Source: Haloarcula salina (lineage in GTDB: Archaea > Halobacteriota > Halobacteria > Halobacteriales > Haloarculaceae). From it: 64,000 nucleotides of DNA. Location of the stretch: the NCBI RefSeq assembly GCF_010119195.1, contig NZ_WRXL01000003.1:510168-574167 (forward strand). Direction: 5' to 3'. A model generated the notes under the pieces. It was not told the origin of the DNA, did no database searches, and saw only the letters and a list, made by a program, of their open reading frames with translations. Position 1 is the stretch's first letter, and each line of letters begins with the position of its first letter. The translations under genes were made by a program, and so were the position numbers. Of the stretch, positions 1-64,000 are shown piece by piece.

Positions 1-1
1 C

Positions 2-700
2 AGAACGCCGGCAGACGGATCGGACCGCAAGTTCTCCGGCGGGCAGCAACAGGCCCGCCTCGGGGACGCGCCCGAAGGGGACCACGACTCCCTGCCGTCG
101 ATGCGGATTCTCGGGCAGTTGGCCGACACCTACGTCGTCGCCGAGACCGACGACGGCCTCGTCCTGGTCGACCAGCACGCGGCCGACGAGCGGATCAACT
201 ACGAGCGACTGAAGGCCGAGTTCGAGGGCGAGACGACGACGCAGGCGCTCGCCGACCCCGTCGAACTGGAACTCACCGCCCGCGAGGCCGCGGTGTTCGA
301 CGAGCGCAGCGACGCGCTGGCGAGCCTCGGCTTCCACACCGCCCGCACGGGCGAGCGGACCGTCGAGGTCCGGACGCTCCCGGGCGTCGTCGCCGAGGCC
401 GCCGGGCCGGACATCGTGCGGGACGTGCTGGGCGCGTTCGTGGCGGGCGACGACGAGGCGGCCGCGACCGTCGAGGCGGCCGCCGACGAACTGCTCGGCG
501 ACCTCGCCTGCTACCCGTCGGTGACGGGCAACACTTCGCTCACGGACGGATCGGTCCGGGACCTGCTGGCGGAACTGGACGACTGCGAGAACCCCTACGC
601 CTGCCCGCACGGCCGGCCGACGCTCATCCACATCGACGCGCGGGAGCTCGAAGACCGCTTCGAGCGGGACTACCCCGGTCACGGCGGCCGTCGACGGTAG
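2..700 (+). CDS. mutL: DNA mismatch repair protein MutL, C-terminal part (5' end outside window)
   Basis: The frame is already open at the left edge, so the N-terminal GHKL ATPase half is missing from view. What remains is the C-terminal dimerisation/endonuclease domain. Around nt 170-205 it encodes the DQHA-x2-E-x4-E metal-binding motif that marks nicking-type MutL proteins, and near nt 605-620 the CPHGRP motif that completes that site. In the family, MutL is engaged by MutS at a mismatch and nicks the DNA strand to be replaced. Haloarchaea often carry mutS just upstream, which cannot be checked here. The frame ends in TAG, followed by a short intergenic promoter for the next gene. The identification is secure. 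Confidence 0.93.
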   Translation, partial: RTPADGSDRKFSGGQQQARLGDAPEGDHDSLPSMRILGQLADTYVVAETDDGLVLVDQHAADERINYERLKAEFEGETTTQALADPVELELTAREAAVFDERSDALASLGFHTARTGERTVEVRTLPGVVAEAAGPDIVRDVLGAFVAGDDEAAATVEAAADELLGDLACYPSVTGNTSLTDGSVRDLLAELDDCENPYACPHGRPTLIHIDARELEDRFERDYPGHGGRRR

Positions 701-736
701 CGAACTGGCACCGTGATTTCGGTGACTGATACGGCC

Positions 737-744
737 GATTAAAC
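737..744 (+). promoter_or_regulatory. TATA-like element of the PfkB-like gene
   Basis: The AT-rich octamer GATTAAAC stands in GC-rich surroundings, centred about 32 nt before the ATG at 773. This is the position expected for an archaeal TATA box of a leaderless transcript. Assigned by position and composition only. Confidence 0.45.
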
Positions 745-772
745 TAAACCTACGTCTCACAATGGGCACGGT

Positions 773-1717
773 ATGTCGATCGTAACGTTCGGCGAGACCG
801 CCCTCAGATTCGCCCCTCCAGACGGCCAGCGCTTCGAGACCGCTCGCGAGGCCACCATCCGCGTCGACGGCACCGCGAGCAACGTCGCGGCGACGGCCGG
901 CCGCCTCGGCGCCGACGCCCGCTGGCTCTCGAAGGTCCCCGACACGCCGCTCGGACGGCGAGTGGTCGCGGAACTCCACGAGTTCGGACTGGAGACCGAC
1001 GTGATCTGGGCCGACCCGGAGACGGGCCGGCAGGGACTGACGTTCTACGAGGACGCGACGGCGCCCCGGCGCGCCCGCCTCCTGCAGGACCGGACCGAGA
1101 CCGCGATGGCGACGGTGACCCCCGGCGAGATGCCGATGGGGGCGATACAGAACGCCGACGTGGTGTTCACCTCGGGGACGACTCTGTCCCTCTCCGAGAC
1201 CGCCGCGGACACGACCGGAGCGCTGCTCAGAGCGGCCGCAGGGACGCGCGCTCTGGACCTCGACTTCCACCCCGGCCTCTGGGACGCCGAGACGGCCCGC
1301 GACGCGCTGGGCGACCTGCTTCCGGCCGTCGACGTGCTCTTCGTCGCCGAGGACCAGGCGACGGCCGTCTTCGGGAAGGCGGGCACGCCGCGCGAACTGG
1401 TCCACACCCTCGCCACCGAGTACGACCTCAACCGCGTGGTCCTCACCCGCAGCGAGTACGGCGCGGTGGCCTACCACGACGGCGTCGTCCACGAGCAGGA
1501 CGCCATCGAGACGGACGCCATCGACGAATCCGGTCAGCACGAGGCGCTCGTCGGCGCGGTCCTCCAGCAGTTGGCCGATGGGGCCGCGACGGACGAGGCG
1601 CTGCTCCACGGCGTCGCCGCGGCCGCGCTCGCCCGGACGATGTCGGGGCCGATGACGCCGCTGGAACCCGACGAAGTCACGCACCTCGCTGAGTCTCAGC
1701 AGTCACGTCGGCCGTAG
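773..1717 (+). CDS. PfkB-family sugar-kinase-like protein with altered catalytic loop
   Basis: This 314-residue protein has the ribokinase/PfkB fold and resembles haloarchaeal 2-keto-3-deoxygluconate kinases: an N-terminal VTFGET strand, an SNVA segment (36-39) and a DLDFHPGLW segment near 162-170. The signature catalytic loop of the family is D-x-T-G-x-G-D. Here residues 251-257 read DESGQHE, so the anion-hole glycine is His256 and the catalytic base Asp is Glu257. Activity as a normal kinase is therefore uncertain. It may be a diverged kinase with slow turnover or a binding protein. The start has a TATA-like element (about 737-744) some 32 nt upstream, consistent with a leaderless transcript. 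The family is certain, the substrate is not. Confidence 0.8.
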   Translation: MSIVTFGETALRFAPPDGQRFETAREATIRVDGTASNVAATAGRLGADARWLSKVPDTPLGRRVVAELHEFGLETDVIWADPETGRQGLTFYEDATAPRRARLLQDRTETAMATVTPGEMPMGAIQNADVVFTSGTTLSLSETAADTTGALLRAAAGTRALDLDFHPGLWDAETARDALGDLLPAVDVLFVAEDQATAVFGKAGTPRELVHTLATEYDLNRVVLTRSEYGAVAYHDGVVHEQDAIETDAIDESGQHEALVGAVLQQLADGAATDEALLHGVAAAALARTMSGPMTPLEPDEVTHLAESQQSRRP

Positions 1718-1769
1718 GCGGCTCCTAACGCCAATAGAGATTTATGTCCATCCAGTTAATTAGTGAAAT

Positions 1770-2999
1770 ATGGCTGCTTACCGTGATGCGTTCGTCGTCT
1801 GCCTCGTGGCGCTGCTGGTGGGGACTACAGCGTCAGGAACCGTTGCCGCACAGTCGCAGGTGACGCTCACCGTCACCGTCGTCGATCAGGACGGAGACAC
1901 GATAAGCGACGTGGACATCTCCGCAAGGTGGGACGACGGGGCGGGCGGGCCAGTCAACGAGACGACGCGCGCGAACGGCCAGGCGCTCGTCGACGTGCCG
2001 GCGGGCGCGAACGTGACCATCCAAATCCACGACGACCGGTACGTCCGGAACGTCCCGGTCGAAGTCGTCGACGCCGAGACGCAGGCCGTCGAGGTCGACG
2101 TCTCCGAGTCCGCGACGGCGACCGTTCGGGCCGTGAACGCCGACGGCGACCCGGTCGAGAACCCCCGAATCCGGCTGTACCGCGACGGGAACTACGTGGT
2201 CGACCGGAACGCGGGCGGAGACGGCTCGGTCACCACGAAGCCGGTCGAGGAGGGCGAGTACCGCGTCATCGTCACGAAGCCGGGGTTCTACCGCAACCTG
2301 ACCAGCGTCGACGTCTCGGGGGAGACGAGCGCGACGATCCAGCTCAGAGAGGGCGCGGTCCTGCTGCGGGCGTCCGTCGCGGACGACTACTTCGACGACC
2401 CGCGGCCGATCCGCGACGCGACCGTCAGTATCTCCTCGGACAACGGCTTCTCCGGGACCGTTCCGACGCTCTCTGACGGAACCGCGTCGGTCAGCGTTCC
2501 GGTCAACGACAGATACGACGTGACGGTCACCAAAGACGGGTACGAGACGGTCGACCGGACCGTCCGCGTCGACGAGAGCGAGACCGCCATCGACGTGGCG
2601 ATCCAGCGGACCCCGGCGCTCACGCTCACGCCGACGAACCGGCGCGTCGTCGTCGGCGAGACCGTTCGCCTCACCGTCGTCGACGAGTACGGCGAGCCGG
2701 TGGCGAACGCGACGGTGAGTCAGGGCGGGTCGGAGGTCGGCCTGACAGACGCCGAGGGCGAACTGTCCGCGACCGTCCCATCGGCCGGCAACGTCACCTT
2801 CACGGCGACAGCCGACGACCTCTCCGCGACCGCGAACGTCACCGGGGTCTCGGCGGACGGTGACGGCGGCGCGGCGACGCCGGCCCCGACGCAGGAACAG
2901 ACCCCGACTGGGACCACCGACGCGGGCGGCCCGGGCTTCACGGCTGGACTGGCGGCGCTCGCGCTGCTCGCCGCGGCGCTGCTCGCACGCCACCTGTAG
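1770..2999 (+). CDS. Secreted PGF-CTERM surface protein with repeated beta-sandwich domains
   Basis: This 409-residue exported protein begins with a Sec-type signal peptide (hydrophobic core about residues 8-27, cleavage near VAAQ). The body is a chain of four carboxypeptidase-regulatory-like or Ig-like beta domains (about 30-90, 95-170, 175-265, 270-345), each with the pattern 'D-G-D ... V-x-V ... V-P-A-G/V-E-E-G-E-Y'. A Thr/Pro-rich linker follows, then a PGF-CTERM tail: the PGF tripeptide, a hydrophobic helix and a final basic residue. In haloarchaea such tails are cut by archaeosortase and exchanged for a lipid anchor, so the protein is probably held on the S-layer side of the membrane. 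Several N-x-T/S sequons suggest glycosylation. The partner or ligand is unknown. A TATA-like GATTTATG at 1739-1746 precedes it. Confidence 0.82.
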   Translation: MAAYRDAFVVCLVALLVGTTASGTVAAQSQVTLTVTVVDQDGDTISDVDISARWDDGAGGPVNETTRANGQALVDVPAGANVTIQIHDDRYVRNVPVEVVDAETQAVEVDVSESATATVRAVNADGDPVENPRIRLYRDGNYVVDRNAGGDGSVTTKPVEEGEYRVIVTKPGFYRNLTSVDVSGETSATIQLREGAVLLRASVADDYFDDPRPIRDATVSISSDNGFSGTVPTLSDGTASVSVPVNDRYDVTVTKDGYETVDRTVRVDESETAIDVAIQRTPALTLTPTNRRVVVGETVRLTVVDEYGEPVANATVSQGGSEVGLTDAEGELSATVPSAGNVTFTATADDLSATANVTGVSADGDGGAATPAPTQEQTPTGTTDAGGPGFTAGLAALALLAAALLARHL

Positions 3000-3037
3000 C
3001 GGGACGCTTTTCCCCGCGAGGGACGCATGACTGACCA

Positions 3038-4123
3038 ATGACTGTTCTTCGGAGCGTCCACGAGGCCCACGGAGCGACGTTCAGGGAGGTCGGTGGTCGC
3101 CGCGTCGTCGACACGTACGGCCGGCCCGAGCGGACCCACCGCGCGGTCCGAAACGTCGTCGGGACGATCGAGCACGGCTACGGCGTCATCGTCGTCACCG
3201 GCGAGGACCGCGTCGAGTACGTCGACAACGCCGTCTCGAACCGCGTTCCCAGCGAGGACGGGGCCGGCTGCTACGCCCTCCTGCTCGACCCCGACGGCCG
3301 CGTCGACACGGACATGTACGTCTACAACGCCGGCGAGCGCCTGCTCGTGTTCACGCCGCCCCAGACGGCCGCCGCCCTCGCCGCGGAGTGGGACGAGAAG
3401 ACGTTCATCCAGGACGTCGACTTCGAGGTCGCGACCGACGACTTCGCCGTCTTCGGCGTCCACGGGCCGAAGGCGACCGAGAAGATCGCGAGCGTCCTCC
3501 ACCAGACCGGCACGCCCGAAGACGTTTTGACCTTCGAGCGCGGCGAACTCGGCGACGCCGGCGTCACGGTCGTCCGGACCGACAACCTCGCCGGCGAGGA
3601 GAGCTACGACGTGGTCTGTGGCGCGGCCGACGCCGAAGCGGTGTTCGACACGCTGGTCAACCGCGGGCTGAACGCCGTCCCCTTCGGCTACCGGACCTGG
3701 GAGACGCTGACGCTCGAGGCCGGATCGCCGCTGTTCGACACCGAGATCGCCGGCGCGCTCCCGAACGACCTCGGGCTCCGCAACGCGCTCGACTTCGAGA
3801 AGGGGTGTTACGTCGGCCAGGAGGTCGTCTCGCGAATCGAGAACCGCGGCCACCCGACACAGCGCCTCGTCGGCCTCGCCGTGGAAGCCGTCCCGGCCCC
3901 CGGGGCGGCGGTGTTCGCCGGCGACGAGCACGTCGGCGAGGTGAGCCGCGCCGGACAGAGCCCGATGCGGGAGGCACCCATCGCGCTGGCGACCGTCGAC
4001 TGGGACCTGCCCGCGGCGTCGCTGACGGTGCGCGTCGACGGCGACCCGGTCGGCGCACAGCGCGTCGACCTGCCATTCGTCGACGGGTCGGCGCGGTCGG
4101 CGCGCCTGCCGGCCTACGAGTGA
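3038..4123 (+). CDS. ygfZ: YgfZ/GcvT-family folate-binding protein
   Basis: This 361-residue protein is related to the glycine-cleavage T protein. The YgfZ signature K-G-C-Y-x-G-Q-E (encoded near 3800-3825) is present and contains the conserved cysteine that separates YgfZ/IbaF/CAF17 proteins from true aminomethyltransferases. In bacteria and mitochondria such proteins use tetrahydrofolate to maintain certain Fe-S enzymes. In haloarchaea the same role is an inference, and they are often annotated simply as aminomethyltransferase. No other glycine-cleavage genes are adjacent, which favours the YgfZ reading. The gene begins 38 nt after the surface-protein gene and ends 25 nt before a convergent gene. 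Confidence 0.85.
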   Translation: MTVLRSVHEAHGATFREVGGRRVVDTYGRPERTHRAVRNVVGTIEHGYGVIVVTGEDRVEYVDNAVSNRVPSEDGAGCYALLLDPDGRVDTDMYVYNAGERLLVFTPPQTAAALAAEWDEKTFIQDVDFEVATDDFAVFGVHGPKATEKIASVLHQTGTPEDVLTFERGELGDAGVTVVRTDNLAGEESYDVVCGAADAEAVFDTLVNRGLNAVPFGYRTWETLTLEAGSPLFDTEIAGALPNDLGLRNALDFEKGCYVGQEVVSRIENRGHPTQRLVGLAVEAVPAPGAAVFAGDEHVGEVSRAGQSPMREAPIALATVDWDLPAASLTVRVDGDPVGAQRVDLPFVDGSARSARLPAYE

Positions 4124-4148
4124 TCCGAAGCGCGGGCGTTCGGCCGTC

Positions 4149-5603
4149 TCACCCGTCTTCGCCGTCGGCTTCGCTCCCTTCGCGTCGCTCGCTGACCGCT
4201 CGATAGCCGAGCGCGCCGACCGCAGCGCCGCCCAGCGCGCCCGCCGCGGTCCACACTGTCGGGCCCGAGCCGGACCGCCGAACTCTCGACAGCGTCCCGT
4301 CGCCCGCGTCCGTGATCTCCAGGTCGTACTCGTGGCGCTCGTCGACGCCGATGCTCGCGGTTCTGGTCACGTCCACGATCGCGCCCTCGGTGTCGGCGAC
4401 GACGACGGATAGCTCGTAGTCGGTCTCGTCGGTTCCGTACACGCCGAGCCGGTACGTGCCGGGTGCGGCCCCGTGTCGCCGGCGCAGTCGCGGGTACCGC
4501 CCTCGCGACCGGTCCATGTGCTCGCTCTCGATCCGCTCCAGTTCCCTGCCGCGCGGTCCGACCGCGGTGACGTTCACCGCGGCGGTGTCGGCCGTGACGA
4601 CCATCGTGGGGAACAGTTCCTCGCGGGCCGTCGCCCGGTCGATCGTCACGTGGTCCAACGGCCCCACGTCCGAGTGGCCCGTCGCCCGCTCGATCTGGTC
4701 GTAGCGGTTGAACACGACCGTCGTGTACTGGCGGTAGGGTCGCATCGACGCCGTGTCGCCGTCCCGCGTGAACCGGAGTTCCGGCGTCCGCTGCTGATAG
4801 GCCAGCGCCGACCAGTTCGGGTCGTAGATCGGGATCCGAACCGATTCGCCGTCCGTCCGGTAGTCGTACGCGAGGACCTGGTGGCCGTTCAGCGAACCGT
4901 CGAACAGGAACAGCGACGCCTTTCCGGTGGTCTCGATGACTGACCGGATGTGGTCGAGCAGTTGCGCCGTGTCGATCCGGTCCGCGTACACGACCGCCTG
5001 GCGGCCGACCCAGGAGCGAAAACGGAAGTACTGTTCGGCCTGAGACGTGACGATGTCGTCGTACACGGGGGCCGCCGGGTCGTCGAGCGGGACCGTCGGG
5101 ACCTCGATATCGCTCGCCGTCGGCCGGTCCACCGGCATCGTCTCCGGTCGGTCGAAGTACCGCTGTGCCGACAGAATCATCCCGTAGCAGTGGCCGTTCG
5201 TCCCCGCGCGCTGGACCACCGCCGCCCGGAGCTGTCGCGCGAGCGCGTCGACCAGCGCGGAGGGTAACTTCCCCGGGCCGAGACCGAGGACCGCTCGCGC
5301 TTTGTCGCTCCACTCCTCGCGGATCCGCTCGCGGACCGTCGCGGGATCCGGCTGCGGCGGGTCCTCGAAGTACTGGTCGCTCAGCGACCAGTTCCGGAAC
5401 CCGAACCCGTGCTCGGCCGGCACGAACGACGACGGCCCGGGCTGCTCCTGTGCGGATGTCGTGGTCGCACTCGCCCACGACGCCGCGGCCAACGTTCCCA
5501 CGTGGGCGAGAAACGCACGACGGGACCTGTCGCCTGTCACACTTCGAACGTGACGCCCGTGGTACAAATCATTCAGGGTGGTCGGCCCATCGCGGAGCGT
5601 CAC
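4149..5603 (-). CDS. Tat-exported papain-like cysteine-peptidase-like protein with C-terminal membrane anchor
   Basis: This protein has 484 residues. The N-terminus carries a twin-arginine signal (S-R-R-A-F-L at 27-32 with an Ala-rich helix ending near AQ at 51-52), so a folded protein is exported. The central domain shows a candidate Cys-His-Asp/Asn triad in the order of papain-fold peptidases: Cys139 in NGHCYGM, His241 in NGHQVLAYDY, and Asp261/Asn263 in PIYDPN. A C-terminal beta-rich domain (about 320-430) is followed by a hydrophobic helix and charged tail, probably a membrane anchor. I do not recognise a named family. Hydrolase activity is an inference from residue order. The start overlaps the yigZ stop by 4 nt (ATGA), supporting co-transcription. 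A start at 5603 leaves a long pre-RR segment, but no closer ATG precedes the RR motif. Confidence 0.75.
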   Translation of the reverse strand: MTLRDGPTTLNDLYHGRHVRSVTGDRSRRAFLAHVGTLAAASWASATTTSAQEQPGPSSFVPAEHGFGFRNWSLSDQYFEDPPQPDPATVRERIREEWSDKARAVLGLGPGKLPSALVDALARQLRAAVVQRAGTNGHCYGMILSAQRYFDRPETMPVDRPTASDIEVPTVPLDDPAAPVYDDIVTSQAEQYFRFRSWVGRQAVVYADRIDTAQLLDHIRSVIETTGKASLFLFDGSLNGHQVLAYDYRTDGESVRIPIYDPNWSALAYQQRTPELRFTRDGDTASMRPYRQYTTVVFNRYDQIERATGHSDVGPLDHVTIDRATAREELFPTMVVTADTAAVNVTAVGPRGRELERIESEHMDRSRGRYPRLRRRHGAAPGTYRLGVYGTDETDYELSVVVADTEGAIVDVTRTASIGVDERHEYDLEITDAGDGTLSRVRRSGSGPTVWTAAGALGGAAVGALGYRAVSERREGSEADGEDG

Positions 5604-6202
5604 TCGGTTTCGATGGCCGCCCGCCCGCTGGTCGCGCTCCGGATGCGGTCCCGGAGTGCGTTGCCCTCGTCGGTCGGAACGCGCACCGCGAACGTCACGT
5701 CTGCTTCGTAGTCCGCCTCGAAATCGACGCCGGCGGATTCGAGCAGGCCGCGGACGCTCCCGGAGTCGTCGTACGCGACGGTCACGGTGAACTGCTCGTG
5801 GGGGACCTCATCGACGACGCCGGCGGCGTCGACGCCGTCCCTGACCGCCCGCGAGTACGAGCGGGCGAGCCCGCCGACGCCGAGGTTCGTCCCGCCGTAG
5901 TAGCGCGTCACGACGGCGACGACGTTCTCGATCCCGCGCTGCTGGAGGACGTTCAGCGCGGGGCCGCCGGCGCTGCCGCTCGGCTCGCCGTCGTCGCTCG
6001 AGTACTCGCGGAAGGGGTCGGCGCGGACGCGGTAGGCGGGGACGTTGTGCGTCGCGTCGGCGTACTCCTCGCCGACGCGCTCGACGAACGTCTCGGCCGC
6101 CTCGGCGGTCGCCGCCGGCGCGACGTGGCCGATGAACTCGGAGCCCCGAACCTCGAAGCGGGCCTCGCCGCGGCCGGCGACCGTCCGATAGCTCTCCGTC
6201 AC
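5600..6202 (-). CDS. yigZ: IMPACT/YigZ-family protein
   Basis: This 200-residue protein has the two-domain layout of the YigZ/IMPACT family: an N-terminal UPF0029 domain with the hallmark RYYGGTNLGVGGL stretch (about residues 98-112), and a C-terminal DUF1949 domain with a ferredoxin-like fold (about 135-195). Eukaryotic IMPACT inhibits Gcn2 through Gcn1. The role of the prokaryotic members is not settled, and translation-related or nucleic-acid binding functions have been proposed. It overlaps the following Tat-protein gene by 4 nt, so the two are probably translated from one mRNA, although no functional connection is evident. Confidence 0.9.
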   Translation of the reverse strand: MTESYRTVAGRGEARFEVRGSEFIGHVAPAATAEAAETFVERVGEEYADATHNVPAYRVRADPFREYSSDDGEPSGSAGGPALNVLQQRGIENVVAVVTRYYGGTNLGVGGLARSYSRAVRDGVDAAGVVDEVPHEQFTVTVAYDDSGSVRGLLESAGVDFEADYEADVTFAVRVPTDEGNALRDRIRSATSGRAAIETE

Positions 6203-6275
6203 GGTTCGGCGTAGCCCTGCCGACGGAATAGCGTTTGTCGTTGCGTTCGGGGCCGGTTTTCGGCCACCGTCGGGC

Positions 6276-6593
6276 TCACTCTCGCGCCCCCCAGACGCGC
6301 TTGTCGAGCAGGCGGACGGTCATCCCGTCGCGCACCCGTAGCTGACAGGACAGCCGCGGGTAGCCGAATCGGTCGGCGAGGTCGTCGTGCCAGTGGTCGG
6401 GGTCCGGCGGCGCGGCGAGGCGCACGCCGCAGGTCGCACAGACGCCCCGTCCGCCGCAGTTGACTCGCCGGGCGTACCGGCCGTGGGGGGACAGCCCCGC
6501 GTCGAGCAGCACGTCCCGGAGGATCGCGCCGGGCTCGGCCGCGAGTTCGCGGGCGTCGCCGTTCGGCATCTCGACGGTGATGCTCGCCGACAT
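6276..6593 (-). CDS. [2Fe-2S] ferredoxin, adrenodoxin-like cysteine spacing
   Basis: This 105-residue ferredoxin has the cluster motif C-x5-C-x2-C in NCGGRGVCATC (about residues 46-56) and a fourth ligand in LSCQL near residue 83. The C-x5-C-x2-C spacing is that of adrenodoxin-type rather than the C-x4-C-x2-C of plant-type ferredoxins. It is too short for, and lacks the N-terminal acidic domain of, the main haloarchaeal ferredoxin. It is a cytoplasmic one-electron carrier whose partner is unknown. Its ATG overlaps the stop of the upstream DUF4260 gene by one base (TGATG), so the two are translationally coupled. Confidence 0.88.
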   Translation of the reverse strand: MSASITVEMPNGDARELAAEPGAILRDVLLDAGLSPHGRYARRVNCGGRGVCATCGVRLAAPPDPDHWHDDLADRFGYPRLSCQLRVRDGMTVRLLDKRVWGARE

Positions 6594-6946
6594 CAGAGCC
6601 GCTGGATATGCGTGTCGCCGAACTCGCGATCGGCGTACTTCAGGCCGAACCCGAACAGCCGGTCCGCCCCGATGTGGGCGGTCCAGACCAGCGCCACGCC
6701 GACGGCGAGGTCGGCGGCGGCGAGGACGCCGACCGCGGCGAGCAGCCCCGGCCCGAGGTACGTATGGGCGGCGTTGTACGTGGCCGCACCGACCCGCTTG
6801 CCGCGTCGATACCCCACCATCGAGAGGTCCGGGGCGAGAATGAGCGCGACGAAGAACAGCGGCGACCGGCCCTGGAGGGCGTACAGCGCGGCCGCACCGC
6901 CGCCGACGAGCGCCCCTTCGAGGCGGACGAGCAGGCGAGGGTCCAT
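6593..6946 (-). CDS. DUF4260-family membrane protein
   Basis: This 117-residue protein has three to four hydrophobic segments and family hallmarks LAPDLSM near residue 41, an N-A-A-H-T-Y stretch near 58, and a GADRLFGFGLKY segment near 95. It matches the small DUF4260 integral-membrane family, whose function is unknown. The open frame continues upstream to 7357, but that extension is Arg/Gly-rich and overlaps the next gene in another frame, so I start at the ATG encoding MDPRLL. The gene is coupled to the ferredoxin gene, which hints at a membrane redox role; that is only inference. Confidence 0.8.
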   Translation of the reverse strand: MDPRLLVRLEGALVGGGAAALYALQGRSPLFFVALILAPDLSMVGYRRGKRVGAATYNAAHTYLGPGLLAAVGVLAAADLAVGVALVWTAHIGADRLFGFGLKYADREFGDTHIQRL

Positions 6947-6990
6947 ACCAACTAGACGGACGACGCGCTGAAAACCGTTTGTCTGCCCGC

Positions 6991-7425
6991 TCACCCGCCG
7001 TCCGCGGACCGCTTTTCGGCCCGCCGGAGGAGCACCGAGACGCCCTCCTCCAGCGCGGCGAAGACGTTGTAACAGACGGCGACGAGCGCGCCGGAGAGAA
7101 AGAGCGTGACGTGTTTTCCCAGCGGCGCGGCGACGACGTAGTGGGTGACGCCGATGGGGACGAGCGCCGCCAGGTAGTGGACTGCGGCCAGGACGTGATA
7201 GGAGGGCGAGGCGTCGGCGTCGACGGTCTCGACCGGGCTCCCGAACGCCGCCAGCGCGAGCAGGCCGAACCCGGTGATCGTCCCGGTCGCGTACGCCAGG
7301 ATGCTGGCGGTCTGTAGCAGGCCGAACTCCTCGATGAGGAGCAGTCCCGACCCCCAAAAGGCGATGGTGAACCCGTAGGCGAACGACTCCTCGACGAGCA
7401 GCGTCCGCATGAACGTCCGGTTCAT
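6991..7425 (-). CDS. Four-helix integral membrane protein of unknown function
   Basis: This 144-residue protein has four predicted membrane helices (about residues 14-33, 37-60, 75-98, 103-125) and a short basic, Ala-rich tail. No catalytic or metal-binding motif is visible and I do not recognise the family. The stop lies 44 nt upstream of the DUF4260 start in the same direction, so the gene may lead a three-gene operon with DUF4260 and the ferredoxin. Confidence 0.7.
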   Translation of the reverse strand: MNRTFMRTLLVEESFAYGFTIAFWGSGLLLIEEFGLLQTASILAYATGTITGFGLLALAAFGSPVETVDADASPSYHVLAAVHYLAALVPIGVTHYVVAAPLGKHVTLFLSGALVAVCYNVFAALEEGVSVLLRRAEKRSADGG

Positions 7426-7502
7426 CTGCCGACGACTAGCGCGGCCACCGCCAAATGAGCGACGCTGTCTCGCCGTCGCCGATGCGCCGCCGGCGTGGCG
7501 AG

Positions 7503-8006
7503 TCAGGCCAGTTCGATGGTGCGGACGAACGGCAGCCGGCGGATCTCGTTGATGAGGTCACCGGGGAGCTCCGCGTCGGTGATGACGTACAGCTTCGGCT
7601 CGTCGGTGAATTCGGGGTCCTCGCTGAGCACCTGCCGGATGGAGATGTCGCGGTCGGCGATGGCGTTCGTGACCGTCGAGACGATGCCGGACTCGTCGGC
7701 GGCCCGCACGGTGACGGTGATCGCGTGCAGGTCGAGGACGGGCGCGAGGTCGAGCAGGCTCGGGACGGAGGAGATGTTCCGGAAGATGCGCCGCAGGTCG
7801 TCGTCGGCGAGGATGGCGTCGGTGGTGGCGTTGACGACGCGGCGGTCGACGCCGGCCTCGCGGGCGATGCCCGTGTTCGGGATCTCGATGCCGCCGGAGA
7901 CCACCCGCCCCTCCTCGTTGACCGAGAACCCACGTTCGAGCAGCAGGCGGATCACGTCCTGCTGGCCGGGGGAGTCCTCGAACTTCTGCATGATCTCGTC
8001 GAACAT
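7503..8006 (-). CDS. HTH-ACT predicted regulator of amino-acid metabolism (COG2150-like)
   Basis: This 167-residue protein opens with a winged-helix-like N-terminal half (about 1-75, including PGQQDVIRLLLERGFSV and REAGVDRRVVNATTD) and closes with an ACT domain (about 90-165, TVRAADESGIVSTVTNAIADR). ACT domains bind amino acids and alter the activity of an attached regulator or enzyme. The ATG at 8006 encoding MFDEIMQKF is preferred over the upstream one because haloarchaeal homologues begin there and the extra residues are non-conserved. It sits 69 nt downstream of hisB in the same direction, so sensing histidine or a related amino acid is plausible. Confidence 0.82.
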   Translation of the reverse strand: MFDEIMQKFEDSPGQQDVIRLLLERGFSVNEEGRVVSGGIEIPNTGIAREAGVDRRVVNATTDAILADDDLRRIFRNISSVPSLLDLAPVLDLHAITVTVRAADESGIVSTVTNAIADRDISIRQVLSEDPEFTDEPKLYVITDAELPGDLINEIRRLPFVRTIELA

Positions 8007-8075
8007 ACGATGTGGTCCGCGCGGAGTCACTAATCGCTGCCGACAGCGGGCAGCGGACGGCTCTGCGGAGTCGGC

Positions 8076-8663
8076 TTACAGTTCGCCCTTCGTGCTCGCC
8101 ACGTCGGAGCGCCGCTCGTCGATGCGCGTCGCGTCGTCGAGGGCCCGCGCGAGGCCCTTGAACAGCGCCTCGACCTCGTGGTGAGCGTTCTCGCCGTCGA
8201 CCTCGCAGTGCAGCGTCAGCCCGGCGTTCGTCGCGAGCGAGCGACAGAAGTGCTTCGCCATGTGGCTGGTCATCCCGCCGACCGCGGCCTGCGAGAACGC
8301 GCCGTCGAAGGCGAAGTACGGCCGGCCGGAGACGTCCACGACGACGCCGGCGACGGCCTCGTCGAGCGGGACCTTGCGGTCGGCGAAGCGCCGGATGCCG
8401 CGCTTGTCGCCCAGCGCCTCGGTGAACGCCTCGCCGAGCGCGATGGCCACGTCCTCGACGGTGTGGTGGTCGTCGATCTCCAGGTCGCCGTCGCACTGCA
8501 CGGTCAGGTCGAACAGGCCGTGGGTCGAGAACGAGTCGAGCATGTGGTCGAAGAAGCCGATGCCGGTGTCGACGGTGCTGTCGCCGTCGCCGTCCACGTC
8601 GAGCGTGACTTCGATGTCCGTCTCGGCCGTCGTCCGCGTGACGGCCGCCGTCCGGTCGGTCAT
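8076..8663 (-). CDS. hisB: Imidazoleglycerol-phosphate dehydratase HisB
   Basis: This 195-residue enzyme is of full length for monofunctional HisB. It converts imidazoleglycerol phosphate to imidazoleacetol phosphate, the sixth step of histidine synthesis, in the cytoplasm. The duplicated metal-binding signatures are visible: [13 protein letters not shown] and [15 protein letters not shown] in the first half, and THMAKHF-type plus [16 protein letters not shown] in the second half. The His and Glu residues bind two Mn ions. The ATG at 8663 (MTDRTAAVT) fits the family start. The longer frame from 8726 adds a non-conserved leader. Other his genes are not in the window, as usual for the scattered haloarchaeal his genes. 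Confidence 0.95.
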
Positions 8664-8740
8664 ACGTACACCGTCTCGGTCCGCGTATATGGGGATTGCG
8701 TCCGCTGGGGGCGGAGACGAAAGCACCGCGGCGACCTCTC

Positions 8741-9502
8741 TCAGTCGGCGTGCTCGTCCAGCATCGCCAGCAGCCGGTCGGTCACCGCCGGCGCGTGCTC
8801 GACGTAACAGCAGTGGCGGCCCTCGACGGCCGCGGCGCTCCCGCGGGGCAGGTTTGCCGCCAGCGATTCCGCGTCCTCGGGCGCGACCACCGGGTCGTCC
8901 AGCCCGTAGTACACCTCCGTCGGCTGGGTGACCTCGTACAGCGGCGGCGCGTCGAACCCGGCCATCGCCGCGGCCTGCGCGGCGCGGGCGTCGCCGGTCG
9001 CGTCCTCATCGGCGCGCCAGGTCGAAATCTGCTCGAACAGGTCGGGCGCGCCGTCGCGAAACGCCGGCGAGAACGCGCCGTCGAGCGAGTCCGGTCCCCC
9101 GAGCGCGAGGCCCGAGAGCGCCGCCTCGTCTACGGCGTCGCCCGACGCGGCCGTGCAGTACAGCGTCAGTGTCCGGGCGCGGTTGTAGCGGTGGGCGTAC
9201 CGGAGCGCGACCATCCCGCCGAGGCCGGCCCCGACGAGGTGGGCGTTCGCGACGCCGTGGTCCGAGAGCACGGCTTCGAGGGCGGCCGCGAGCGTCGCCA
9301 CGTCGAGCGGTCCGTCGGACGCGTCCGAGCGGCCGGTTCCCGGGAGGTCCCACACGACCGTCTCGGAGGGGCCGGCGACGGCGTCGTTGTGCCAGCCCCA
9401 CAGCCACGCGCCGTAGCCCACGTCATTGACGAAGACCACGGTGGGGCCGTCGCCGTCGGTCTCGTAGTGTATCGACGCCCCGTGAGTGCTGACAGTCGGC
9501 AT
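8741..9502 (-). CDS. Alpha/beta-hydrolase-fold protein lacking the nucleophilic serine
   Basis: This 253-residue protein has the alpha/beta hydrolase fold: an oxyanion-side segment [11 protein letters not shown] near 23-33, an acid-bearing loop [11 protein letters not shown] near 208-218, and a His-bearing loop [10 protein letters not shown] near 234-243. The nucleophile elbow should read G-x-S-x-G but reads G91-A92-G93-L94-G95, so residue 93 is glycine and there is no Ser, Cys or Asp nucleophile. Either the protein uses another chemistry or it binds without hydrolysis. The ATG at 9502 is the best start because the frame from 9799 overlaps the divergent antiporter gene. A fold assignment is firm; an esterase label would be unsafe. 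Confidence 0.78.
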
Positions 9503-9584
9503 CGTCTCTCGGTTCCCGCGGCGGCGGCCTGTCTCTTTCGGTGGGTAGGCCTTTGACGCTGGCCGCTGAACCGCCAGCAGGCAC

Positions 9585-11447
9585 GTGTCCGAAGCAGCGT
9601 CACTCATCGGAGCGGTCGCGCTCGTCGTGAGCCTGGGGGTCACCGCACAATTGGTCGGCGACTGGCTCAAGATCCCCAGCGTCGCCTTCCTGCTGGTCGC
9701 CGGCGTGCTCGTCGGCCCGCAGGCGCTCGGACTGGTCGACCCGGCGATGTTCGGCCAGACCGGCCTCCAGGCCATCGTCGGGCTCAGCGTCGGCATCATC
9801 GTCTTCGAGGGGGCCTACCACCTCACCGTCGAGCGGGTCCGCGAGGCGTCGCGTGAAGCCCTCGGCCTCGTGACGGTCGGTGCGTTCGTCTCGCTCGTCG
9901 GGACCGCCGTCGCCGTCAGGGTCGTCTTCGGGACCGGCTGGCCCGTGGCCGTCCTCGTCGGGAGCCTCCTCATCGCCACGGGGCCGACGGTCATCACGCC
10001 CATCATGCAGGTCGTCCCGGTCCGCGAGCGGGTCGCCGCCGCGCTGGAGACCGAGGGCATCATCAACGACGTGATCGCCGCCATCCTCGCGGTCGCGACC
10101 TTCGAGTTCGTCGTCGCCAGCCGCTCGTCGCCGCTGGTCGTCGTCGAGGCGTTCGTCGCTCGCCTGCTGGTCGGGATCGCCGTCGGCGTGCTCGTCGGCG
10201 GCGGCGTCGCGGCGCTGCTCAAGCGGCTGAACCTCTCGACGGGGAACGCGCCACAGAACGCCCGCGTCGTGGTCCTCACCGCAGCGATCATCGCGTACGC
10301 CGTCGGGGGCGGCCTGCTCTCGGAGGCCGGCATCGCGGCAGCGGCCGTCGCCGGCATCGTGATGGGGAACGCGGACATCCCTCACGAGGAGGACGTCGCC
10401 GACTTCAAGGGCGGCATCACGCTGTTCGTCCTCTCGTTCGTGTTCGTCGTCCTCGCCGCCCAGCTCTCGCTCGACGACCTGCGCGCGCTCGGCATCGGCG
10501 GCCTCGTCGTCGTCATCGTCGTCGTCGCGCTCCTGCGCCCGCTCGGCGTGTTCCTCTCGACGCTCGGCGGTCGGCTGACGCTCCGCGAGCGGGCCTTCGT
10601 CGGCGCGATGGGGCCCCGCGGCATCGTCCCCGCCAGCGTCGCCACGCTGTTCGCCATCGAACTCCGGCCGGACGACCCCGCGGCCGCGACGGTCCTCGTC
10701 GGCACGGTCTTTCTCGTCATCTTCGCGACCGTCATGTTTCAAGGCGGGCTGGCCCGACACTTCGCGCAAGCCCTCGACATACTCCCCATGCAAACGCTCA
10801 TCGTCGGCGCCGGCCGGGTCGGCCGGGAACTGGCCACGCGCTACGAGTCCCGCGGCGAGGAGGTGGTCCTGATCGACAGGGACCCGGACACCGTCGAGCG
10901 GGTCCGGGCGGACGGCCACCGCGTCGTCAGCGGCGACGCGACCGACGCCGCCGTCCTCGACCGGGCCGGCGCGGAGCGGGCGGGCGTCGTCGTCGCCGCC
11001 ACTGCGGACGACGACGTGAACCTCCTGGTCGCCCAGCTCGCGACGACGCGCTTCGGCGTCGACACCGTCGTCGCCAGGGCGAACCAGCCGGACAACGTCG
11101 CGGCCTTCGAGGACCTCGACGTGGAGACGATTTCGGCGGGCTTCGCCGTCGCCGACGCCATCGACGACGCGGTCGAGCGGCCTGCGCTCGCCCAGTGGCT
11201 CGCCGACTCCGCCCGCACCGGCGACGTGCTCGAGGTCGAACTGTCGAACGACTCGCTGATCGATCGAACGGTCGGATCGGCCGTCGAGGAGCTTCCGGAC
11301 GGCTGTCTGGTGGCGATGGTGAGCCGCGACGGCGACGAGCGGGTCCCAGACAGCGACTTCCGCCTCGACGACGGCGACCACCTGACGCTGGTGTGCGAGA
11401 CGAACGAGGCGATGCGGGACGCCCGGGCGCTGTGCCGGGGCGAGTAG
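9585..11447 (+). CDS. CPA-type cation/proton antiporter with C-terminal TrkA (RCK) domains
   Basis: This 620-residue protein has about 12-13 membrane helices in residues 1-390, including ATGPTVITPI (about 130-139) and EGIINDVIAAI (about 155-165), which correspond to the ion-binding helices of CPA1/NhaP-type antiporters. A cytoplasmic TrkA_N Rossmann domain follows (about 398-515, starting LIVGAGRVGRELATRY, a G-x-G-x-x-G nucleotide motif), then a TrkA_C domain (about 535-615). The RCK part probably gates transport by NAD(H) or nucleotides. It exchanges Na+ or K+ for protons at the cell membrane, relevant to pH and ion balance in a halophile. The start codon is GTG at 9585. The downstream ATGs fall inside helix 1 or later. 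Confidence 0.9.
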   Translation: MSEAASLIGAVALVVSLGVTAQLVGDWLKIPSVAFLLVAGVLVGPQALGLVDPAMFGQTGLQAIVGLSVGIIVFEGAYHLTVERVREASREALGLVTVGAFVSLVGTAVAVRVVFGTGWPVAVLVGSLLIATGPTVITPIMQVVPVRERVAAALETEGIINDVIAAILAVATFEFVVASRSSPLVVVEAFVARLLVGIAVGVLVGGGVAALLKRLNLSTGNAPQNARVVVLTAAIIAYAVGGGLLSEAGIAAAAVAGIVMGNADIPHEEDVADFKGGITLFVLSFVFVVLAAQLSLDDLRALGIGGLVVVIVVVALLRPLGVFLSTLGGRLTLRERAFVGAMGPRGIVPASVATLFAIELRPDDPAAATVLVGTVFLVIFATVMFQGGLARHFAQALDILPMQTLIVGAGRVGRELATRYESRGEEVVLIDRDPDTVERVRADGHRVVSGDATDAAVLDRAGAERAGVVVAATADDDVNLLVAQLATTRFGVDTVVARANQPDNVAAFEDLDVETISAGFAVADAIDDAVERPALAQWLADSARTGDVLEVELSNDSLIDRTVGSAVEELPDGCLVAMVSRDGDERVPDSDFRLDDGDHLTLVCETNEAMRDARALCRGE

Positions 11448-11489
11448 CGGGGTCGCGAGAGTGAAACAGCGGCGAAAAACGGGCGGTGA

Positions 11490-11681
11490 CTACCGAATCT
11501 GATCGAGCGAGACGGTCGCCGACCGGTCGGCTGTCATCCACTCGGTGACGGACTTCTGGATGTCCGAGGCGAAGATGGTGAGTTCCGAGGGGTTCTCGGG
11601 GTCGTCGTACAGGCAGTCCAGTTCGAACTCCGGCGTCTCGGTCAGCTCGGTGTCCGACGGGGGCTCGGTGGTAACACTCAT
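11490..11681 (-). CDS. Small haloarchaeal protein, DUF7511-like
   Basis: This 63-residue acidic protein has the pattern seen in the haloarchaeal DUF7511 family: a central FELDCLYDDPENPSELTIF strand region, then TEWMTADRSATVSLDQIR at the C-terminus. The function is unknown. It follows a 51-residue zinc-knuckle gene by only 3 nt in the same direction, so the two are very probably co-transcribed and translationally linked. Family assignment rests on remembered pattern, so it is moderate. Confidence 0.65.
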   Translation of the reverse strand: MSVTTEPPSDTELTETPEFELDCLYDDPENPSELTIFASDIQKSVTEWMTADRSATVSLDQIR

Positions 11682-11684
11682 GAG

Positions 11685-11840
11685 TCAGGCGGTGGGCTTC
11701 GGGCGGCAGTTCTCACACAGCGGTGGGGCAGCGCGACTCGACTCGACGGGCACGCCGGTCCCACAGCCCGGGCACGTCCGGCGTGACCGAACGTACTCGG
11801 TGTGGGACTGAACGTGCGACATCTCAGGTTTCCCGCTCAT
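11685..11840 (-). CDS. Zinc-knuckle micro-protein (51 aa)
   Basis: This 51-residue protein has two cysteine pairs, CPGC at residues 23-26 and CENC at 42-45, spaced as in a single zinc ribbon with a short Pro-rich connector. It has good haloarchaeal codon use and a clear AT-rich promoter zone upstream (about 11850-11900). It lies 3 nt upstream of the DUF7511-like gene. Small CPxCG-type zinc proteins are common in haloarchaea. Most have unknown partners and some affect growth or swarming. Binding of one Zn is inferred from the cysteines. Confidence 0.72.
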   Translation of the reverse strand: MSGKPEMSHVQSHTEYVRSRRTCPGCGTGVPVESSRAAPPLCENCRPKPTA

Positions 11841-12082
11841 ATCTGTGATGAACGGGCACTTACTAAAAATACTTTTGGAAGTATATCCACATACACCTTA
11901 TATCCGTAAATGTAATTGAATTCGGAAGCCACTCGCGGTGCATTCGAACGGAAAACCGCCGTCGAATCGAACACTCGCTCGCGGGGGTCGGTCGGCGCTC
12001 CGGAGGCGGTGCCGCGGCTCGGCGGTCGAGCGAGACGAGAACGCGGCCGAATCGCGTGCGGTTCCAGACTGTGGGACGGCGC
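11841..12082. other. Intergenic region with AT-rich promoter zone
   Basis: About 240 nt lie between the zinc-knuckle gene and the alaS stop codon. The left part (11850-11925) is strongly AT-rich and contains ATA-rich elements suited to the leftward promoter of the 51-aa gene (TATA expected near 11865-11872). The right part (11930-12082) is GC-rich and looks like decayed coding sequence or an alaS 3' UTR. I see no complete gene or RNA in it. Confidence 0.5.
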
Positions 12083-14866
12083 TCAGGCGTTCGCGACGGT
12101 TCTGAGGATCTCCGGCGCGTCGTCGAGCGCGTCGTCGAGCGCCTCGGCCTCCGGGCCGCCGCCCTGCGCGAAGTCCGGCGGGCCGCCGCCGCCGCCGCCG
12201 ACGCGGCCGGCCAGTTCGCCGACGACCTCGCCGGCGTCGACCTCGACGCCCTCGGGGACGGAGACGACGAACTGCGCGCCGTCGAGCCCCGAGCCCAGCA
12301 CCGCGATCTTGCCCTGTTCGACGATCGCGTTGGCCTGCGCGCGCAGCTCGTCCATGTCGGCGTCGATGCGCTGGACGACGGCCGTCACGTCGCCCACGTC
12401 GACCTCCTCGCTGTCCGCGCCGCCGCTGGCGCGGGCCTCGGCGAGCTGTTCCTTGAGCTGTTCGATCTCCTTGCCGCGGGCCTTCCACTCGTCGAAGAAG
12501 CGCGCGGCGGTCTCCGGGACCGCCTCGGGGGCCACGTCGAGGATCTCCGACGCCTCCGTGAGCGCGTCCTCGGTGCGCTGGGTGGCCTCGATGGCCGCGT
12601 TACCGGCGGCGAACGACAGCCGGATGACGCCGTCCTGAATCCGCTCGGTCCCGAGCAGCTTGATGGTCCCGATGTCGCCGGTCCGGGCGACGTGCGTGCC
12701 GCCGCAGGCCTGCACGTCGTCGGCGACCTTGATGAGCCGGATCTGCTCGCCGGCCGGGATGCCGCCCTGGTAGAGGTCGAAGCCGTGGCGCTCCTCGGCC
12801 TCGTTGCGGTCCGGCCACTCCTGGGTGACCGCGACGTTGTCCTGGACGATCTCGTTGGCGAGCGCCTCGATCCGCTTGACCTGCTCGCGGGTGACCGACT
12901 CGTAGTGGCGGATGTCGATTCGCGAGGAGTCGGTCCCCTTCTGCGCGCCGGCCTGACGGACGTGCTCGCCGAGGATCTGCCGGGCGCTGTGGATGACGAG
13001 GTGCGTCGCGGTGTGGTGTTGCATCAGGCGCTTGCGCCGGGTGGCGTCGACCTGCCCGCGGACGAACTCGCCCTTGCCGGGGTCCTCGTCGCAGGTGTGG
13101 ACGATCACGTCGCCGTAGCGCTGTACGTCCGTCACTTCGGCGGTCACGTCGTCGGTCGACAGCGTCCCGTGGTCCGGTGGCTGGCCCCCGCCCTCGGGGT
13201 AGAACATCGTCTGGTCGAGCACCACGTCGAAGGTGTCGTCGTCGCGGTCGAACACCTCGAGGACGACCGCCTCGAACTCCGTCCGCTGCTGGTCCTCGTA
13301 GTAGAGCTGGTCGGTCTCGGGCAGCTCCGCGAGCTGGTCTGCGTAGGGCGTCTGTGTCTCCTCGGTGGTTCCGTCACCGCCGCCGTGGCGCTGGGCCACG
13401 ACCGAGTAGAAGTCGTCGGGCACGGCCACGTCGACGCCCTTCTCGGCGGCGATCTCCTCGACCATGTCCGGCTGGATGCCGTGGGAGTCGTACAGTTCGA
13501 CCAGTTCTTCGATCGGGATGGCCTCGCCGCGCTCGGCGTACTCCTCGGCCAACTGCCGGACGCGGCGACCGCCGCGGTCGAGCGTCTCGCGGTACTTCTC
13601 GACCTCGGTGCGGACGATGTCCCGAACTGTGTCGCGGTTCTCGTAGCCCAGTCGCTCGGCCTGCATGTCGACGAGTTCGTCTAGCGGCGCGTCGACGCCG
13701 ACCCCGTCGGCCAGCCGCTTCGTGCGCCGCAGGACCATCCGCGCGAGGTAGCCCGTCCCGACGTTCGAGGGGACGATGCCGTCGCCGAGCATGTACGCGA
13801 GCGTCCGGCAGTGGTCGGCGATGGCGTAGATGTCCTCTAGCGGGGCCATCAGGTCCCGAAGTTCCTCGACTTCGACGCCGACCTCGGCGGCGATGGTGTC
13901 GCGCTCGGCCTCGATGTCCTCGGCCTCGTCGATGTCCATCCGTCCCGCGAGCTTCGCGGCCTCGTGGACGACGGCCTCCTCCTCGTCGGTGAGCTCGATG
14001 CCGGCGTTGTCCTTGAGGAAGGCGATCATGTCGGGGTAGACCGCCTCGTACACCGTCGGCGTCCCCTGTGACATCCAGGTCCACCGCTCCAGCCCGTAGC
14101 CGGTGTCGACGATGTAGGTGTCCATCTCCGAGTAGCGGTTCCCGTCTTTCATCTCGTAGTCGCCGTCGGGGTCCTGCTCCATCGACATGAAGACGAGCGT
14201 CGCCAGCTCGGCCCCGCGGTAGATGACCTCGAACGCGGGTCCGGCGTTGCCCCCGCCGACCCACGGGTCCTCGATGAACGTGAGTTCGTCGGCGTCGGCC
14301 CCCAGTTCCTCGAACAGCTCGACGCAGTACTCGACGGTCTCGTCCTTCCAGTACACCTCGCCCTGGTAGGCGTACTGTTCGGGGTCTTCGAGGTCCTCGC
14401 GGGCGTTGAACGCGTGGTGGGCCATCATCTCGAAGGCCATCGTGTGCCGGCCGGTCTTGCCGACGTTGTCGATGTCCTGCATCCGGATGCAGGGCTGGCT
14501 GATGCACAGCGGGTTCGCCGGCGGCGGCGTCGTGCCGGAGGTGACGAGCGGCTGGAAGTCGTAGATGGACGCCTGAGTCAACAGCACGTCGTCGCGCCAG
14601 CGGTTGGCGGCGACCGGATAGGGTTCGATCCGCTCGTGGTCGCGCTCCTCGAAAAAGGAGAGGAACGCCTCGCGCATCTCCGTCAGCGAGTACGCCTCGT
14701 CGAACCCGGGGTTGTCGATGAAGTCGTACTCCGCGCAGGGAGGTTCGCCGCAGGTGTCCTGATCGGTCCGAGACCAGAACTTCGCGCCACAGGAGACACA
14801 CTCCTGGCGTCGGAATCCCGCCTCGTCGAAATAGTCGAGTTGGTAGGCCTCGTCGAGGTCGCTCAT
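12083..14866 (-). CDS. alaS: Alanyl-tRNA synthetase
   Basis: This 927-residue protein has the archaeal AlaRS layout: an N-terminal extension with a Zn-type Cys cluster (CVSCGAKF near residue 19 and a CGEPPC segment near 37), the class II catalytic core, the editing domain with the metal motif HHTATHL (about 615) and [13 protein letters not shown] (about 720), and a C-terminal C-Ala domain that is glycine-rich ([10 protein letters not shown]). It charges tRNA-Ala and clears mischarged Ser/Gly. Length and motifs agree with an intact cytoplasmic enzyme. It is transcribed away from the archaellin and RfcS genes upstream, in the same direction. Confidence 0.97.
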
Positions 14867-14927
14867 TGGGGTACAGTTGGCCCACGTTCGCCTAAAACTG
14901 TTCCGAAGGGGGCCGCTTTTCCGGTCG

Positions 14928-15554
14928 TCACACCGTCACGGCGGACTCGCCGGACAGCGTCTTCGGGACGACGATCTCCTCGACCGTCATCCCGCCGGCG
15001 GGCGAGGAGACGCGCAGCGTCGCCGTCTCGCCCTCCGGGAGCGGTTCGCCGAACGGCTGGGCTCCGTTGACCTCGGACGACGTCCCGAGATCGAGTGAGA
15101 GCGTGAAGCGGTCTTCGAGGTCGTTGAGGACCGGCTGGGACCCGTCGTCGTCCTGGACGGCCGAGATGTGGAACCGCCCGTCCGGGCTCCCCTGTGCGCC
15201 GCCCGACGCGAGCTGGTAGTAGGACCCGCTCGGGCCGATCCACTGGATCGTTGTCTTGTGGAGGTCGACGTTGCTCGCGCCCGGCCCTTTCTTCACCGTG
15301 ACGTTGACGACGCCGACCTCGTTGTCCCCCGTGAAGTGGTCGCCGGTCATGCTGACCACTTGGATGCGGCTCGTCGTCGAGTCGCTCGACTGCTGGCCCG
15401 TGGCCTCGGCCGAACTCTGGAGGAACCCGGCCGTGTTGATCAGGACGCCGGCGGCGATGGCCGCAACGAGCACCATCGCGATGAACACGATGAGCGTCCC
15501 GATCCCCACCTGCCCCCGGTCGTCGGGCCCATCCGTCGGTCGTGATCGATCCAT
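14928..15554 (-). CDS. Archaellin (archaeal flagellin)
   Basis: This 208-residue protein has a class III signal peptide: a charged leader ending D-R-G, then Q-V-G-I-G-T-L and a 25-residue hydrophobic helix ending NTAGFLQ. This is the PibD/FlaK processing site and the polymerising core of archaellins. The C-terminal two thirds form a beta-rich head with at least one N-x-T sequon (NVT). It assembles as the filament of the archaellum outside the cell. No other arl genes lie in the window, so it is a lone or minor filament gene here. A TATA-like element (15582-15590) lies about 32 nt before the ATG. Confidence 0.87.
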
Positions 15555-15581
15555 TTCAGTTACTGATACTCTACTATCCAG

Positions 15582-15590
15582 TTATACATA
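15582..15590 (-). promoter_or_regulatory. TATA box of the archaellin gene
   Basis: Read leftward this is TATGTATAA, centred about 32 nt before the archaellin start at 15554, in an AT-rich stretch. Spacing implies a leaderless or nearly leaderless mRNA. Assigned by position and composition. Confidence 0.55.
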
Positions 15591-15646
15591 ATACTCACCC
15601 ACCAGTTATCAGACGTGAGAAAATGCGGTCTGTGCCAGTTACCGGC

Positions 15647-16624
15647 CTACTCGTCCTGGGCGAGGGAGGCCAGCATCGCTTCCAGCTGGACCCGCTCGTT
15701 CGCGCCGCGGGTGATCCGGTAGTCGGTCTCGCCGACGCGTTCCAGCACGCGGACGGCCGCCGCGTCGCTGACGTCGAACTCCCAGATGGAGCGGTGGAGC
15801 TGGTCGATGATGTCGCCGCCGGCGATGCCCTCCTCGGTCAGCAGCCGGTCGAGGGTCGCTCGAGAGGCCGTGAAGTCGCCGTCGAGGGCCGACTGCACCA
15901 TCTCGCGGATCTCCTCCGGCCGGGCCGTCGAGGTGATGGCGTACACCGCCTCCTCGTCGACCGTGTCGCCGCTGACCGAGGCCGCCTGGAGGCCGTTGAT
16001 GGCCTTGCGCATGTCCCCGTCGGCGGCGTAGACGAGTGCGTCCAGCCCGTCGTCGGTCAGCTCGATGCCCTCCTCGCCCGCGATGTGGCGGATCTCCTCG
16101 GCGACGGCGTCGTCCGCCAGCGGCGAGAAGCGAAAGACCGCACACCGGGACTGGATCGGGTCGATGATCTGACTGGAGTAGTTACACGAGAGGATGAACC
16201 GGACGTTGTTCGAGAACTGCTCCATCGTCCGGCGCAGTGCCGACTGGGCGTCAGAAGTGAGGGCGTCGGCCTCGTCTAAGAAGATGATGCGGTACTCGTG
16301 GCCGCCGAAACTGGTCCGCGCGAAGTTCTTGATGCGGTCCCGGACCACGTCGATGCCGCGCTCGTCCGAGGCGTTCAGTTCGAGGAAGTGCTCGCGCCAG
16401 TCCTCGCCGTAGAGCTCCCGGGCGATGGCCGTGGCGCAGGTCGTCTTCCCGGTCCCCGCCGGCCCGGAAAAGAGCATGTGGCTCAGGTCGTTGCGAGAGA
16501 CGTAGCTCTGGAGGCGACCGACGATGTTCTCGTGGCCCATCACGTCGTCGAGGGTCTGGGGGCGGTACTTCTCGATCCACACTTCCTCGCGTCCCGCCCG
16601 CGACTCGGACTCGGCCTCGCTCAT
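15647..16624 (-). CDS. rfcS: Replication factor C small subunit
   Basis: This 325-residue AAA+ clamp loader subunit has the Walker A motif [10 protein letters not shown] near residue 47, Walker B FLDEADAL near 113, the arginine-finger SRC motif (QSRCAVF) near 158, and a C-terminal collar domain. With RfcL it opens the PCNA ring at primer ends. Unlike many haloarchaeal rfcS genes it contains no intein. The ATG at 16624 (MSEAES) is the conserved start. Longer frames run into the divergent samp2 gene. The pair rfcS/samp2 in divergent order is also found in Haloferax volcanii. Confidence 0.96.
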
Positions 16625-16693
16625 GGGCGAATCGAGGCGTGGCCCGGCCTTAAACCCCCCGAGAGTCGACAGTCTCAGGTGCGTCGGCGGCCA

Positions 16694-16903
16694 ATGCCGG
16701 GCATGCGCGTCACTGTCGACATCGCCGGCGAGGACACCCACGAACTGGAGGTGGACGAGGACGCGACCTACGCAGACCTGCTCGCGCCCGTCGACCTCAG
16801 CCCCCACGAGGTGTCCGTCCTCGTCGACGGCGAACACGTGCCGACCGACCAGCCCGTCGCGGCCGACCGCGTCCGCGTCGTGCGCCTCATCAAGGGCGGG
16901 TAG
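16694..16903 (+). CDS. samp2: Ubiquitin-like small archaeal modifier protein SAMP2
   Basis: This protein of 69 residues (66 if ATG 16703 is used) has a beta-grasp fold and ends in the diglycine needed for E1-dependent attachment. The segment [13 protein letters not shown] and the tail [10 protein letters not shown] closely match Haloferax volcanii SAMP2 (HVO_0202), which lies next to rfcS in that genome too. Known role: UbaA adenylates the C-terminus, then SAMP2 is either conjugated to lysines (samplyation) or thiocarboxylated for sulfur transfer to tRNA wobble uridine. It is followed after 2 nt by a GNAT gene on the same strand. Confidence 0.93.
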
Positions 16904-16905
16904 CG

Positions 16906-17316
16906 ATGCGCGTCCGCGAGGCCACCGAGGGCGACCTACCGGCCGTGATGAACGTCCTCGACGGCGCGGTCCTCGAAATCGACGTGGCGACGGTCCGGGC
17001 CGGCATCGAAGGCGACGGGACGCTCGTCGCGGTTTCGGGCGACGCCCGGACCGACTCGGAGTCCGGAACTGACCGCGTCCTCGGCGCGCTCGTCCTCGAC
17101 GGCGACCGCGTCGCGGCCGTCGCGGTCCGCCGCCGTCGCCGCGGCCAGGGCATCGGCACGGCGCTCGTCGAGGCCGCGCTCGACCGCCGGGACCGGCTCA
17201 CGGCCGACTTCGATGCCGGCGTTCGGCCGTTCTACGAGCGACTGGGGTTCGACGTGGAACCGCTCAGTGACGACACCGACCGATTTCGCGGGACGCGCTA
17301 CCGCACCACAGGCTAG
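16906..17316 (+). CDS. GNAT-family N-acetyltransferase
   Basis: This 136-residue acyltransferase has the acetyl-CoA P-loop motif [15 protein letters not shown] (about residues 77-91) and the C-terminal [10 protein letters not shown] strand (about 108-117) of the GNAT fold. It lies 2 nt after samp2, as in related haloarchaea, so both are probably in one transcript. Whether it acetylates a protein of the modifier pathway is unknown. The stop overlaps the convergent flavin-protein gene by 4 nt (CTAG). Confidence 0.85.
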
Positions 17317-17765
17317 TTCTGCCGGCCGGTCAGCTCCTCGATTTCCAGTTCGTACAGCGTCACGTCCATCTCGTCGGTCGGCTCGTCGAAGATTCTGATG
17401 GGCGCGTAGCGCTCGTTGATCTCGACGGCCTCGTAGGCCGGGTCGCCGTCGGGGACGGCCGCGATCGGCCCGCGGGCGACGACGCTCCAGCCGGTCCACG
17501 CCTCGGCGTCCGGCGTCGACTCAGTTTCCGTGACGACGTACGTGGCCGTCTCGGTGGCGTCGAGGTAGGCGGACTTCTCGCTGTCGGCCGCCTCGCCGAG
17601 ACGGAAGTACAGCGACCCGTCCTCGAAGTGGTGAAACACCGGGAAGGCGTACGCGTCGTCCCCGTCGGCCAGCGCGAGCACGCCCCCGACGGTCGATTCG
17701 AGGCGGTCGCGGACGACGTCGTCGGGTATCCCCTCGGTGTAGGCGAACGCGATGTCGGTGTCCAT
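17313..17765 (-). CDS. Pyridoxamine-5'-phosphate-oxidase-like FMN-binding split-barrel protein
   Basis: This 150-residue protein has the split-barrel pattern of FMN/F420-binding proteins: GVLALADGDDAYAFPVFHHF (about 28-46), LYFRLGEAADSEKSAYL (about 52-68) and GWSVVARGPI (about 93-102). It lacks the residues of authentic PNP oxidase for PLP synthesis, so it probably reduces or binds another substrate, or is a heme- or flavin-binding relative common in haloarchaea. It converges on the GNAT gene and follows the phosphohexomutase gene by 24 nt. Confidence 0.82.
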   Translation of the reverse strand: MDTDIAFAYTEGIPDDVVRDRLESTVGGVLALADGDDAYAFPVFHHFEDGSLYFRLGEAADSEKSAYLDATETATYVVTETESTPDAEAWTGWSVVARGPIAAVPDGDPAYEAVEINERYAPIRIFDEPTDEMDVTLYELEIEELTGRQN

Positions 17766-17789
17766 GCGCCGACGACGCGCGCCGCGGGC

Positions 17790-19187
17790 TTAAACGAGGG
17801 GTTCGACCAGGTCCCGACCGGCGTCGAGCAGTTCCCCGACGCGCTCGTCGCTGCCGGCCTCGGCGTACACGCGGAGCTTCGGCTCCGTCCCCGAGGGGCG
17901 AACGAGCACCCACGTCCCGTCTTCGAGGCGGATCTTGAAGCCGTCGACGGTGTTGACGCCGTCGACCGCCACGCCGGCGAGGGCGTCCGGGAGGGCCGTT
18001 TCGAGGTCCGCGAGGACGGCCTCCTTCCGGTCGTCGGGGCAGTCGACGCTGATGCGGTCCTGGTGGATCTCGCCGTGTTCGGCGAGCAGGCGGTCGACGC
18101 GTTCGTCGAGCGGTTCCTCGCGCTCGGCGGCGGCCGCGGCCAGCGCCATGATGACGCCGTCCTTGTTGCGGAGGTGGGCCGGCAGGCCGAAGCCGCCCGA
18201 CTCCTCGCCGCCGAACAGCGCGTCGTGGTCGGCCATCGCCTCGGCGACCCACTTGAAGCCGACGGCGACCTCGTGGACGGCCTGCCCGTGGGCCTCGGCG
18301 ACCCGGTCGACGATGCTCGACGTGGACACCGTCCTGACCACGTCGCCCGACGCGTCCTCGAGCAGGAAGTCGTACATCGCGGCGAAGAACAGATTGGGAT
18401 CGAGGTAGCCCCGCTCCGGCGTGACGATGCCGATGCGGTCGGCGTCTCCGTCGTTGATGACGCCGAGCGCCGCGTCGCCGTCGCAGACGTGCTCGACGAG
18501 TCCCTCGGCGTTCTCGGCCGACGGCTCGGGCGACCCGCCGCCGAACTCGGGGTCCTGCTCGCAGTTGAGTCGCGTCACGTCGGCCCCGGCGGCGGCGAGG
18601 AGGTCGTCGGTGACGCCGCGCCCGCTCCCGTACAGCGCGTCGTAGGCGACCGGGAGGCCGTCGAGGTCGGCGTCGACGAACGACAGCGCGTGCTCGCGGT
18701 ACGGGGCGACGAGGTCCGCCTCCGTTCGCTCGCCCCACTCGTCCTCTGGCAGCGGGTCGAGCACGGCGAGGTTCTCCTCGAAGGCGGCCGTCCAGTCCGG
18801 GAGCGCCGGCGACCCGTCGCCGGGGATGAACTTCACGCCGTTGTACTCCGGGGGGTTGTGGCTGGCCGTGATCTGGAGCGCGCCGGCGAGGTCGCGGTCC
18901 TTGACCGTCCACGCGACGACCGGCGTCGGCGTGTCTCGCTCGGGCAGGAGCACGTCGAAGCCGTTCGCCCGCAACACCTGGGCCAGTTCGTCGGCGAACT
19001 CCGGCGAGGTCTCGCGGGCGTCGTACCCGATCGCCACCGTTCCGGTCGCGCCGCGCTCCGAGAGCGTCGTGGCGACCGCCTGTCCCACCATCCGTACCCG
19101 CGGCGTGGTGAAGACGTCGAGCGTCGCCCGCCACCCGTCGGTTCCGAAGGCGATCGCGTCCGCGTCGACATCCGCGTCGTGTGCCAT
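17790..19187 (-). CDS. Phosphoglucomutase/phosphomannomutase family protein
   Basis: This 465-residue alpha-D-phosphohexomutase has all four family signatures in order: the phosphoserine loop TASHNPPEYNG (about 107-117), the Mg-binding DGDADRIG (about 237-244), the sugar-binding GEESGGFG (about 321-328) and the phosphate-binding RPSGTEPKLR (about 427-436). It interconverts 1- and 6-phosphates of glucose, mannose or an amino sugar. The exact substrate cannot be read from sequence. No glycan genes adjoin it. Confidence 0.92.
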   Translation of the reverse strand: MAHDADVDADAIAFGTDGWRATLDVFTTPRVRMVGQAVATTLSERGATGTVAIGYDARETSPEFADELAQVLRANGFDVLLPERDTPTPVVAWTVKDRDLAGALQITASHNPPEYNGVKFIPGDGSPALPDWTAAFEENLAVLDPLPEDEWGERTEADLVAPYREHALSFVDADLDGLPVAYDALYGSGRGVTDDLLAAAGADVTRLNCEQDPEFGGGSPEPSAENAEGLVEHVCDGDAALGVINDGDADRIGIVTPERGYLDPNLFFAAMYDFLLEDASGDVVRTVSTSSIVDRVAEAHGQAVHEVAVGFKWVAEAMADHDALFGGEESGGFGLPAHLRNKDGVIMALAAAAAEREEPLDERVDRLLAEHGEIHQDRISVDCPDDRKEAVLADLETALPDALAGVAVDGVNTVDGFKIRLEDGTWVLVRPSGTEPKLRVYAEAGSDERVGELLDAGRDLVEPLV

Positions 19188-19270
19188 ACCGCCGCTTCTC
19201 GGGGACGGGTCAAAAAATCACGCCCGCCGCGGCGGCAGGCGGTTTCTGTCGCGTTCGCGTCACCCGGCAC

Positions 19271-19555
19271 TCAGGGATCGAACGCGTCTTCGGCGTCGCT
19301 CGACTCGACGAGTCGTTCTTTGCCCGCTCTGGTGCGCTGTTTGACCTCGTACTCGCGGCTCATCGCCGCCGACCGCGACTCGAATGACTCGACGTGAACG
19401 AGTTCGACGGGCGTCCGTCCGCGGGTGTACTTCGCGCCCTCGCCCGCGTCGTGTTCCCGGACGCGACGCTCGACGTCGGTCGTGTATCCGGTGTAAAACG
19501 TTCCGTCGCTACACCGGAGGACGTACACGTAATGGGGGCTCCGCGTGGTGGTCAT
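19271..19555 (-). CDS. GIY-YIG domain protein (UPF0213/YhbQ-like)
   Basis: This 94-residue single-domain protein has the GIY-YIG pattern YVYVLRCSDGTFYTGYT near residues 9-25, ERRVREH near 29-35 and the catalytic-type Glu in SREYEVK near 66-72. Homologues of this small class are thought to be structure-specific DNA nucleases. It is 27 nt downstream of a DUF7563 zinc micro-protein gene in the same direction. I see no intron or homing context. Confidence 0.88.
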   Translation of the reverse strand: MTTTRSPHYVYVLRCSDGTFYTGYTTDVERRVREHDAGEGAKYTRGRTPVELVHVESFESRSAAMSREYEVKQRTRAGKERLVESSDAEDAFDP

Positions 19556-19582
19556 CGCACGATCCCGTCGGCCCAGCGGGCC

Positions 19583-19732
19583 TCACGCTTGGTGGGCGCG
19601 CTCTCTCGATACCTCGGCGATGCCAGCGTTCGCCGAGCAGTTCGGGCAAGCCCTGATGTGTCCGCGCTGATCCGCGAACACCCGGGCGAACTGGTCCGAG
19701 ACGTGCGCGCCGCAATGGTCACATTCAGGCAT
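19583..19732 (-). CDS. DUF7563-type zinc-knuckle micro-protein (49 aa)
   Basis: This 49-residue protein begins M-P-E-C-D-H-C-G, continues with VSDQFARVF, and has a second pair C-P-N-C at residues 29-32. This is the arrangement of the haloarchaeal DUF7563 family, a single C-x2-C ... C-x2-C zinc ribbon. The role is unknown; nucleic-acid or protein binding is likely for this type. The longer open frame (19552-19848) on the same strand in another phase has unlike-protein composition and is a shadow. Confidence 0.78.
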   Translation of the reverse strand: MPECDHCGAHVSDQFARVFADQRGHIRACPNCSANAGIAEVSRERAHQA

Positions 19733-19837
19733 CGTGTTCGTCGGCGACACCACCGCCGACACCTGTGACTATGCGTGACGGACGCATAACGGTTTACCCA
19801 AATGGTTGGGTATCCTCTCCCGATTTCCTCGGAACTG

Positions 19838-20599
19838 TCACCGCGCATCGTCGAGCTGTCTCGCGATCAGGCCGGCCTGCGTGCCGGCGGTGAACCCGGC
19901 GTCGATGTTGACCACGGAGAGGGCGGTACAGGACTGGAGCATCCCCGAGAGCGCCGCCTGTCCTTCGCCGCCGTGGCCGTAGCCGGTCGAGACCGGCAGG
20001 CCGATGATCGGCACGTCCACGAGGCCGGCGACGACCGTCGGGAGCGCGCCCTCCCGGCCCGCGGCGATGATCAGCACGTCCTGGTCGCGCAGGCGGTCGA
20101 CGGCGTCGATCGTCCGGGCGAGACTGGCCACGCCCACGTCGTCGATGCGGGTCACAGACGCGCCCATTTCCCGAACCACGAGCGCGGCTTCGCCGGCCGG
20201 GACGGCGTCGGACGTGCCGGCGGTGACGACGCCGACCGCGGCGTCGAGGTCGGGTCGCTCGAAGTCGGGCGTGGTCGCGACGAGCCAGTGCGAGCGGTCG
20301 TCCCACCGCACGGTCGCCTCGGGGACGGCCGCCGCCAGTCGCTCCTGTACGGCCGCCGCCGTCTCGTCGCCGATTCGCGTCACCAGCGCCCGGCCCGTCG
20401 TCTCGATGGCCGTCGCCGCCAGGTCCGCCACCTCGGCGGGCGTCTTGCCGTCCGCGAGGATGGCCTCGGGGACGCCGGCCCGTTCCTCGCGCGCCGCGTC
20501 GAACCGCCCGGCCCCGCTGGTCGCGTAGCCTGCAAGCGACGCTTCGGCCTCGGCGGGAGAGAGGTCGCCCGCCGCGATCGCGTCGAGTATGTCGCGCAT
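19838..20599 (-). CDS. larB: LarB: pyridinium-3,5-biscarboxylate synthase of nickel-pincer cofactor synthesis
   Basis: This 253-residue protein has an N-terminal helical part followed by an AIR-carboxylase-like (PurE-fold) domain with VVTAGTSDAVPAGEAA (about 123-138), MGASVTRIDDVGVASL (about 144-159), DVLIIAAGREGALPTVVAGL (about 173-192) and VSTGYGHGGEGQAAL (about 203-217). LarB carboxylates and hydrolyses nicotinic acid adenine dinucleotide in the first step of the pathway to the nickel-pincer nucleotide used by lactate racemase-type enzymes. larC and larE are not adjacent. The assignment is firm; the client enzyme here is unknown. Confidence 0.92.
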   Translation of the reverse strand: MRDILDAIAAGDLSPAEAEASLAGYATSGAGRFDAAREERAGVPEAILADGKTPAEVADLAATAIETTGRALVTRIGDETAAAVQERLAAAVPEATVRWDDRSHWLVATTPDFERPDLDAAVGVVTAGTSDAVPAGEAALVVREMGASVTRIDDVGVASLARTIDAVDRLRDQDVLIIAAGREGALPTVVAGLVDVPIIGLPVSTGYGHGGEGQAALSGMLQSCTALSVVNIDAGFTAGTQAGLIARQLDDAR

Positions 20600-20858
20600 G
20601 TGGGTCAGTCGGCGGCCCGGCTACTCCTATCCGTCGGTCCGCGGTCGTCGTTCGAGTGCCTGCCCGACTCGCCCTTTTCGGGGAGCGCGCGCGAGCGGCC
20701 CACGATCGGAGACAGGCCGCCACAGCCGTCTGTTTCCGGCCGAAACGGATATTATGACCGAATTAAGCCGACAAAATGGCTGATTTATAAGGGGTCGAAG
20801 ACCGAATATCGCCTCAAACTGCCGCGAATACCGGCGAGAGCGAACCGATTGGAGAAAG
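20600..20858. other. Intergenic region between larB and the histone-fold gene
   Basis: About 260 nt separate divergent genes. The right half (20745-20815) becomes AT-rich and includes two weak ATA-type elements. The true TATA of the rightward gene begins at 20859. I see no coding sequence or stable RNA structure. Confidence 0.4.
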
Positions 20859-20865
20859 TATATAA
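20859..20865 (+). promoter_or_regulatory. Strong TATA box of the DUF1931 gene
   Basis: A canonical TATATAA is preceded by purine-rich GGAGAAAG (BRE region) and centred 30 nt before the ATG at 20892. This predicts a leaderless, strongly expressed transcript. Confidence 0.8.
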
Positions 20866-20891
20866 GCAACCCCCGCGGATGCCTCGTCTGT

Positions 20892-21059
20892 ATGGCAGAC
20901 CTAATCGTCAAAGCCGCCGTTAAGGAAGAGCTCAGCGACATGAACGTAGCGTCCGACTTCTACGACGCGCTCGACGCGGAAGTCGAGGAGCTGCTCCAGG
21001 ACGCAGCCCGCCGAGCCGACGAGAACGACCGCAAGACGGTCCAGCCGCGCGACCTGTAA
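20892..21059 (+). CDS. DUF1931-type minimal histone-fold protein (55 aa)
   Basis: This 55-residue protein of the haloarchaeal DUF1931/NFYB-HAP3-like group starts MADLIVKAAVKEEL, then a long amphipathic helix from about residue 19 to 43, then the histone-like loop-and-stop K-T-V-Q-P-R-D-L. That tail corresponds to the loop 2/alpha-3 start of archaeal histones, so the protein seems to contain alpha-1 and alpha-2 of a histone fold and almost no alpha-3. It is preceded by a strong TATA box and followed by a clear hairpin-T7 terminator, so it is a monocistronic, highly expressed gene. DNA binding or dimerisation with another histone is an inference. Confidence 0.85.
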   Translation: MADLIVKAAVKEELSDMNVASDFYDALDAEVEELLQDAARRADENDRKTVQPRDL

Positions 21060-21060
21060 G

Positions 21061-21083
21061 GTCGTTCAGCACGACGTTTTTTT
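21061..21083 (+). terminator. Hairpin plus T-run terminator after the histone-fold gene
   Basis: GTCGT (21061-21065) pairs with ACGAC (21071-21075), then a run of seven T follows at 21077-21083. It starts 1 nt after the DUF1931 stop codon. The T-run suits archaeal termination. Confidence 0.7.
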
Positions 21084-21109
21084 GCAGCGAGCCGATCCGC
21101 CAGCGACGG

Positions 21110-21793
21110 CTATCGCAAATCCCTGACCGAGACGCCGTCGTCGGTCCCGACGTGGACTTCGTCGGCCAGCCCGACGAACAGGCCGTGAGCGACGACCCCC
21201 GGCGTCTCTGACAGGCGTCCAGCGAGCGCCGCCGGGTCCTCGATGGCGCCGAAGTCGCAGTCGAGCACGAGGTTCCCGTTGTCGGTGACGACGGGACCGT
21301 CCTTGCGCGCCGCCCGGCGGAGGTCCGGGTCGCCGTCCAGGGCCTCGACCGCTTCAGCCACCGTCGAGCGGGCCATCGGGAGGACTTCCACGGGGACGGG
21401 GTGTGCGAGCACGTCGGCCTCCTTCGTCGGGTCCGCGACGACGATGAAGCGGTCCGCGCTCGCGTCCACCACCTTCTCGCGGGCGTGGGCCGCGCCGCCG
21501 CCTTTGACCAGGTCGCCGCCGGCCACCTCGTCGGCCCCGTCGATGGCGAGGTCGACCGACGCGTCGTCGAGGTCCGCGAGCGGAATCCCGCAGTCGCGGG
21601 CCAGTTCGCGCGACTGGAAGGAGGTGGGGACGCCGACCACGTCCAGTCCGGCGTCGACGGCCCGGCCGATGGCCCGGATGGCGTGGGCCGCCGTCGACCC
21701 GGTCCCGAGTCCGACGACCATCCCGTCCTCGACCGCCTCGGCCGCCGATTCGCCCGCTGCGCGCTTCGCCGCGTCGGAGCCGCCCTGTTTCAT
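21110..21793 (-). CDS. rpiA: Ribose-5-phosphate isomerase A
   Basis: This 227-residue enzyme interconverts ribose-5-phosphate and ribulose-5-phosphate. Signature segments are GLGTGSTAAHAI (about 27-38), the DGADEV loop (about 84-89) and KGGGAAHAREKVV (about 95-107), which carry the phosphate-binding and catalytic residues. The ATG at 21793 (MKQGGSDA) is the family start; the frame from 21865 overlaps the divergent Cys-rich gene. It ends shortly before the convergent terminator of the histone-fold gene. In haloarchaea it supplies ribose for nucleotides. Confidence 0.95.
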   Translation of the reverse strand: MKQGGSDAAKRAAGESAAEAVEDGMVVGLGTGSTAAHAIRAIGRAVDAGLDVVGVPTSFQSRELARDCGIPLADLDDASVDLAIDGADEVAGGDLVKGGGAAHAREKVVDASADRFIVVADPTKEADVLAHPVPVEVLPMARSTVAEAVEALDGDPDLRRAARKDGPVVTDNGNLVLDCDFGAIEDPAALAGRLSETPGVVAHGLFVGLADEVHVGTDDGVSVRDLR

Positions 21794-21851
21794 GTGCGCA
21801 GGGTCGACAGACGCGGACAAAACGTTTGTTCTCCGGACCGCAACGTCCGCT

Positions 21852-22028
21852 ATGGCCGACTGCACCTTCTGCGGGCGTCCGGTCGAGGCCCACGACCCCC
21901 TGTACCTCAGCGAGACGCCGGGCGGCGAGCCGACGAGTCAGTTCTGTAACTACGGCTGTCTGTCGGCACACGTCGACGCGGCCGACCTGGCGACCGGCTC
22001 GGCCTGCGAGTGGTCGCCGGAGCAGTAG
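21852..22028 (+). CDS. Cys-rich zinc-knuckle micro-protein (58 aa)
   Basis: This 58-residue protein has CTFCG at residues 4-8 and FCNYGCLSAH at about 31-40, a C-x2-C ... C-x3-C arrangement reminiscent of treble-clef zinc knuckles that end in C-x3-C-x3-H. It starts 58 nt from the divergent rpiA start, so the two share a promoter region. No family name is recognised. Likely binds one Zn. Confidence 0.7.
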   Translation: MADCTFCGRPVEAHDPLYLSETPGGEPTSQFCNYGCLSAHVDAADLATGSACEWSPEQ

Positions 22029-22123
22029 CGCCGCGAGCCTCGACGGGCGGCACGGCGAGAGACCAGCCGCTCAGTGGCTCGCCAGCGGCAGCGAAAACGC
22101 GGGTCGGGGCCGGCGGTGACCGC

Positions 22124-22672
22124 TCACCCGGTGAACTGGTGGTACTCCAGGCCCTTGTGTTTCATCTCGTTGTGCTTGCGTTCGAGGAACGAGTAGACGG
22201 AGCCGTGGGGCGCGCCGTCGAGCAGCATCTCGGCGGCCTCGCGGACCGCGTCGACCTGCTCCGGGCCGCCGATGATACCGAGCGTCGAGCCGTAGATGAC
22301 GACGGCCGCGCCGGTGAGCTCCTGCATGAGTTCGCGCGTCCGGCCGCCCTCGCCGATGAGCCGCCCCTTCTGGCGGCGGAAGTCGTTCTTGTTGCGCGAG
22401 GCGGCCTCGATGTCGATGAGTTCGAACATCATCAGGTCGTCGTCGAGCAGCGCCAGCGCGTCGTCCGGCGCGAAGCCGCGGCCGATGGCCTTGACGATGT
22501 CCGGCCCCTTCAGCCCGGTGACGGGGTCGCCCACGGACTCGACTTTGACCGTTCCGTCCTCCGAGTCGATGTCGAGCCGAACCTCCGCTCGCGATTCGAT
22601 CTCGCGCATCGTCTCACCTCCCTCGCCGATCAGCACACCGATCCGGTCCTGCGGAATCTTCACGTGTTGCAT
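22124..22672 (-). CDS. KH-domain protein, archaeal Dim2/Pno1 homologue
   Basis: This 182-residue protein has two KH domains with G-x-x-G loops: IGEGGETM near residues 15-22 and IGEGGRTR near 105-112. It matches the archaeal homologue of Dim2/Pno1, which binds the 3' end of pre-16S rRNA and partners the Nob1 nuclease in small-subunit maturation. It lies downstream of rio1 and aIF1A on the same strand, the conserved archaeal ribosome-biogenesis cluster, which supports the role. Confidence 0.92.
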   Translation of the reverse strand: MQHVKIPQDRIGVLIGEGGETMREIESRAEVRLDIDSEDGTVKVESVGDPVTGLKGPDIVKAIGRGFAPDDALALLDDDLMMFELIDIEAASRNKNDFRRQKGRLIGEGGRTRELMQELTGAAVVIYGSTLGIIGGPEQVDAVREAAEMLLDGAPHGSVYSFLERKHNEMKHKGLEYHQFTG

Positions 22673-22771
22673 AAGTATACGTCCCCGTAGGAGGTTCAGC
22701 CTGTTTAAAACTTCGGCGTCGGGCCCGTGTCCGCCCCGAACGCCGTTCGCGACCGCGGTCCGCGCCGCCGC

Positions 22772-23704
22772 TCACTCGTCGCGGCGGTCCGCGGGGGTCC
22801 CCTGCGGCACGGCGTCGTCGTCGCTGCCCGGCGCGGTGTCGTCCTTGTCTTTGGGGGTCGCGTACTCCTGGACGTACGCGAGCAGGTCCTCGGGCGTGGC
22901 GTCGACGCCCTGCCTGGCGAAGAAGTTCGCGACGTTGCGACAGTCACGTTCGAGGAACTCCTCGGCGTTGGGGTGGTGGATGGTCACCGCCTGTCCGAGG
23001 TCGATGATGTACAGCTGGCCCTCGTGGAAGACGACGTTGTACTCCGAGAGGTCGCCGTGGACGAGGCCGGCGTCGTAGAGCCGCCGGACGTACTCCTTGA
23101 CGACCTCGTAGGCGGTCTCGGGGTTCTCGATGTGGACCTCGTTGAGCCGCTTGGCGCGTCCCTCCTCGGTCCCCAGATACTCCATCACGAGGACGTTGCG
23201 CTCGACGGCGATGGGCTCGGGCGTGCGAACGCCGGCCCGACGGGCGCGCTTGAGGTTCGAGGACTCCTTGCGGACCCACGCGGTGACGACCTTCTTCTTG
23301 TCCGAGCCGATGCCCTCGAAGCGGGGGTCCCCGTCGAGGTAGCCCCGCATGTCCGTGAAGTCCGAGGCGTTGATGCGGTAGACCTTGACCGCGACCTCCT
23401 CGTCGCCGGACAGCGCGGTGTAGACGTTGGCCTCCTTCCCCGTCGAGATCGGGCCGCCGAAGGCGTCGATGTGGCCGTCCTGAACGAGCTTGTACAGCGC
23501 GCCGTAGGTCGCGTCGTCGAAGACGCTGGCCTCGACCTTGAACTGGTCCGCGTCCTTGATGCGCTTGCGGAACTCGCTGAACTCGCGGTCGCGCTTGCGT
23601 GCGATGCGGTCGGCCTCCGTGTCCGAGACGTCGAGTTCCTCCCACTCGTCGCCCGGTGCGTCGGCCTCGTCGGTGTCCAGCAGGCCGAACTGTCCCTCGG
23701 TCAC
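22772..23704 (-). CDS. rio1: Rio1-type serine/threonine protein kinase/ATPase
   Basis: This 310-residue protein has the RIO nucleotide loop STGKEANVY (about 88-96), catalytic loop VHGDLSEYNVV (about 213-223) and metal-binding IIDLGQAV (about 232-239), typical of Rio1. The C-terminal 45 residues are an acidic, probably disordered tail. Rio1 works as an ATPase/kinase in late maturation of the small ribosomal subunit. It lies between aIF1A (42 nt upstream) and the KH protein (99 nt downstream), all in one direction, so an operon is likely. Confidence 0.94.
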   Translation of the reverse strand: MTEGQFGLLDTDEADAPGDEWEELDVSDTEADRIARKRDREFSEFRKRIKDADQFKVEASVFDDATYGALYKLVQDGHIDAFGGPISTGKEANVYTALSGDEEVAVKVYRINASDFTDMRGYLDGDPRFEGIGSDKKKVVTAWVRKESSNLKRARRAGVRTPEPIAVERNVLVMEYLGTEEGRAKRLNEVHIENPETAYEVVKEYVRRLYDAGLVHGDLSEYNVVFHEGQLYIIDLGQAVTIHHPNAEEFLERDCRNVANFFARQGVDATPEDLLAYVQEYATPKDKDDTAPGSDDDAVPQGTPADRRDE

Positions 23705-23746
23705 GCTAGTGCCCCCGTCTGCGCCGCGGCAACGTGCATGCGAGCG

Positions 23747-24034
23747 CTACTCCTTGATGTGTCCCTCCTCGCGGAGCTGGTCCGCGTCCTGCTTCTCGTA
23801 GCGCCAGGTGATGTCGGCCTTCTCGTCCTGCCAGTCCCACGGTTCGACGAGGACCACGTCGTCCTCGCGGATCCAGATGCGCTTTTGCATCTTGCCCGGA
23901 ATCCGGGCGGTGCGCTCGACCCCGTCCATGCAGCGTACCTTGACGCGGTTCGCGCCAAGCATGTCCAGTACGACGGCGAACACCTCGTCGTCCTCCGGCA
24001 TGCGGAGGTTCTTTCTGCTGTCGTTGTCGCTCAT
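23747..24034 (-). CDS. Translation initiation factor aIF1A
   Basis: This 95-residue protein has an OB fold with the conserved core [28 protein letters not shown] and [25 protein letters not shown] regions. It binds the A site of the small subunit during start-codon selection. The ATG at 24034 (MSDNDS) is preferred over 24109 because a TATA-like CCTTAAAC (near 24062, leftward) sits about 28 nt upstream and the longer leader is not conserved. It heads the rio1-KH cluster. Confidence 0.95.
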
Positions 24035-24168
24035 GGTCGGTACTTCGACGGGGAGAGGTTTAAGGTTTGGAAAATTCCGACCGCGAATCGAGTCCGAGAC
24101 CGCCGCCACGGGGTGGGACAGACGTGTGCCGGGCCGTCTCGGACAGAGCCCGATGCCGTTGCCGACCG

Positions 24169-24297
24169 TTAGTCGGCGCCGAGACAGCCGACCCAGGAGC
24201 AGTCGGTGCAGGTCTCGATGCCCTTCGACGTGGTCGTCTCGGCCCGACAGCGCGGGCAGACGGAGCCGATCTCCGGCGGCTGGACTGACTTACTCAT
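24169..24297 (-). CDS. Zinc-ribbon micro-protein (42 aa) overlapping the ALDH gene end
   Basis: This 42-residue protein has CPRC at residues 14-17 and CTDC at 30-33, then a further Cys at 38 in SWVGCLGAD. It is a short zinc ribbon with basic/Thr-rich connector. Its ATG lies 8 nt inside the 3' end of the aldehyde dehydrogenase gene on the same strand, so translation is probably coupled to that gene. Codon use is typical of the genome. Function unknown; the coupling makes a link to proline catabolism worth testing. Confidence 0.68.
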
Positions 24298-25813
24298 CGG
24301 TGATGATGTCCGCCGAGAGGCCCTGTGCCATCTCGATGTCCTTGGAGTTGTTCAGCGTCCAGGCGGTGCGCTCGGTGACGGCCTCGATGACCTCGCGGCC
24401 GCTCGGGAGGCCGTTGCCGGACTTCTTGACGCCGCCGAAGGGCAGGTGGACCTCCGCGCCGATGCACGGGAGATTCCCGTAGGCGAGGCCGATCTCCGCC
24501 TCGTCGCGGAACTGGTTGATCTCGCGGTAGTCCTCGGAGATGATCGCGCCGGCGAGGCCGTAGTCGACGCTGTTGTGCATCTCCAGGGCCTCGTCGAAGT
24601 CGCCGGAGTACTTCAGCAGGGCGACGTGCGGGCCGAAGACCTCCTCGTTGATGCAGCGCAAGTCCTCGTCGTAGTCGATCTCGTAGACGAACGGACCGAC
24701 CCAGTGGCCCTCTTCGTGGCCCTCGGGGATCTCGTCGGCGTCGAGGTCGGCGCGGTCGACGAGGACGTTCGCGCCCTCGTCGCGGGCGAGGTCGTTGTAC
24801 TTCTCGAACTTCTCGACCTGCCCGGCCTCGATGAGCGGGCCCATGAAGGTGTCTTCCTCCAGCGGATCGCCGACGGCGATGTCCTCGGCGACGTCGACGA
24901 AGCGCTCCTTGAACTCGTCGTAGACCTCCTCGTGGACGATGAGGCGCTCGGAGGAGACACACCGCTGGCCGGTCGTCTTGAAGCTCGACATCACGGCCGA
25001 GTGGACGGCGATGTCGAGGTCGGCCTGCTCGCTGACGACGACGGCGTTCTTCCCGCCCATCTCGCAGGCGGCGATCTTGCCGGGCTGGCCGCCGACCTTC
25101 GAGGCGATCTTGTGGCCGACTTCGGCGCTTCCCGTAAAGAGGACCGTCTCGACGCGGTCGTCCTCGACGATGGCGTTCCCGGCGTCACCGTAGCCCTGGA
25201 CGAGGTTGAACACGCCGTCGGGAATGCCCGCGTCCTCGAACATCTCCGCGACGATGTGGGCGCACCACGGCGTCTGCTCGGCGGGCTTCCAGACGACGGT
25301 GTTGCCCTCGACCAGCGTGACGGCGAGGTGCCAGAACGGGATGGCGACCGGGAAGTTCCACGGCGTGATACAGCCGACGACGCCCTTTGGCTTGCGGCGC
25401 ATGTAGGCGTCCTTGCTCGCGATCTCCGAGGGGACCACGTCGCCGTGGGGGTGGCGGGCGTTGCCGGCGGCCCACTCGACCATGTGCCAGGATTCGGTCA
25501 CGTCGGCCAGGCCCTCGCTGATCTCCTTGCCGCACTCCTTCGTGACGATCTCGCCCAGCTCCTCGTGGCGGTCGCGAAGCTCGTGATAGATCTCCCAGAG
25601 GTACTCGGCGCGGTCGATGTGCGAGAGCGAGCGCCACTCGTCGTAGGCGTCCTCCGCGGCGGCCAGCGCGCGGTCGACGTCGTCTTCGGTGCCGCGGTGG
25701 AACGACGCCAGTTCCCCGCCGGTCGCGGGGTTCCGGCTCGCGAACGTCTCGTCGCCTGTGCCGGCGGTCCATTCGCCGTCGATGTAGTGCTTCCGTGAGT
25801 CGTCAGTGCTCAT
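24290..25813 (-). CDS. Aldehyde dehydrogenase, probable 1-pyrroline-5-carboxylate dehydrogenase
   Basis: This 507-residue NAD(P)-dependent aldehyde dehydrogenase has the Rossmann segment TGSAEVGHKIA (about 229-239), the general-base Glu in CEMGGKNAVVV (about 251-261) and the catalytic Cys in TTGQRCVSSERL (about 284-295). The C-terminal motif NLPCIGAEVHLPFGGVKKSGNG is the substrate/oligomer region. With proline dehydrogenase two genes away, the best role is oxidation of glutamate semialdehyde (P5C) to glutamate; other aldehydes are possible. Its promoter has a TATA-like AACCTATTGG (25838-25847, leftward) and an 11-nt palindrome at 25818-25828 near the expected start of transcription. Confidence 0.88.
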   Translation of the reverse strand: MSTDDSRKHYIDGEWTAGTGDETFASRNPATGGELASFHRGTEDDVDRALAAAEDAYDEWRSLSHIDRAEYLWEIYHELRDRHEELGEIVTKECGKEISEGLADVTESWHMVEWAAGNARHPHGDVVPSEIASKDAYMRRKPKGVVGCITPWNFPVAIPFWHLAVTLVEGNTVVWKPAEQTPWCAHIVAEMFEDAGIPDGVFNLVQGYGDAGNAIVEDDRVETVLFTGSAEVGHKIASKVGGQPGKIAACEMGGKNAVVVSEQADLDIAVHSAVMSSFKTTGQRCVSSERLIVHEEVYDEFKERFVDVAEDIAVGDPLEEDTFMGPLIEAGQVEKFEKYNDLARDEGANVLVDRADLDADEIPEGHEEGHWVGPFVYEIDYDEDLRCINEEVFGPHVALLKYSGDFDEALEMHNSVDYGLAGAIISEDYREINQFRDEAEIGLAYGNLPCIGAEVHLPFGGVKKSGNGLPSGREVIEAVTERTAWTLNNSKDIEMAQGLSADIITDE

Positions 25814-26006
25814 GATCCGTACTGTACGCTAGTCACACCAATAGGTTCCCCCGTCCATGGTCAGGGGTCGCCGGATCCCTCGCCGTGGACGACGCCGAAC
25901 CGCCCCTCGAATCTACCATGGTCGGTGTTTCCCTTATGAACACTAGGTTTATTGGCATCCGTAGCGTGACTGTTCGTAGTATCCCTCGATTGGGAGGGAC
26001 GGCATC
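25814..26006. promoter_or_regulatory. Divergent control region of the proline-catabolism genes
   Basis: This 193-nt region lies between ALDH (left) and the Bat-type regulator (right). Both directions show a TATTGG-containing TATA-like element (25838-25847 leftward, 25947-25955 rightward). CCATGGTC occurs twice in direct order at 25855-25862 and 25916-25923, 61 nt apart. A purine-rich GGGAGGGA about 10 nt before the regulator ATG can serve as ribosome binding site. These repeated blocks are candidate binding sites for the regulator. Confidence 0.45.
25818..25828. promoter_or_regulatory. Perfect odd palindrome at the aldehyde dehydrogenase start site
   Basis: CGTAC-T-GTACG lies 5-15 nt before the start codon, between the leftward TATA-like element (25838-25847) and the ATG. 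A symmetric site here would block transcription start, so it is a candidate operator. A related block, ACTGTTCGTAGT, occurs at about 25969-25980 near the start of the divergent regulator gene. Confidence 0.5.
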
Positions 26007-26726
26007 ATGAGTGAGTCACAGACTGACGACGGCGGGCTCCAGTTGACGCTGAGCATCTGGCACCCCAAGTGCTGGACGCTCGAGGTCACCGACGAGACGG
26101 CCGCTGGCCTGCTCGCCCACGGCGTGTACAACACGCAGAACCAGAACGTCAAGGGGCTGTTCACCGCGTACGCGGACAGCATCAACGACGTGGAGGCGCT
26201 CATCGAGGCGACGCGGGACTCCGAGCTGACCGAGTCGGTGCTGGAACTGCGCGAGCGCCACGGCGCGACCGGAACCGGGTCGCCGCCGGGGAACACGACG
26301 CGCGAACTGTTCGTCGAGTACGACCCCGACAACACCATCAGCGACAGCCTGCTGTCGCGCGGGTTCATCCACAACGACCCCGTCCGCGTCCGGCACGGCC
26401 GCGAGCACTGGCCGGTGTTCTTCCCCGGGACGCGCGACGAGGCCGAGGCCGCTATCGACGAGATCCGCGAGGAACAGGACGCCGACATCGAGGTGACGCG
26501 CATCACCTCGGCCGGCGGGGGCAACCCCCAGCAACTCAGGCGGATGGACCGCCTCTCGGACAGCCAGCGCGAGGCGTTCGAACTCGCCCGTCAGGAGGAC
26601 TACTACGCGTGGCCGCGGGGCATCTCGACGCGGGAACTCGCGTCGGAACTCGGCGTCTCGAAGACGACGCTGTTAGAACACCTCCGGAAGGCCGAGGCGA
26701 AACTGCTCGACCCGGACCCGCGGTAA
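26007..26726 (+). CDS. Bat-type helix-turn-helix regulator, probable controller of proline catabolism
   Basis: This 239-residue haloarchaeal regulator has an N-terminal ligand-sensing part (about 1-170) and a C-terminal HTH_10 (Bat) domain with RLSDSQREAFELARQEDYYAWPRGIS and STRELASELGVSKTTLLEHLRKAE (about 178-232). Family members are one-component activators or repressors. It lies between the divergent aldehyde dehydrogenase and the convergent proline dehydrogenase (3 nt to its stop), so it most likely senses proline or P5C and regulates both. The ATG at 26007 has a GGGAGGGA ribosome-binding-type stretch upstream. Confidence 0.85.
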   Translation: MSESQTDDGGLQLTLSIWHPKCWTLEVTDETAAGLLAHGVYNTQNQNVKGLFTAYADSINDVEALIEATRDSELTESVLELRERHGATGTGSPPGNTTRELFVEYDPDNTISDSLLSRGFIHNDPVRVRHGREHWPVFFPGTRDEAEAAIDEIREEQDADIEVTRITSAGGGNPQQLRRMDRLSDSQREAFELARQEDYYAWPRGISTRELASELGVSKTTLLEHLRKAEAKLLDPDPR

Positions 26727-26729
26727 GAC

Positions 26730-27566
26730 TCAGCTCAGGACCGCGCGCATCGCGAACAGGGCGTTCTCCTTGCGCTCGCGGACGCGCCGGTAGAAGTACG
26801 AGAACCACTTCTCGCCGTATGGGATGTACTGCCACGTCGGGACGCCCTCCGCGGCCAGGTCGCGCTGTGCGTCCTCGCGGACGCCCATCAGCATCTGGAC
26901 CTCGTACTCCGTGCCGTACTCGTCGTGGAGGGCGCGCGCGTGGTCGATCATCGCCGGGTCGTGGCTGCCGACGGCGACGCCGCCCTCGAACCGCTCGAAC
27001 ATCAGTTCGAGGCAGTCCTCGTAGGCCTCGTTGACCCGCTCTTTCTGCTTGTAGGAGACGCTCTTGGGCTCGGCGTAGGCCCCCTTGACCAGCCGGACCT
27101 TCCCGGGCAGCGGCGCGAGCCGTTCGAGGTCCTCGGGCGTGCGCTTGAGGTTCGCCTGCGTGCAGACGCCGACGCCGCCGTCGTGTTCCGTGACCAGTCG
27201 CTCGTAGGCGTCTAACGTCACGTCGGTCGTGGTGTAGTCCTCCATGTCGACCCAGACGAATACCCCGTGGTCGTCGCCCGCCGCGACGATGCGTTCGAGG
27301 TTGTCGACGAACACCTCGTCGCCCACGTCAAGCCCGATCTGGGACGGCTTGACCGAGACGCAGCAGTCGAGTCCGCTCCCGGCGATGTCTTCGATGAGCG
27401 AGACGTACGCGTCGGCGTCCTCGTCGGCCGGCGGCCGCTCCTCGTAGTGTTCGCCCAGCAGATTCAGGATGCCGTTGACGCCGTCGTCGTTCAGCGACGC
27501 GACGTGGTCGAGCGCCTGCGGAGCCGACTTCCCGGCGACGAAATTACTCGCGATCGGGGGGATCAT
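26730..27566 (-). CDS. Proline dehydrogenase
   Basis: This 278-residue FAD-dependent PRODH of the monofunctional type has a TIM barrel with CCVSVKPSQIGLD (about 91-103), VWVDMEDYTTTDVTLD (about 121-136), VRLVKGAYAEPK (about 185-196) and the C-terminal substrate-binding helix YGEKWFSYFYRRVRERKEN (about 250-268), where the two arginines hold the proline carboxylate. It oxidises proline to P5C and passes electrons to the membrane quinone pool. The neighbouring ALDH completes conversion to glutamate. A TATA-like GATATAGC (27582-27589, leftward) precedes it. Confidence 0.92.
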   Translation of the reverse strand: MIPPIASNFVAGKSAPQALDHVASLNDDGVNGILNLLGEHYEERPPADEDADAYVSLIEDIAGSGLDCCVSVKPSQIGLDVGDEVFVDNLERIVAAGDDHGVFVWVDMEDYTTTDVTLDAYERLVTEHDGGVGVCTQANLKRTPEDLERLAPLPGKVRLVKGAYAEPKSVSYKQKERVNEAYEDCLELMFERFEGGVAVGSHDPAMIDHARALHDEYGTEYEVQMLMGVREDAQRDLAAEGVPTWQYIPYGEKWFSYFYRRVRERKENALFAMRAVLS

Positions 27567-27965
27567 TGTCGACTATGAACCGCTATATCGGCCTAAACAA
27601 ACACCCTACCAAAAATATCTTGAATATTATGACGAAATTAAGTCCCTTGCGCCGAAGTGACGCCGTCCGCCCGCACGGCAACGCACGGGCGTCGCTCCGT
27701 TGATTCCGTTCGCCTGGTCAACCACGCTCCCGGCGCACGCGATCTACGCGTATCCCGGTACGATTCTCCACACCTCGCGGCATTATAACAGGATTAATCA
27801 TGTAGACTTTAGGTTTGTGTGCTATTAGATCGAATTTACACTCGATCTTAAATAATGGTCGTAGCGGGGGTCGATAACCGTGTAAACGAGCGAACAGAAC
27901 GGGCAACCTACCATGGACGGGGACAGGGTTATACATGGTGTTACGTAACAGAACAGCAGAATCCT
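27567..27965. other. AT-rich intergenic control region between proline dehydrogenase and livK
   Basis: About 400 nt without a supported gene. The left part holds the proline dehydrogenase promoter. The middle is AT-rich and has a 7-bp inverted repeat AGATCGA/TCGATCT with 8-nt spacer (27827-27848) followed by a TAAATAAT element. The right end has the livK TATA (27928-27936) and a perfect 12-nt palindrome (27939-27950). An open frame runs from 27855 into livK but lacks coding character. Confidence 0.6.
27939..27950. promoter_or_regulatory. Perfect 12-nt palindrome in the livK promoter
   Basis: TGTTACGTAACA reads the same on both strands. It starts 3 nt after the TATA-like GTTATACAT (27928-27936) and ends 15 nt before the livK ATG, so it sits where RNA polymerase would start. 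This is the classic place for an archaeal repressor operator. Confidence 0.6.
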
Positions 27966-29294
27966 ATGAACGACCACGAAGACCGTTCGATCGACCGACG
28001 TAGCGTAATCAAAGCCGCCGCAAGCGCGGGACTCGTCGGCCTCGCCGGCTGTTCCGGTGGCGCGCCCGAGGAGAGCGCCACCAGCGGCGACGGCGGAAGC
28101 GGCGACGGCGGAAGCGGTGACGGCGGAAGCGGCGACGGCGAGTCCACCGACGGCTCGACGGCGTCCGGGGGCGACACCTACACCATCGGCATGGTGGACA
28201 GCCTCTCGGGGTCGCTGTCGGCGTTCGGCCAGCGGAACCAGCGCGGGAAGGAGATCGCGCTCGACGCCGTCAACGCGGTCGGCGTCAAGGGCGGCGAACT
28301 GGCGATCTCCCAGCAGGACGACCAGAGCACGAGCCAGGGCGGGGTCAGCGCGGCCCAGACGCTCGTCAACCAGGAGGGCGTCCCGCTGCTCATCGGGACG
28401 GTCGGCAGCGGTGTCAGCACGGCGATCTACGAGAGCGTCGTCAAGAACACCGACGTGGTCCAGATCAGCCAGAACAGCACCAGTCCGTCGCTGACAGACC
28501 TCCCGGGCCTCCTGCGGATGCCGCCGACCGGCGCGACGCAGGCCCAGGCGCTCTCGAAGATGGTCAGCGACGACGGCCACGGCAGCGTCGCGATGGCGTG
28601 GATCAACAACAGCTACGGCGAGTCACTCGGCGAGGCCTTCGTGGACAGCTACGACGGGGAAATCGTCTACAACGAGCCCCACGACCAGGGGAAGGCCTCC
28701 TACAGCAACGTCATCTCCTCGATGGCCGACACCGACGCCGACGCGTGGGTGTTCCTCACGTACCAGCCGGAGTTCGCCACGATGTCACAGGAGGCGTTCG
28801 ACCTCGGCGTGACCGACCAGGCCGCCTGGTACGGCGGCGACAGCGTCAAGGGGCCGAAAGTCCTCGAAGCCGCGCCAGAGGGGAGCCTCGACGGGATGAA
28901 GGCCGTCGTTCCCAGCGTCCCGCAGGACGCAGAGAACTACCAGGCCTTCGTCGAGGAGTTCGAGAGCCGCTTCGGCGAGGAGCCCACGTCGTGGTCGGCG
29001 TACGCCTACGACGCCGTGGTCGTCAGCGCCCTCGCCATCCAGGCGGCCGACGAGTTCACCGGCGCGGCGCTCGGCGAGGTCGTCCGCGACGTGACCCGCC
29101 CGGAGGGCCAGGAGGCGACCTCCTACGAGGAGGCCCACCAGATTCTGGCCGAGGGCGGCAGTCCGTCCGACGTCGACTACACCGGCGTCAGCGGCCCCAT
29201 CGACCTCGACGAGAACGGTGATCCGGTCGGCTTCCTCCAGATCTTCGAGGTCGTGGACCACGCCTACGAGTCGGCCGGCACCATCGAGGGCTGA
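27966..29294 (+). CDS. livK: LivK-type branched-chain/hydrophobic amino-acid ABC transporter binding protein
   Basis: This 442-residue exported lipoprotein has a Tat signal D-R-R-S-V-I-K at residues 10-16 and a lipobox L-A-G-C with lipidated Cys about residue 30. A low-complexity Gly-Ser-Asp linker (about 38-70, encoded by 15-nt repeats) joins it to a periplasmic-binding-protein type 1 domain (about 72-430) beginning YTIGMVDSLSGSLSAFGQ. It captures an amino acid or related small acid outside the cell for the LivHM-FG importer encoded next. Substrate is not readable from sequence; branched-chain amino acids, urea-type amides or proline are all possible. The ATG at 27966 is chosen because of the Tat motif and promoter spacing. 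Confidence 0.92.
   Translation: MNDHEDRSIDRRSVIKAAASAGLVGLAGCSGGAPEESATSGDGGSGDGGSGDGGSGDGESTDGSTASGGDTYTIGMVDSLSGSLSAFGQRNQRGKEIALDAVNAVGVKGGELAISQQDDQSTSQGGVSAAQTLVNQEGVPLLIGTVGSGVSTAIYESVVKNTDVVQISQNSTSPSLTDLPGLLRMPPTGATQAQALSKMVSDDGHGSVAMAWINNSYGESLGEAFVDSYDGEIVYNEPHDQGKASYSNVISSMADTDADAWVFLTYQPEFATMSQEAFDLGVTDQAAWYGGDSVKGPKVLEAAPEGSLDGMKAVVPSVPQDAENYQAFVEEFESRFGEEPTSWSAYAYDAVVVSALAIQAADEFTGAALGEVVRDVTRPEGQEATSYEEAHQILAEGGSPSDVDYTGVSGPIDLDENGDPVGFLQIFEVVDHAYESAGTIEG
28086..28145 (+). repeat. 15-nt in-frame tandem repeats encoding the Gly-Ser-Asp linker of LivK
   Basis: The unit GGCGACGGCGGAAGC is present at 28086, 28101 and 28116 (one C-to-T change), and a partial fourth copy begins at 28131. 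Each unit encodes G-D-G-G-S. The repeat forms the flexible linker behind the lipid anchor; its number can vary by slippage. Confidence 0.85.
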
Positions 29295-29323
29295 GGCGGA
29301 CACCACCCACCCCATTCTCACTA

Positions 29324-30241
29324 ATGGCGCAGATATTACAGTACCTGGCGAACGGGCTGGTATACAGTAGCATCATCATCCTCGGGAGCATCGGGCTCTC
29401 GCTGGTCTACAGCATCGCCGACTTCGCGAACTTCGCCCACGGCGACACGATGACCGTCGGCGCGTACGGGGCCTTCGTCGCGTTCGGCCTCTTCGGCGGC
29501 ATGGGCGGGTCGCTGCTCGGGCTGCCGCTCGGGTTCTACGTGTCGCTGCTCGTCGGGATGGCGCTCGCGGCCGCCATCGCCGTCCTGACGCACCTGGCCG
29601 TCTACGAACCGCTCGACACGGACTCCATCGGCCTGCTCATCACGAGCATCGGCGTGGCGTTCGTCTACCGGGCGTCGCTCATGGGCGTCTTCGGGACCGA
29701 CTTCCTGCAGTACGACATCACGCGCAGCGGACCGATCCCGTTCCTGCTGGAGAACTTCGACGTGGCGATCACCCAGCGGGACGTGGCCATCGTGGTCAGC
29801 GCGGCGGTCCTCGTCGGGTCGCTGCACTTCCTGCTCCAGCGGACGACGCTTGGCCGGAAGATGCGCGCGACGGCCGACAACCCCGACCTCGCGCGCGTGA
29901 GCGGGATCCGGACCGACCGCGTCATCCTCGTGATGTGGGTCATCGGGAGCGCGCTGGCCGCGGCCGGCGGCGTCTTCCTCGCGCTGTACAGCCAGCTCGA
30001 CCCGCGCATCGGCTTCGGCATCCTGCTGGTCGTCTTCGCCGCGGTCATCGTCGGCGGCATCGGCTCCGTCTACGGCGCGATGCTCGGCGGTCTCCTCATC
30101 GGCATGATCCACGAGCTGACGCCGCTGCTCGGCGACGTGGGCATTCCCATCGGGACCGCCTACGCGCCGGCCATCGCCTTCGTTATCATGGTGGCGGTCC
30201 TGCTCGTCAAACCGCGCGGCATCGCGGGTGATCTGACGTGA
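29324..30241 (+). CDS. livH: LivH-type ABC transporter permease
   Basis: This 305-residue protein has about eight membrane helices and the conserved Liv permease region TLGRKMRATADNPDLARVSGIRTD (about 171-194), which contacts the ATPases. With LivM it forms the membrane channel. It is 29 nt after livK and overlaps livM by 4 nt (GTGA), consistent with one operon. Confidence 0.92.
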   Translation: MAQILQYLANGLVYSSIIILGSIGLSLVYSIADFANFAHGDTMTVGAYGAFVAFGLFGGMGGSLLGLPLGFYVSLLVGMALAAAIAVLTHLAVYEPLDTDSIGLLITSIGVAFVYRASLMGVFGTDFLQYDITRSGPIPFLLENFDVAITQRDVAIVVSAAVLVGSLHFLLQRTTLGRKMRATADNPDLARVSGIRTDRVILVMWVIGSALAAAGGVFLALYSQLDPRIGFGILLVVFAAVIVGGIGSVYGAMLGGLLIGMIHELTPLLGDVGIPIGTAYAPAIAFVIMVAVLLVKPRGIAGDLT

Positions 30242-31347
30242 GCGCGCTCGACGTGGGCGCGTTTTCCGCCCGCGAGAAGGGCGTCGCGGGCCTGCTCGGC
30301 GGGATCGGCGTGCTCCTGCTGATCGCCGTGGTCGCCGGCGTGCTCGCGCCGGCGTACCTGCTGTATCTCGTCTCGCTGTCGGCGATGTACATGCTCCTCT
30401 CGATGGGGCTGAACGTCCAGTGGGGCTACGGCGGGCTCATCAACTTCAGCGTCGCGGCGTTCTTCGGCCTCGGCGCGTACGGGTCGGCGCTCCTGACGGC
30501 GAACTCCTCGCCGATCTCGGGGAACGTCAGCCCGGTCATCGCGCTGTTCGGCGGCCTCCTCCTCGCCGCGGTCCTCGCGGTGCTCATCGGCTATCCGACG
30601 CTGAAGCTTCGCGACGACTACCTCGCCATCGCCTCGCTCGGCCTCGCGGAGGTCGTCCGCATCTTCATCCTCAACGAGAACCAGTGGACCGCCGGCAGCG
30701 CCGGACTGACCGGGATCCCGCTGTTCTTCGCCGACTGGCCGGTGCTCGGCGACCTGAGCTACCCCTACGTGTTCCAGGTCGGCGGCACGGCCCTCTTCTA
30801 CATGCGCCAGCCGGTCATCACCGGGCTGCTGAACCTCGTGCTGGTCGGCGCGTTCGTCGCCGGCGTCTACCTCTTCCTGCGGCGCATCCACCGCTCGCCG
30901 TGGGGCCGCGTCCTGCGGACGATCAAGACCGACGAGGACCTCGCCGAGACGCTCGGCAAGGACACGTTCGCGTTCAAGATGCAGGCGTTCGTCATCGGCA
31001 GCCTCATCATGGCGCTCGCGGGCGTCTTCTACACCCACCTCGTGCTGTACGTCAGCCCGCCGGACCTCCAGCCCATCACGACGTTCTACGTCTGGGTCGC
31101 CGTCATCCTCGGCGGGACCGGTAGCGACCGCGGCGCGATGCTCGGCGGCTTCACCATCGTCGCCATCCAGCAGGGGACGCGCTTTCTCAACGACGCCGTC
31201 CAGCTCCCCATCGGCCCCGCCCCGCTGCGGCTGATGCTCGTCGGCCTGCTCATCATCCTCATCGTCAGGCTCCGGCCGGAGGGCATCCTCCCGCCGGAGC
31301 GCGAGCTGATCTGGCCCGACGCAATGCGGGGTGACGGCGATGAGTGA
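30238..31347 (+). CDS. livM: LivM-type ABC transporter permease
   Basis: This 369-residue second permease has about nine to ten membrane helices. The typical LivM segments are NVQWGYGGLINFSVAAFFGLGAYG near residues 59-82 and the ATPase-contacting SPWGRVLRTIKTDEDLAETLGKD near 219-241. It uses a GTG start overlapping the livH stop; the 4-nt overlap signals translational coupling. The C-terminus overlaps the livG start by 8 nt. Confidence 0.92.
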   Translation: MSALDVGAFSAREKGVAGLLGGIGVLLLIAVVAGVLAPAYLLYLVSLSAMYMLLSMGLNVQWGYGGLINFSVAAFFGLGAYGSALLTANSSPISGNVSPVIALFGGLLLAAVLAVLIGYPTLKLRDDYLAIASLGLAEVVRIFILNENQWTAGSAGLTGIPLFFADWPVLGDLSYPYVFQVGGTALFYMRQPVITGLLNLVLVGAFVAGVYLFLRRIHRSPWGRVLRTIKTDEDLAETLGKDTFAFKMQAFVIGSLIMALAGVFYTHLVLYVSPPDLQPITTFYVWVAVILGGTGSDRGAMLGGFTIVAIQQGTRFLNDAVQLPIGPAPLRLMLVGLLIILIVRLRPEGILPPERELIWPDAMRGDGDE

Positions 31348-32152
31348 GCAGTCCCTCGTCTCCGACGGCCCCGTCCTCGACAAGGCCGATCCGGTCCTCC
31401 TCGCGGAGGGCCTGGAGAAGCGATTCGGCGGCCTCGTCGCCACGGACGACGCCTCGATCGCCGTCGAGCGCGGCTCCATCACGGGCCTCATCGGCCCGAA
31501 CGGGGCCGGCAAGTCGACGCTGTTCAATCTCATGTCGGGCTTCTACGAGCCAGACGGCGGCCGAGTCACGGTCAACGGCGTCGACGTGACCGGCAAGGAG
31601 CCCCACGAGATCGCCGACCAGGGGATGATCCGCACGTTCCAGACGCCGCGCAAGCCCGAGGACATGACCGTCCGCGAGGCGCTGCTGGTCGGTCCCCACG
31701 ACCAGACCGGCGAGTCGATCGTCCCGCTGTTCACGTCGCCCTCGACCGTCGAGCGCGAGGAACGGCGCTCGCTCGAACGCGCCCAGGAGATGCTGGAGCG
31801 CTTCGAGATCGGCGACCTCGCGACCCAGCCCGCGACGGACCTCTCGGGCGGGCAGATGAAGCTGGTCGAACTGGCCCGCGGGATGATGGCCGAGCCGGAC
31901 CTGCTCTTGCTCGACGAGCCCGTCGCCGGGGTCAACCCCGTCCTCGCGGACAAGCTCGCCGGCTTCATCGAAGAACTCAACGAGGAGGGGATCACCTTCC
32001 TCATCATCGAACACGACATGAGCTTCATCATGCGACTGGCCGACCCGATCATCGTCCTCAACCAGGGCAGCGTCCTCGTCGAGGGGCCGCCGGAGGCGGT
32101 CCGGAGCGACGAGCGCGTCATCGACGCCTACCTCGGAGGGCCGTCAGAATGA
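31340..32152 (+). CDS. livG: LivG-type ABC transporter ATPase
   Basis: This 270-residue ATPase has the Walker A motif GPNGAGKST (about 52-60), signature LSGGQMKLVE (about 170-179), Walker B LLLLDEPVAG (about 190-199) and the His switch IIEHDMSF (about 223-230), all intact. It powers the LivHM importer with LivF. The ATG at 31340 (MSEQSLV) is preferred to GTG 31331, giving an 8-nt overlap with livM. Confidence 0.93.
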   Translation: MSEQSLVSDGPVLDKADPVLLAEGLEKRFGGLVATDDASIAVERGSITGLIGPNGAGKSTLFNLMSGFYEPDGGRVTVNGVDVTGKEPHEIADQGMIRTFQTPRKPEDMTVREALLVGPHDQTGESIVPLFTSPSTVEREERRSLERAQEMLERFEIGDLATQPATDLSGGQMKLVELARGMMAEPDLLLLDEPVAGVNPVLADKLAGFIEELNEEGITFLIIEHDMSFIMRLADPIIVLNQGSVLVEGPPEAVRSDERVIDAYLGGPSE

Positions 32153-32871
32153 GCCAGCCGATTCTCACCGTCGAGGGCGTGGACAGCGGCTACGGCGAGG
32201 TGCAGGTGCTCGACGACCTCTCGCTGACCCTCGAAGAGGGCGAGATCGCCTGTCTCGTCGGCCCGAACGGGGCCGGCAAGTCGACCGTCCTCAAGACGGT
32301 GTTCGGCATGCTGGAGCCCTGGACCGGCTCGGTCCGTCTCGGCGACCGCGAGATCGGCGGCATGGCCCCAGAGGACATCGTCCGCATCGGGGTCGGCTAC
32401 GTGCCACAGACCGAGAACGTGTTCGGCTCGCTGACCATCGACGAGAACCTCCGCATGGGCGGCGTCGCCCGCGACGGCGGCCTCGAAGAAGTCGTGACCG
32501 AACTGTACGACCGGTTCCCGATCCTCGACGAGAAGCGCACCGCGAAGGCGAAGACGCTCTCGGGCGGCCAGCGCCAGGTGCTCGCGTTCGCTCGCGCGCT
32601 CGTGATGGAGCCCGACGTGCTGCTCATCGACGAGCCCAGCGCCGGGCTGGCTCCGAACACCGCCGCGGAGGTGTTCGAGGACGTGGTGACGGTCAACGAA
32701 CTCGGCACCTCCATCCTGATGGTCGAGCAGAACGCCCGGGAGGGCCTGGGCATCTCCGACCGCGGGTTCGTCCTCGACCAGGGCTCCGTCGAGTTCGAGG
32801 GCGACGCCGCGTCGCTGCTCGACGACCCCGAGGTCTCCCGGCTCTATCTCGGCGGGGAATCGCGGCACTGA
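32149..32871 (+). CDS. livF: LivF-type ABC transporter ATPase
   Basis: This 240-residue ATPase has the Walker A motif GPNGAGKSTVLK (about 38-49), signature LSGGQRQVLAFAR (about 137-149), Walker B VLLIDEPSAGL (about 159-169) and the switch segment MVEQNARE in place of a canonical His, as is normal for LivF. It pairs with LivG. The ATG overlaps the livG stop by 4 nt (ATGA). It is the last gene of the five-gene transporter operon. Confidence 0.93.
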   Translation: MSQPILTVEGVDSGYGEVQVLDDLSLTLEEGEIACLVGPNGAGKSTVLKTVFGMLEPWTGSVRLGDREIGGMAPEDIVRIGVGYVPQTENVFGSLTIDENLRMGGVARDGGLEEVVTELYDRFPILDEKRTAKAKTLSGGQRQVLAFARALVMEPDVLLIDEPSAGLAPNTAAEVFEDVVTVNELGTSILMVEQNAREGLGISDRGFVLDQGSVEFEGDAASLLDDPEVSRLYLGGESRH

Positions 32872-32989
32872 CGCCCCGTCGGGTCCCGCGACACGAATCG
32901 CTCGCCGACACCCCCTTCACGAACGTCGATCTCCGAATCTCTGCATTTATGAGCGGCACACGTCGTACCGACAGTAGCGAGGCAGTGAG

Positions 32990-33880
32990 ATGACCTGGCC
33001 GGAACGGATACTCGGCGTCCTCGCCCCGCTCGCGGCGGCGGTCATCTGGGGCGGGATGTACGTCGTCAGCAAGTGGGGCTTCGGTGCGATTCCGCCCGTC
33101 ACGCTGGGGTTCCTGCGCGTCGCCCTCGGCGCGGTGGCGCTCGTCGCCGTCGTCGCCCACAGCGGCGCGACCCGGACGCCGACGCGGACGGACTGGCGCG
33201 GCTTCACGGGCCTCGGTGCACTGGTCACCGCGACCATCGTCACCCAGTTCGTCGGGACGGACCTGACGACGGCCAGCCAGGGGTCGCTGCTGACCGTCGC
33301 GACGCCCGTCGCCACGCTCCTGCTCGCCGCCGTCGTCGTCGACGAGCGCCTCACCCGCGCGAAGGTCGCCGCCGTCGGGCTCGCGACCGTCGGGACCGCG
33401 CTCGTCGTCGCGGACGGCGGTCTCGACGGGAGCCTCGACCCGGCCGGCGTCACCGCCCTGCTCGGCGCGAGCGTGGCCTGGGCCGGGTACACCGTCTGGG
33501 GCAAGCCGCTCGTCGCGCGCTTCTCCGCGCTGGAGACCGCGACCTACGCCAGCGTCACCGCGACCCCGATGCTGGCGCTTCTCGCGGCCGGCGAACTGTG
33601 GCTGTTGCACCGGCCGCTGTCGTCGCTCCCGACCGACCCCGCGGTGCTGGCCGCCGTCGCCTACCTCGGCTTCTTCGCCACGGCGGCGGCGTGGTACCTC
33701 TGGTACAAGGGCCTCGAATACGTCGACGCGGGCACGGTGTCGGTGCTGTTCGTCGCCCAGCCGCTCGTCGGGACGGCCCTCGGCGCGGCCCTGCTCGGCG
33801 AGCGCGTCGGCCCCTGGTTCCTCGTCGGCGGGACGCTCTTGCTCGCCGCCGTCGTGGTCGTCGGACGGGCGCGGTCCTGA
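32990..33880 (+). CDS. DMT-superfamily (EamA) transporter
   Basis: This 296-residue protein has ten predicted membrane helices arranged as two EamA repeats (about 10-140 and 150-290); the first begins LAAAVIWGGMYVVSKWGFG and the second LLGASVAWAGYTVWGKPLV. Members export amino acids, metabolites or act as permeases of unknown substrate. A TATA-like GCATTTATG near 32943-32951 lies about 43 nt upstream, allowing a short leader. Confidence 0.9.
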   Translation: MTWPERILGVLAPLAAAVIWGGMYVVSKWGFGAIPPVTLGFLRVALGAVALVAVVAHSGATRTPTRTDWRGFTGLGALVTATIVTQFVGTDLTTASQGSLLTVATPVATLLLAAVVVDERLTRAKVAAVGLATVGTALVVADGGLDGSLDPAGVTALLGASVAWAGYTVWGKPLVARFSALETATYASVTATPMLALLAAGELWLLHRPLSSLPTDPAVLAAVAYLGFFATAAAWYLWYKGLEYVDAGTVSVLFVAQPLVGTALGAALLGERVGPWFLVGGTLLLAAVVVVGRARS

Positions 33881-33911
33881 CGGCGCGCTCAGACCGTAAC
33901 GACAACGCAAA

Positions 33912-34349
33912 ATGCCCCCCATGCCATATCGCCTGCAAATGACCGTGACGCTCCCGACCGACGCCGACGAGTGGGCCGCCGCGTGGCGCGACCGCATCAA
34001 CGACCGGGCCGAGTTCGCCGACGCGGCCGCCGAGTTCACCGCCACGTTCTGCTTCGAGATCCGCGACGACGACACCTACGTCGGCGACCCCGTGCAGTTC
34101 CGGGTCGACATCGAGGACGGCGTCTGCACCCACGCGGCGACCGACGACGACCCCGACTACGACTTCGCGCTCCGAGGCCCCTACGGCGAGTGGGTGTCGA
34201 TGCTCCGGGGCGACCTCGACGTGTCGGCCGCCGCGATGGACGGGACCTTCACCGTCGAGGGGGACACGATGACGCTCCTGCGCCGGCAGGACACCATCGC
34301 GCAGATGGTGGCCGCGGCCCAGAACGTCGAGACCGAGTTCGAGTACTGA
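33912..34349 (+). CDS. SCP2 sterol-carrier-domain protein
   Basis: This 145-residue protein from ATG 33912 (136 from ATG 33939, also possible) has the SCP2 fold pattern: an amphipathic helix near the N-terminus (WAAAWRDRINDRAEFADAA), beta strands TATFCFEI and VQFRVDIEDGV, and the DYDFALRGPYGEWVSMLRGDLDVSAAAMDGTFTVEGD part in which a lipid tunnel is closed by helices. These proteins bind lipids or acyl-CoA. No steroid pathway is implied in archaea; isoprenoid lipid binding is a guess. Confidence 0.83.
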   Translation: MPPMPYRLQMTVTLPTDADEWAAAWRDRINDRAEFADAAAEFTATFCFEIRDDDTYVGDPVQFRVDIEDGVCTHAATDDDPDYDFALRGPYGEWVSMLRGDLDVSAAAMDGTFTVEGDTMTLLRRQDTIAQMVAAAQNVETEFEY

Positions 34350-34387
34350 CCGACGGGCTTTTGTCCCGGCGGCCGGCGAACACGGGT

Positions 34388-34615
34388 ATGCTCGACAAAC
34401 TCGGTGCCGTCGGCCTCGCCGGCGTCGCCGTCCTGCTCGGTGGCATCGGCCTCGTCGCGTGGAAAGCGCCGACCGTCGCCGTCGGTATCGCGCTGGTCGT
34501 CGGCGGTCTCGGCCTCGTCGTCTACGGCCTCGTCTCCAGCCTGCTCGGCGCGTTCGGGATAGGAATGGGCGGCGGGATGGGCGGTGGCGGCATGGGCGGC
34601 GGCGGCATGCCTTGA
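34388..34615 (+). CDS. Small two-helix membrane protein with Gly-Met-rich tail (DUF7470-like)
   Basis: This 75-residue protein has two membrane helices (about 5-24 and 28-50) followed by a tail made of Gly and Met ([12 protein letters not shown]...). It resembles the haloarchaeal DUF7470 family, which is of unknown function. The Gly-Met tail recalls the disordered C-terminus of the thermosome and could be a metal-binding or flexible anchor. It is 38 nt after the SCP2-domain gene in the same direction. Confidence 0.7.
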   Translation: MLDKLGAVGLAGVAVLLGGIGLVAWKAPTVAVGIALVVGGLGLVVYGLVSSLLGAFGIGMGGGMGGGGMGGGGMP

Positions 34616-34656
34616 CGACCGTCGCGACTGAAATCCGGTCCACAGCGTCTCTGCCG

Positions 34657-35670
34657 CTACTGTCCGGTGGTGTCGGCGTCGAGGTCGAACTCGACCCGTG
34701 CGCCCCCGCCCGTCCCATCGGTGACGGACACCCCCCAGCCGTGGGCCTCCGCGATGGCGCGGACGATGTACAGGCCGAACCCCGTCCCGTCGTCCGCCCG
34801 CGACGCGCCGGGGTCGAACACCCACTCGCGGTCCTCGGGGTCGATCCCGCGGCCGTCGTCCTCGATAGCGAACCCCTCCGGCGTCGCCTCGACGCGGACC
34901 GTCACGCGCTCGCCGTCCGCCGGTCCGTGTTTCACGGCGTTGGCGAAGACGTTCTCGAACAGGCGGAGCAGTCGCTTCTCGTCGGCGTCGATCAGTATCG
35001 GTGGCGGCGGCTCGAGCACCGCGCCGCCGGTCTCGACGTGATTCCACGCCGCTCGCGCCACCGCGGCCACGTCGACCGTCTCCTCGTCGGTGGCGAGCGT
35101 CCCCTCTCTCGTCGCGGTCCGAATATCGTCGATGATGGCCTCCAGGCGTTCGAGCCCCTCCTTTGCGGACTCGACGTGCTCCGACGGCGACGCTTCGGCC
35201 GCCAGTTCGAGGTGGCCGCTGGCGACGGCGAGCGGCGTTCGAAGGTCGTGTGCCAGCAGGTCCGCGAACTCGGTCAGGCGGTCGTTCTGTCGTTCGAGGT
35301 GCCACTCGCGTTCCATTCGCTCGGTCACGTCACGGCCGGTCCCGCTGAACCCCAGTACCGTCCCGTCCTCGTCGGTGAGAAGTTGGCCGCTGAGTTCGAA
35401 CGTCACCGGGCCCTCCGTCGTCTCGGCCCGCGCCTCGACGATGGTCCAGCCGCGCTCGAAGATGTCGGCGAGCGCCGCCTCGACGTCGGGACGGTCCTCG
35501 GCGACGAAGAACTCGGTTGGCGTCATCCCATCCAGTTCCTCGTCCGTCTTGTCGAACAGTTCGTTCAGCCGCGTGTTCCAGTAGGCGAGCCGTCCGTCGG
35601 CGTCGTAAACGTAGAAGACGTCGTCGAGCGTGTCAAGCGCCCTCATCAGGACCCGACACTTGTCTTCCAT
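34657..35670 (-). CDS. PAS-domain sensor histidine kinase
   Basis: This 337-residue soluble kinase has a PAS domain (about 10-118, with DDVFYVYDADGRLAYWNTR and GFSGTGRDVTER), a HisKA dimer helix with phosphoacceptor His in LLAHDLRTPLA (about 138-148), and an HATPase domain with N-box FENVFANAVKHG (about 228-239), G1 IEDDGRGID and G2 GTGFGLYIVR (about 293-302). There are no membrane helices, so it senses an internal signal such as redox state or a ligand. No response regulator is adjacent, a common haloarchaeal situation. Confidence 0.9.
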   Translation of the reverse strand: MEDKCRVLMRALDTLDDVFYVYDADGRLAYWNTRLNELFDKTDEELDGMTPTEFFVAEDRPDVEAALADIFERGWTIVEARAETTEGPVTFELSGQLLTDEDGTVLGFSGTGRDVTERMEREWHLERQNDRLTEFADLLAHDLRTPLAVASGHLELAAEASPSEHVESAKEGLERLEAIIDDIRTATREGTLATDEETVDVAAVARAAWNHVETGGAVLEPPPPILIDADEKRLLRLFENVFANAVKHGPADGERVTVRVEATPEGFAIEDDGRGIDPEDREWVFDPGASRADDGTGFGLYIVRAIAEAHGWGVSVTDGTGGGARVEFDLDADTTGQ

Positions 35671-35760
35671 GCCTGAGATAGGCGGTCAGAGAATATAATA
35701 ATTCATGTACGATTCCCAACAAACCGGCGGATCAGCGGTCAACGGGGCGGATTTCTCGTC

Positions 35761-37737
35761 TCAGTTCTCGCTCGTCGGCCGGTCGGCCCGGTGCTCGCTG
35801 ATGATCTGATCGACCATCTCGGCGTTTCGCTCCTTGCGCCGATCTTCGGCCCGCTCTTCCCAGTCCTCGATCGCGGCCTCGACCTCTCGCTCGCGCGTGA
35901 CGGCCAGTTCGTCGACCTCCTGGACGGTGACGAGGTCGGCCGGCGCGACCGGCACGTCGCGGTCGAACAGCACCTCGTCGGCGGCGTCGGAGAGGTTCCC
36001 GTTCCGGAGGACGAGCATCGGGTCGATGTCGGCGAGCTGCTGGGCCGTCGACCGGCCCGCGCCGGAGGCGTCGCGGAACATGATCACGTCGTCTTCGACG
36101 AGGCCGAAGCGCTCGTCGGCGTCGTCGATGGCGTCGCGCGTGAACTGCTCGACGACCTTCACCGGCGTCAGTCCCTCGCGCTTCTCGGACACGTCGGCGA
36201 AGTTCGAGTGATCGAGCTTCCACAGCTCTTTCAGCCGTTCGAGCTTGTCTGCCAGCGCCTCGCGCTTCTCCTGTTCCTCCTCGACGTTCCGCTCCAGCGC
36301 CTCGTTGCGCCGCTGGAGCCGCGTCACCTCGCGGTCCTTCCGCACCTCCCGGCGGCCCTCGCTGCGGGCCTTCTCCAGTTGCGACTCTTTCTCGGCGATG
36401 CGCTCGTCTTTCTGCTGGATCGTGTCCTTGAGGTCGTCGACGTGTGACTCCAGCCGGTCGATGCGGGCCCGCAGTCGCTTGATCTCCTTCTCGTCGTCGG
36501 TGAGTTCGCGGGGCTCGTGCGCCGTGGTGTCTTCCTCGTCGCCCTCGTCGTCGTCGAGGTCCCGGAGGACCGCCTCCACGGACTCTTCGCCGGCGACGAC
36601 GCGGTCGACGACCGTCCCCACGTCGAACTGCGGCGGGACCTTGCTCGCGATGCGGTCGAACTGGTCGGCGTGGTTGTCGAAGGCGTACAGCGCCGCCGCC
36701 ATCGCGTCGCGCTCGTGGTCGTTGTCGTAGGACTCCTCGCGAGTCCGGTGTTTCTTCTCGTCGACCGGGAGATCGCGGTTGGGCTTCCACCCGGCGGCGC
36801 TGAACGACCGGCGGAGCTTCTCGACCGTCTCGGGCATCGGCGTCACGTCGGCGGCGACGACCACCGGGCGGCCCCGTTCGATGATCCACTCGGTCGTCGC
36901 GGCCGCGTCGTCGGTCCGCGAGGAGTACACGTCCAGCACGGTGCCGTCGAGGGAGACGATGGCGACGGCCGTCGTCGTGCCGGGGTCGACGCCGACCACG
37001 ACGTGGTCGCGGCGCTTTGCGAGCGGCCGGAACTCGATGCCGTCGCGGCGCTGGCGCTCGATCTCGACCCGGGTGTCTCCCGAGCGACTCGCCGACACGG
37101 GGATGTCCTGCGGTCGGGCAGATACCTCGAAGACGGCGTTCGAGAAGCCGCCGTACTTCTCTGTCGCGTCGCGGTCGTACGCCAGCCCGGCGGCGTCCAG
37201 TTCGGACCCGACCTCGCGGGCGCGCTTCTTGACCGCGCCGTGGATGCGCCGGGTGTAGCGGTCCTCGGACCAGCCGCCCTTGCCCGTCGAGCGGCCCCGC
37301 GAGACCTTCACCTCCGTCGTGTCGGTGAACGCCGACACCTCCTGGCCGACGTTCGCGGCGGCCAGTCTGGCGGCGGCTTCGGCCTCCTCCATCGGGTCCT
37401 TGCCGTAGGGGACGCCGTGGCGCTTTGCGACCCGCGAGAGGGGTTCGGGCCGCTCGTCGCCGGTCACCTGCACCAGCTTCGTCGCGTCGGGCAGCGAGCC
37501 CAGGAAGTGTATCAGTGCGTCCTTGTCGGCGGCCAGTTCGTACATGTTGTCCGTCGCGACGATGGCCGGCTCCTCGCCCTCGATCCGCCGGCGGAGCTTC
37601 CGGCGCGAGACCACGTCCCGCTCGATGGACTCGCCGTCGAAGACCACCAGCGCGTAGGAGGGCGCGTCGCCGCGCACGTCGCCGCTCTGGATGTCGACCC
37701 CGAAGACGACCGCGTCGAGCGCTGCCGTGCGGTTCAC
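35761..37737 (-). CDS. DUF460 (COG2433) RNase H-fold and coiled-coil protein
   Basis: This 658-residue protein matches the archaeal DUF460 family. Residues about 1-120 form an N-terminal domain (VFGVDIQSGDVRG). About 235-350 is an RNase H/RuvC-like domain starting VVVGVDPGTTTAVAIVSLDG. About 420-525 is a long charged coiled coil. A C-terminal domain (about 530-640) ends in a second short coiled coil. The RNase H-like fold and coiled coil suggest nucleic-acid processing, but no activity is established. The GTG at 37737 (VNRTAALDAV) is chosen because homologues start there and a leftward TATA-like ATTTATTATC lies about 25 nt upstream; the longer frame from 38088 overlaps the divergent acetyltransferase gene. 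Confidence 0.86.
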   Translation of the reverse strand: MNRTAALDAVVFGVDIQSGDVRGDAPSYALVVFDGESIERDVVSRRKLRRRIEGEEPAIVATDNMYELAADKDALIHFLGSLPDATKLVQVTGDERPEPLSRVAKRHGVPYGKDPMEEAEAAARLAAANVGQEVSAFTDTTEVKVSRGRSTGKGGWSEDRYTRRIHGAVKKRAREVGSELDAAGLAYDRDATEKYGGFSNAVFEVSARPQDIPVSASRSGDTRVEIERQRRDGIEFRPLAKRRDHVVVGVDPGTTTAVAIVSLDGTVLDVYSSRTDDAAATTEWIIERGRPVVVAADVTPMPETVEKLRRSFSAAGWKPNRDLPVDEKKHRTREESYDNDHERDAMAAALYAFDNHADQFDRIASKVPPQFDVGTVVDRVVAGEESVEAVLRDLDDDEGDEEDTTAHEPRELTDDEKEIKRLRARIDRLESHVDDLKDTIQQKDERIAEKESQLEKARSEGRREVRKDREVTRLQRRNEALERNVEEEQEKREALADKLERLKELWKLDHSNFADVSEKREGLTPVKVVEQFTRDAIDDADERFGLVEDDVIMFRDASGAGRSTAQQLADIDPMLVLRNGNLSDAADEVLFDRDVPVAPADLVTVQEVDELAVTREREVEAAIEDWEERAEDRRKERNAEMVDQIISEHRADRPTSEN

Positions 37738-37777
37738 GGACCGTGTTAGGCGACGAGCGATAATAAATCCGTTCCGG

Positions 37778-37813
37778 GCTAGCAACCGTGGGAGTGTCTT
37801 CGTGTGTGCTAGC
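37778..37813. promoter_or_regulatory. Inverted/direct GCTAGC repeat upstream of the DUF460 gene
   Basis: GCTAGCA (37778-37784) and TGCTAGC (37807-37813) form a 7-bp inverted repeat with 22-nt spacer, about 10 nt upstream of the leftward TATA-like element of the DUF460 gene. Centre-to-centre spacing is about 29-30 nt, close to three helical turns, which suits a dimeric regulator. Function is inferred. Confidence 0.35.
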
Positions 37814-37981
37814 GATGGTGCACAGCCAGCCGGGGGTCTCTGGCGCGCTGTCCCATCACCTGCCAGATGAGACACCTTTTTGACAGCCTGCCGACCCCAA
37901 CGCCTCTTACCCCGGCGGTCCGACGGTCCGGTATGCCTGGGATTCGGTTCCGCATCCATCACACTCGGGAGGCCGGCCGAC

Positions 37982-38551
37982 ATGCCCTCTGAAAAAGAGA
38001 AGATGCTGGCCGGTGAGCCATACGACCCGAGTGACCCCGAACTCGTCGCCGCCCGCAAGCGGGCGAACGAGCTCACACGACGGTACAATCAATCCGACCC
38101 GGCCGACGACGCTGCCCGGCAGTCCCTCCTTCAGGACCTGTTTGGCACCGTCGGCCAGGAGCCCCATGTCGAACTGCCCTTCCGGTGTGACTACGGCGAG
38201 AACGTCCACGTCGGGGACGGCTTCTACGCGAACTTCGACTGCGTCGTGCTGGACGTGTGCCGGGTCGAGATCGGCGACGACTGCCTGCTCGGTCCCGGCG
38301 TCCACGTCTACACCGCGACCCACCCGCTCGACCCGGACGAGCGCCGCGGCGGGGCCGAGTACGGCAAGCCGGTGACGCTGGGCGACAACGTCTGGGTCGG
38401 CGGCCAGGCGGTCGTCAATCCGGGTGTCACCGTGGGTGACGACGCGGTGATCGCCGCCGGCGCGGTCGTCACCGACGACGTGCCCGCCGGCGTCGTCGTT
38501 CAGGGCAACCCCGCCACTGTCGTCCGCGAGATCGACGCTGACGGGCACTGA
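37982..38551 (+). CDS. Maltose/galactoside O-acetyltransferase-type hexapeptide acetyltransferase
   Basis: This 189-residue left-handed beta-helix acetyltransferase has an N-terminal Mac domain (EKEKMLAGEPYDPSDPELV, residues 4-22) and the catalytic His in YTATHPLD (about 109-116), with repeated I-G-D, V-T-L-G-D-N-V-W-V-G-G hexapeptides to VVQGNPATVVREI at the end. It transfers acetyl from acetyl-CoA to a sugar or similar hydroxyl. The ATG at 37982 is the family start. It is followed by the DUF7383-like gene after 30 nt. Confidence 0.92.
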   Translation: MPSEKEKMLAGEPYDPSDPELVAARKRANELTRRYNQSDPADDAARQSLLQDLFGTVGQEPHVELPFRCDYGENVHVGDGFYANFDCVVLDVCRVEIGDDCLLGPGVHVYTATHPLDPDERRGGAEYGKPVTLGDNVWVGGQAVVNPGVTVGDDAVIAAGAVVTDDVPAGVVVQGNPATVVREIDADGH

Positions 38552-38581
38552 TTTTTGTACCACCCGCGTGACGTGTCCACT

Positions 38582-38971
38582 ATGTCACGCCGCGCCACCT
38601 ACGCGCTCTGTCAGTTCCAGCAGCATCTCGGGCCGTCCGCGGACTCGCTCGACGTTCCCTGGGCCGAGTACTCCGGCGACGCGACCGACCCGGCCACCTT
38701 CGAGGTCCCCACGTCCCGACCGACCGATCCGTACGTCCAGATGCAGGTCTTCGACGTGGCGGACTTCGACCACGAGATCGTGGTCAACGGCGAGCCCCTG
38801 ACGGGCTTCGACATCGCACCGGGCGAGGGCTGGCAGCTCTGGATGGACACGATCAGCCCCGACCAGCTCCACGCCGGCGAGAACACGCTCACGTTCCGGC
38901 GGAACGCCGACTCCGACGACGCGTTCGTCGTCGGCGCGGTGACCGTCCACTGGAAACAGCCCGTCGAGTGA
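38582..38971 (+). CDS. Small haloarchaeal protein, DUF7383-like
   Basis: This 129-residue soluble protein has a jelly-roll-like pattern: YVQMQVFDVADFDHEIVVNGEPL, then DIAPGEGWQLWMDTI and ENTLTFRR..., ending AVTVHWKQPVE. It resembles the haloarchaeal DUF7383 family (function unknown). The segment order (binding-type beta sandwich with H-E-I-V-V-N-G-x-x-L) is like carbohydrate-binding or protein-interaction modules. It lies 30 nt after the acetyltransferase gene on the same strand. Confidence 0.68.
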   Translation: MSRRATYALCQFQQHLGPSADSLDVPWAEYSGDATDPATFEVPTSRPTDPYVQMQVFDVADFDHEIVVNGEPLTGFDIAPGEGWQLWMDTISPDQLHAGENTLTFRRNADSDDAFVVGAVTVHWKQPVE

Positions 38972-38997
38972 CGGTATAAACGAGCGGCGACGCCACA

Positions 38998-39037
38998 CCC
39001 CCTCCGTGCCAATCGGTGGCACAAATATTCGAGGGGG
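38998..39037 (+). other. Nested hairpin between the DUF7383-like and thermosome genes
   Basis: CCCCCTC (38998-39004) pairs with GAGGGGG (39031-39037), and inside it GTGCC (39006-39010) pairs with GGCAC (39018-39022). It starts 26 nt after the upstream stop codon and lies about 75 nt before the thermosome TATA box. It is either a 3'-UTR structure or terminator, or a cruciform-type upstream element; no T-run follows. Confidence 0.5.
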
Positions 39038-39111
39038 CCGCCCACGTACGGCGGTTTTCACCGTTCCGCGAACTTCGACCGCTCATGGCGGCGCACACTC
39101 TAACCCCTACT

Positions 39112-39119
39112 TTTATATA
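39112..39119 (+). promoter_or_regulatory. TATA box of the thermosome gene
   Basis: TTTATATA is centred about 30 nt before the ATG at 39146, preceded by CCCCTAC. A TTC-CGCG-AA block (near 39063-39072) lies further upstream, and haloarchaeal cct promoters are heat-induced. Spacing predicts a leaderless transcript. Confidence 0.75.
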
Positions 39120-39145
39120 GAACCACATACAATCTCAGTCTGATT

Positions 39146-40825
39146 ATGAGCCAACGCCAGATGCAGGGCCAGCCGATGATCATCCTGGGAGAAGACTCCC
39201 AGCGGATGAAGGACAAGTCCGCTCAGGAACACAACATCTCGGCCGCTCGCGCGGTCGCCGAGTCTGTACGCTCGACGCTCGGCCCGAAGGGGATGGACAA
39301 GATGCTCGTCTCCTCGATGGGCGACGTGACCGTCACGAACGACGGCGTCACCATCCTCTCGGAGATGGACATCGACAACCCGACGGCCTCGATGATCGTC
39401 GAGGTCGCGGAGACACAGGAAGACGAGGCCGGCGACGGGACGACGTCCGCCGTCGCCATCGCGGGCGAGCTCCTGAAGAACGCCGAGGACCTCCTCGAGC
39501 AGGACATCCACCCGACGGCCATCATCAAGGGCTTCAACATGGCCGCCTCGCAGGCGAAAGACGAGCTCGACGACATCGCCACCGAGGTCGACCCCGACGA
39601 CGAGGAACTCCTGAAGAAGGTCGCCGAGACCTCGATGACGGGCAAGGGCGCCGAGCTCAACAAGGAGCTGCTCGCCCAGATCATCGTCGACGCGGTCAAC
39701 GCCGTCACCGTCGAGGCCGAGGACGGCTCCGTCATCGCCGACCTCGAGTACCTCAACATCGAGACCCAGACCGGCCGCTCGGCCGGCAACTCCGAGCTCC
39801 TCGAGGGCGCGGTCATCGACAAGGACCCCGTCCACGAGGAGATGCCCACCGACTTCGACGACGCCGACGTGCTGCTCGTCGACACCGCCATCGAGCTCGA
39901 CGAGACCGAGGTCGACGCCCAGCTCTCCGTCGACGACCCGAGCCAGCTCCAGAACTTCCTCGACAAGGAGGAAGCACAGCTCAAGGAGATGGTCGACCAG
40001 ATCGCCGACACCGGCGCTGACGTGGTCTTCTGCCAGAAGGGCATCGACGACATGGCCCAGCACTACCTCGCCCAGAAGGGCATCCTGGCGGTCCGCCGCG
40101 CCAAGAAGTCCGACATCGAGTTCCTGAAGGAGGTCCTCGGCGCGCGGATCGTCTCCGACCTCGACTCCGCGACCGCGGAGGACCTCGGCCACGGCTCCAT
40201 CTCGCGCGACGAGAACGAGGGCCTGTTCTACGTCGAAGGCAGCAACGACGACGCCCACGGCGTCACGCTCCTGCTCCGCGGCTCGACCGACCACGTGGTC
40301 GACGAGCTCGAACGCGGCGTGCAGGACGCGCTCGACGTGGTCGCCTCCACCGTCGCCAACGGCAGCGTCCTCGGCGGCGGCGGCGCGCCCGAGGTCGAGG
40401 TCGCCGCGCGGCTGCGCGACTACGCCGACGGCGTCGAGGGCCGCGAGCAGCTCGCCATCGAGTCCTTCGCCGACGCGCTGGAGATCATCCCGCGCACGCT
40501 CGCCGAGAACGCCGGTCTCGACAGCATCGACACGCTGGTCGACCTGCGCGCCGCTCACGAGGACGGCGACGTCAGCGCCGGCCTGAACGTCTTCTCCGGC
40601 GACGTGGAGAACACGCTCGACACCGGCGTCGTCGAGCCGACCCACGCCAAGCGCCAGGCCATCTCCTCGGCCGCCGAGGCCGCGAACCTGGTGCTCAAGA
40701 TCGACGACATCATCGCTGCCGGCGACCTCTCGACCTCCGGTGACGGGGACGAGGGCGCCGGCGGTCCCGGCGGCGCGCCCGGCGGCATGGGCGGTATGGG
40801 CGGCGGCATGGGCGGCATGATGTAA
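39146..40825 (+). CDS. ths: Thermosome subunit (group II chaperonin)
   Basis: This 559-residue chaperonin subunit has ATP-binding segments [28 protein letters not shown] (about 40-67) and [15 protein letters not shown] (about 97-111), and [17 protein letters not shown] (about 411-427). The C-terminus is a Gly-Met tail ([14 protein letters not shown]) that projects into the central cavity. It assembles into a double ring that folds proteins in an ATP cycle. The gene has a strong TATA box and its own terminator-like hairpin, so it is monocistronic. The paralogue naming (alpha, beta or gamma type) cannot be decided here. Confidence 0.97.
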
Positions 40826-40826
40826 G

Positions 40827-40855
40827 CGAGGGTTTGAGCAACGCGAAAACCCTCG
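40827..40855 (+). terminator. Hairpin after the thermosome gene
   Basis: CGAGGGTTT (40827-40835) pairs perfectly with AAACCCTCG (40847-40855), with an 11-nt loop, directly after the TAA codon. There is no following T-run, so it may act as an mRNA 3'-end stabiliser as well as a terminator. Confidence 0.6.
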
Positions 40856-41231
40856 GTATTGCGAGCGGGGAACGCAGTGACCCGCGAGCAGGGAGAACCG
40901 AATCCCCGTCCGATGGACGGTGGCTAGCGGACGCAGTTTACGACGCATTTTCCGTTAGATACGCCGCGGAGAGCGCCTCGGCCGCTCTGCTGACCGCCCG
41001 GGCCTGAGTTGAGGCGGTTCCGTGGTGTGCATCTGGGTCTCGATATCGAACGGTGAAACAGGAGAAACGATTACGGTGTTCCATGGTCAAGCATCGGTGT
41101 CCCAGTCCGCCCGGGGGTGGCGACTGGTGACCTCCAGGGTGTGGCACCCATTTCGTTTCCGTTTTCCGTCCATCGAAGGAACCGTCCGACAGCCCGGTCA
41201 CTCGCGTGGCCGTGGTCCCCCGACGTGGAAG

Positions 41232-41237
41232 TATAAG
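41232..41237 (+). promoter_or_regulatory. TATA box of the alanine-dehydrogenase-like gene
   Basis: TATAAG lies in GAAGTATAAGTGC, centred 28 nt before the ATG at 41262. This indicates a leaderless transcript and supports that start codon over the upstream frame that begins at 41022. Confidence 0.7.
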
Positions 41238-41261
41238 TGCCGCCGCGTTCCAGCCTTCACC

Positions 41262-42257
41262 ATGCAGACGCTGCTTCTCGGTCCCGATGCCGTCGAGGAA
41301 CACGCCGCGATGCCGGCCGTCATCGAGGCGGTCGCGGACGCGTTCGCCGCCGACGCGCGAGGCGAGACGATCATGCCGGCGAAGTCCTACATCGACCTGC
41401 CCCAGTACAACGGCGACTTCCGGTCGATGCCGGCCTACGTCGCCGCCGAGACGTGGGACGCCGCCGCGGTCAAGTGGGTCAACGTCCACACGGACAACCC
41501 CGCGGATCACGACCTGCCCACGGTGCTCGGCACGCTCATCTACTCCGACCCCGAGACGGCGTTCCCGCTGTCGGTGATGGACGGCACGGTCCTCACGCGC
41601 CTGCGGACCGGGGCCGCGGCCGCCGTCGCCACAGACCACCTCGCCGTCGCCGACGCGGACTCGCTCGGCCTCGTCGGCGCGGGGACGCAGGCCTACACGC
41701 AACTGGAGGCCATCGCCGAGGTGCGCGACATCAAGACGGTGGTCGTCGCGGACCGGAGCGAGGAGAGACAGCGCGCGTTCGTCGACGCCTCCGACGACCG
41801 GTTCGACGTCCGCGCGGGGAGCATCGAAGACGCCGCCGGCTGTGACGTGCTGTCGACGATCACGCCGGTCGAGTCGCCCATCGTCGAGCGCGAGTGGCTG
41901 GGCGAGCGGACCCACGTCAACGCCATCGGGGCCGACGCCGCCGGGAAACACGAGCACGACGACCGGACGCTGCTCGACGCGAAACTGGTCATCGACGACT
42001 ACGAGCAGTGCACCCACTCCGGCGAGATCAACGTTCCCTGGAGCGAGGGCGTCCTGACCGACGACGACCTCTACGGCGAACTCGGGGACATCGTGGCCGG
42101 CACGCTGGAGGGGCGGACCGACGGCGACGGCCTCACCGTCTTCGACTCGACGGGGCTGGCCATCCAGGACGTGGCCGCGGCGCACGTCGTCTACGAGCAC
42201 GCCAGCGAGGCCGGCGACGGGACTGGCTTCTCGCTCGTCGGCACCGACGCGACCTGA
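41262..42257 (+). CDS. Ornithine cyclodeaminase/mu-crystallin family protein, probable alanine dehydrogenase
   Basis: This 331-residue NAD(P)-dependent enzyme has the Rossmann motif LGLVGAGTQAYTQLEAI near residues 131-147. N-terminal substrate residues appear in GETIMPAKSYIDLP (Lys about residue 40), and Arg in GTVLTRLRTGAAAAVATDHLA near 108-128. In archaea of this family (the Archaeoglobus AlaDH type) the reaction is reversible deamination of alanine to pyruvate. Ornithine cyclodeaminase or a ketimine reductase activity is possible. It ends 0 nt from the stop of a convergent small gene. Confidence 0.86.
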   Translation: MQTLLLGPDAVEEHAAMPAVIEAVADAFAADARGETIMPAKSYIDLPQYNGDFRSMPAYVAAETWDAAAVKWVNVHTDNPADHDLPTVLGTLIYSDPETAFPLSVMDGTVLTRLRTGAAAAVATDHLAVADADSLGLVGAGTQAYTQLEAIAEVRDIKTVVVADRSEERQRAFVDASDDRFDVRAGSIEDAAGCDVLSTITPVESPIVEREWLGERTHVNAIGADAAGKHEHDDRTLLDAKLVIDDYEQCTHSGEINVPWSEGVLTDDDLYGELGDIVAGTLEGRTDGDGLTVFDSTGLAIQDVAAAHVVYEHASEAGDGTGFSLVGTDAT

Positions 42258-42476
42258 TTACGACGGCGTGAGCGCGTCGGTGATCTTCGAGATGAGCCAG
42301 ACGATGGCGAGGAACGGGAGCAGGGGGAACAGCAGGACGAGCAGGCCGAGGAACATCCCCCAGCCGAACACGTCCATCCCCTCGTCGCGGTGGGGCCGCG
42401 ACCCCGGCGTGACGGTTCGAAGCGGCTTCGGCAGTAGCGAGCGGTCCTGCGCGTCGTCGTCCGCTGAGTCGGCCAT
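42258..42476 (-). CDS. Small single-helix haloarchaeal membrane protein
   Basis: This 72-residue protein has an acidic N-terminal part, a RTVTPGSRPHRDEGMDVFGWG segment and two closely packed hydrophobic stretches (GMFLGLLVLLFPLLPFLAIVWLIS) forming a hairpin or one long helix. It resembles a widespread haloarchaeal DUF family of tail-anchored proteins; function unknown. It converges exactly on the preceding gene with abutting stop codons. Confidence 0.65.
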   Translation of the reverse strand: MADSADDDAQDRSLLPKPLRTVTPGSRPHRDEGMDVFGWGMFLGLLVLLFPLLPFLAIVWLISKITDALTPS

Positions 42477-42519
42477 ACGTGCTCTTGCGCTGAAACGTGT
42501 ATAAGCCTAGGCCCGACGG

Positions 42520-42687
42520 TCACATCGCGCCGGCGACGCCGCTGCCGATGGCGGCCCCGCAGTTCCCACAGGCCACGAGGTAGAACCGCTTGGAGGCCGT
42601 GAAGAAGCCGGTCGTCGAGTCCATGTCGAGGAACTCCACGTCGTCCTGGTCGGTCATCTCCGCGTCGCACTCGGGACAGTGGACCAT
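42520..42687 (-). CDS. Zinc-ribbon micro-protein, tandem copy 2 (55 aa)
   Basis: This 55-residue protein starts MVHCPEC and has a second pair C-G-N-C (about residues 41-44), then the tail GAAIGSGVAGAM. It is a paralogue of the gene immediately upstream: both share MVHCP[E/D]C, ASKRFY and IGSGVAGA, and the DNA shares a 26-nt exact stretch. Its ATG overlaps the stop of the upstream copy by one base (TGATG). It probably binds one Zn; partner unknown. Confidence 0.75.
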   Translation of the reverse strand: MVHCPECDAEMTDQDDVEFLDMDSTTGFFTASKRFYLVACGNCGAAIGSGVAGAM

Positions 42688-42872
42688 CAGGCCGCACCTC
42701 CGTTGGACTTCGCGCCGGCGACGCCGCTGCCGATGGTGACGCCACAGGCCGCGCAGTTGGCCGCGTAGAACCGCTTGGAGGCTTTGATGACGCCGACCGC
42801 CGAGTCAACTTCGACGAACTCGATGTCGTCGGCCGTTTCGAGCGAGGTCTCACAGTCAGGGCAGTGTACCAT
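42687..42872 (-). CDS. Zinc-ribbon micro-protein, tandem copy 1 (61 aa)
   Basis: This 61-residue protein starts MVHCPDC and has a second pair C-A-A-C (residues 40-43) with tail GVTIGSGVAGAKSNGGAA. It is the upstream member of a tandem pair. Sequence between the cysteine pairs (DDIEFVEVDSAVGVIKASKRFY) aligns without gaps to the downstream copy (DDVEFLDMDSTTGFFTASKRFY). The longer frame to 43070 overlaps other sequence and lacks conservation signs; the ATG 42872 gives the matching start of the sister gene. Confidence 0.78.
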   Translation of the reverse strand: MVHCPDCETSLETADDIEFVEVDSAVGVIKASKRFYAANCAACGVTIGSGVAGAKSNGGAA

Positions 42873-42951
42873 ACACTCGTCCCTCAGATCGAATCCACGA
42901 AAGTCTTGTGTCGACTGTGCGGTCGCCTCCGGTCGTCTCACGCGGGCTGAC

Positions 42952-43488
42952 TCACGCCGTCTCGGTCGCCAGCGCCTCCCCGAGTTCGAGCGTGATCGAC
43001 ACCTCGACGGGAGCCGGTCCCGGCGCGGTCGACTGGTCGGTGTAGTCGAGCGCGAACAGGAACTCGCCACGGGCCAACTGTCTCGTCACGGAGGCGTCCG
43101 TCACCCCGACGCGGCTGTACTCGGAGACGACCGACACGTCGCGGGCTCCGTCCTGAAAGCGGTCGTAGGCGTCGCGCTCGAACACGAGGCAGTCCACGGG
43201 CGTGTCGCCGTCGACCGACACCTCGTAGTCGAGAACGTCGCCGCTCGCCCGCTCGGAGTTGGTGAGCGCGACGGCCTGAAACTCGCCCGGCTGCAGCGAC
43301 GCCGTCCCCTCCCACTGGAAGGAGCGAACGGCCCGCCGCTCGTCGCCGGGGTAGTCGTCGGCGTGGTCGGGCGCGCCGTCGCCGTCGCGGTCCGGCCGGG
43401 GCGTCGGCGTAGAGGAGTCGCCGAACCCGACACAGCCGCTACCGAGTGCGCTCGCTCCCGCCACGAACGCCCGTCGCGTCAGTTTCAT
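42952..43488 (-). CDS. Tat-exported lipoprotein with calcium-type D-rich repeat
   Basis: This 178-residue protein has the signal TRRAFVAG with lipobox G-S-G-C (Cys about residue 19), so it is exported by Tat and lipid-anchored. Right after it lies a Thr/Pro linker and a thrombospondin-type-3-like calcium motif D-R-D-G-D-G-A-P-D-H-A-D-D-Y (about 33-46). The rest is a beta-rich domain of unknown function (about 60-178). The ATG at 43488 is chosen because it places the RR motif at residues 5-6; the longer frame reads through GC-rich non-coding sequence. Confidence 0.78.
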   Translation of the reverse strand: MKLTRRAFVAGASALGSGCVGFGDSSTPTPRPDRDGDGAPDHADDYPGDERRAVRSFQWEGTASLQPGEFQAVALTNSERASGDVLDYEVSVDGDTPVDCLVFERDAYDRFQDGARDVSVVSEYSRVGVTDASVTRQLARGEFLFALDYTDQSTAPGPAPVEVSITLELGEALATETA

Positions 43489-43540
43489 CGAAACGCACGG
43501 CTCCGGGGGAGCAGTTCTCGGGCGCGGTCGCCCGTCCCAG

Positions 43541-44329
43541 TCACGCTTCGTCTCCCTCCTCGGCGAGGTCCGTAACGTCAGTGTAGACGGCGTACGCGGA
43601 TTCGCCGCCGGTCGGCGAGTCGATCGGAATCGCGTGCAGCCGGAACTCGCGCGCCCCGTCGACCGTCTCCCGGGTGACCTCCCAGACGGTGGCTTCTCCG
43701 GCCCTCGTCCGCTCGGTGACGGCCCGCGCACGCTCGGCCTGCGCCTCGGTCCTCGTCACGAGGTCGTCGAGGTTCCGGCCGATGGGGTCCGTCTCCGACG
43801 GGACGAACAGGTCTTCGAACGCGGGGTTGACGCTCTGGATGAGCGGCTCGTCGTCTTCGAACGTGACCGACGCGATCGCGTTCGGCGTGTGCGTGAACAG
43901 CACCTCGTACCGGCGCGTCGTCTCGGCCGCCCGCAGTTCGGCCCGCCGCTGTGCCACCGCGTTCGCGAGTCGGTTCGCCAGGAGCTCGTACTGTTTCGTC
44001 CCGCGTTCCTTCTGCAGGTAGTCCGTGACGCCGGCGGAGATGGCCTCGCTGGCGACCGCCTCGCTCCCCTTCCCGGTGAACAGCACGAACGGGAGGTCGG
44101 GGTACTCCTCGCGGACGCGTTCGAGGAACTCGATGCCGTTCCTGCGGGGCATATCGTAGTCCGAAACCACGCAGTCGAAGGCCTCGCTCGCCAGCAGCGA
44201 GAGCCCTTCGCTGGCCCGGTGAGCGGTCGTCACGTCGAAGTGCTCGCCAGTGCGTTCGAGAAACGTCGCTGCAAGCTCCGCGAAGTCGGGGTCGTCGTCG
44301 ACGTGGAGGACGCGAATTTCGTCACGCAA
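43541..44329 (-). CDS. Response regulator receiver-PAS protein
   Basis: This 262-residue protein has a receiver domain (about 1-120) that is complete: acidic HVDDDPD (about 8-14), phosphoacceptor Asp in CVVSDYDMPRRNG (about 53-65), and Lys in DYLQKERG (about 102-109). A PAS domain follows (about 135-255). There is no kinase or DNA-binding domain, so it relays or tunes phosphorylation in a two-component network. No ATG fits: the ATG at 44539 would lie within the divergent leuS gene. I infer a TTG start at 44329 (L-R-D-E-I-R-V-L-H), which gives the usual haloarchaeal receiver N-terminus. Confidence 0.75.
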   Translation of the reverse strand: MRDEIRVLHVDDDPDFAELAATFLERTGEHFDVTTAHRASEGLSLLASEAFDCVVSDYDMPRRNGIEFLERVREEYPDLPFVLFTGKGSEAVASEAISAGVTDYLQKERGTKQYELLANRLANAVAQRRAELRAAETTRRYEVLFTHTPNAIASVTFEDDEPLIQSVNPAFEDLFVPSETDPIGRNLDDLVTRTEAQAERARAVTERTRAGEATVWEVTRETVDGAREFRLHAIPIDSPTGGESAYAVYTDVTDLAEEGDEA

Positions 44330-44468
44330 ACTGACTGTACTGTTGCGATGTTCCCGGAAAAGGGTTCCGTCAAACCACTGGCTGATTACAGTATCGACCG
44401 GGGTCTGCACGGCGGCCGTCTCCCGAAGGGAAAGGTATAGCACCGTCGCTACCGGAAGTTGCCATATC

Positions 44469-47165
44469 ATGACTACGACCGGTGAGGAACGCGAGCGGGG
44501 GTTCGACCACGCGGAGATCGAGCCCCGGTGGCAGCGCACGTGGGAGGACGCCGACGTGTTCCGGATCGCGGACGACGAGACGGACCCCGAGTACGTCCTG
44601 GCGATGTTCCCCTACACCTCCGGCGAGCTGCACATGGGTCACGTCCGGAACTACACCATCACGGACGCCTTCGCCCGCTTCGAGCGCATGCGCGGCGAGA
44701 GCGTCCTGCACCCGATGGGCTGGGACTCCTTCGGCCTGCCCGCCGAGAACGCCGCCGAGGAGCGCGACACCAACCCCCGGGACTGGACGATGCAGTGCAT
44801 CGAGTCGATGCGCGAGCAGCTGAAGGAGATGGGCTTCGGGTACGACTGGGAGCGCGAACTCGCGACCTGCGAGCCGGAGTACTACCGCTGGAACCAGTGG
44901 CTGTTCAAACAGTTCCGCGATGAGGGGCTGGTCGAGCGACAGGCCGCCGAACTGAACTGGTGTCCCTCCTGCGAGACGGTGCTGGCCGACGAGCAGGTCG
45001 AGGGGGAGGCCGAACTCTGCTGGCGGTGTGACACGCCCATCGAGCACCGCGAGATGGACCAGTGGTTCTTCACCATCACCGACTACGCCGAGGAACTGCG
45101 TGCGGCCCTCGACGACCTCGACGGCTGGCCGAACAACGTCCGGGAGATGCAGCGCAACTGGATCGGCAAGCAGGAGGGCGCGAGCGTCGCCTTCGAGGTC
45201 GGCGACTACGGCGCGGTCGACATCTTCACCACGCGACTGGACACCATCCACGGGGCGACCTACTTCTCGCTGGCCCCCGGGCACCCGGTCGCCCGGGAAA
45301 TCGCGGAAGAGAACGAAGAGATCGCGGAGTACGTCGAGATGGCCGAGGCGGCCGACGAGGACGACCTCGACGTGACCTCCGGCGTCTTCACCGGCGAGTA
45401 CGCGACCAATCCCGCCACCGGCGAGGACATCCCCGTCTACGTTGCCGACTACGTCCTGACCGACGTTGGCACCGGTGCGCTGTACGCCGTCCCGGCCCAC
45501 GACGAGCGCGACCACGAGTTCGCCGAGGCCCACGACATCGACATCGTGCAGGTCGTCGAACCGACCGACGGCGCGGACGCTGACCCCGAAGACATCGACG
45601 TACAGGAGGCGGCCTATCCCGAGGACGGCCTGTTGGTCAACAGCGGCGAGTTCGACGGCCTCACCAGCGAGGACGCGCGCGACCGCTTCGTCGAGGAGTT
45701 CGACGGCGAGCACCGCACGGAGTACAACCTCAGGGACTGGGGGATCTCGCGCCAGCGCTACTGGGGCACGCCCATCCCGATGATCCGCTGCGACGACTGC
45801 GGCTACGTCGAGGTCCCGGACGAGGACCTCCCCGTCGAACTGCCAGAGTTCGTCCACACCACGGGGAACCCGCTCGACGCCGCCGAGGAGTGGAAGCACG
45901 TCGACTGTCCGGACTGCGGGGCCGACGCCGTCCGCGAGACGGACACGATGGACACGTTCGTCGACTCCTCGTGGTACTTCCTGCGCTACACCTCGCCGGC
46001 TCTCGACGACGCCCCCTTCGACGCCGAGCGGGCCGGCGACTGGATGCCCGTCGACCAGTACGTCGGCGGCATCGAACACGCCGTCATGCACCTGCTGTAC
46101 GCCCGCTTCTTCACGAAGGTGCTCGACGACCTCGACATGGTCGACGGCGTCCGCGAGCCCTTCACGAACCTCACGAACCAGGGGATGGTGCTCGGCGAGG
46201 ACGGCAACAAGATGTCCAAGAGCCTCGGCAACGGCGTCTCGCCCCAGCGTATCATCGAGGAGTACGGCGCGGACACGGCCCGCCTGTTCATCATGGAGGC
46301 CGCCCAGCCCGAGAAGGAGTTCGCCTGGAGCCCCGAGGGCGTCCAGTCGGCCCACAGCTTCCTCCAGAACGTCTACACGCTTGCCGAGGAGTACGCCGAC
46401 GGCGAGGGAGGTAGCGAGGCGCGGAGCGCCTCGAACAGCGACGCCGACGAGATCGCAGACTACGTCGCCCGCGAAATCGACGCCACCGCCGCGACGGCGA
46501 CCGCGGAGTTCGAGGACTTCCGCTTCAACCACGCGCTCCAGGCCGTCCGCGAGATGGTGTCGCTGCTGCGCCGCTACCGCGAGGCGACGACGCCCGACGC
46601 CGAGACGTTCGAGCGCGGCCTCACGACTGCGGCGAAGCTGCTCGCGCCCGTCGCCCCCCACGTCGCCGAGGAGATGTGGGACGCCCTGGGCGGGGACGGC
46701 CTCCTCGCCGAGGCCGAGTGGCCGGCGGCCGACGCCCCCGAGGGCTACGACATCGAGCGCCGCCTCGTCGAGAACACGCGCGAGGACGTCCGCGACATCG
46801 TCGACACCGTCGGTATCGAGGATCCCCAGACCATCACGCTCGCCGTCGCGCCGGCGTGGAAGCACCGCGTGCTCGACCTCGCTCGCAACGCCGACGGCAA
46901 CGTCGTCGGGACCGTCATGCAGGACGAGGACCTCCGCGAGCACGGCGAGGCCGCGGCGGACTTCGCGAAGGAACTCGCGGGCCGCGCGCAGTCCCTCGAC
47001 GAGCAGCTACCGCCCGAACGTGAGCGCGAGGCGCTCGAACGCGCCGCGTGGCTGATCGAGCGAGAGTTCGGTGCCGAGGTCGTCGTGCAGGGGCCAGACG
47101 AAGCGGACGACGGCCTCGTGAGCAAGGCCGGCCCCGGCCGCCCGGCCATCGACATCGCCGAGTGA
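44469..47165 (+). CDS. leuS: Leucyl-tRNA synthetase, bacterial type
   Basis: This 898-residue class I synthetase has HMGH at residues 58-61 and KMSKS (GNKMSKSLGNG, near residue 580). A Cys-rich segment CPSCETVL ... CWRC (about 162-186) and the CP1 editing domain follow the order of bacterial LeuRS. Archaeal-type LeuRS is arranged differently, and halophiles are known to carry bacterial-genre LeuRS, so ancient transfer is likely. A TATA-like GTATAG (44435-44440) lies about 31 nt upstream. A short Ser/Glu/Arg insert with a DNA palindrome lies at 46405-46440 (see separate entry). Confidence 0.96.
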   Translation: MTTTGEERERGFDHAEIEPRWQRTWEDADVFRIADDETDPEYVLAMFPYTSGELHMGHVRNYTITDAFARFERMRGESVLHPMGWDSFGLPAENAAEERDTNPRDWTMQCIESMREQLKEMGFGYDWERELATCEPEYYRWNQWLFKQFRDEGLVERQAAELNWCPSCETVLADEQVEGEAELCWRCDTPIEHREMDQWFFTITDYAEELRAALDDLDGWPNNVREMQRNWIGKQEGASVAFEVGDYGAVDIFTTRLDTIHGATYFSLAPGHPVAREIAEENEEIAEYVEMAEAADEDDLDVTSGVFTGEYATNPATGEDIPVYVADYVLTDVGTGALYAVPAHDERDHEFAEAHDIDIVQVVEPTDGADADPEDIDVQEAAYPEDGLLVNSGEFDGLTSEDARDRFVEEFDGEHRTEYNLRDWGISRQRYWGTPIPMIRCDDCGYVEVPDEDLPVELPEFVHTTGNPLDAAEEWKHVDCPDCGADAVRETDTMDTFVDSSWYFLRYTSPALDDAPFDAERAGDWMPVDQYVGGIEHAVMHLLYARFFTKVLDDLDMVDGVREPFTNLTNQGMVLGEDGNKMSKSLGNGVSPQRIIEEYGADTARLFIMEAAQPEKEFAWSPEGVQSAHSFLQNVYTLAEEYADGEGGSEARSASNSDADEIADYVAREIDATAATATAEFEDFRFNHALQAVREMVSLLRRYREATTPDAETFERGLTTAAKLLAPVAPHVAEEMWDALGGDGLLAEAEWPAADAPEGYDIERRLVENTREDVRDIVDTVGIEDPQTITLAVAPAWKHRVLDLARNADGNVVGTVMQDEDLREHGEAAADFAKELAGRAQSLDEQLPPEREREALERAAWLIEREFGAEVVVQGPDEADDGLVSKAGPGRPAIDIAE
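46416..46432 (+). repeat. 7-bp palindromic hairpin inside an in-frame insert of leuS
   Basis: GAGGCGC (46416-46422), a 3-nt GGA loop and GCGCCTC (46426-46432) form a perfect stem in DNA or RNA. It encodes E-A-R-S-A-S within a low-complexity segment GGSEARSASNSD that is not part of the LeuRS core. Looks like a small inserted repeat tolerated in a surface loop. Confidence 0.5.
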
Positions 47166-47196
47166 GGCGCTCGCGGCCCGCTGGCCGCCGAGCCGC

Positions 47197-47649
47197 CTAG
47201 TCGGCACTGACCAGTCCGGTGTCGACCAGGTCCTCGTAGACGTTCGCCGCGTGACCGTCGGGCGCGACGCGCTCGTAGACGCCGACGACCTGCTCCTGCG
47301 CGATGACGAACGTCGTCCGCCCGGCCCGGCCGTCGGTCAGTTCCACGTCGAACGCCGCCGTGATGCGTCCCTCGGGGTCGGCGAGCAGGTCGAACGAGAG
47401 ATCCTGTTTCTCGGCGAACTCGCGGTGGCTCGCCACGCCGTCCGTCGACACGCCGTACAGTTCGACGCCCGCGTCCGCGAACTGCTCGGCCTGCGTCTCG
47501 AACTGGTTCGCTTCGATCGTACAGCCCGGCGTGTCGTCCGCCGGATAGAAGAACAACACCGTCGGCCGCTGGAACCCCGGCTGGACGGGCTCGCCGCGCT
47601 GGTTCTCGGCTCGTATCGTCGGCACGTCGGTTCCGGGCGATAGCACCAT
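47197..47649 (-). CDS. bcp: Peroxiredoxin (BCP/AhpC-TSA type)
   Basis: This 150-residue peroxiredoxin has the active site FFYPADDTPGCTIEANQF, with peroxidatic Cys near residue 43 in the P-G-C-T context of the BCP/PrxQ class. It reduces hydrogen peroxide and organic hydroperoxides, with electrons from thioredoxin or glutaredoxin-like partners. It lies 2 nt downstream of hsp20 in the same direction, so oxidative and protein-folding stress genes share a transcript here. Confidence 0.94.
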   Translation of the reverse strand: MVLSPGTDVPTIRAENQRGEPVQPGFQRPTVLFFYPADDTPGCTIEANQFETQAEQFADAGVELYGVSTDGVASHREFAEKQDLSFDLLADPEGRITAAFDVELTDGRAGRTTFVIAQEQVVGVYERVAPDGHAANVYEDLVDTGLVSAD

Positions 47650-47651
47650 CG

Positions 47652-48059
47652 TCAGTTGACGGGGATGTCCGTCCCCTCGTCGTCGGTGTCGCTCGTGACC
47701 TTCCCCAGCCGGACCGTGAGGACGCCGTCCTCGTAGCTCGCCGTGGTCTCGCTCTCCTCGACCGCCTCCGGGAGCGGGACGGACCGACTGAGCGACTGCT
47801 CGCGGCGCTCGCGCTGGACGTAGTGGCCGTCGCTCGTCTCGCGCTCCTCGCTGGCCGACGCGCTGATCGTGAGCTTGCGGTCCTCGACCAGCTGTACGTC
47901 GATGTCTGCGCTGTCGTAGCCCGGCAGGTCCGCGTGGACGACGAACGCGTCGCCCTCGTCGATCACGTCGACCGGGATGGAGCCGAGGTCGACGCCGAAC
48001 TGCTCGCCCAGCATGTCGAACGCGCGCTCGATCTCAGAGAACGGGTCTCTGTCTGACAT
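47652..48059 (-). CDS. hsp20: Small heat-shock protein Hsp20/alpha-crystallin
   Basis: This 135-residue protein has the alpha-crystallin domain (about 30-120): PVDVIDEGDAFVVHADLPGYDSADIDVQLVEDRKLTI and the closing ASYEDGVLTVRLGK motif. The C-terminal IPVN is a shortened I-x-I/V type anchor. It forms oligomers that hold unfolded proteins. The ATG at 48059 (MSDRDPF) fits the family. It sits between pheA (49 nt) and bcp (2 nt) on the same strand. Confidence 0.93.
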   Translation of the reverse strand: MSDRDPFSEIERAFDMLGEQFGVDLGSIPVDVIDEGDAFVVHADLPGYDSADIDVQLVEDRKLTISASASEERETSDGHYVQRERREQSLSRSVPLPEAVEESETTASYEDGVLTVRLGKVTSDTDDEGTDIPVN

Positions 48060-48108
48060 GTCCGGGGGTACGCGTGCCCGGGACTTAAGCCTAGAACGGG
48101 TACGACGG

Positions 48109-48924
48109 TCAGTTGATGACCGTCTCGGAGTCGTACGAGCCCAGCCGGCGGACCCAGCCGCCCTCGGCGATGCCCTCGATGTCGGCGAGGGCGTCCTGCG
48201 TGCGCTCCTCGTAGAGGCCGGCGGCGATGTCGATGTGGAAGACGTAGTCGCCGAGTCGCTCGCCGCTGGGGCGGGACTCGACGCGCGTGAGGTTGATGTC
48301 GCGGTCGGCGAAGGGCTCCAGCATCTCCAGCAGCAGGCCGGGGTAGTCCACGTCGGGGTAGACGATGAAGGAGGTCTTCCCGCCGGCCTCGGCGCGCTCG
48401 CTGGCGGGCGCGACGACGACGAAGCGGGTGGCGTTCGAGGACTGGTCCTGGATGTCCTCGGCGAGCACCCGCAGTTCGGTCCCGTTGGTCGCGTTCTCGG
48501 GGTGGCCGATGGCCGCGACGCTCGGGTCCTCGCGGGCGCGCTCGACGCCCCGGGCCGTCGAGGCGACGGCCTCAACGTCGACGCCGGGGTAGTGCTCGTC
48601 GAGCCAGCCGCGACACTGGGCCAGCGCCTGCGCGTGGCTGGCGACGAGGCCGAACGAGTCACCCTGTGCCAGCAGGGCGTGGCGGATCGGCGTGATGATC
48701 TCCTTGACGACGGCGACGTCGTACTCGGCGAAGGCGTCGAGCGACTCCGTCACCGACCCCTCGATGCTGTTCTCGACGGGGACGACGCCGCGGTCGGCCT
48801 CGCCCTCGGCGACGGCCTCGACGATGGCGGTCACCGACTCGGCGAACGACACCTCGTCGTCGGTGACTGCCTGTGCGGCGCGGTGCGAGTAGGTCCCCGC
48901 GGGTCCGAGCGTCACGGTGGTCAT
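48109..48924 (-). CDS. pheA: Prephenate dehydratase
   Basis: This 271-residue protein has a PDT catalytic domain (about 1-175, with TLGPAGTYSHRAAQAV, GVVPVENSIEGSVTESLDAF and SNATRFVVVA) followed by an ACT domain (about 185-270, FIVYPDVDYPGLLLEMLEPFADRDINLTRVESRPSG). It converts prephenate to phenylpyruvate in phenylalanine synthesis. The ESRPSG and GLLLEML motifs in the ACT part bind phenylalanine for feedback inhibition. It is cytoplasmic and monofunctional. Confidence 0.95.
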   Translation of the reverse strand: MTTVTLGPAGTYSHRAAQAVTDDEVSFAESVTAIVEAVAEGEADRGVVPVENSIEGSVTESLDAFAEYDVAVVKEIITPIRHALLAQGDSFGLVASHAQALAQCRGWLDEHYPGVDVEAVASTARGVERAREDPSVAAIGHPENATNGTELRVLAEDIQDQSSNATRFVVVAPASERAEAGGKTSFIVYPDVDYPGLLLEMLEPFADRDINLTRVESRPSGERLGDYVFHIDIAAGLYEERTQDALADIEGIAEGGWVRRLGSYDSETVIN

Positions 48925-49044
48925 ACCCTCGGATACTCCGCTGGGGAGTAAAAGAACCGCGGTCCGGCCGGACTGGGGCGGTCCCGGACGCCAGTCCCTC
49001 GCCCGGACGTCCCGTCTCGTCGGGTCGCCGCTGCGTCGGCCGCC

Positions 49045-49884
49045 TCAGGACAGTCGCGCCAGCTCCTCGTCGGTGAGGTTGATTTCGCTCGCGGCGACGT
49101 TCTGTTCGAGGTGCGCGAGGTCGCTGGTCCCCGGAATCGGCAGCGTCACGTCGGAGTGACCCAGGAGCCACGCCAGCGCGATCTGGTACGGCGTCGCGTC
49201 GTGGCGCTCGGCGATCTCGTCGATACCGTCCACGCCGCCGAGGTCGCCGGCCCCGAGCGGGAACCACGGGATGAAGCCGATGCCGTACTCCTCGCAGGCC
49301 TCGAGCACGTCCTCGTCGTCGCGGTGGGCGACGTTGTACTGGTTCTGCACCGTCGCCACGTCCACCACGTCCCGCGCCCGGTCCAGTTCCTCGACCGTGA
49401 CGTTCGAGACGCCGACGTGGCGGACCAGCCCCTCGTCTTTCAGCTCCGCGAGCGCGTGGAGCGAGTCCTCGAAGGGCGTGTCGGGGTCCGGCCGGTGGAA
49501 CTGGTAGAGGTCGATGGGGTCCATCCGCAGGCGGTCCCGCGAGCAGAGGTGGGCGTTCCGCAGGTAGTCCGGGTCGCCGTGGGCCAGCCAGTCGGCGTCC
49601 GTGTTGCGTAGCAGGCCGCCCTTCGTCGCGACGACGAGGTCCTCGCGTTCGGTGTCGAGCGTCTCGCCGATGAGGCGCTCCGAGACGCCGGGGCCGTAGG
49701 AGTCCGCGGTGTCGATGAAGTCGACGCCGAGGTCGACCGCCCGTTCGAGCACCTCGCGGGCGTTCGCCACGTCGTCTGGCTCGCCGATGATGTCCTCGCC
49801 GGTGAGGCGCATCGCGCCGAAGCCGAGTCGGTGGACCGTGAGGTCGCCGCCGATGTCGAACGTGTCGCTCTCGTTTGTGACCAT
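49045..49884 (-). CDS. Aldo/keto reductase
   Basis: This 279-residue NADPH-dependent TIM-barrel reductase has the catalytic set visible: Asp-x-x-x-Tyr in DTADSYG, Lys in VVATKGG and His in YQFHRPDP. The cofactor loop PIPGTSDLAHLEQN lies near residues 246-259. The ATG at 49884 (MVTNESD) gives the family N-terminus; the frame from 50100 enters the divergent promoter region. Substrate unknown. Confidence 0.92.
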   Translation of the reverse strand: MVTNESDTFDIGGDLTVHRLGFGAMRLTGEDIIGEPDDVANAREVLERAVDLGVDFIDTADSYGPGVSERLIGETLDTEREDLVVATKGGLLRNTDADWLAHGDPDYLRNAHLCSRDRLRMDPIDLYQFHRPDPDTPFEDSLHALAELKDEGLVRHVGVSNVTVEELDRARDVVDVATVQNQYNVAHRDDEDVLEACEEYGIGFIPWFPLGAGDLGGVDGIDEIAERHDATPYQIALAWLLGHSDVTLPIPGTSDLAHLEQNVAASEINLTDEELARLS

Positions 49885-50024
49885 GGTCCCACTGTCGTGG
49901 GCACGCCTGAAAACGGCGGTGCATGCCTCGGTAGCTTCCGGTACCGGTGCCTCTGTGCTGTGAGAGACTCCGGATCTGGGGGCTACTAGATCGCAGCGAA
50001 TGTGCTCCCGATAATCTCGCGTAG

Positions 50025-50043
50025 ATGTTAGAAAAACTAACAT
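50025..50043. promoter_or_regulatory. 7-bp inverted repeat upstream of the DUF4234 gene promoter
   Basis: ATGTTAG (50025-50031) and CTAACAT (50037-50043) flank five A residues. It lies about 8-10 nt upstream of TATAC (50052-50056), directly before the BRE/TATA of the rightward gene. The position suits an activator site. Confidence 0.5.
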
Positions 50044-50090
50044 AGTAGGCGTATACTTTTTTGACAGATGAAGGACGAAGAGTAGAGTGT

Positions 50091-50423
50091 ATGTCCGCAA
50101 CTCCGCAAGTGACTGACTCGTCAGCGTTCGAGAACGGGTCGCTCGGCCTGCAGGTCGTCCTGTTCGTCGTGACCGGAACGCTCTACGGCCTGTACTGGCT
50201 GTACAAGACCGCCAAACAACTCGACGAAGGGACGGACCAGAACCTCTCTCCTATCCTGGCGGTTATCCCGATCGTCAACATCATCGGAATCTGGCAGATA
50301 TCGAACGCGGCCGAGGCCGTCACAGACCAGAGCGGTGTGGTCCTGTTCGTGCTGTTCGTCGTCTTCGGTCCGATCTCGTGGTTCCTGATCCAGTCGGGCA
50401 TCAACGATACCGCGGCGAACTGA
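50091..50423 (+). CDS. DUF4234-family membrane protein
   Basis: This 110-residue protein has three membrane helices (about residues 22-38, 55-70, 80-100). The pattern LYGLYWLYKTAKQLDEGTDQNLSP after helix 1 is the DUF4234 hallmark (aromatic-rich W-L-Y-K plus a basic/acidic loop). Function unknown. The ATG at 50091 is preferred because a TATA box (50052-50056) lies about 37 nt upstream and the gene has its own terminator. Confidence 0.82.
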   Translation: MSATPQVTDSSAFENGSLGLQVVLFVVTGTLYGLYWLYKTAKQLDEGTDQNLSPILAVIPIVNIIGIWQISNAAEAVTDQSGVVLFVLFVVFGPISWFLIQSGINDTAAN

Positions 50424-50445
50424 GGCGGCCCGACGCCGTTTTTTT
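50424..50445 (+). terminator. Hairpin plus T7 terminator after the DUF4234 gene
   Basis: GGCG (50424-50427) pairs with CGCC (50434-50437), followed by G and seven T residues (50439-50445), starting 1 nt after the stop codon. The T-run favours archaeal termination. Confidence 0.65.
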
Positions 50446-50506
50446 CACGCACGAAACGCCGCTACTGACGTCGCTCTCCCGTTCCGATCGCGGTGTTCGC
50501 CGCCGC

Positions 50507-51136
50507 TCACTCGTCGCCGTGGTGGAACAGCGCGAGGTGAACGAGGAGATAGCGCGACGCGAAAAAGACCGTGACGCTGGCGGCGAAGGCAAACAGCGAA
50601 ACGTCGGCGACCGACACGCCGAAGCCGGAGTCGACGAACGGGTTCCGGCCCATCGCCGCGATGTACGACGCCACCGCCTCACCGCCGCCCAGGCCCACGG
50701 CGAACAGACAGAGCGAGAGCACGATCGCCAGGCCGCCGGTCCCGAGCCCGACGTACCGCGCGAAGTCCTCGGCGTTGAGCGCCGCGTGTGCTTGCCGTTC
50801 GGTCAGCGGCGCGAGCCGGACTCGGTAGAGAACGGCTGCGACGAGCAGCGCCGCGCCGAGCAGTTGCAACACGCCCCCGAATAGGCCGAGCAACAGCGCC
50901 TTCGGCGAGGCGGCGGCGGGGTCGGACGCGGGGAGGAACGCGGCGGCGCTGTCCGGATAGAGCCCGTACATCGGGAGCAACAGCGCCAGCGCGCCGAGGA
51001 GTGCGCTCTGGAGCGCGAGCGTTCGCGGGACGGACTGGCGGAGGTACGAGTGGCGTTCGTAGCGGACGCGATCGTAGGTCGACCCCGAGAGAAACGCCTG
51101 CGCGATCGCGTCGTCTGGCTGTGAATCGGTGGACAT
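50507..51136 (-). CDS. Four-helix membrane protein of unknown function
   Basis: This 209-residue protein has an N-terminal cytoplasmic part of about 40 residues and four membrane helices (about 40-58, 78-104, 126-148, 173-192). It has no recognised motif. The pairs of charged loops DAEDFARYVGLGTGG and ALFHHGDE are notable but not diagnostic. It is divergent from lpdA-side DNA and alone in its direction locally. Confidence 0.6.
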   Translation of the reverse strand: MSTDSQPDDAIAQAFLSGSTYDRVRYERHSYLRQSVPRTLALQSALLGALALLLPMYGLYPDSAAAFLPASDPAAASPKALLLGLFGGVLQLLGAALLVAAVLYRVRLAPLTERQAHAALNAEDFARYVGLGTGGLAIVLSLCLFAVGLGGGEAVASYIAAMGRNPFVDSGFGVSVADVSLFAFAASVTVFFASRYLLVHLALFHHGDE

Positions 51137-51268
51137 GTCGATACCGACCTGTTCACAGGCAGTTTGCCTAATCGGCAGTATAACCCTTTCGTCCGGTCCA
51201 CTATTTGCGATAATGGGACGCTGGCAGTGGCTCCGTGCGCCGGGGGTAGATCTCGGTCGCGGTCCGCG

Positions 51269-52687
51269 TCACCGGGTGTGGATCGCCTCGCCCCGGGCGG
51301 CCGCGGCGGCCTCGTGGACGGCCTCCGAGAGCGTCGGGTGGGTGTGGATCGTCCCGACCACGTCTTCGAGGCGCGCGCCCATCTCGATGCCCAGCCCGAG
51401 TTCGGCGATCAGCTCCGAGGCCTCCGGGCCGACGACCTGCGCGCCCAGCAGGAACTCCTCGTCGGCGTCGGCGACGACGCGGACGAATCCCTCCCGCTCG
51501 TCGACCGTGAGCGCCCGACCGTTGGCCCGCAGCGGCATCTGCCCGACGACCGTCTCGAAGCCGGCGTCCTCGGCCTCGGCCTCGGTCATCCCGACCGTGC
51601 CGATCTCGGGGTCGGTGAACACCGCGGCGGGGATCGCCTGGTGGTCGAAGGCGGCCGGCTCGCCGGCGGCCACCTCGGCGGCGACGGTCCCCTCGGCCAT
51701 CGCCTTGTGCGCGAGCATCGGTTCGCCCGCCACGTCGCCGACGGCGAAGACGCTCTCGACGGCCGTTCGGCACTGCTCGTCGGTGGGCAGGACGCCGTCG
51801 TCGTCGGGCTGGAGGTCGAGCGCGTCGAGGTTCAGCGTCTCCGTGACCGGTTCGCGACCGACGGCGACGAGGCACTGCTCGGCGTTGTACTCGGTGATCT
51901 CGTCGTCGGCGTCGGTCGTCTGGACGCGAATGCCCTCCGCCGTCTCCTCCCAGTCGTGGGCCGCCTCGCCGAAGCTGAAGTCGATGCCCAGGTCCGTCGC
52001 CCGCTCGCGGACGACGGCCGCCACGTCGTCCTCGTAGCCCGGTAGCACGTCGTCAAGCATCTCGACGACGGTGACCTCGGCCCCGAGCTTCGCGAACGCC
52101 GTCGACAGCTCCATCCCGATGTAGCCCGCGCCGACGACGACCAGTTTCTCGGGGACGGAGTCGAGCGCCAGCGCGTCTTTCGAGGAGAGGATCCGCTCAC
52201 CGTCGAACGCGAAGCCCGGGACCTCCATCGGCCGGCTCCCCGTCGCGACGACGGCGTGCTCGAAGGCGATGGACTCCGAGCCCTGGCCCTCGCCGCCGTG
52301 GGCGACCCTGACGGTCTCGCCGTCGACGAACTCGGCGGTCCCCTCGACCAGTTCGACGCCGGCGCTCTCACACAGCGACTCGACGCCCCGCGTCAGACGC
52401 GTGACGACGCCGTCCTTCCACTCGGTGAGGCCGGCCATGTCGACGGCCGGATCGGCGAACACGCCCATCTCTTCGCCCCGTCTGGCGTCGTGGGCCACGT
52501 CGGCGGCCGAGATGACCGCCTTCGACGGGATGCAGCCGTGGTTCAGACACGTCCCCCCGTAGGCGTCCCGCTCGACGAGCGTCACGTCGAGGCCAAGCTG
52601 TGCGCCGCGGATGGCGGCGACGTAGCCGCCCGGTCCGCCGCCGATGACGAGCAGTTCGGTTCCAGTGGTAACGTCTCCGACGACCAT
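51269..52687 (-). CDS. lpdA: Dihydrolipoyl dehydrogenase (E3)
   Basis: This 472-residue FAD disulfide oxidoreductase has the FAD motif GGGPGGYVAA (about 16-25), the redox-active pair GGTCLNHGCIPSK (about 43-55), the NAD motif GAGYIGMEL (about 183-191) and the C-terminal HTHPTLSEAVHEA (about 447-459) giving the catalytic His-Glu. It reoxidises the lipoamide of E2 in the 2-oxoacid dehydrogenase complex. It is separated from pdhC by a sensor kinase and an oppositely directed gene. The ATG at 52687 is taken because the longer frame reaches into the histidine-kinase gene. Confidence 0.95.
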   Translation of the reverse strand: MVVGDVTTGTELLVIGGGPGGYVAAIRGAQLGLDVTLVERDAYGGTCLNHGCIPSKAVISAADVAHDARRGEEMGVFADPAVDMAGLTEWKDGVVTRLTRGVESLCESAGVELVEGTAEFVDGETVRVAHGGEGQGSESIAFEHAVVATGSRPMEVPGFAFDGERILSSKDALALDSVPEKLVVVGAGYIGMELSTAFAKLGAEVTVVEMLDDVLPGYEDDVAAVVRERATDLGIDFSFGEAAHDWEETAEGIRVQTTDADDEITEYNAEQCLVAVGREPVTETLNLDALDLQPDDDGVLPTDEQCRTAVESVFAVGDVAGEPMLAHKAMAEGTVAAEVAAGEPAAFDHQAIPAAVFTDPEIGTVGMTEAEAEDAGFETVVGQMPLRANGRALTVDEREGFVRVVADADEEFLLGAQVVGPEASELIAELGLGIEMGARLEDVVGTIHTHPTLSEAVHEAAAAARGEAIHTR

Positions 52688-52749
52688 AGCGGCTCCTCGG
52701 CCGGCCCGGTGAAAAGGTATCGCCCTTCGCGGGATCCCGCCCGCCCGGC

Positions 52750-55104
52750 TCAGTCGCCGTCGGCGGTCGGCAGTTCGAGGACGATCCGCGTCCCGCGGGG
52801 CTCGCGGTCTTCGACGCGGACCGACCCGCCGTACTGCGCCACCATCGTCTCGACGAAGTGCAGGCCGAACCCGCTCGCGCTGACCGGCGCCGTCTGCCAG
52901 CCGTCGCGGCCGAACACCCTGTCTCGGATCGCCGGGTCGATGCCGGGACCGTCGTCCTCGATGCGGACGACCGTCGTCTCGCCCTCGACTGCCACCGAGA
53001 CCCACGCGCTGGGATCGCCGGCGTCGTTGTGCTCGACGGCGTTGACGAGGACGTTGTACACGACCTCTTCGAGCAGTTCGTCGGCGAGGACGGGGGCCGT
53101 CGCGGGGGCGTCGAGGGTGACGGCGGCGGCCGGATAGTCGAGTTCGAGCCGCGCCACGCAGTCGCCGACGACCGCGGCGAGGTCGTGTGGCTCGACCTCC
53201 GGCGACTCGTCCGCGATCTGTCGGAGGACGCGCCGGACGCGCTGGACCGTGTCGACGATCTCGACCCCGCGGCCGTCGATCTGCTCGACCAGCGCCCGCC
53301 GCTCGTCGTCCTCGTCAAGCGCGTCGAGGAGGCGCTCCGTCGCGCCGAGGACGACCGTCATCCCGTTGAGCACCTCGTGTCGGAGCAGATTGTTGAAGAA
53401 GGCGATCTGGGACTGTCGCGTCTGGAGCTCCGCCTCTTTCCGTCGCAGTTCGGTCACGTCCGCGATGGCCGCCACCGCGCGGACGACCTCGCCGTCGCCG
53501 TTCGTCATCGGGACCATGTTGGTCGAGAGCCACACCGTCTCCCCGTCGGACTGCTCGATGACGTGCTCGTGGCCGTACACCGGTTCGCCGGTCGCCACGA
53601 CGCGGCCGAACGGCAGGTCGTCGACGTCGAGCAGCTCCGTCCGGTCGTCGAAGACCTGCCACTCCGCCCCGTCGGCCGAGCGGCCGAGGATTTCGACGGT
53701 CTCCAGGCCGAGCACCTCCTTGGCGTAGCCGTTGGCGCGGAGGACGGTCCCGTCGCGGTCGAAGACGGCGATCGCGACCGGACTCGACTCCAGGACGGAC
53801 TCGATGAACGCGAGCTGTTCGCCGAGGCGCTCCTGGATGTGTTTCTTGCCGGTGATGTCCTTGACCATCCCGACGATGACGGGCTGGCCGTCCCGCCGTT
53901 CGCTCAGTATCAGCGTCAGGAGCCCCCAGATCGTCTGTCCGCCGACGGTCTCGAGCTCCAGTTCGCGGCTCACTTTCCCGTGCTCCCGGATCGCTTCGAG
54001 GACCGTCTCGCGTTCCTCCGGGTTCGCGTACACGTCGACCACCTCGGTACCCACGAGGTCCTCGGCGCTCTCTGTCCCGAACAGTCTCGCCAGCGCCGGG
54101 TTCGCTTCGAGCACGACGCCGCCCTCGACCGGTTCTGTCACGAACACCCCGACAGGGGCGTGCTCGAAGAACTCGGCCATCTTCTCCACCTCGTCTCTGA
54201 GTTCCAGCGTGTTAGTGGCGTAGGCGATGTCGCGGCCGATGTCGCTCAGCAGTTCCAGCTCCGACGCGTCGAATGCGTCGATCCGGTCGGCGTAGACGAA
54301 CAGGGCTCCGTAGGACTCGCCGCCGTAGGTCAGCGGCACGGCGGCGACCGACCGGAAGCCGCGTTCCAGCGCGGCCTCCCGCCACGGCTCGAACGAGGGT
54401 GCGTGCTCGATGTCCTGACAGACCTGGATCTCGCCGGTGCGTATCGCCCGCCCCGCGGGGCCGCGGCCGTGGTCGGTCGCCGCCGCGGCCGTCACGTCGA
54501 CCACGTCGAGGTAGCCCTGCTCGTCGCCGCCCCCGGCGCGCGGCTCGATGGCGTCTGTCTCCGGGTCGTGACAGCCGATCCAGGCGAAGCGGTACGGCTC
54601 AGACTCGGTGAGGATGTCACAGACGCGCGTCTCCAGCGTTTGCCGGTCGCGGGCCCACAGCAGCGCCCGATTGATCTTCCGGCTGACCGCGGCGATATGC
54701 TCGTACCGCGTCGCTTGCCGCTCGGTCGATCGGTGGTCGAGGACCGCCTCGATCCGGTCGACGAGCAGGTCGTAGCCGGCGTCGCCGACCCGCGGGACGA
54801 ACCCGGTCGCGTCGTCCGCCAGCGCATCCCGAACCAGCGCCTCGTCGTCGGCCGGGGCGAAGAGGAGAACGGGGAGCGAGGGGTCGGCCGCTCGGACCGC
54901 CCGCAGGAGCGAGAGTCCGTCGCCCTCGCGGAGGGACTGCTCGGTGACGACGCAGTCGACGGTCCCCGACTCGACGGCGGCCAGCCCGTCCCGCTGTCCG
55001 GCGGCGACCTCGACAGTGAGGTCGCTCCGGTCGCCCAGTCGCCGTCGGACGGCGGCCGCGCCGTCACCCGCCCCGACGTACAGGACGACCGCCGGTAATT
55101 CCAT
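52750..55104 (-). CDS. Receiver-like/GAF/PAS/PAS sensor histidine kinase
   Basis: This 784-residue soluble kinase begins with a receiver-like domain (about 1-125) in which the phosphoacceptor position is Glu55 (in C-V-V-T-E-Q) and the conserved Lys is Arg105. A GAF domain follows (about 140-300), then two PAS domains (about 315-430, 435-555, with VIVGMVKDITGKKHI and AVAAIADVTELRRKE ends), and a HisKA-like dimer segment with His in LLRHEVLNGMTVVLGATERLL (about 575-595). An HATPase domain ends the protein (N-box about 690, G2 SGFGLHFVETM near 750). The altered receiver cannot be phosphorylated in the usual way. It lies between pdhC and lpdA, co-directional with both. Confidence 0.88.
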   Translation of the reverse strand: MELPAVVLYVGAGDGAAAVRRRLGDRSDLTVEVAAGQRDGLAAVESGTVDCVVTEQSLREGDGLSLLRAVRAADPSLPVLLFAPADDEALVRDALADDATGFVPRVGDAGYDLLVDRIEAVLDHRSTERQATRYEHIAAVSRKINRALLWARDRQTLETRVCDILTESEPYRFAWIGCHDPETDAIEPRAGGGDEQGYLDVVDVTAAAATDHGRGPAGRAIRTGEIQVCQDIEHAPSFEPWREAALERGFRSVAAVPLTYGGESYGALFVYADRIDAFDASELELLSDIGRDIAYATNTLELRDEVEKMAEFFEHAPVGVFVTEPVEGGVVLEANPALARLFGTESAEDLVGTEVVDVYANPEERETVLEAIREHGKVSRELELETVGGQTIWGLLTLILSERRDGQPVIVGMVKDITGKKHIQERLGEQLAFIESVLESSPVAIAVFDRDGTVLRANGYAKEVLGLETVEILGRSADGAEWQVFDDRTELLDVDDLPFGRVVATGEPVYGHEHVIEQSDGETVWLSTNMVPMTNGDGEVVRAVAAIADVTELRRKEAELQTRQSQIAFFNNLLRHEVLNGMTVVLGATERLLDALDEDDERRALVEQIDGRGVEIVDTVQRVRRVLRQIADESPEVEPHDLAAVVGDCVARLELDYPAAAVTLDAPATAPVLADELLEEVVYNVLVNAVEHNDAGDPSAWVSVAVEGETTVVRIEDDGPGIDPAIRDRVFGRDGWQTAPVSASGFGLHFVETMVAQYGGSVRVEDREPRGTRIVLELPTADGD

Positions 55105-55189
55105 GGCTAGCCATCGACCGCTGGAGCGTATAACGCTGTGGGCGGCATTTCACTTCCCGACAACAGTCGTCCGGGGGCAAATCATGTCA

Positions 55190-55209
55190 CGGTGGTGGCC
55201 GTACCACCG
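55190..55209 (+). other. Inverted repeat directly before the AhpD-like gene start
   Basis: CGGTGGT (55190-55196) and ACCACCG (55203-55209) flank six nt and end 2 nt before the ATG at 55212. In RNA this is a stable hairpin over the translation start; in DNA it is a dyad at the transcription start. No ribosome binding sequence is visible otherwise. Confidence 0.45.
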
Positions 55210-55211
55210 AT

Positions 55212-55547
55212 ATGGCAGACGAAGTCACCGATCGGGAGGAGCTCCCGGCGACGCCCACGCGGTTCGCGGAGGAACAGCCGGCGGTCTGGGAGGCGTACAG
55301 CGACCTCGGGAAGGCCTGTGCCGAAGCGGGCCCGCTGGACGAGGAGACGAAGCGGCTCGTGAAGCTCGCGCTGGCCGTCGGCGCGCAGTCCGAAGGGGCG
55401 GTCCACTCGCACGTCCGGCGCGGCCTGGACGAGGGGCTCGACGCCGCGGCACTCCAGCACGTCGCCACGCTGGCCGTGCCGACGCTCGGCTTCCCGAAGG
55501 CGATGGCGGCGAGAAGCTGGATCGGCGACGTGACCGACGCCGAGTGA
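55212..55547 (+). CDS. Carboxymuconolactone-decarboxylase (AhpD-like) family protein
   Basis: This 111-residue protein has the CMD fold pattern VKLALAVGAQSEGAVHSHVRRGLDEGLDAAALQHVATLAVPTLGFPKAMAA. The AhpD-type C-x-x-C is absent (sequence S-E-G-A-V-H), so the peroxidase-type redox activity is not expected. It resembles the gamma-CMD type that uses His only. It is on the opposite strand to its pdh neighbours, inserted between pdhC and the kinase gene. Confidence 0.83.
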   Translation: MADEVTDREELPATPTRFAEEQPAVWEAYSDLGKACAEAGPLDEETKRLVKLALAVGAQSEGAVHSHVRRGLDEGLDAAALQHVATLAVPTLGFPKAMAARSWIGDVTDAE

Positions 55548-55553
55548 GGCCGC

Positions 55554-57128
55554 CTACTCCAGCAACAGGCGGGTCGGGTCCGCGAGGTACTCGGTCAGCG
55601 TGTTGACGAAGCGCGCGGCGTCGGCCCCGTCGATGACCCGGTGGTCGATGGCGAGCGACAGCGGGAGCGTGGGTTTCGCACGCACGCCTCCGTCTTCGGC
55701 GACCGGTCGCTCCTCCAGGGAGCCGATGCCGAGGATCGCCGTCTCGGGGACGTTGATGATCGGGTCCGCGTACTCGCCGCCGATGGCCCCGAAGTTCGTC
55801 ACCGTGAACGTCCCCCCTTGCATCTCCGCGAGTTCGATGTCGCGGCTGCGCGCCCGCTCGACGAGGTCGTTCACTTCGCGTGCGATCTCCAGAATCCCCT
55901 TCTCGTCCACGTCGTCGACGACCGGGACGACCAGCCCGTGGTCGGTCGCCGTCGCGACGCCGACGTTGTAGCTCTCGCGGTAGACGATCTCCTCGGCCTC
56001 GGTGTCGAGCGCCGTGTTGAGGATCGGGTGCCGGTCGAGCGCCGCGGCGACGCACTTCAGCACGAGCGGCGTGTAGGTCAGGCGGACGCCGCGCTCCTCG
56101 GCCAGCGGTTCGAGGCGCTCGCGTGCCGCGACCAGTCCCGAGACCTCGGCCACGTCGTGGTGGGTGGCGTGGGGAACCTCGCGGCGCGAGCGCGCCATCT
56201 GCTCGCCGATGCGCCGGCGGATGCCGCGGTAGGGCTCGCGGCGGTCGCCGTCGCTCGCCTCGACGCCGGTGTCGGCCGCCGCCGCGCCGCCTTCGCCGGC
56301 GCTGACCGCCTCGGCGTCCGCCGCCTGCGCGGCCCGCTGGGCCTCCGCGTAGGCCCGGACCGCCGCCTCGTCGACGTACGGCTCGCCGTCGCGCTGCTCG
56401 TCGGTCGGAATGGCGTCGATGTCAACGCCGAGGTCGCGGGCCGCCTTCCTGGTGGCCGGCGTCGCCAGCGTCTGCTCGCGGCGCTCGGCCTGCACCTCGC
56501 CGACCTTGCGGACGGCCGATTTCACGGGCGTCCCGTCGTCCTCGTCGTCGCCCGTCTCGCCGTCGTCAACGCGCGAGACGACCGACGTGGGACCGTCGTC
56601 GCTCGAGTCACTCTCGTCGCCCGACTCACTCTTGTCGTCCGACTGCGCCGCCGCGTCGATGTCGCCCTCGGTGACGCGGCCGCCGGGGCCGCTCCCCCGG
56701 ACGGCCGTGATGTCGACGCCCCGCTCGCGGGCGAGGCGGCGGACGCTCGGCGACGCGAACACGCGGCCGCCGCGGGCCGACGCGCTCTCGACCTCGCTGT
56801 CGGCCGCACCGCCGGCGCTGGCGTCCGTCGCTTGGTCTGCGCCGCCGCTCGCTCCGGCATCCGCTGTCGCGTCGCCCGTCGCCTCGGCGTCGCCGTCCTC
56901 GTCGATCGTGATCAGCACCTCGCCGGTCTGAACCACGTCGCCGACCTCCGCGTGCAGGTCCCGGACGACGCCGTCGACCGGCGACGGCACGTCGACGGCG
57001 GCCTTGTCGGTCTCCACTTCGGCCAGCACCTGGTCCTCGGTCACGGTATCGCCGGGCGCGACGTGCCAGGCGAGCACCTCCCCCTCGGCGACCCCTTCGC
57101 CGAGGTCCGGGAGCTTGAACTCGAACAT
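55554..57128 (-). CDS. pdhC: 2-oxoacid dehydrogenase E2 (dihydrolipoamide acyltransferase)
   Basis: This 524-residue core subunit has one N-terminal lipoyl domain (residues 1-77, lipoyl Lys in EVETDKAAVDV about 37-47), an Ala/Ser/Asp-rich linker, and two peripheral-subunit-binding domains (FASPSVRRLARERGVDITAV near 124-143 and LATPATRKAARDLGVDIDAI near 222-241). The catalytic CAT domain (about 290-524) ends with the active-site DHRVIDGADAARF motif. It forms the core to which E1 and E3 attach. It follows pdhB by 3 nt on the same strand. Two binding domains instead of one is a visible variation within the family. Confidence 0.94.
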   Translation of the reverse strand: MFEFKLPDLGEGVAEGEVLAWHVAPGDTVTEDQVLAEVETDKAAVDVPSPVDGVVRDLHAEVGDVVQTGEVLITIDEDGDAEATGDATADAGASGGADQATDASAGGAADSEVESASARGGRVFASPSVRRLARERGVDITAVRGSGPGGRVTEGDIDAAAQSDDKSESGDESDSSDDGPTSVVSRVDDGETGDDEDDGTPVKSAVRKVGEVQAERREQTLATPATRKAARDLGVDIDAIPTDEQRDGEPYVDEAAVRAYAEAQRAAQAADAEAVSAGEGGAAAADTGVEASDGDRREPYRGIRRRIGEQMARSRREVPHATHHDVAEVSGLVAARERLEPLAEERGVRLTYTPLVLKCVAAALDRHPILNTALDTEAEEIVYRESYNVGVATATDHGLVVPVVDDVDEKGILEIAREVNDLVERARSRDIELAEMQGGTFTVTNFGAIGGEYADPIINVPETAILGIGSLEERPVAEDGGVRAKPTLPLSLAIDHRVIDGADAARFVNTLTEYLADPTRLLLE

Positions 57129-57131
57129 GGC

Positions 57132-58127
57132 TCAGAACTCGACTGCCTCTCTGATACCGTCTTTGATGCGGGCGGGTTCGGGGAGGTAGTAGTCCTCCAG
57201 GGCGTACAGCGGGTAGGGCACGTCGAAGCCCGTGACGCGCGTGATCGGCGCTTCCTGGTACAGCAGCACCTCCTCCTGGATGGTGGCGATGATCTCGCCG
57301 GCCAGCCCGCCGGTCTTGGGGGCCTCGTGGACGACGGCCGCCCGTCCGGTCTTCTTGAACGACTCCACGATGGCGTCGGTGTCCATCGGCGAGAGCGTCC
57401 GCAGGTCGACCACCTCGGCGTCGATCCCCTCCTCGGCCAGTTCCTCGGCCGCTTCGAGCGTCGGCCGGGTCATCGCGCCCCAGGTGAACACCGACACGTC
57501 CGACCCCTCGCGGCGGGTCTTTGCCTCGCCGAGGTCGACCGTGTAGGACTCGTCGGGCACGTCCTCGCGGAACGACCGGTAGATGAGCTTCGGTTCGAGG
57601 AAGACGACGGGGTCGGGGTCGCGGATGGCCGCGGTGAGCAGCCCCTTCGTGTCCCGCGGGGTCGAGGGGACGACCACCTTCAGGCCGGGCTCGTGGACGT
57701 AGAACGCCTCTTTGGACTCGGAGTGGTGCTCCGGGGCGCGGATGCCGCCGCCGTAGGGCGCGCGGAGCGTCAGCGGGCAGTGGTACCGGCCCCGGCTCCG
57801 GGTCCGCAGGCGGGCGGCGTGACTGACGATCTGGTCGAAGGCGGGGTACATGAACCCCGAGAACTGGATCTCGGGGACCGGCCGCAGCCCGTAGGCCGCC
57901 ATGCCGATGGCGGTCCCGACGATGCCCGACTCCGCCAGCGGCGTGTCGACGACGCGGTCGCCGCCGAACTCCTCGTGGAGGCCCTGAGTCGCCCGGAAGA
58001 CGCCGCCGTTCTTCCCCACGTCCTCGCCCATCACGATCACGTCCTCGTCGCGCTCCATCTCGCCGTAGAGCCCGTCGCGGACGGCCTGTACCAGCGTGAG
58101 ACTCTGCGTGCTCGCCTCCGTACTCAT
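57132..58127 (-). CDS. pdhB: 2-oxoacid dehydrogenase E1 beta subunit
   Basis: This 331-residue thiamine-diphosphate enzyme subunit has the conserved [17 protein letters not shown] (about 34-50), [29 protein letters not shown] (about 60-88) and [14 protein letters not shown] (about 240-253). With E1 alpha it decarboxylates a 2-oxoacid. Its ATG overlaps the pdhA stop by 4 nt (ATGA), coupling expression of the two E1 chains. Confidence 0.95.
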
Positions 58128-59230
58128 TCCAGTAGCACCTCGTCGCCGTGTCGCTCGCGCAGTTCCTCTAAGTACTGCAACTGCTGTTCGAGCCGTCGCG
58201 GCATCTCCGCGTACACGTCCGCGAACATCTCCTCGGGCGTCGGCCGCTCGGTCGACTCGGCGGCGTCGATGGCGTCTGCCACTTCCGTCTTGACCGACTC
58301 GTCGATGGCCGCGACCCGCTCGTCGTCGAGGAGGCCGCGGTCCCGCAGGAACGCCTCCATCCGCGGGATGGGGTCCTTGCGCTTCCAGCGCTCGACCTCC
58401 GAGTCCTCGCGGTACACAGAGGGGTCGTCGGCGGTGGTGTGTGCGCCGAAGCGGTACTGCACCGCCTCGATCATCGTCGGGCGGCGCTGGCCCTCCGGCG
58501 GGTCCCGGGCCTTCTCGATCGCCTCGCGGGTCACCTGATACACCGCCAGCGGGTCCATGCCGTCGACCTGGATGCCGTCGAAGCCGTAGGCGTTGGCCTT
58601 CTGTGCGAGGGTCTCGCTGGCGGTCTGGCGCTCACGGGGCACGGAGATGGCCCACTGGTTGTTGTTACAGAAGAACACCGCCGGCACGTCGAACACGCCC
58701 GCGAAGTTCAGCCCCTCATGGAAGTCTCCCTCCGAGGTCGCGCCGTCGCCGAAGTACACGAGACACGCCGTGTCGTCGCCCCGGAGCTTCGCGGCCCACG
58801 CCGCCCCGGTCGCGTGCGGGATCTGCGTCGCGATGGGGACCGCGAGCGAGAACACCCGCACGTCCTCGGACGGCGCGTTGCCGGTCTCGTTGCCCATCCA
58901 GTACAGCAGGTCGTCCGAGAGGTCCCACCCCTTCACGTGGAGGGCGACGTGCTCGCGGTAGCTCGGGAACAGCCAGTCGTCCGCGTCGAGCGCGAGGGCG
59001 CTGCCGACCTGGGAGGCCTCCTGGCCCGACATCGGCGGGTAGGTCCCCATCCGGCCCTGCCGCTGGAGGCTCACCGCCCGCTGATCGAAGTGGCGGCCCA
59101 GCTTGAGGTAGCGGTAGATCTCGACCAGTTCGTCGTCCGAGAGATCGGGCACCGACGCCCCGTCGACCACCGTCCCGTCCTCGTCGAGCACCTGTACCCT
59201 GTCCGCGGGGTCGCGCTGGAGGACGCTCAC
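58124..59230 (-). CDS. pdhA: 2-oxoacid dehydrogenase E1 alpha subunit
   Basis: This 368-residue E1 alpha has the ThDP motif [36 protein letters not shown] (G-D-G ... N-N, about 157-192) and [14 protein letters not shown] near 260-273. The GTG at 59230 (VSVLQRDP) is preferred: it has the best ribosome site of this area, AGGGAGG seven nt upstream, and matches the family N-terminus. The longer frame runs into the intergenic region. It heads the pdhABC run. Haloarchaea use pyruvate:ferredoxin oxidoreductase for pyruvate, so the natural 2-oxoacid of this complex is uncertain (branched-chain oxoacids are likely). Confidence 0.93.
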
Positions 59231-59362
59231 CGGAACCGCCTCCCTAGTGACATACGTCAACTGTTCACTCGCGCGACGCTTAGTGCTTTCGCGGCGGCGA
59301 GCCCGCGGGCCCACGAAGGTATTCCGTGACGGACCACGGGACGCGACGGTGGATGTTCATCG
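59231..59362. other. Spacer between pdhA promoter and the Tat fragment
   Basis: About 130 nt containing the pdhA ribosome site (AGGGAGG near 59238-59244) and its upstream promoter sequence, which lacks a strong TATA match. No coding region is supported. Confidence 0.4.
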
Positions 59363-59529
59363 ATGGAAAACAGCGATTCACACTCTGATGGGCGTACGAC
59401 ACGGACGACTGGCGACGGCATGCTTTCCGCGTCGCGGCGAGATCTCCTCCGTGCCACGGGGCTGGCTGCGCTGGCTGCCGGGGTCGGCGGCGACGACGCC
59501 GGCGCGACACCTCCGCCTCACCGGCCGTC
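59363..59529 (+). pseudogene. Stranded 5' fragment of a Tat-secreted protein gene
   Basis: From the ATG at 59363 the frame encodes a polar leader and a good twin-arginine signal (S-R-R-D-L-L-R-A-T-G followed by an Ala/Leu helix), then stops resembling any domain. From 59530 the same frame simply reads antisense to the PHP gene. The signal peptide is therefore the left part of a gene whose mature region has been lost. Alternatives are a tiny exported peptide or a chance hydrophobic run; the complete Tat pattern makes chance less likely. Confidence 0.45.
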
Positions 59530-60300
59530 TCAGTCCGCGAGCGTCTCCAGCGCGACCGGGTCCAGTCCCGCGTCACCGGCCGCGTCGCGGAGTACCGGAA
59601 CGCGCTCGCGGAGTTCCGCCGGCGCGTGGCTGTCGGTGCCGAGGACGAACTCGACGCCCGCCTCGCGGAACACGTCGAGGACCGCCGGGTCGGGGTGGAC
59701 GCGGCCCAGCGACCGGTGGACGCGGCCCGCGTTGAGTTCGGGGACCGTCCGCGAGTCCGCGAGTGCGGCGGCGACGCGCTCGTAGTCCTCGCGGTTGGTG
59801 TACCGACGGAGCGCGTCCATCCGCTCGGGGAGGTCGAGGTGGCCGAGCACGTCGAACAGCTCCGACTCGACGAGCGAGACGACGGCGTCGTAGTACCGCT
59901 CGACGGCCGCGCGCCGGTCCGCGCCGTCGAGGGCGGCGTACTGGCTGGCGCTGGTGTAGTCGTACGGTCCCGCGAAGTGGACGCTGCCGATGGTGTAGGC
60001 GAACTCCGCGCGGTCGAGGAACGCCGCGAGGCGCGCCTCGTCGCCCTCGACGTAGCTCACCTCCGCGGCGTCGTACAGCCGCAGGGCGGTCTCTGTCCGC
60101 GCCTCGTCGATGACCGCCCGTCGGTCGGCGTACGTCTCGACGAGGTCGTAGCGCTCGCGCCGCCCGAACGGGTCCTCGGTCACGATGCAGTGGTCCGTGA
60201 GCCCGAGGCCGTCGAGCCCGGCGGCCTCGGCGGCCGCGACCATCTGGCTGAGCGCCGACCCGTCCGAGAAGGTCGTGTGGGCGTGGCCGTCGGCGTCCAT
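59530..60300 (-). CDS. PHP-domain phosphoesterase
   Basis: This 256-residue protein has the PHP metal-binding motifs in order: HAHTTFSDG (residues 6-14), LTDHCI (about 34-39), IGSVHFA (about 104-110), LGHLDLP (about 152-158) and GTDSHAP (about 221-227). It is a member of the histidinol-phosphatase/DNA-polymerase-beta C-terminal class and hydrolyses a phosphate ester with a tri-metal centre. Histidinol phosphatase is a possible role, since haloarchaea need one and hisB here is monofunctional, but it is unproven. It follows comB by 3 nt. Confidence 0.88.
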   Translation of the reverse strand: MDADGHAHTTFSDGSALSQMVAAAEAAGLDGLGLTDHCIVTEDPFGRRERYDLVETYADRRAVIDEARTETALRLYDAAEVSYVEGDEARLAAFLDRAEFAYTIGSVHFAGPYDYTSASQYAALDGADRRAAVERYYDAVVSLVESELFDVLGHLDLPERMDALRRYTNREDYERVAAALADSRTVPELNAGRVHRSLGRVHPDPAVLDVFREAGVEFVLGTDSHAPAELRERVPVLRDAAGDAGLDPVALETLAD

Positions 60301-60303
60301 CGC

Positions 60304-61053
60304 TCACTCGCCGCCGTCGCTCACGTCGACCAGCCGCTGGTCGACGAGCTTCGGGACGACCTCGCGGCTGTCGAACGCGAGGGTGTACTCGTAGAGGTCG
60401 GTCCGCTTGACCTGCGGCTTGCGCTCGTACTTCGGCCCCTTCCCGAACGTGACCATCTCGCGGAAGACCGCGCGCTGCGCCTCCGTCGGCGGGCGTTCGT
60501 GGAGGTGGCGCGCGATGTACAGCGCCCCAGCGAGGTCCTCGGGGGAGGGCTTGCCGTTCGACCCCGCGCCGACGAAGTACGTCCGGCGGTCGCTGTCTCT
60601 GAGGTGATCGGCCAGGGCCTTGCCGTTGGTCAGCCCGCCGACGTACACGTCGACGTCGTCGCCGCCCGCGAGCCTGAGGTCGGTGACCGCGTTGCCGCCG
60701 TTGGTCGAGGTCATCGCCGTCGGTCGGCCGGCCACGTCCACGTCCTGTACGAAGCTCGGTGAGTTGAAGAAGTCGTAGCCCTCCTCGCCCTCGTAGTTCG
60801 GCCCGGAACTGCCGCCGATCTTCGCGCGCGGATGCTCGGCCTTGAACTCGGGTTCGTTCCCACGCTCCTCGGTGATGAAGATGTACTCGGCCCCGTTGGC
60901 GAACAGTTCGGGAACCGTCGTCGAGAACTGGGCCACGTCGACGACGACGTAGTTCCCCGGGTCGGGGTCGTCGGGGAGCTGTGCCCGCGCCGGGATCATC
61001 GTCTCCAGCAGTTCCGCTTCGAGGTCGTCTTCGCCGTCGGAAATCAGGCGCAT
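60304..61053 (-). CDS. comB: ComB-family protein (2-phosphosulfolactate phosphatase fold)
   Basis: This 249-residue protein matches ComB, the Mg-dependent phosphatase that turns 2-phosphosulfolactate into sulfolactate in coenzyme M synthesis of methanogens. Family features seen are VVVDVAQFSTTVPELFANGAEYIFI (about 36-60), STNGGNAV (about 115-122), YVGGLTNGKALADHL (about 136-150) and VGAGSNGKPSPEDLAGALYIA (about 161-181). Haloarchaea are not known to make coenzyme M, so substrate is unknown. The ATG at 61053 is used; MIPARAQ (19 residues later) is an alternative. A 14-nt palindrome lies in its promoter. Confidence 0.85.
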   Translation of the reverse strand: MRLISDGEDDLEAELLETMIPARAQLPDDPDPGNYVVVDVAQFSTTVPELFANGAEYIFITEERGNEPEFKAEHPRAKIGGSSGPNYEGEEGYDFFNSPSFVQDVDVAGRPTAMTSTNGGNAVTDLRLAGGDDVDVYVGGLTNGKALADHLRDSDRRTYFVGAGSNGKPSPEDLAGALYIARHLHERPPTEAQRAVFREMVTFGKGPKYERKPQVKRTDLYEYTLAFDSREVVPKLVDQRLVDVSDGGE

Positions 61054-61077
61054 ATCCGGGAGTTCCCTCCACCACAG

Positions 61078-61091
61078 TTAGTTCGAACTAA
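61078..61091. promoter_or_regulatory. Perfect 14-nt palindrome in the comB promoter
   Basis: TTAGTTCGAACTAA is identical on both strands. It lies between the leftward TATA-like GGTATAGAG (61095-61103) and the comB ATG (61053), covering the expected transcription start. The only gene it can control is comB with the PHP gene behind it, because the other flank (ecfT) ends here. Confidence 0.65.
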
Positions 61092-61187
61092 GATCTCTAT
61101 ACCGGGCTGCATACGGCTATATAGCGGTCTGGAGTCGGCAGACTGCCGGGCGGTCTCGGGAGCGCCGGACGCTGGCGGCCGCCACCC

Positions 61188-61997
61188 TCACAGCGCGACG
61201 GCGATGACCGCCACGACGGCCAGCGACCCGGCGAAGAACCCGACGTCGCGGGGCCGGACCCGCATGTCGGCTAGCTGTAGCTCCTTGCTCGCCTCGTCGT
61301 GCAGGGAGTGAGAGAACCCCCGCGTCTCCATCGCCTCGACGGTGACGCGGCTGCGCTTCGCGACGTTGAAGATCATCGGGTAGAACGCCCGCATCGACGT
61401 CTTCAGCAGGTAGGCGTAGTGTCGCCACCGGAAGCGGCCCGGCGACGACGGCGCGGCGCTCCGGAGGCGATAGGCGTTGACGAGGTCGTGGTACTCCTCG
61501 AACAGCACCGGCAGCATCCGGTAGCCGTACGTGATGAGGAACGTGAACTGCCGGGGGATGCCGAGGCTCCGGAGGCCGCGTGCGAGCGTCTTCGGGCCCA
61601 TGCTGGAGAAGACGGCCAGGCTCGACACCGAGATGATCGTCAGCTTCAGCGTGAACGGGATCAGCGCCCGGATCGCGGCCAGCGGGTCGCCGGTGAAGGC
61701 GGTCACGACGGCGTACGACGCCAGCGTCGAGGCGACGGTGAACGCCATCAGCGCGACCAGAAAGAGGCTCACCCGGGAGGCGTACGCGAGCAGCGAGACG
61801 AACGCCAGCAGGGCCAGCAGGACGTCCACGTCGTAGAACAGCCACGGGACGAACAGGAAGACGACGTACCACAGCAACAGCACGCGTGGGTCGAGGCGGT
61901 GCAGGAACGACCCCTCGTTCTCGTAGGCCGTCTTCAGCAGGTCGTTCTTGATGGCGTCGACCGAGGTCGCGTCCCGGAGCCCGTCGAGGGAGGTCAT
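61188..61997 (-). CDS. ecfT: ECF transporter transmembrane subunit EcfT (CbiQ family)
   Basis: This 269-residue protein has five to six membrane helices and the cytoplasmic coupling helices that hold the ATPase, including LARGLRSLGIPRQF (about 146-159) and SRVTVEAMETRGFSHSL (A/E-x-R-G type motif, about 225-241). It links the double ATPase to the substrate-binding S subunit. Its ATG overlaps the ecfA stop by 4 nt. The tail 'ELQLADMRVRPRDVGFFAG' leads into the last helix. Confidence 0.9.
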   Translation of the reverse strand: MTSLDGLRDATSVDAIKNDLLKTAYENEGSFLHRLDPRVLLLWYVVFLFVPWLFYDVDVLLALLAFVSLLAYASRVSLFLVALMAFTVASTLASYAVVTAFTGDPLAAIRALIPFTLKLTIISVSSLAVFSSMGPKTLARGLRSLGIPRQFTFLITYGYRMLPVLFEEYHDLVNAYRLRSAAPSSPGRFRWRHYAYLLKTSMRAFYPMIFNVAKRSRVTVEAMETRGFSHSLHDEASKELQLADMRVRPRDVGFFAGSLAVVAVIAVAL

Positions 61998-63733
61998 CGC
62001 TCGGCCTCCGCGGGCGGTGCGCTCTCGGCGGTCCCGAGCCGGCTCACGAGGTCTGTGACGGTCAGCGGGGCGGGCGAGAGCCCGAGGCGCTCGCTCAGTC
62101 GGACGACCTGCGGCGGGCGCAGGCTCGCCCGCTCCAGCGTCTCGGCGTCCGAGAAGACCGTCTCCGGCGGCCCGTCGGCGATGACCCGGCCCTCGTCGAG
62201 GACGACGACGCGGGTCGCCCACGACGCCGCCAGCTCGAGGTCGTGGGTCGCCACGACGACCGTCTCGACGCGCTGGCCCGCCCGGTCGATGGTCCGCCCG
62301 ACCTCCTCACGGCTCGCCAGGTCGAGGCTCCCCGTCGGCTCGTCGAGCAGGACGATGGAGGGGTCCGTCGCCAGCCCGATGGCCAGCGAGGCGCGGCGCT
62401 GCTGGCCGACGCTCAGCAGGCGGCCGTCGCGGTGCTGGAGCGCGTCGAGGTCCAGGAACTCGATCACGTCGTCGACTCGCTGTTCCACGTCCGGATACCC
62501 CCGGTCGCGGAGGTAATGGGCCACGTCGGCGCGCACCTCGTCCTCGATGAACATCTCCTCGGGGTTCTGGTGGACGTACACCACGTCGTCGGCGAGCGTC
62601 TCCGGGAGCGCCGATCCGGCGTCGACGCCGTCGACGGTCACCTCGCCCGCGTCGGCGCTCTCGATGCCGGTGACGAGGCGCAGCAGCGTCGATTTGCCCG
62701 CGCCGTTGCTCCCGACGAGGACGACCCGCTCGTCCGGGTAGAGGTCGAGCGAGAGGCCGTCGAGCGCCTGTCGCGTCCCCTCGCGGAGCGTCTCGTAGCT
62801 GTGGGACACGTCCGTGAGAGAGATGACCGGCTCCCGCCCGGCGTCGGCGGCCGGGGACGGTTCGACCGCGCCGTCGGTTCGCACGCTCTCCGCGGGCGCT
62901 CGGTCCGCGAACCGCGCCGCGCCGTCGGCGACGGTCACGGGGAGGTCGTCGCCGTCACACACCTGCTCGGCGACGCGGGTCACCTGCGGCGGGTGGACGT
63001 CCTGCGCCCGGAGGTCGTCGAGCCTGTTCAGCGCGTCTTCGACCGGGAGCTTCCACTCGACCGCCCCGTCGGCGACCAGCACGACGCTCTCGCAGTACTC
63101 CGCGATGAACTCGGTGTGGTGTTCGATGGTGACCACCGTCTTCCCGTGGTCGGCGTTGAGGTCGGTGAGGTGCTCGTAGGTCGACCGGGCGTTGACGGGG
63201 TCCAGCTGGGCCGCCGGCTCGTCGACGACGAGTATCTCGGGATCGAGCGACAGCGCCGCCGCGAGAGCGACGAGGTGCTTTTGCCCGCCCGACAGCTCCC
63301 AGATGAACCGGTCTTCGAGCCCGTCGAGGTCCAGCAGGTCGAGCGTGCGATGGACGCGCTCGCGGTAGTCCTCCAGGCCGTAGTTCAGCGGCGCGAACGC
63401 GACCTCCTCGAACACGGTGGGGTTGACCAGCTGATTGTCGAACTCCTGGAACACGTAGCCGACGTGCTGTGAGAGTTCGGCGACCGAACTACTCGCGATG
63501 TCCAGACCGGCGACCGTGACGCGCCCGTCGAACGTCCCCTCGTAGAAGTGGGGAATGATACCGTTGAACGACTTACAGAGCGTCGTCTTGCCCGAGCCGT
63601 TGCCGCCGACGACGGCGACGAACTCGCCCGGTTCGATCGTCACGTCGGCCCCGTCGAGGACGTTCTCATCGGTTCCGGGGTACCGAAACGACAGGTCGTC
63701 GACGACGATGGCCGCGTCGTGTGTCTCGTCCAT
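61994..63733 (-). CDS. ecfA: Fused double-ATPase of an ECF (vitamin/metal) transporter
   Basis: This 579-residue protein consists of two ABC ATPase domains in one chain. The first half has GGNGSGKTTLCKSFNG (about 38-53), LSGGQKHLVALA (about 146-157) and VVDEPAAQLDP (about 168-178). The second half has GSNGAGKSTLLRLVTG (about 337-352), the variant signature LSVGQQRRASLA (about 446-457) and LLDEPTGSLD (about 468-477). A ~45-residue acidic linker joins them. It powers EcfT. It lies next to ecfT and, upstream, a membrane protein that may be the substrate component. Confidence 0.92.
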   Translation of the reverse strand: MDETHDAAIVVDDLSFRYPGTDENVLDGADVTIEPGEFVAVVGGNGSGKTTLCKSFNGIIPHFYEGTFDGRVTVAGLDIASSSVAELSQHVGYVFQEFDNQLVNPTVFEEVAFAPLNYGLEDYRERVHRTLDLLDLDGLEDRFIWELSGGQKHLVALAAALSLDPEILVVDEPAAQLDPVNARSTYEHLTDLNADHGKTVVTIEHHTEFIAEYCESVVLVADGAVEWKLPVEDALNRLDDLRAQDVHPPQVTRVAEQVCDGDDLPVTVADGAARFADRAPAESVRTDGAVEPSPAADAGREPVISLTDVSHSYETLREGTRQALDGLSLDLYPDERVVLVGSNGAGKSTLLRLVTGIESADAGEVTVDGVDAGSALPETLADDVVYVHQNPEEMFIEDEVRADVAHYLRDRGYPDVEQRVDDVIEFLDLDALQHRDGRLLSVGQQRRASLAIGLATDPSIVLLDEPTGSLDLASREEVGRTIDRAGQRVETVVVATHDLELAASWATRVVVLDEGRVIADGPPETVFSDAETLERASLRPPQVVRLSERLGLSPAPLTVTDLVSRLGTAESAPPAEAER

Positions 63734-63734
63734 G

Positions 63735-64000
63735 CTATTCAGACGCCCGTCGGGTCGCTCGATACCAGACGACGGCGGCGACGACGGCCGCGACCGCGAT
63801 GGGAACCGCGATGAACGTCTGGCCGTAGGTCTCGAGGAAGGCGGGCTCCCAGACGACGTTCACCGCGCCGCCGACCTCGCTGGCCGCTTCGGCGACGAAC
63901 GCCAGCGGGACGGCCACCAGCATCGCGAGGAATGCCTTCGCGGAGAACCCGCGCCACATCGAGGCCCCGCGCTCGCCCTCGTAGGGCTCCATCCCGAGCA
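63735..64000 (-). CDS. Membrane protein at window edge, likely ECF substrate component (partial)
   Basis: This frame remains open to the right edge. The visible part (at least 85 residues) shows a charged loop (M-E-P-Y-E-G-E-R-G) and two membrane helices (about 17-40 and 58-80 of the visible part), ending in a basic tail. An ATG at 63992 could be the start, but the open L-G before it and the loop-like N-terminus suggest the gene continues outside. Position 1 nt before ecfA in the same direction suggests the EcfS-type subunit or a dedicated small partner (CbiN-like). Confidence 0.5.
   Translation of the reverse strand, partial: LGMEPYEGERGASMWRGFSAKAFLAMLVAVPLAFVAEAASEVGGAVNVVWEPAFLETYGQTFIAVPIAVAAVVAAVVWYRATRRASE

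Follow-up and report, generated by a model that had tools for sequence, protein, structure and literature searches.

A pho-box-like element shared with pstS promoters upstream of the comB–PHP operon of Haloarcula salina

The comB–PHP operon and its conserved promoter element

Comparison of haloarchaeal promoters indicates that the functional element upstream of the comB-like gene of Haloarcula salina and its partner gene, which encodes a PHP-domain protein, is very likely a haloarchaeal pho box and not the perfect palindrome found in the same intergenic region, and that comB–PHP would be a phosphate-starvation operon. Because comB has a promoter element in common with the phosphate-uptake genes of haloarchaea, a shortage of phosphate may be what turns on this gene and its partner. 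The features concerned, all but the last of which lie in the 64,000-nt stretch analysed (the window), are collected in Table 1.

Table 1. Features of the comB–PHP region and candidate regulators encoded at the pst loci
Feature	Position	Strand	Remarks
comB-like gene	60304..61053	-	PF04029 phosphatase family, 249 aa; Pfam 77.4 bits
PHP-domain, histidinol-phosphatase-like gene	59530..60300	-	256 aa; Pfam PHP; probably in an operon with comB
14-nt palindrome TTAGTTCGAACTAA	61078..61091	.	present; dyad symmetry not conserved; judged incidental
pho-box-like element TATAGAGATCTTAGT	61087..61101	-	-48 to -34 from comB start; conserved in 33/33 orthologues; top pstS-matrix match
Upstream TATAG-like repeat CTATATAG	61117..61124	-	about -71 to -64; information peak in comB promoters; similar repeat in pstS promoters
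TATA box position	61078..61081	-	-28 to -25; here a weak CTAA; orthologues have TTWW at the same distance
AbrB/MazE–PhoU fusion proteins	L269:3807-4940, L270:9681-10700, L270:1681-2739		pst loci; two divergent from pstS

The first-pass annotation had placed the comB start at 61053, read comB and PHP as a two-gene unit and proposed a cis-regulatory site just upstream, and in each of these respects it was right: the start is as described and lies on the minus strand, the PHP gene follows after a gap of 3 nt, such that the two look like one operon, and a conserved element precedes comB in every orthologue of at least 57% identity. This element, TATAG-N2-CTCTTAG-Y, is non-palindromic and direct-repeat-like, and TTAGTTCGAACTAA overlaps only part of it. 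We read the upstream regions of 58 comB homologue loci. With one locus (L086) set aside, each of the 33 orthologues with 57% identity or more had CTCTTAG or a close variant (CTCATAG, CTCCTAG, ATCTTAG), its first base lying at -41 in 27 of them and at -42 in six, and the sequence around it was unrelated among them. For four loci these distances are counted from the later of two closely spaced in-frame GTG codons. Most ComB homologues of about 50% identity among the 58 loci were without the element.

In 21 non-redundant comB promoters, information peaked at -48 to -44 (TATAG, its ATA almost without variation), at -41 to -34 (CTCTTAGY) and at -28 to -25 (TTWW). A weaker GA peak lay at -11/-10 and a block resembling TATATA at about -70 to -64, and the majority of the remaining columns were close to background. 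The element thus lies directly upstream of BRE/TATA, as a haloarchaeal pho box does. The peaks agree with the TATA and -10 consensus of haloarchaea and with the reported prevalence of leaderless transcripts in Haloferax volcanii (PMC4983044), and transcription of comB probably begins at the start codon or close to it, from a leaderless-type promoter. In H. salina itself the TATA position is covered by the right half of the palindrome. An RNA element before comB was also considered and was rejected, as no Rfam family matched within 60900-61400.

Sharing of the element with pstS promoters

Our genome-wide statements are based on pattern searches. In 392 genomes we searched for the strict pattern followed at the appropriate distance by a start codon. 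The number of matches was not above that of a reversed-pattern control; the evidence lies in the identity of the targets. These were comB genes, a pstS-like gene for a phosphate-binding protein and, in several genomes, genes for low-molecular-weight phosphatase family proteins, together with those for a calcineurin-like phosphoesterase, receiver-domain proteins and small cysteine-rich proteins, the start being nearly always +46 to +49 from ATAG. Receiver-domain-like proteins of about 140 aa in three genomes (L201, L202, L203) have the same element upstream at the same spacing. A motif private to comB was rejected: within the genus the strict pattern found mainly comB, but wider scans gave pstS and phosphatase families. 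The view that the site controls ‘only’ comB–PHP holds in that the two genes look like one operon, but not in that the site is peculiar to it, as pstS genes share the element.

The phosphate-linked targets led to a direct test of pstS promoters, pstS being located in 59 of 60 relatives. Twenty-five of the 30 first pstS promoters carried TATAG-N2-CTAATAGT, -ATCATAGT, -CTCATAGT or a closely related string, in most cases between -47 and -50. Farther upstream there was usually a TATATAG repeat, and the TATA position was taken by TACTTAT or similar. Among 20 further pstS promoters, mostly of second copies, about half had the element and the others a different motif. The pstS promoters L222, L236, L245, L253, L254, L258, L259 and L262, which are without the element, carry CTATTATAAACG-N-GTTTAAT or a close variant.

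Within the H. salina genome, pstS on contig C7 is preceded by TATAGCGCTAATAGT and the second pstS, on C11, by TAGAGGTATCTTAGC, both at -47, and the comB element therefore recurs with the same spacing in the organism's own pst promoters, as membership of the pho box class would predict. A relaxed pattern with a start codon gave three matches in this genome, one before pstS, one before comB and one before an unassigned gene. Trained exclusively on 19 pstS sites, a matrix scored the comB site at 22.6 bits, the first of approximately 128000 window positions (the next scored 9.7), and in 37 of the 58 homologue loci its best match lay upstream of comB. No second pho box was found in the window by pattern and pstS-matrix scans.

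In bacteria, the pho box of the two-component regulator PhoB is a repeat-type site before pst and phosphatase genes; the comB element resembles it in both respects, but differs in sequence. The GvpE-responsive UAS of gas vesicle promoters likewise adjoins BRE on its upstream side and is made up of two short conserved blocks at a constant distance from each other, but differs from the comB element in sequence, in its regulator (GvpE) and in size, having two 8-nt blocks with 4 nt between them (PMC4390858). Closer to the present case are the pho boxes of the H. salinarum pst1 and pst2 promoters, likewise upstream elements of haloarchaeal pst promoters: they are reported to be essential if starvation for phosphate is to induce transcription, and PhoU regulators are reported to bind them (Furtwaengler et al. 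2010, as cited in PMC6560208). Unlike these, the element described here stands before the comB–PHP operon; its sharing with pstS suggests that it is the same pho box.

Alternative readings of the promoter

In the first-pass annotation, the regulatory site was the palindrome. It lies 24 nt upstream of the comB ATG and would, on this reading, be the operator for a dimeric comB-specific regulator. The perfect 14-nt dyad is present as described, a palindrome as long as this in the 134-nt comB intergenic region has a local P of approximately 0.014, the genome-wide scan that had been proposed finds TTAGTTCGAACTAA as a single copy in the 3.79 Mb genome even with up to two mismatches, and a sister species retains six of the seven pairs at the homologous 14 positions. 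We nevertheless regard an operator here as highly improbable. Dyads of such length occur at chance level, palindromes of at least 14 nt in the window numbering nine against 13.6 expected in first-order Markov simulations (range 6–25), and the palindrome is not, as had been stated, the longest uninterrupted dyad, since an 18-nt perfect palindrome, CCTGCATCCGGATGCAGG, lies at 14476-14493. Footprinting was decisive: at the homologous positions of 31 other comB orthologues, a mean of 1.52 of the seven pairs was retained compared with 1.85 in control windows of the same promoters, so that the dyad is not conserved upstream of related comB genes and the regulatory palindrome was rejected. In addition, the left half of the dyad coincides with the 3′ part of the conserved element, and the right half (CGAACTAA) lies over the TATA position; a perfect palindrome before comB is probably coincidence.

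Two other readings concern the conserved element itself. If TATAG at 61097-61101 were the TATA box, as the annotation of a ‘TATA’ at 61095-61103 (GTATAGAGA on the minus strand) implied, the leader would be about 20 nt long and CTCTTAG would be an operator between the TATA box and the start. TATAG is indeed the best TATA-like string in the H. salina comB promoter, and a GGAGG stretch lies ahead of the start codon, but we consider this arrangement rather unlikely given the second T/A-rich block at -28 to -25 and the enrichment of A at -10 in the orthologues and in pstS promoters, which together are the leaderless signature, the nearly invariant distance to the start codon and the leaderless nature of 72% of H. 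volcanii coding transcripts (PMC4983044); the string corresponds to the 5′ half of the conserved element. It is less likely still that the element marks a class of promoters in general (e.g. those of a particular TFB/TBP pair), as an upstream or core-promoter signal with no specificity for phosphate. Its occurrence before genes of unknown role that encode receiver-domain and cysteine-rich proteins would suit such a signal, but two of only three relaxed matches in the whole genome precede pstS and comB, and most of the other identified targets belong to phosphate-related families. We retain the pho box as the preferred reading.

Proposed regulation, gene neighbourhood and function

According to our model, the pho box, together with the TATAG-like repeats extending to about -70, would form the control site of comB–PHP, directly upstream of BRE/TATA in a promoter whose transcript would begin at the start codon or close to it. 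On phosphate starvation a phosphate-signalling regulator would act at this site, and more transcription of two intracellular phosphatases, ComB and PHP, would follow. The genome encodes three fusions of AbrB/MazE-type and PhoU domains across both of its pst loci, and these proteins, encoded beside the pst operons, are natural candidates and the most plausible regulator. In another genus (g2), pst, phoU and a gene for an AbrB-domain protein are followed immediately by comB, and a related site precedes the latter at about -52.

The score of ComB against PF04029 (77.4 bits) is well above the gathering score of 26.4, but its score against the NCBIfam equivalog TIGR00298 (37.4) falls short of the cutoff of 175 and those against the PRK00886 models are also far below cutoff, so that 2-phosphosulfolactate should not be assumed to be its substrate. 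The solved ComB structure 1vr0 is a distant match. The PHP protein resembles histidinol phosphatase, has a solved relative (2yxo) and scores below the cutoff of TIGR01856. To our knowledge, haloarchaeal ComB-like proteins have no established substrate, and a literature search of limited scope gave nothing relevant on ComB under phosphate limitation. The expectation that the site would hint at ComB function is supported, as an element common to pstS points to a phosphate role, and phosphate scavenging would be a fitting task for an operon that encodes two phosphatase-family proteins.

Homologues of comB occur, patchily spread, in 78 of the 392 genomes of the order, and also in named Haloarcula, Halosimplex and Halorubrum species. 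Three of them, possibly decaying copies, have one in-frame TGA each (G330:C4:108598-109311, G284:C1:1285882-1286559 and G388:C1:471539-472195). The operon has genes for a 2-oxoacid dehydrogenase E1 (alpha and beta) on one side and, on the other, those for an ECF transporter followed by a lipoyl synthase gene (window 57132-59314; L132:3162-6925). A lipoate link via the neighbouring lipA and 2-oxoacid dehydrogenase genes is possible; this neighbourhood does not account for the comB promoter element.

An ECF transporter adjoins comB in many genomes, and in others a xylose-isomerase-like TIM-barrel protein takes the place of PHP in the ECF–ComB set. A 21-nt stretch holding CTATATAG recurs with 19 of 21 positions upstream of the ECF S-component gene of the same genome, compared with at most 15 in random windows, which is suggestive of co-regulation of the transporter with comB. 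A CTATTATAAGCG block, similar to CTATTATAAACG-N-GTTTAAT, also precedes this S-component gene. In two other genomes the TIM-barrel gene of the cluster has a strong pho-box-like site upstream, with spacing that is not canonical. From this site and the shared 21-nt stretch we tentatively propose, as a somewhat doubtful possibility, that the ECF transporter, ComB and either PHP or the TIM-barrel protein make up a so far undescribed haloarchaeal phosphate-starvation system, which would import a phosphorylated small molecule and release its phosphate intracellularly.

Placing comB–PHP in the phosphate-starvation regulon would supply a concrete growth condition under which to seek ComB function, and favours a role in phosphate scavenging over one in coenzyme M synthesis. 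The aligned pho-box consensus may in turn serve in the search for further members of this regulon across Halobacteria.
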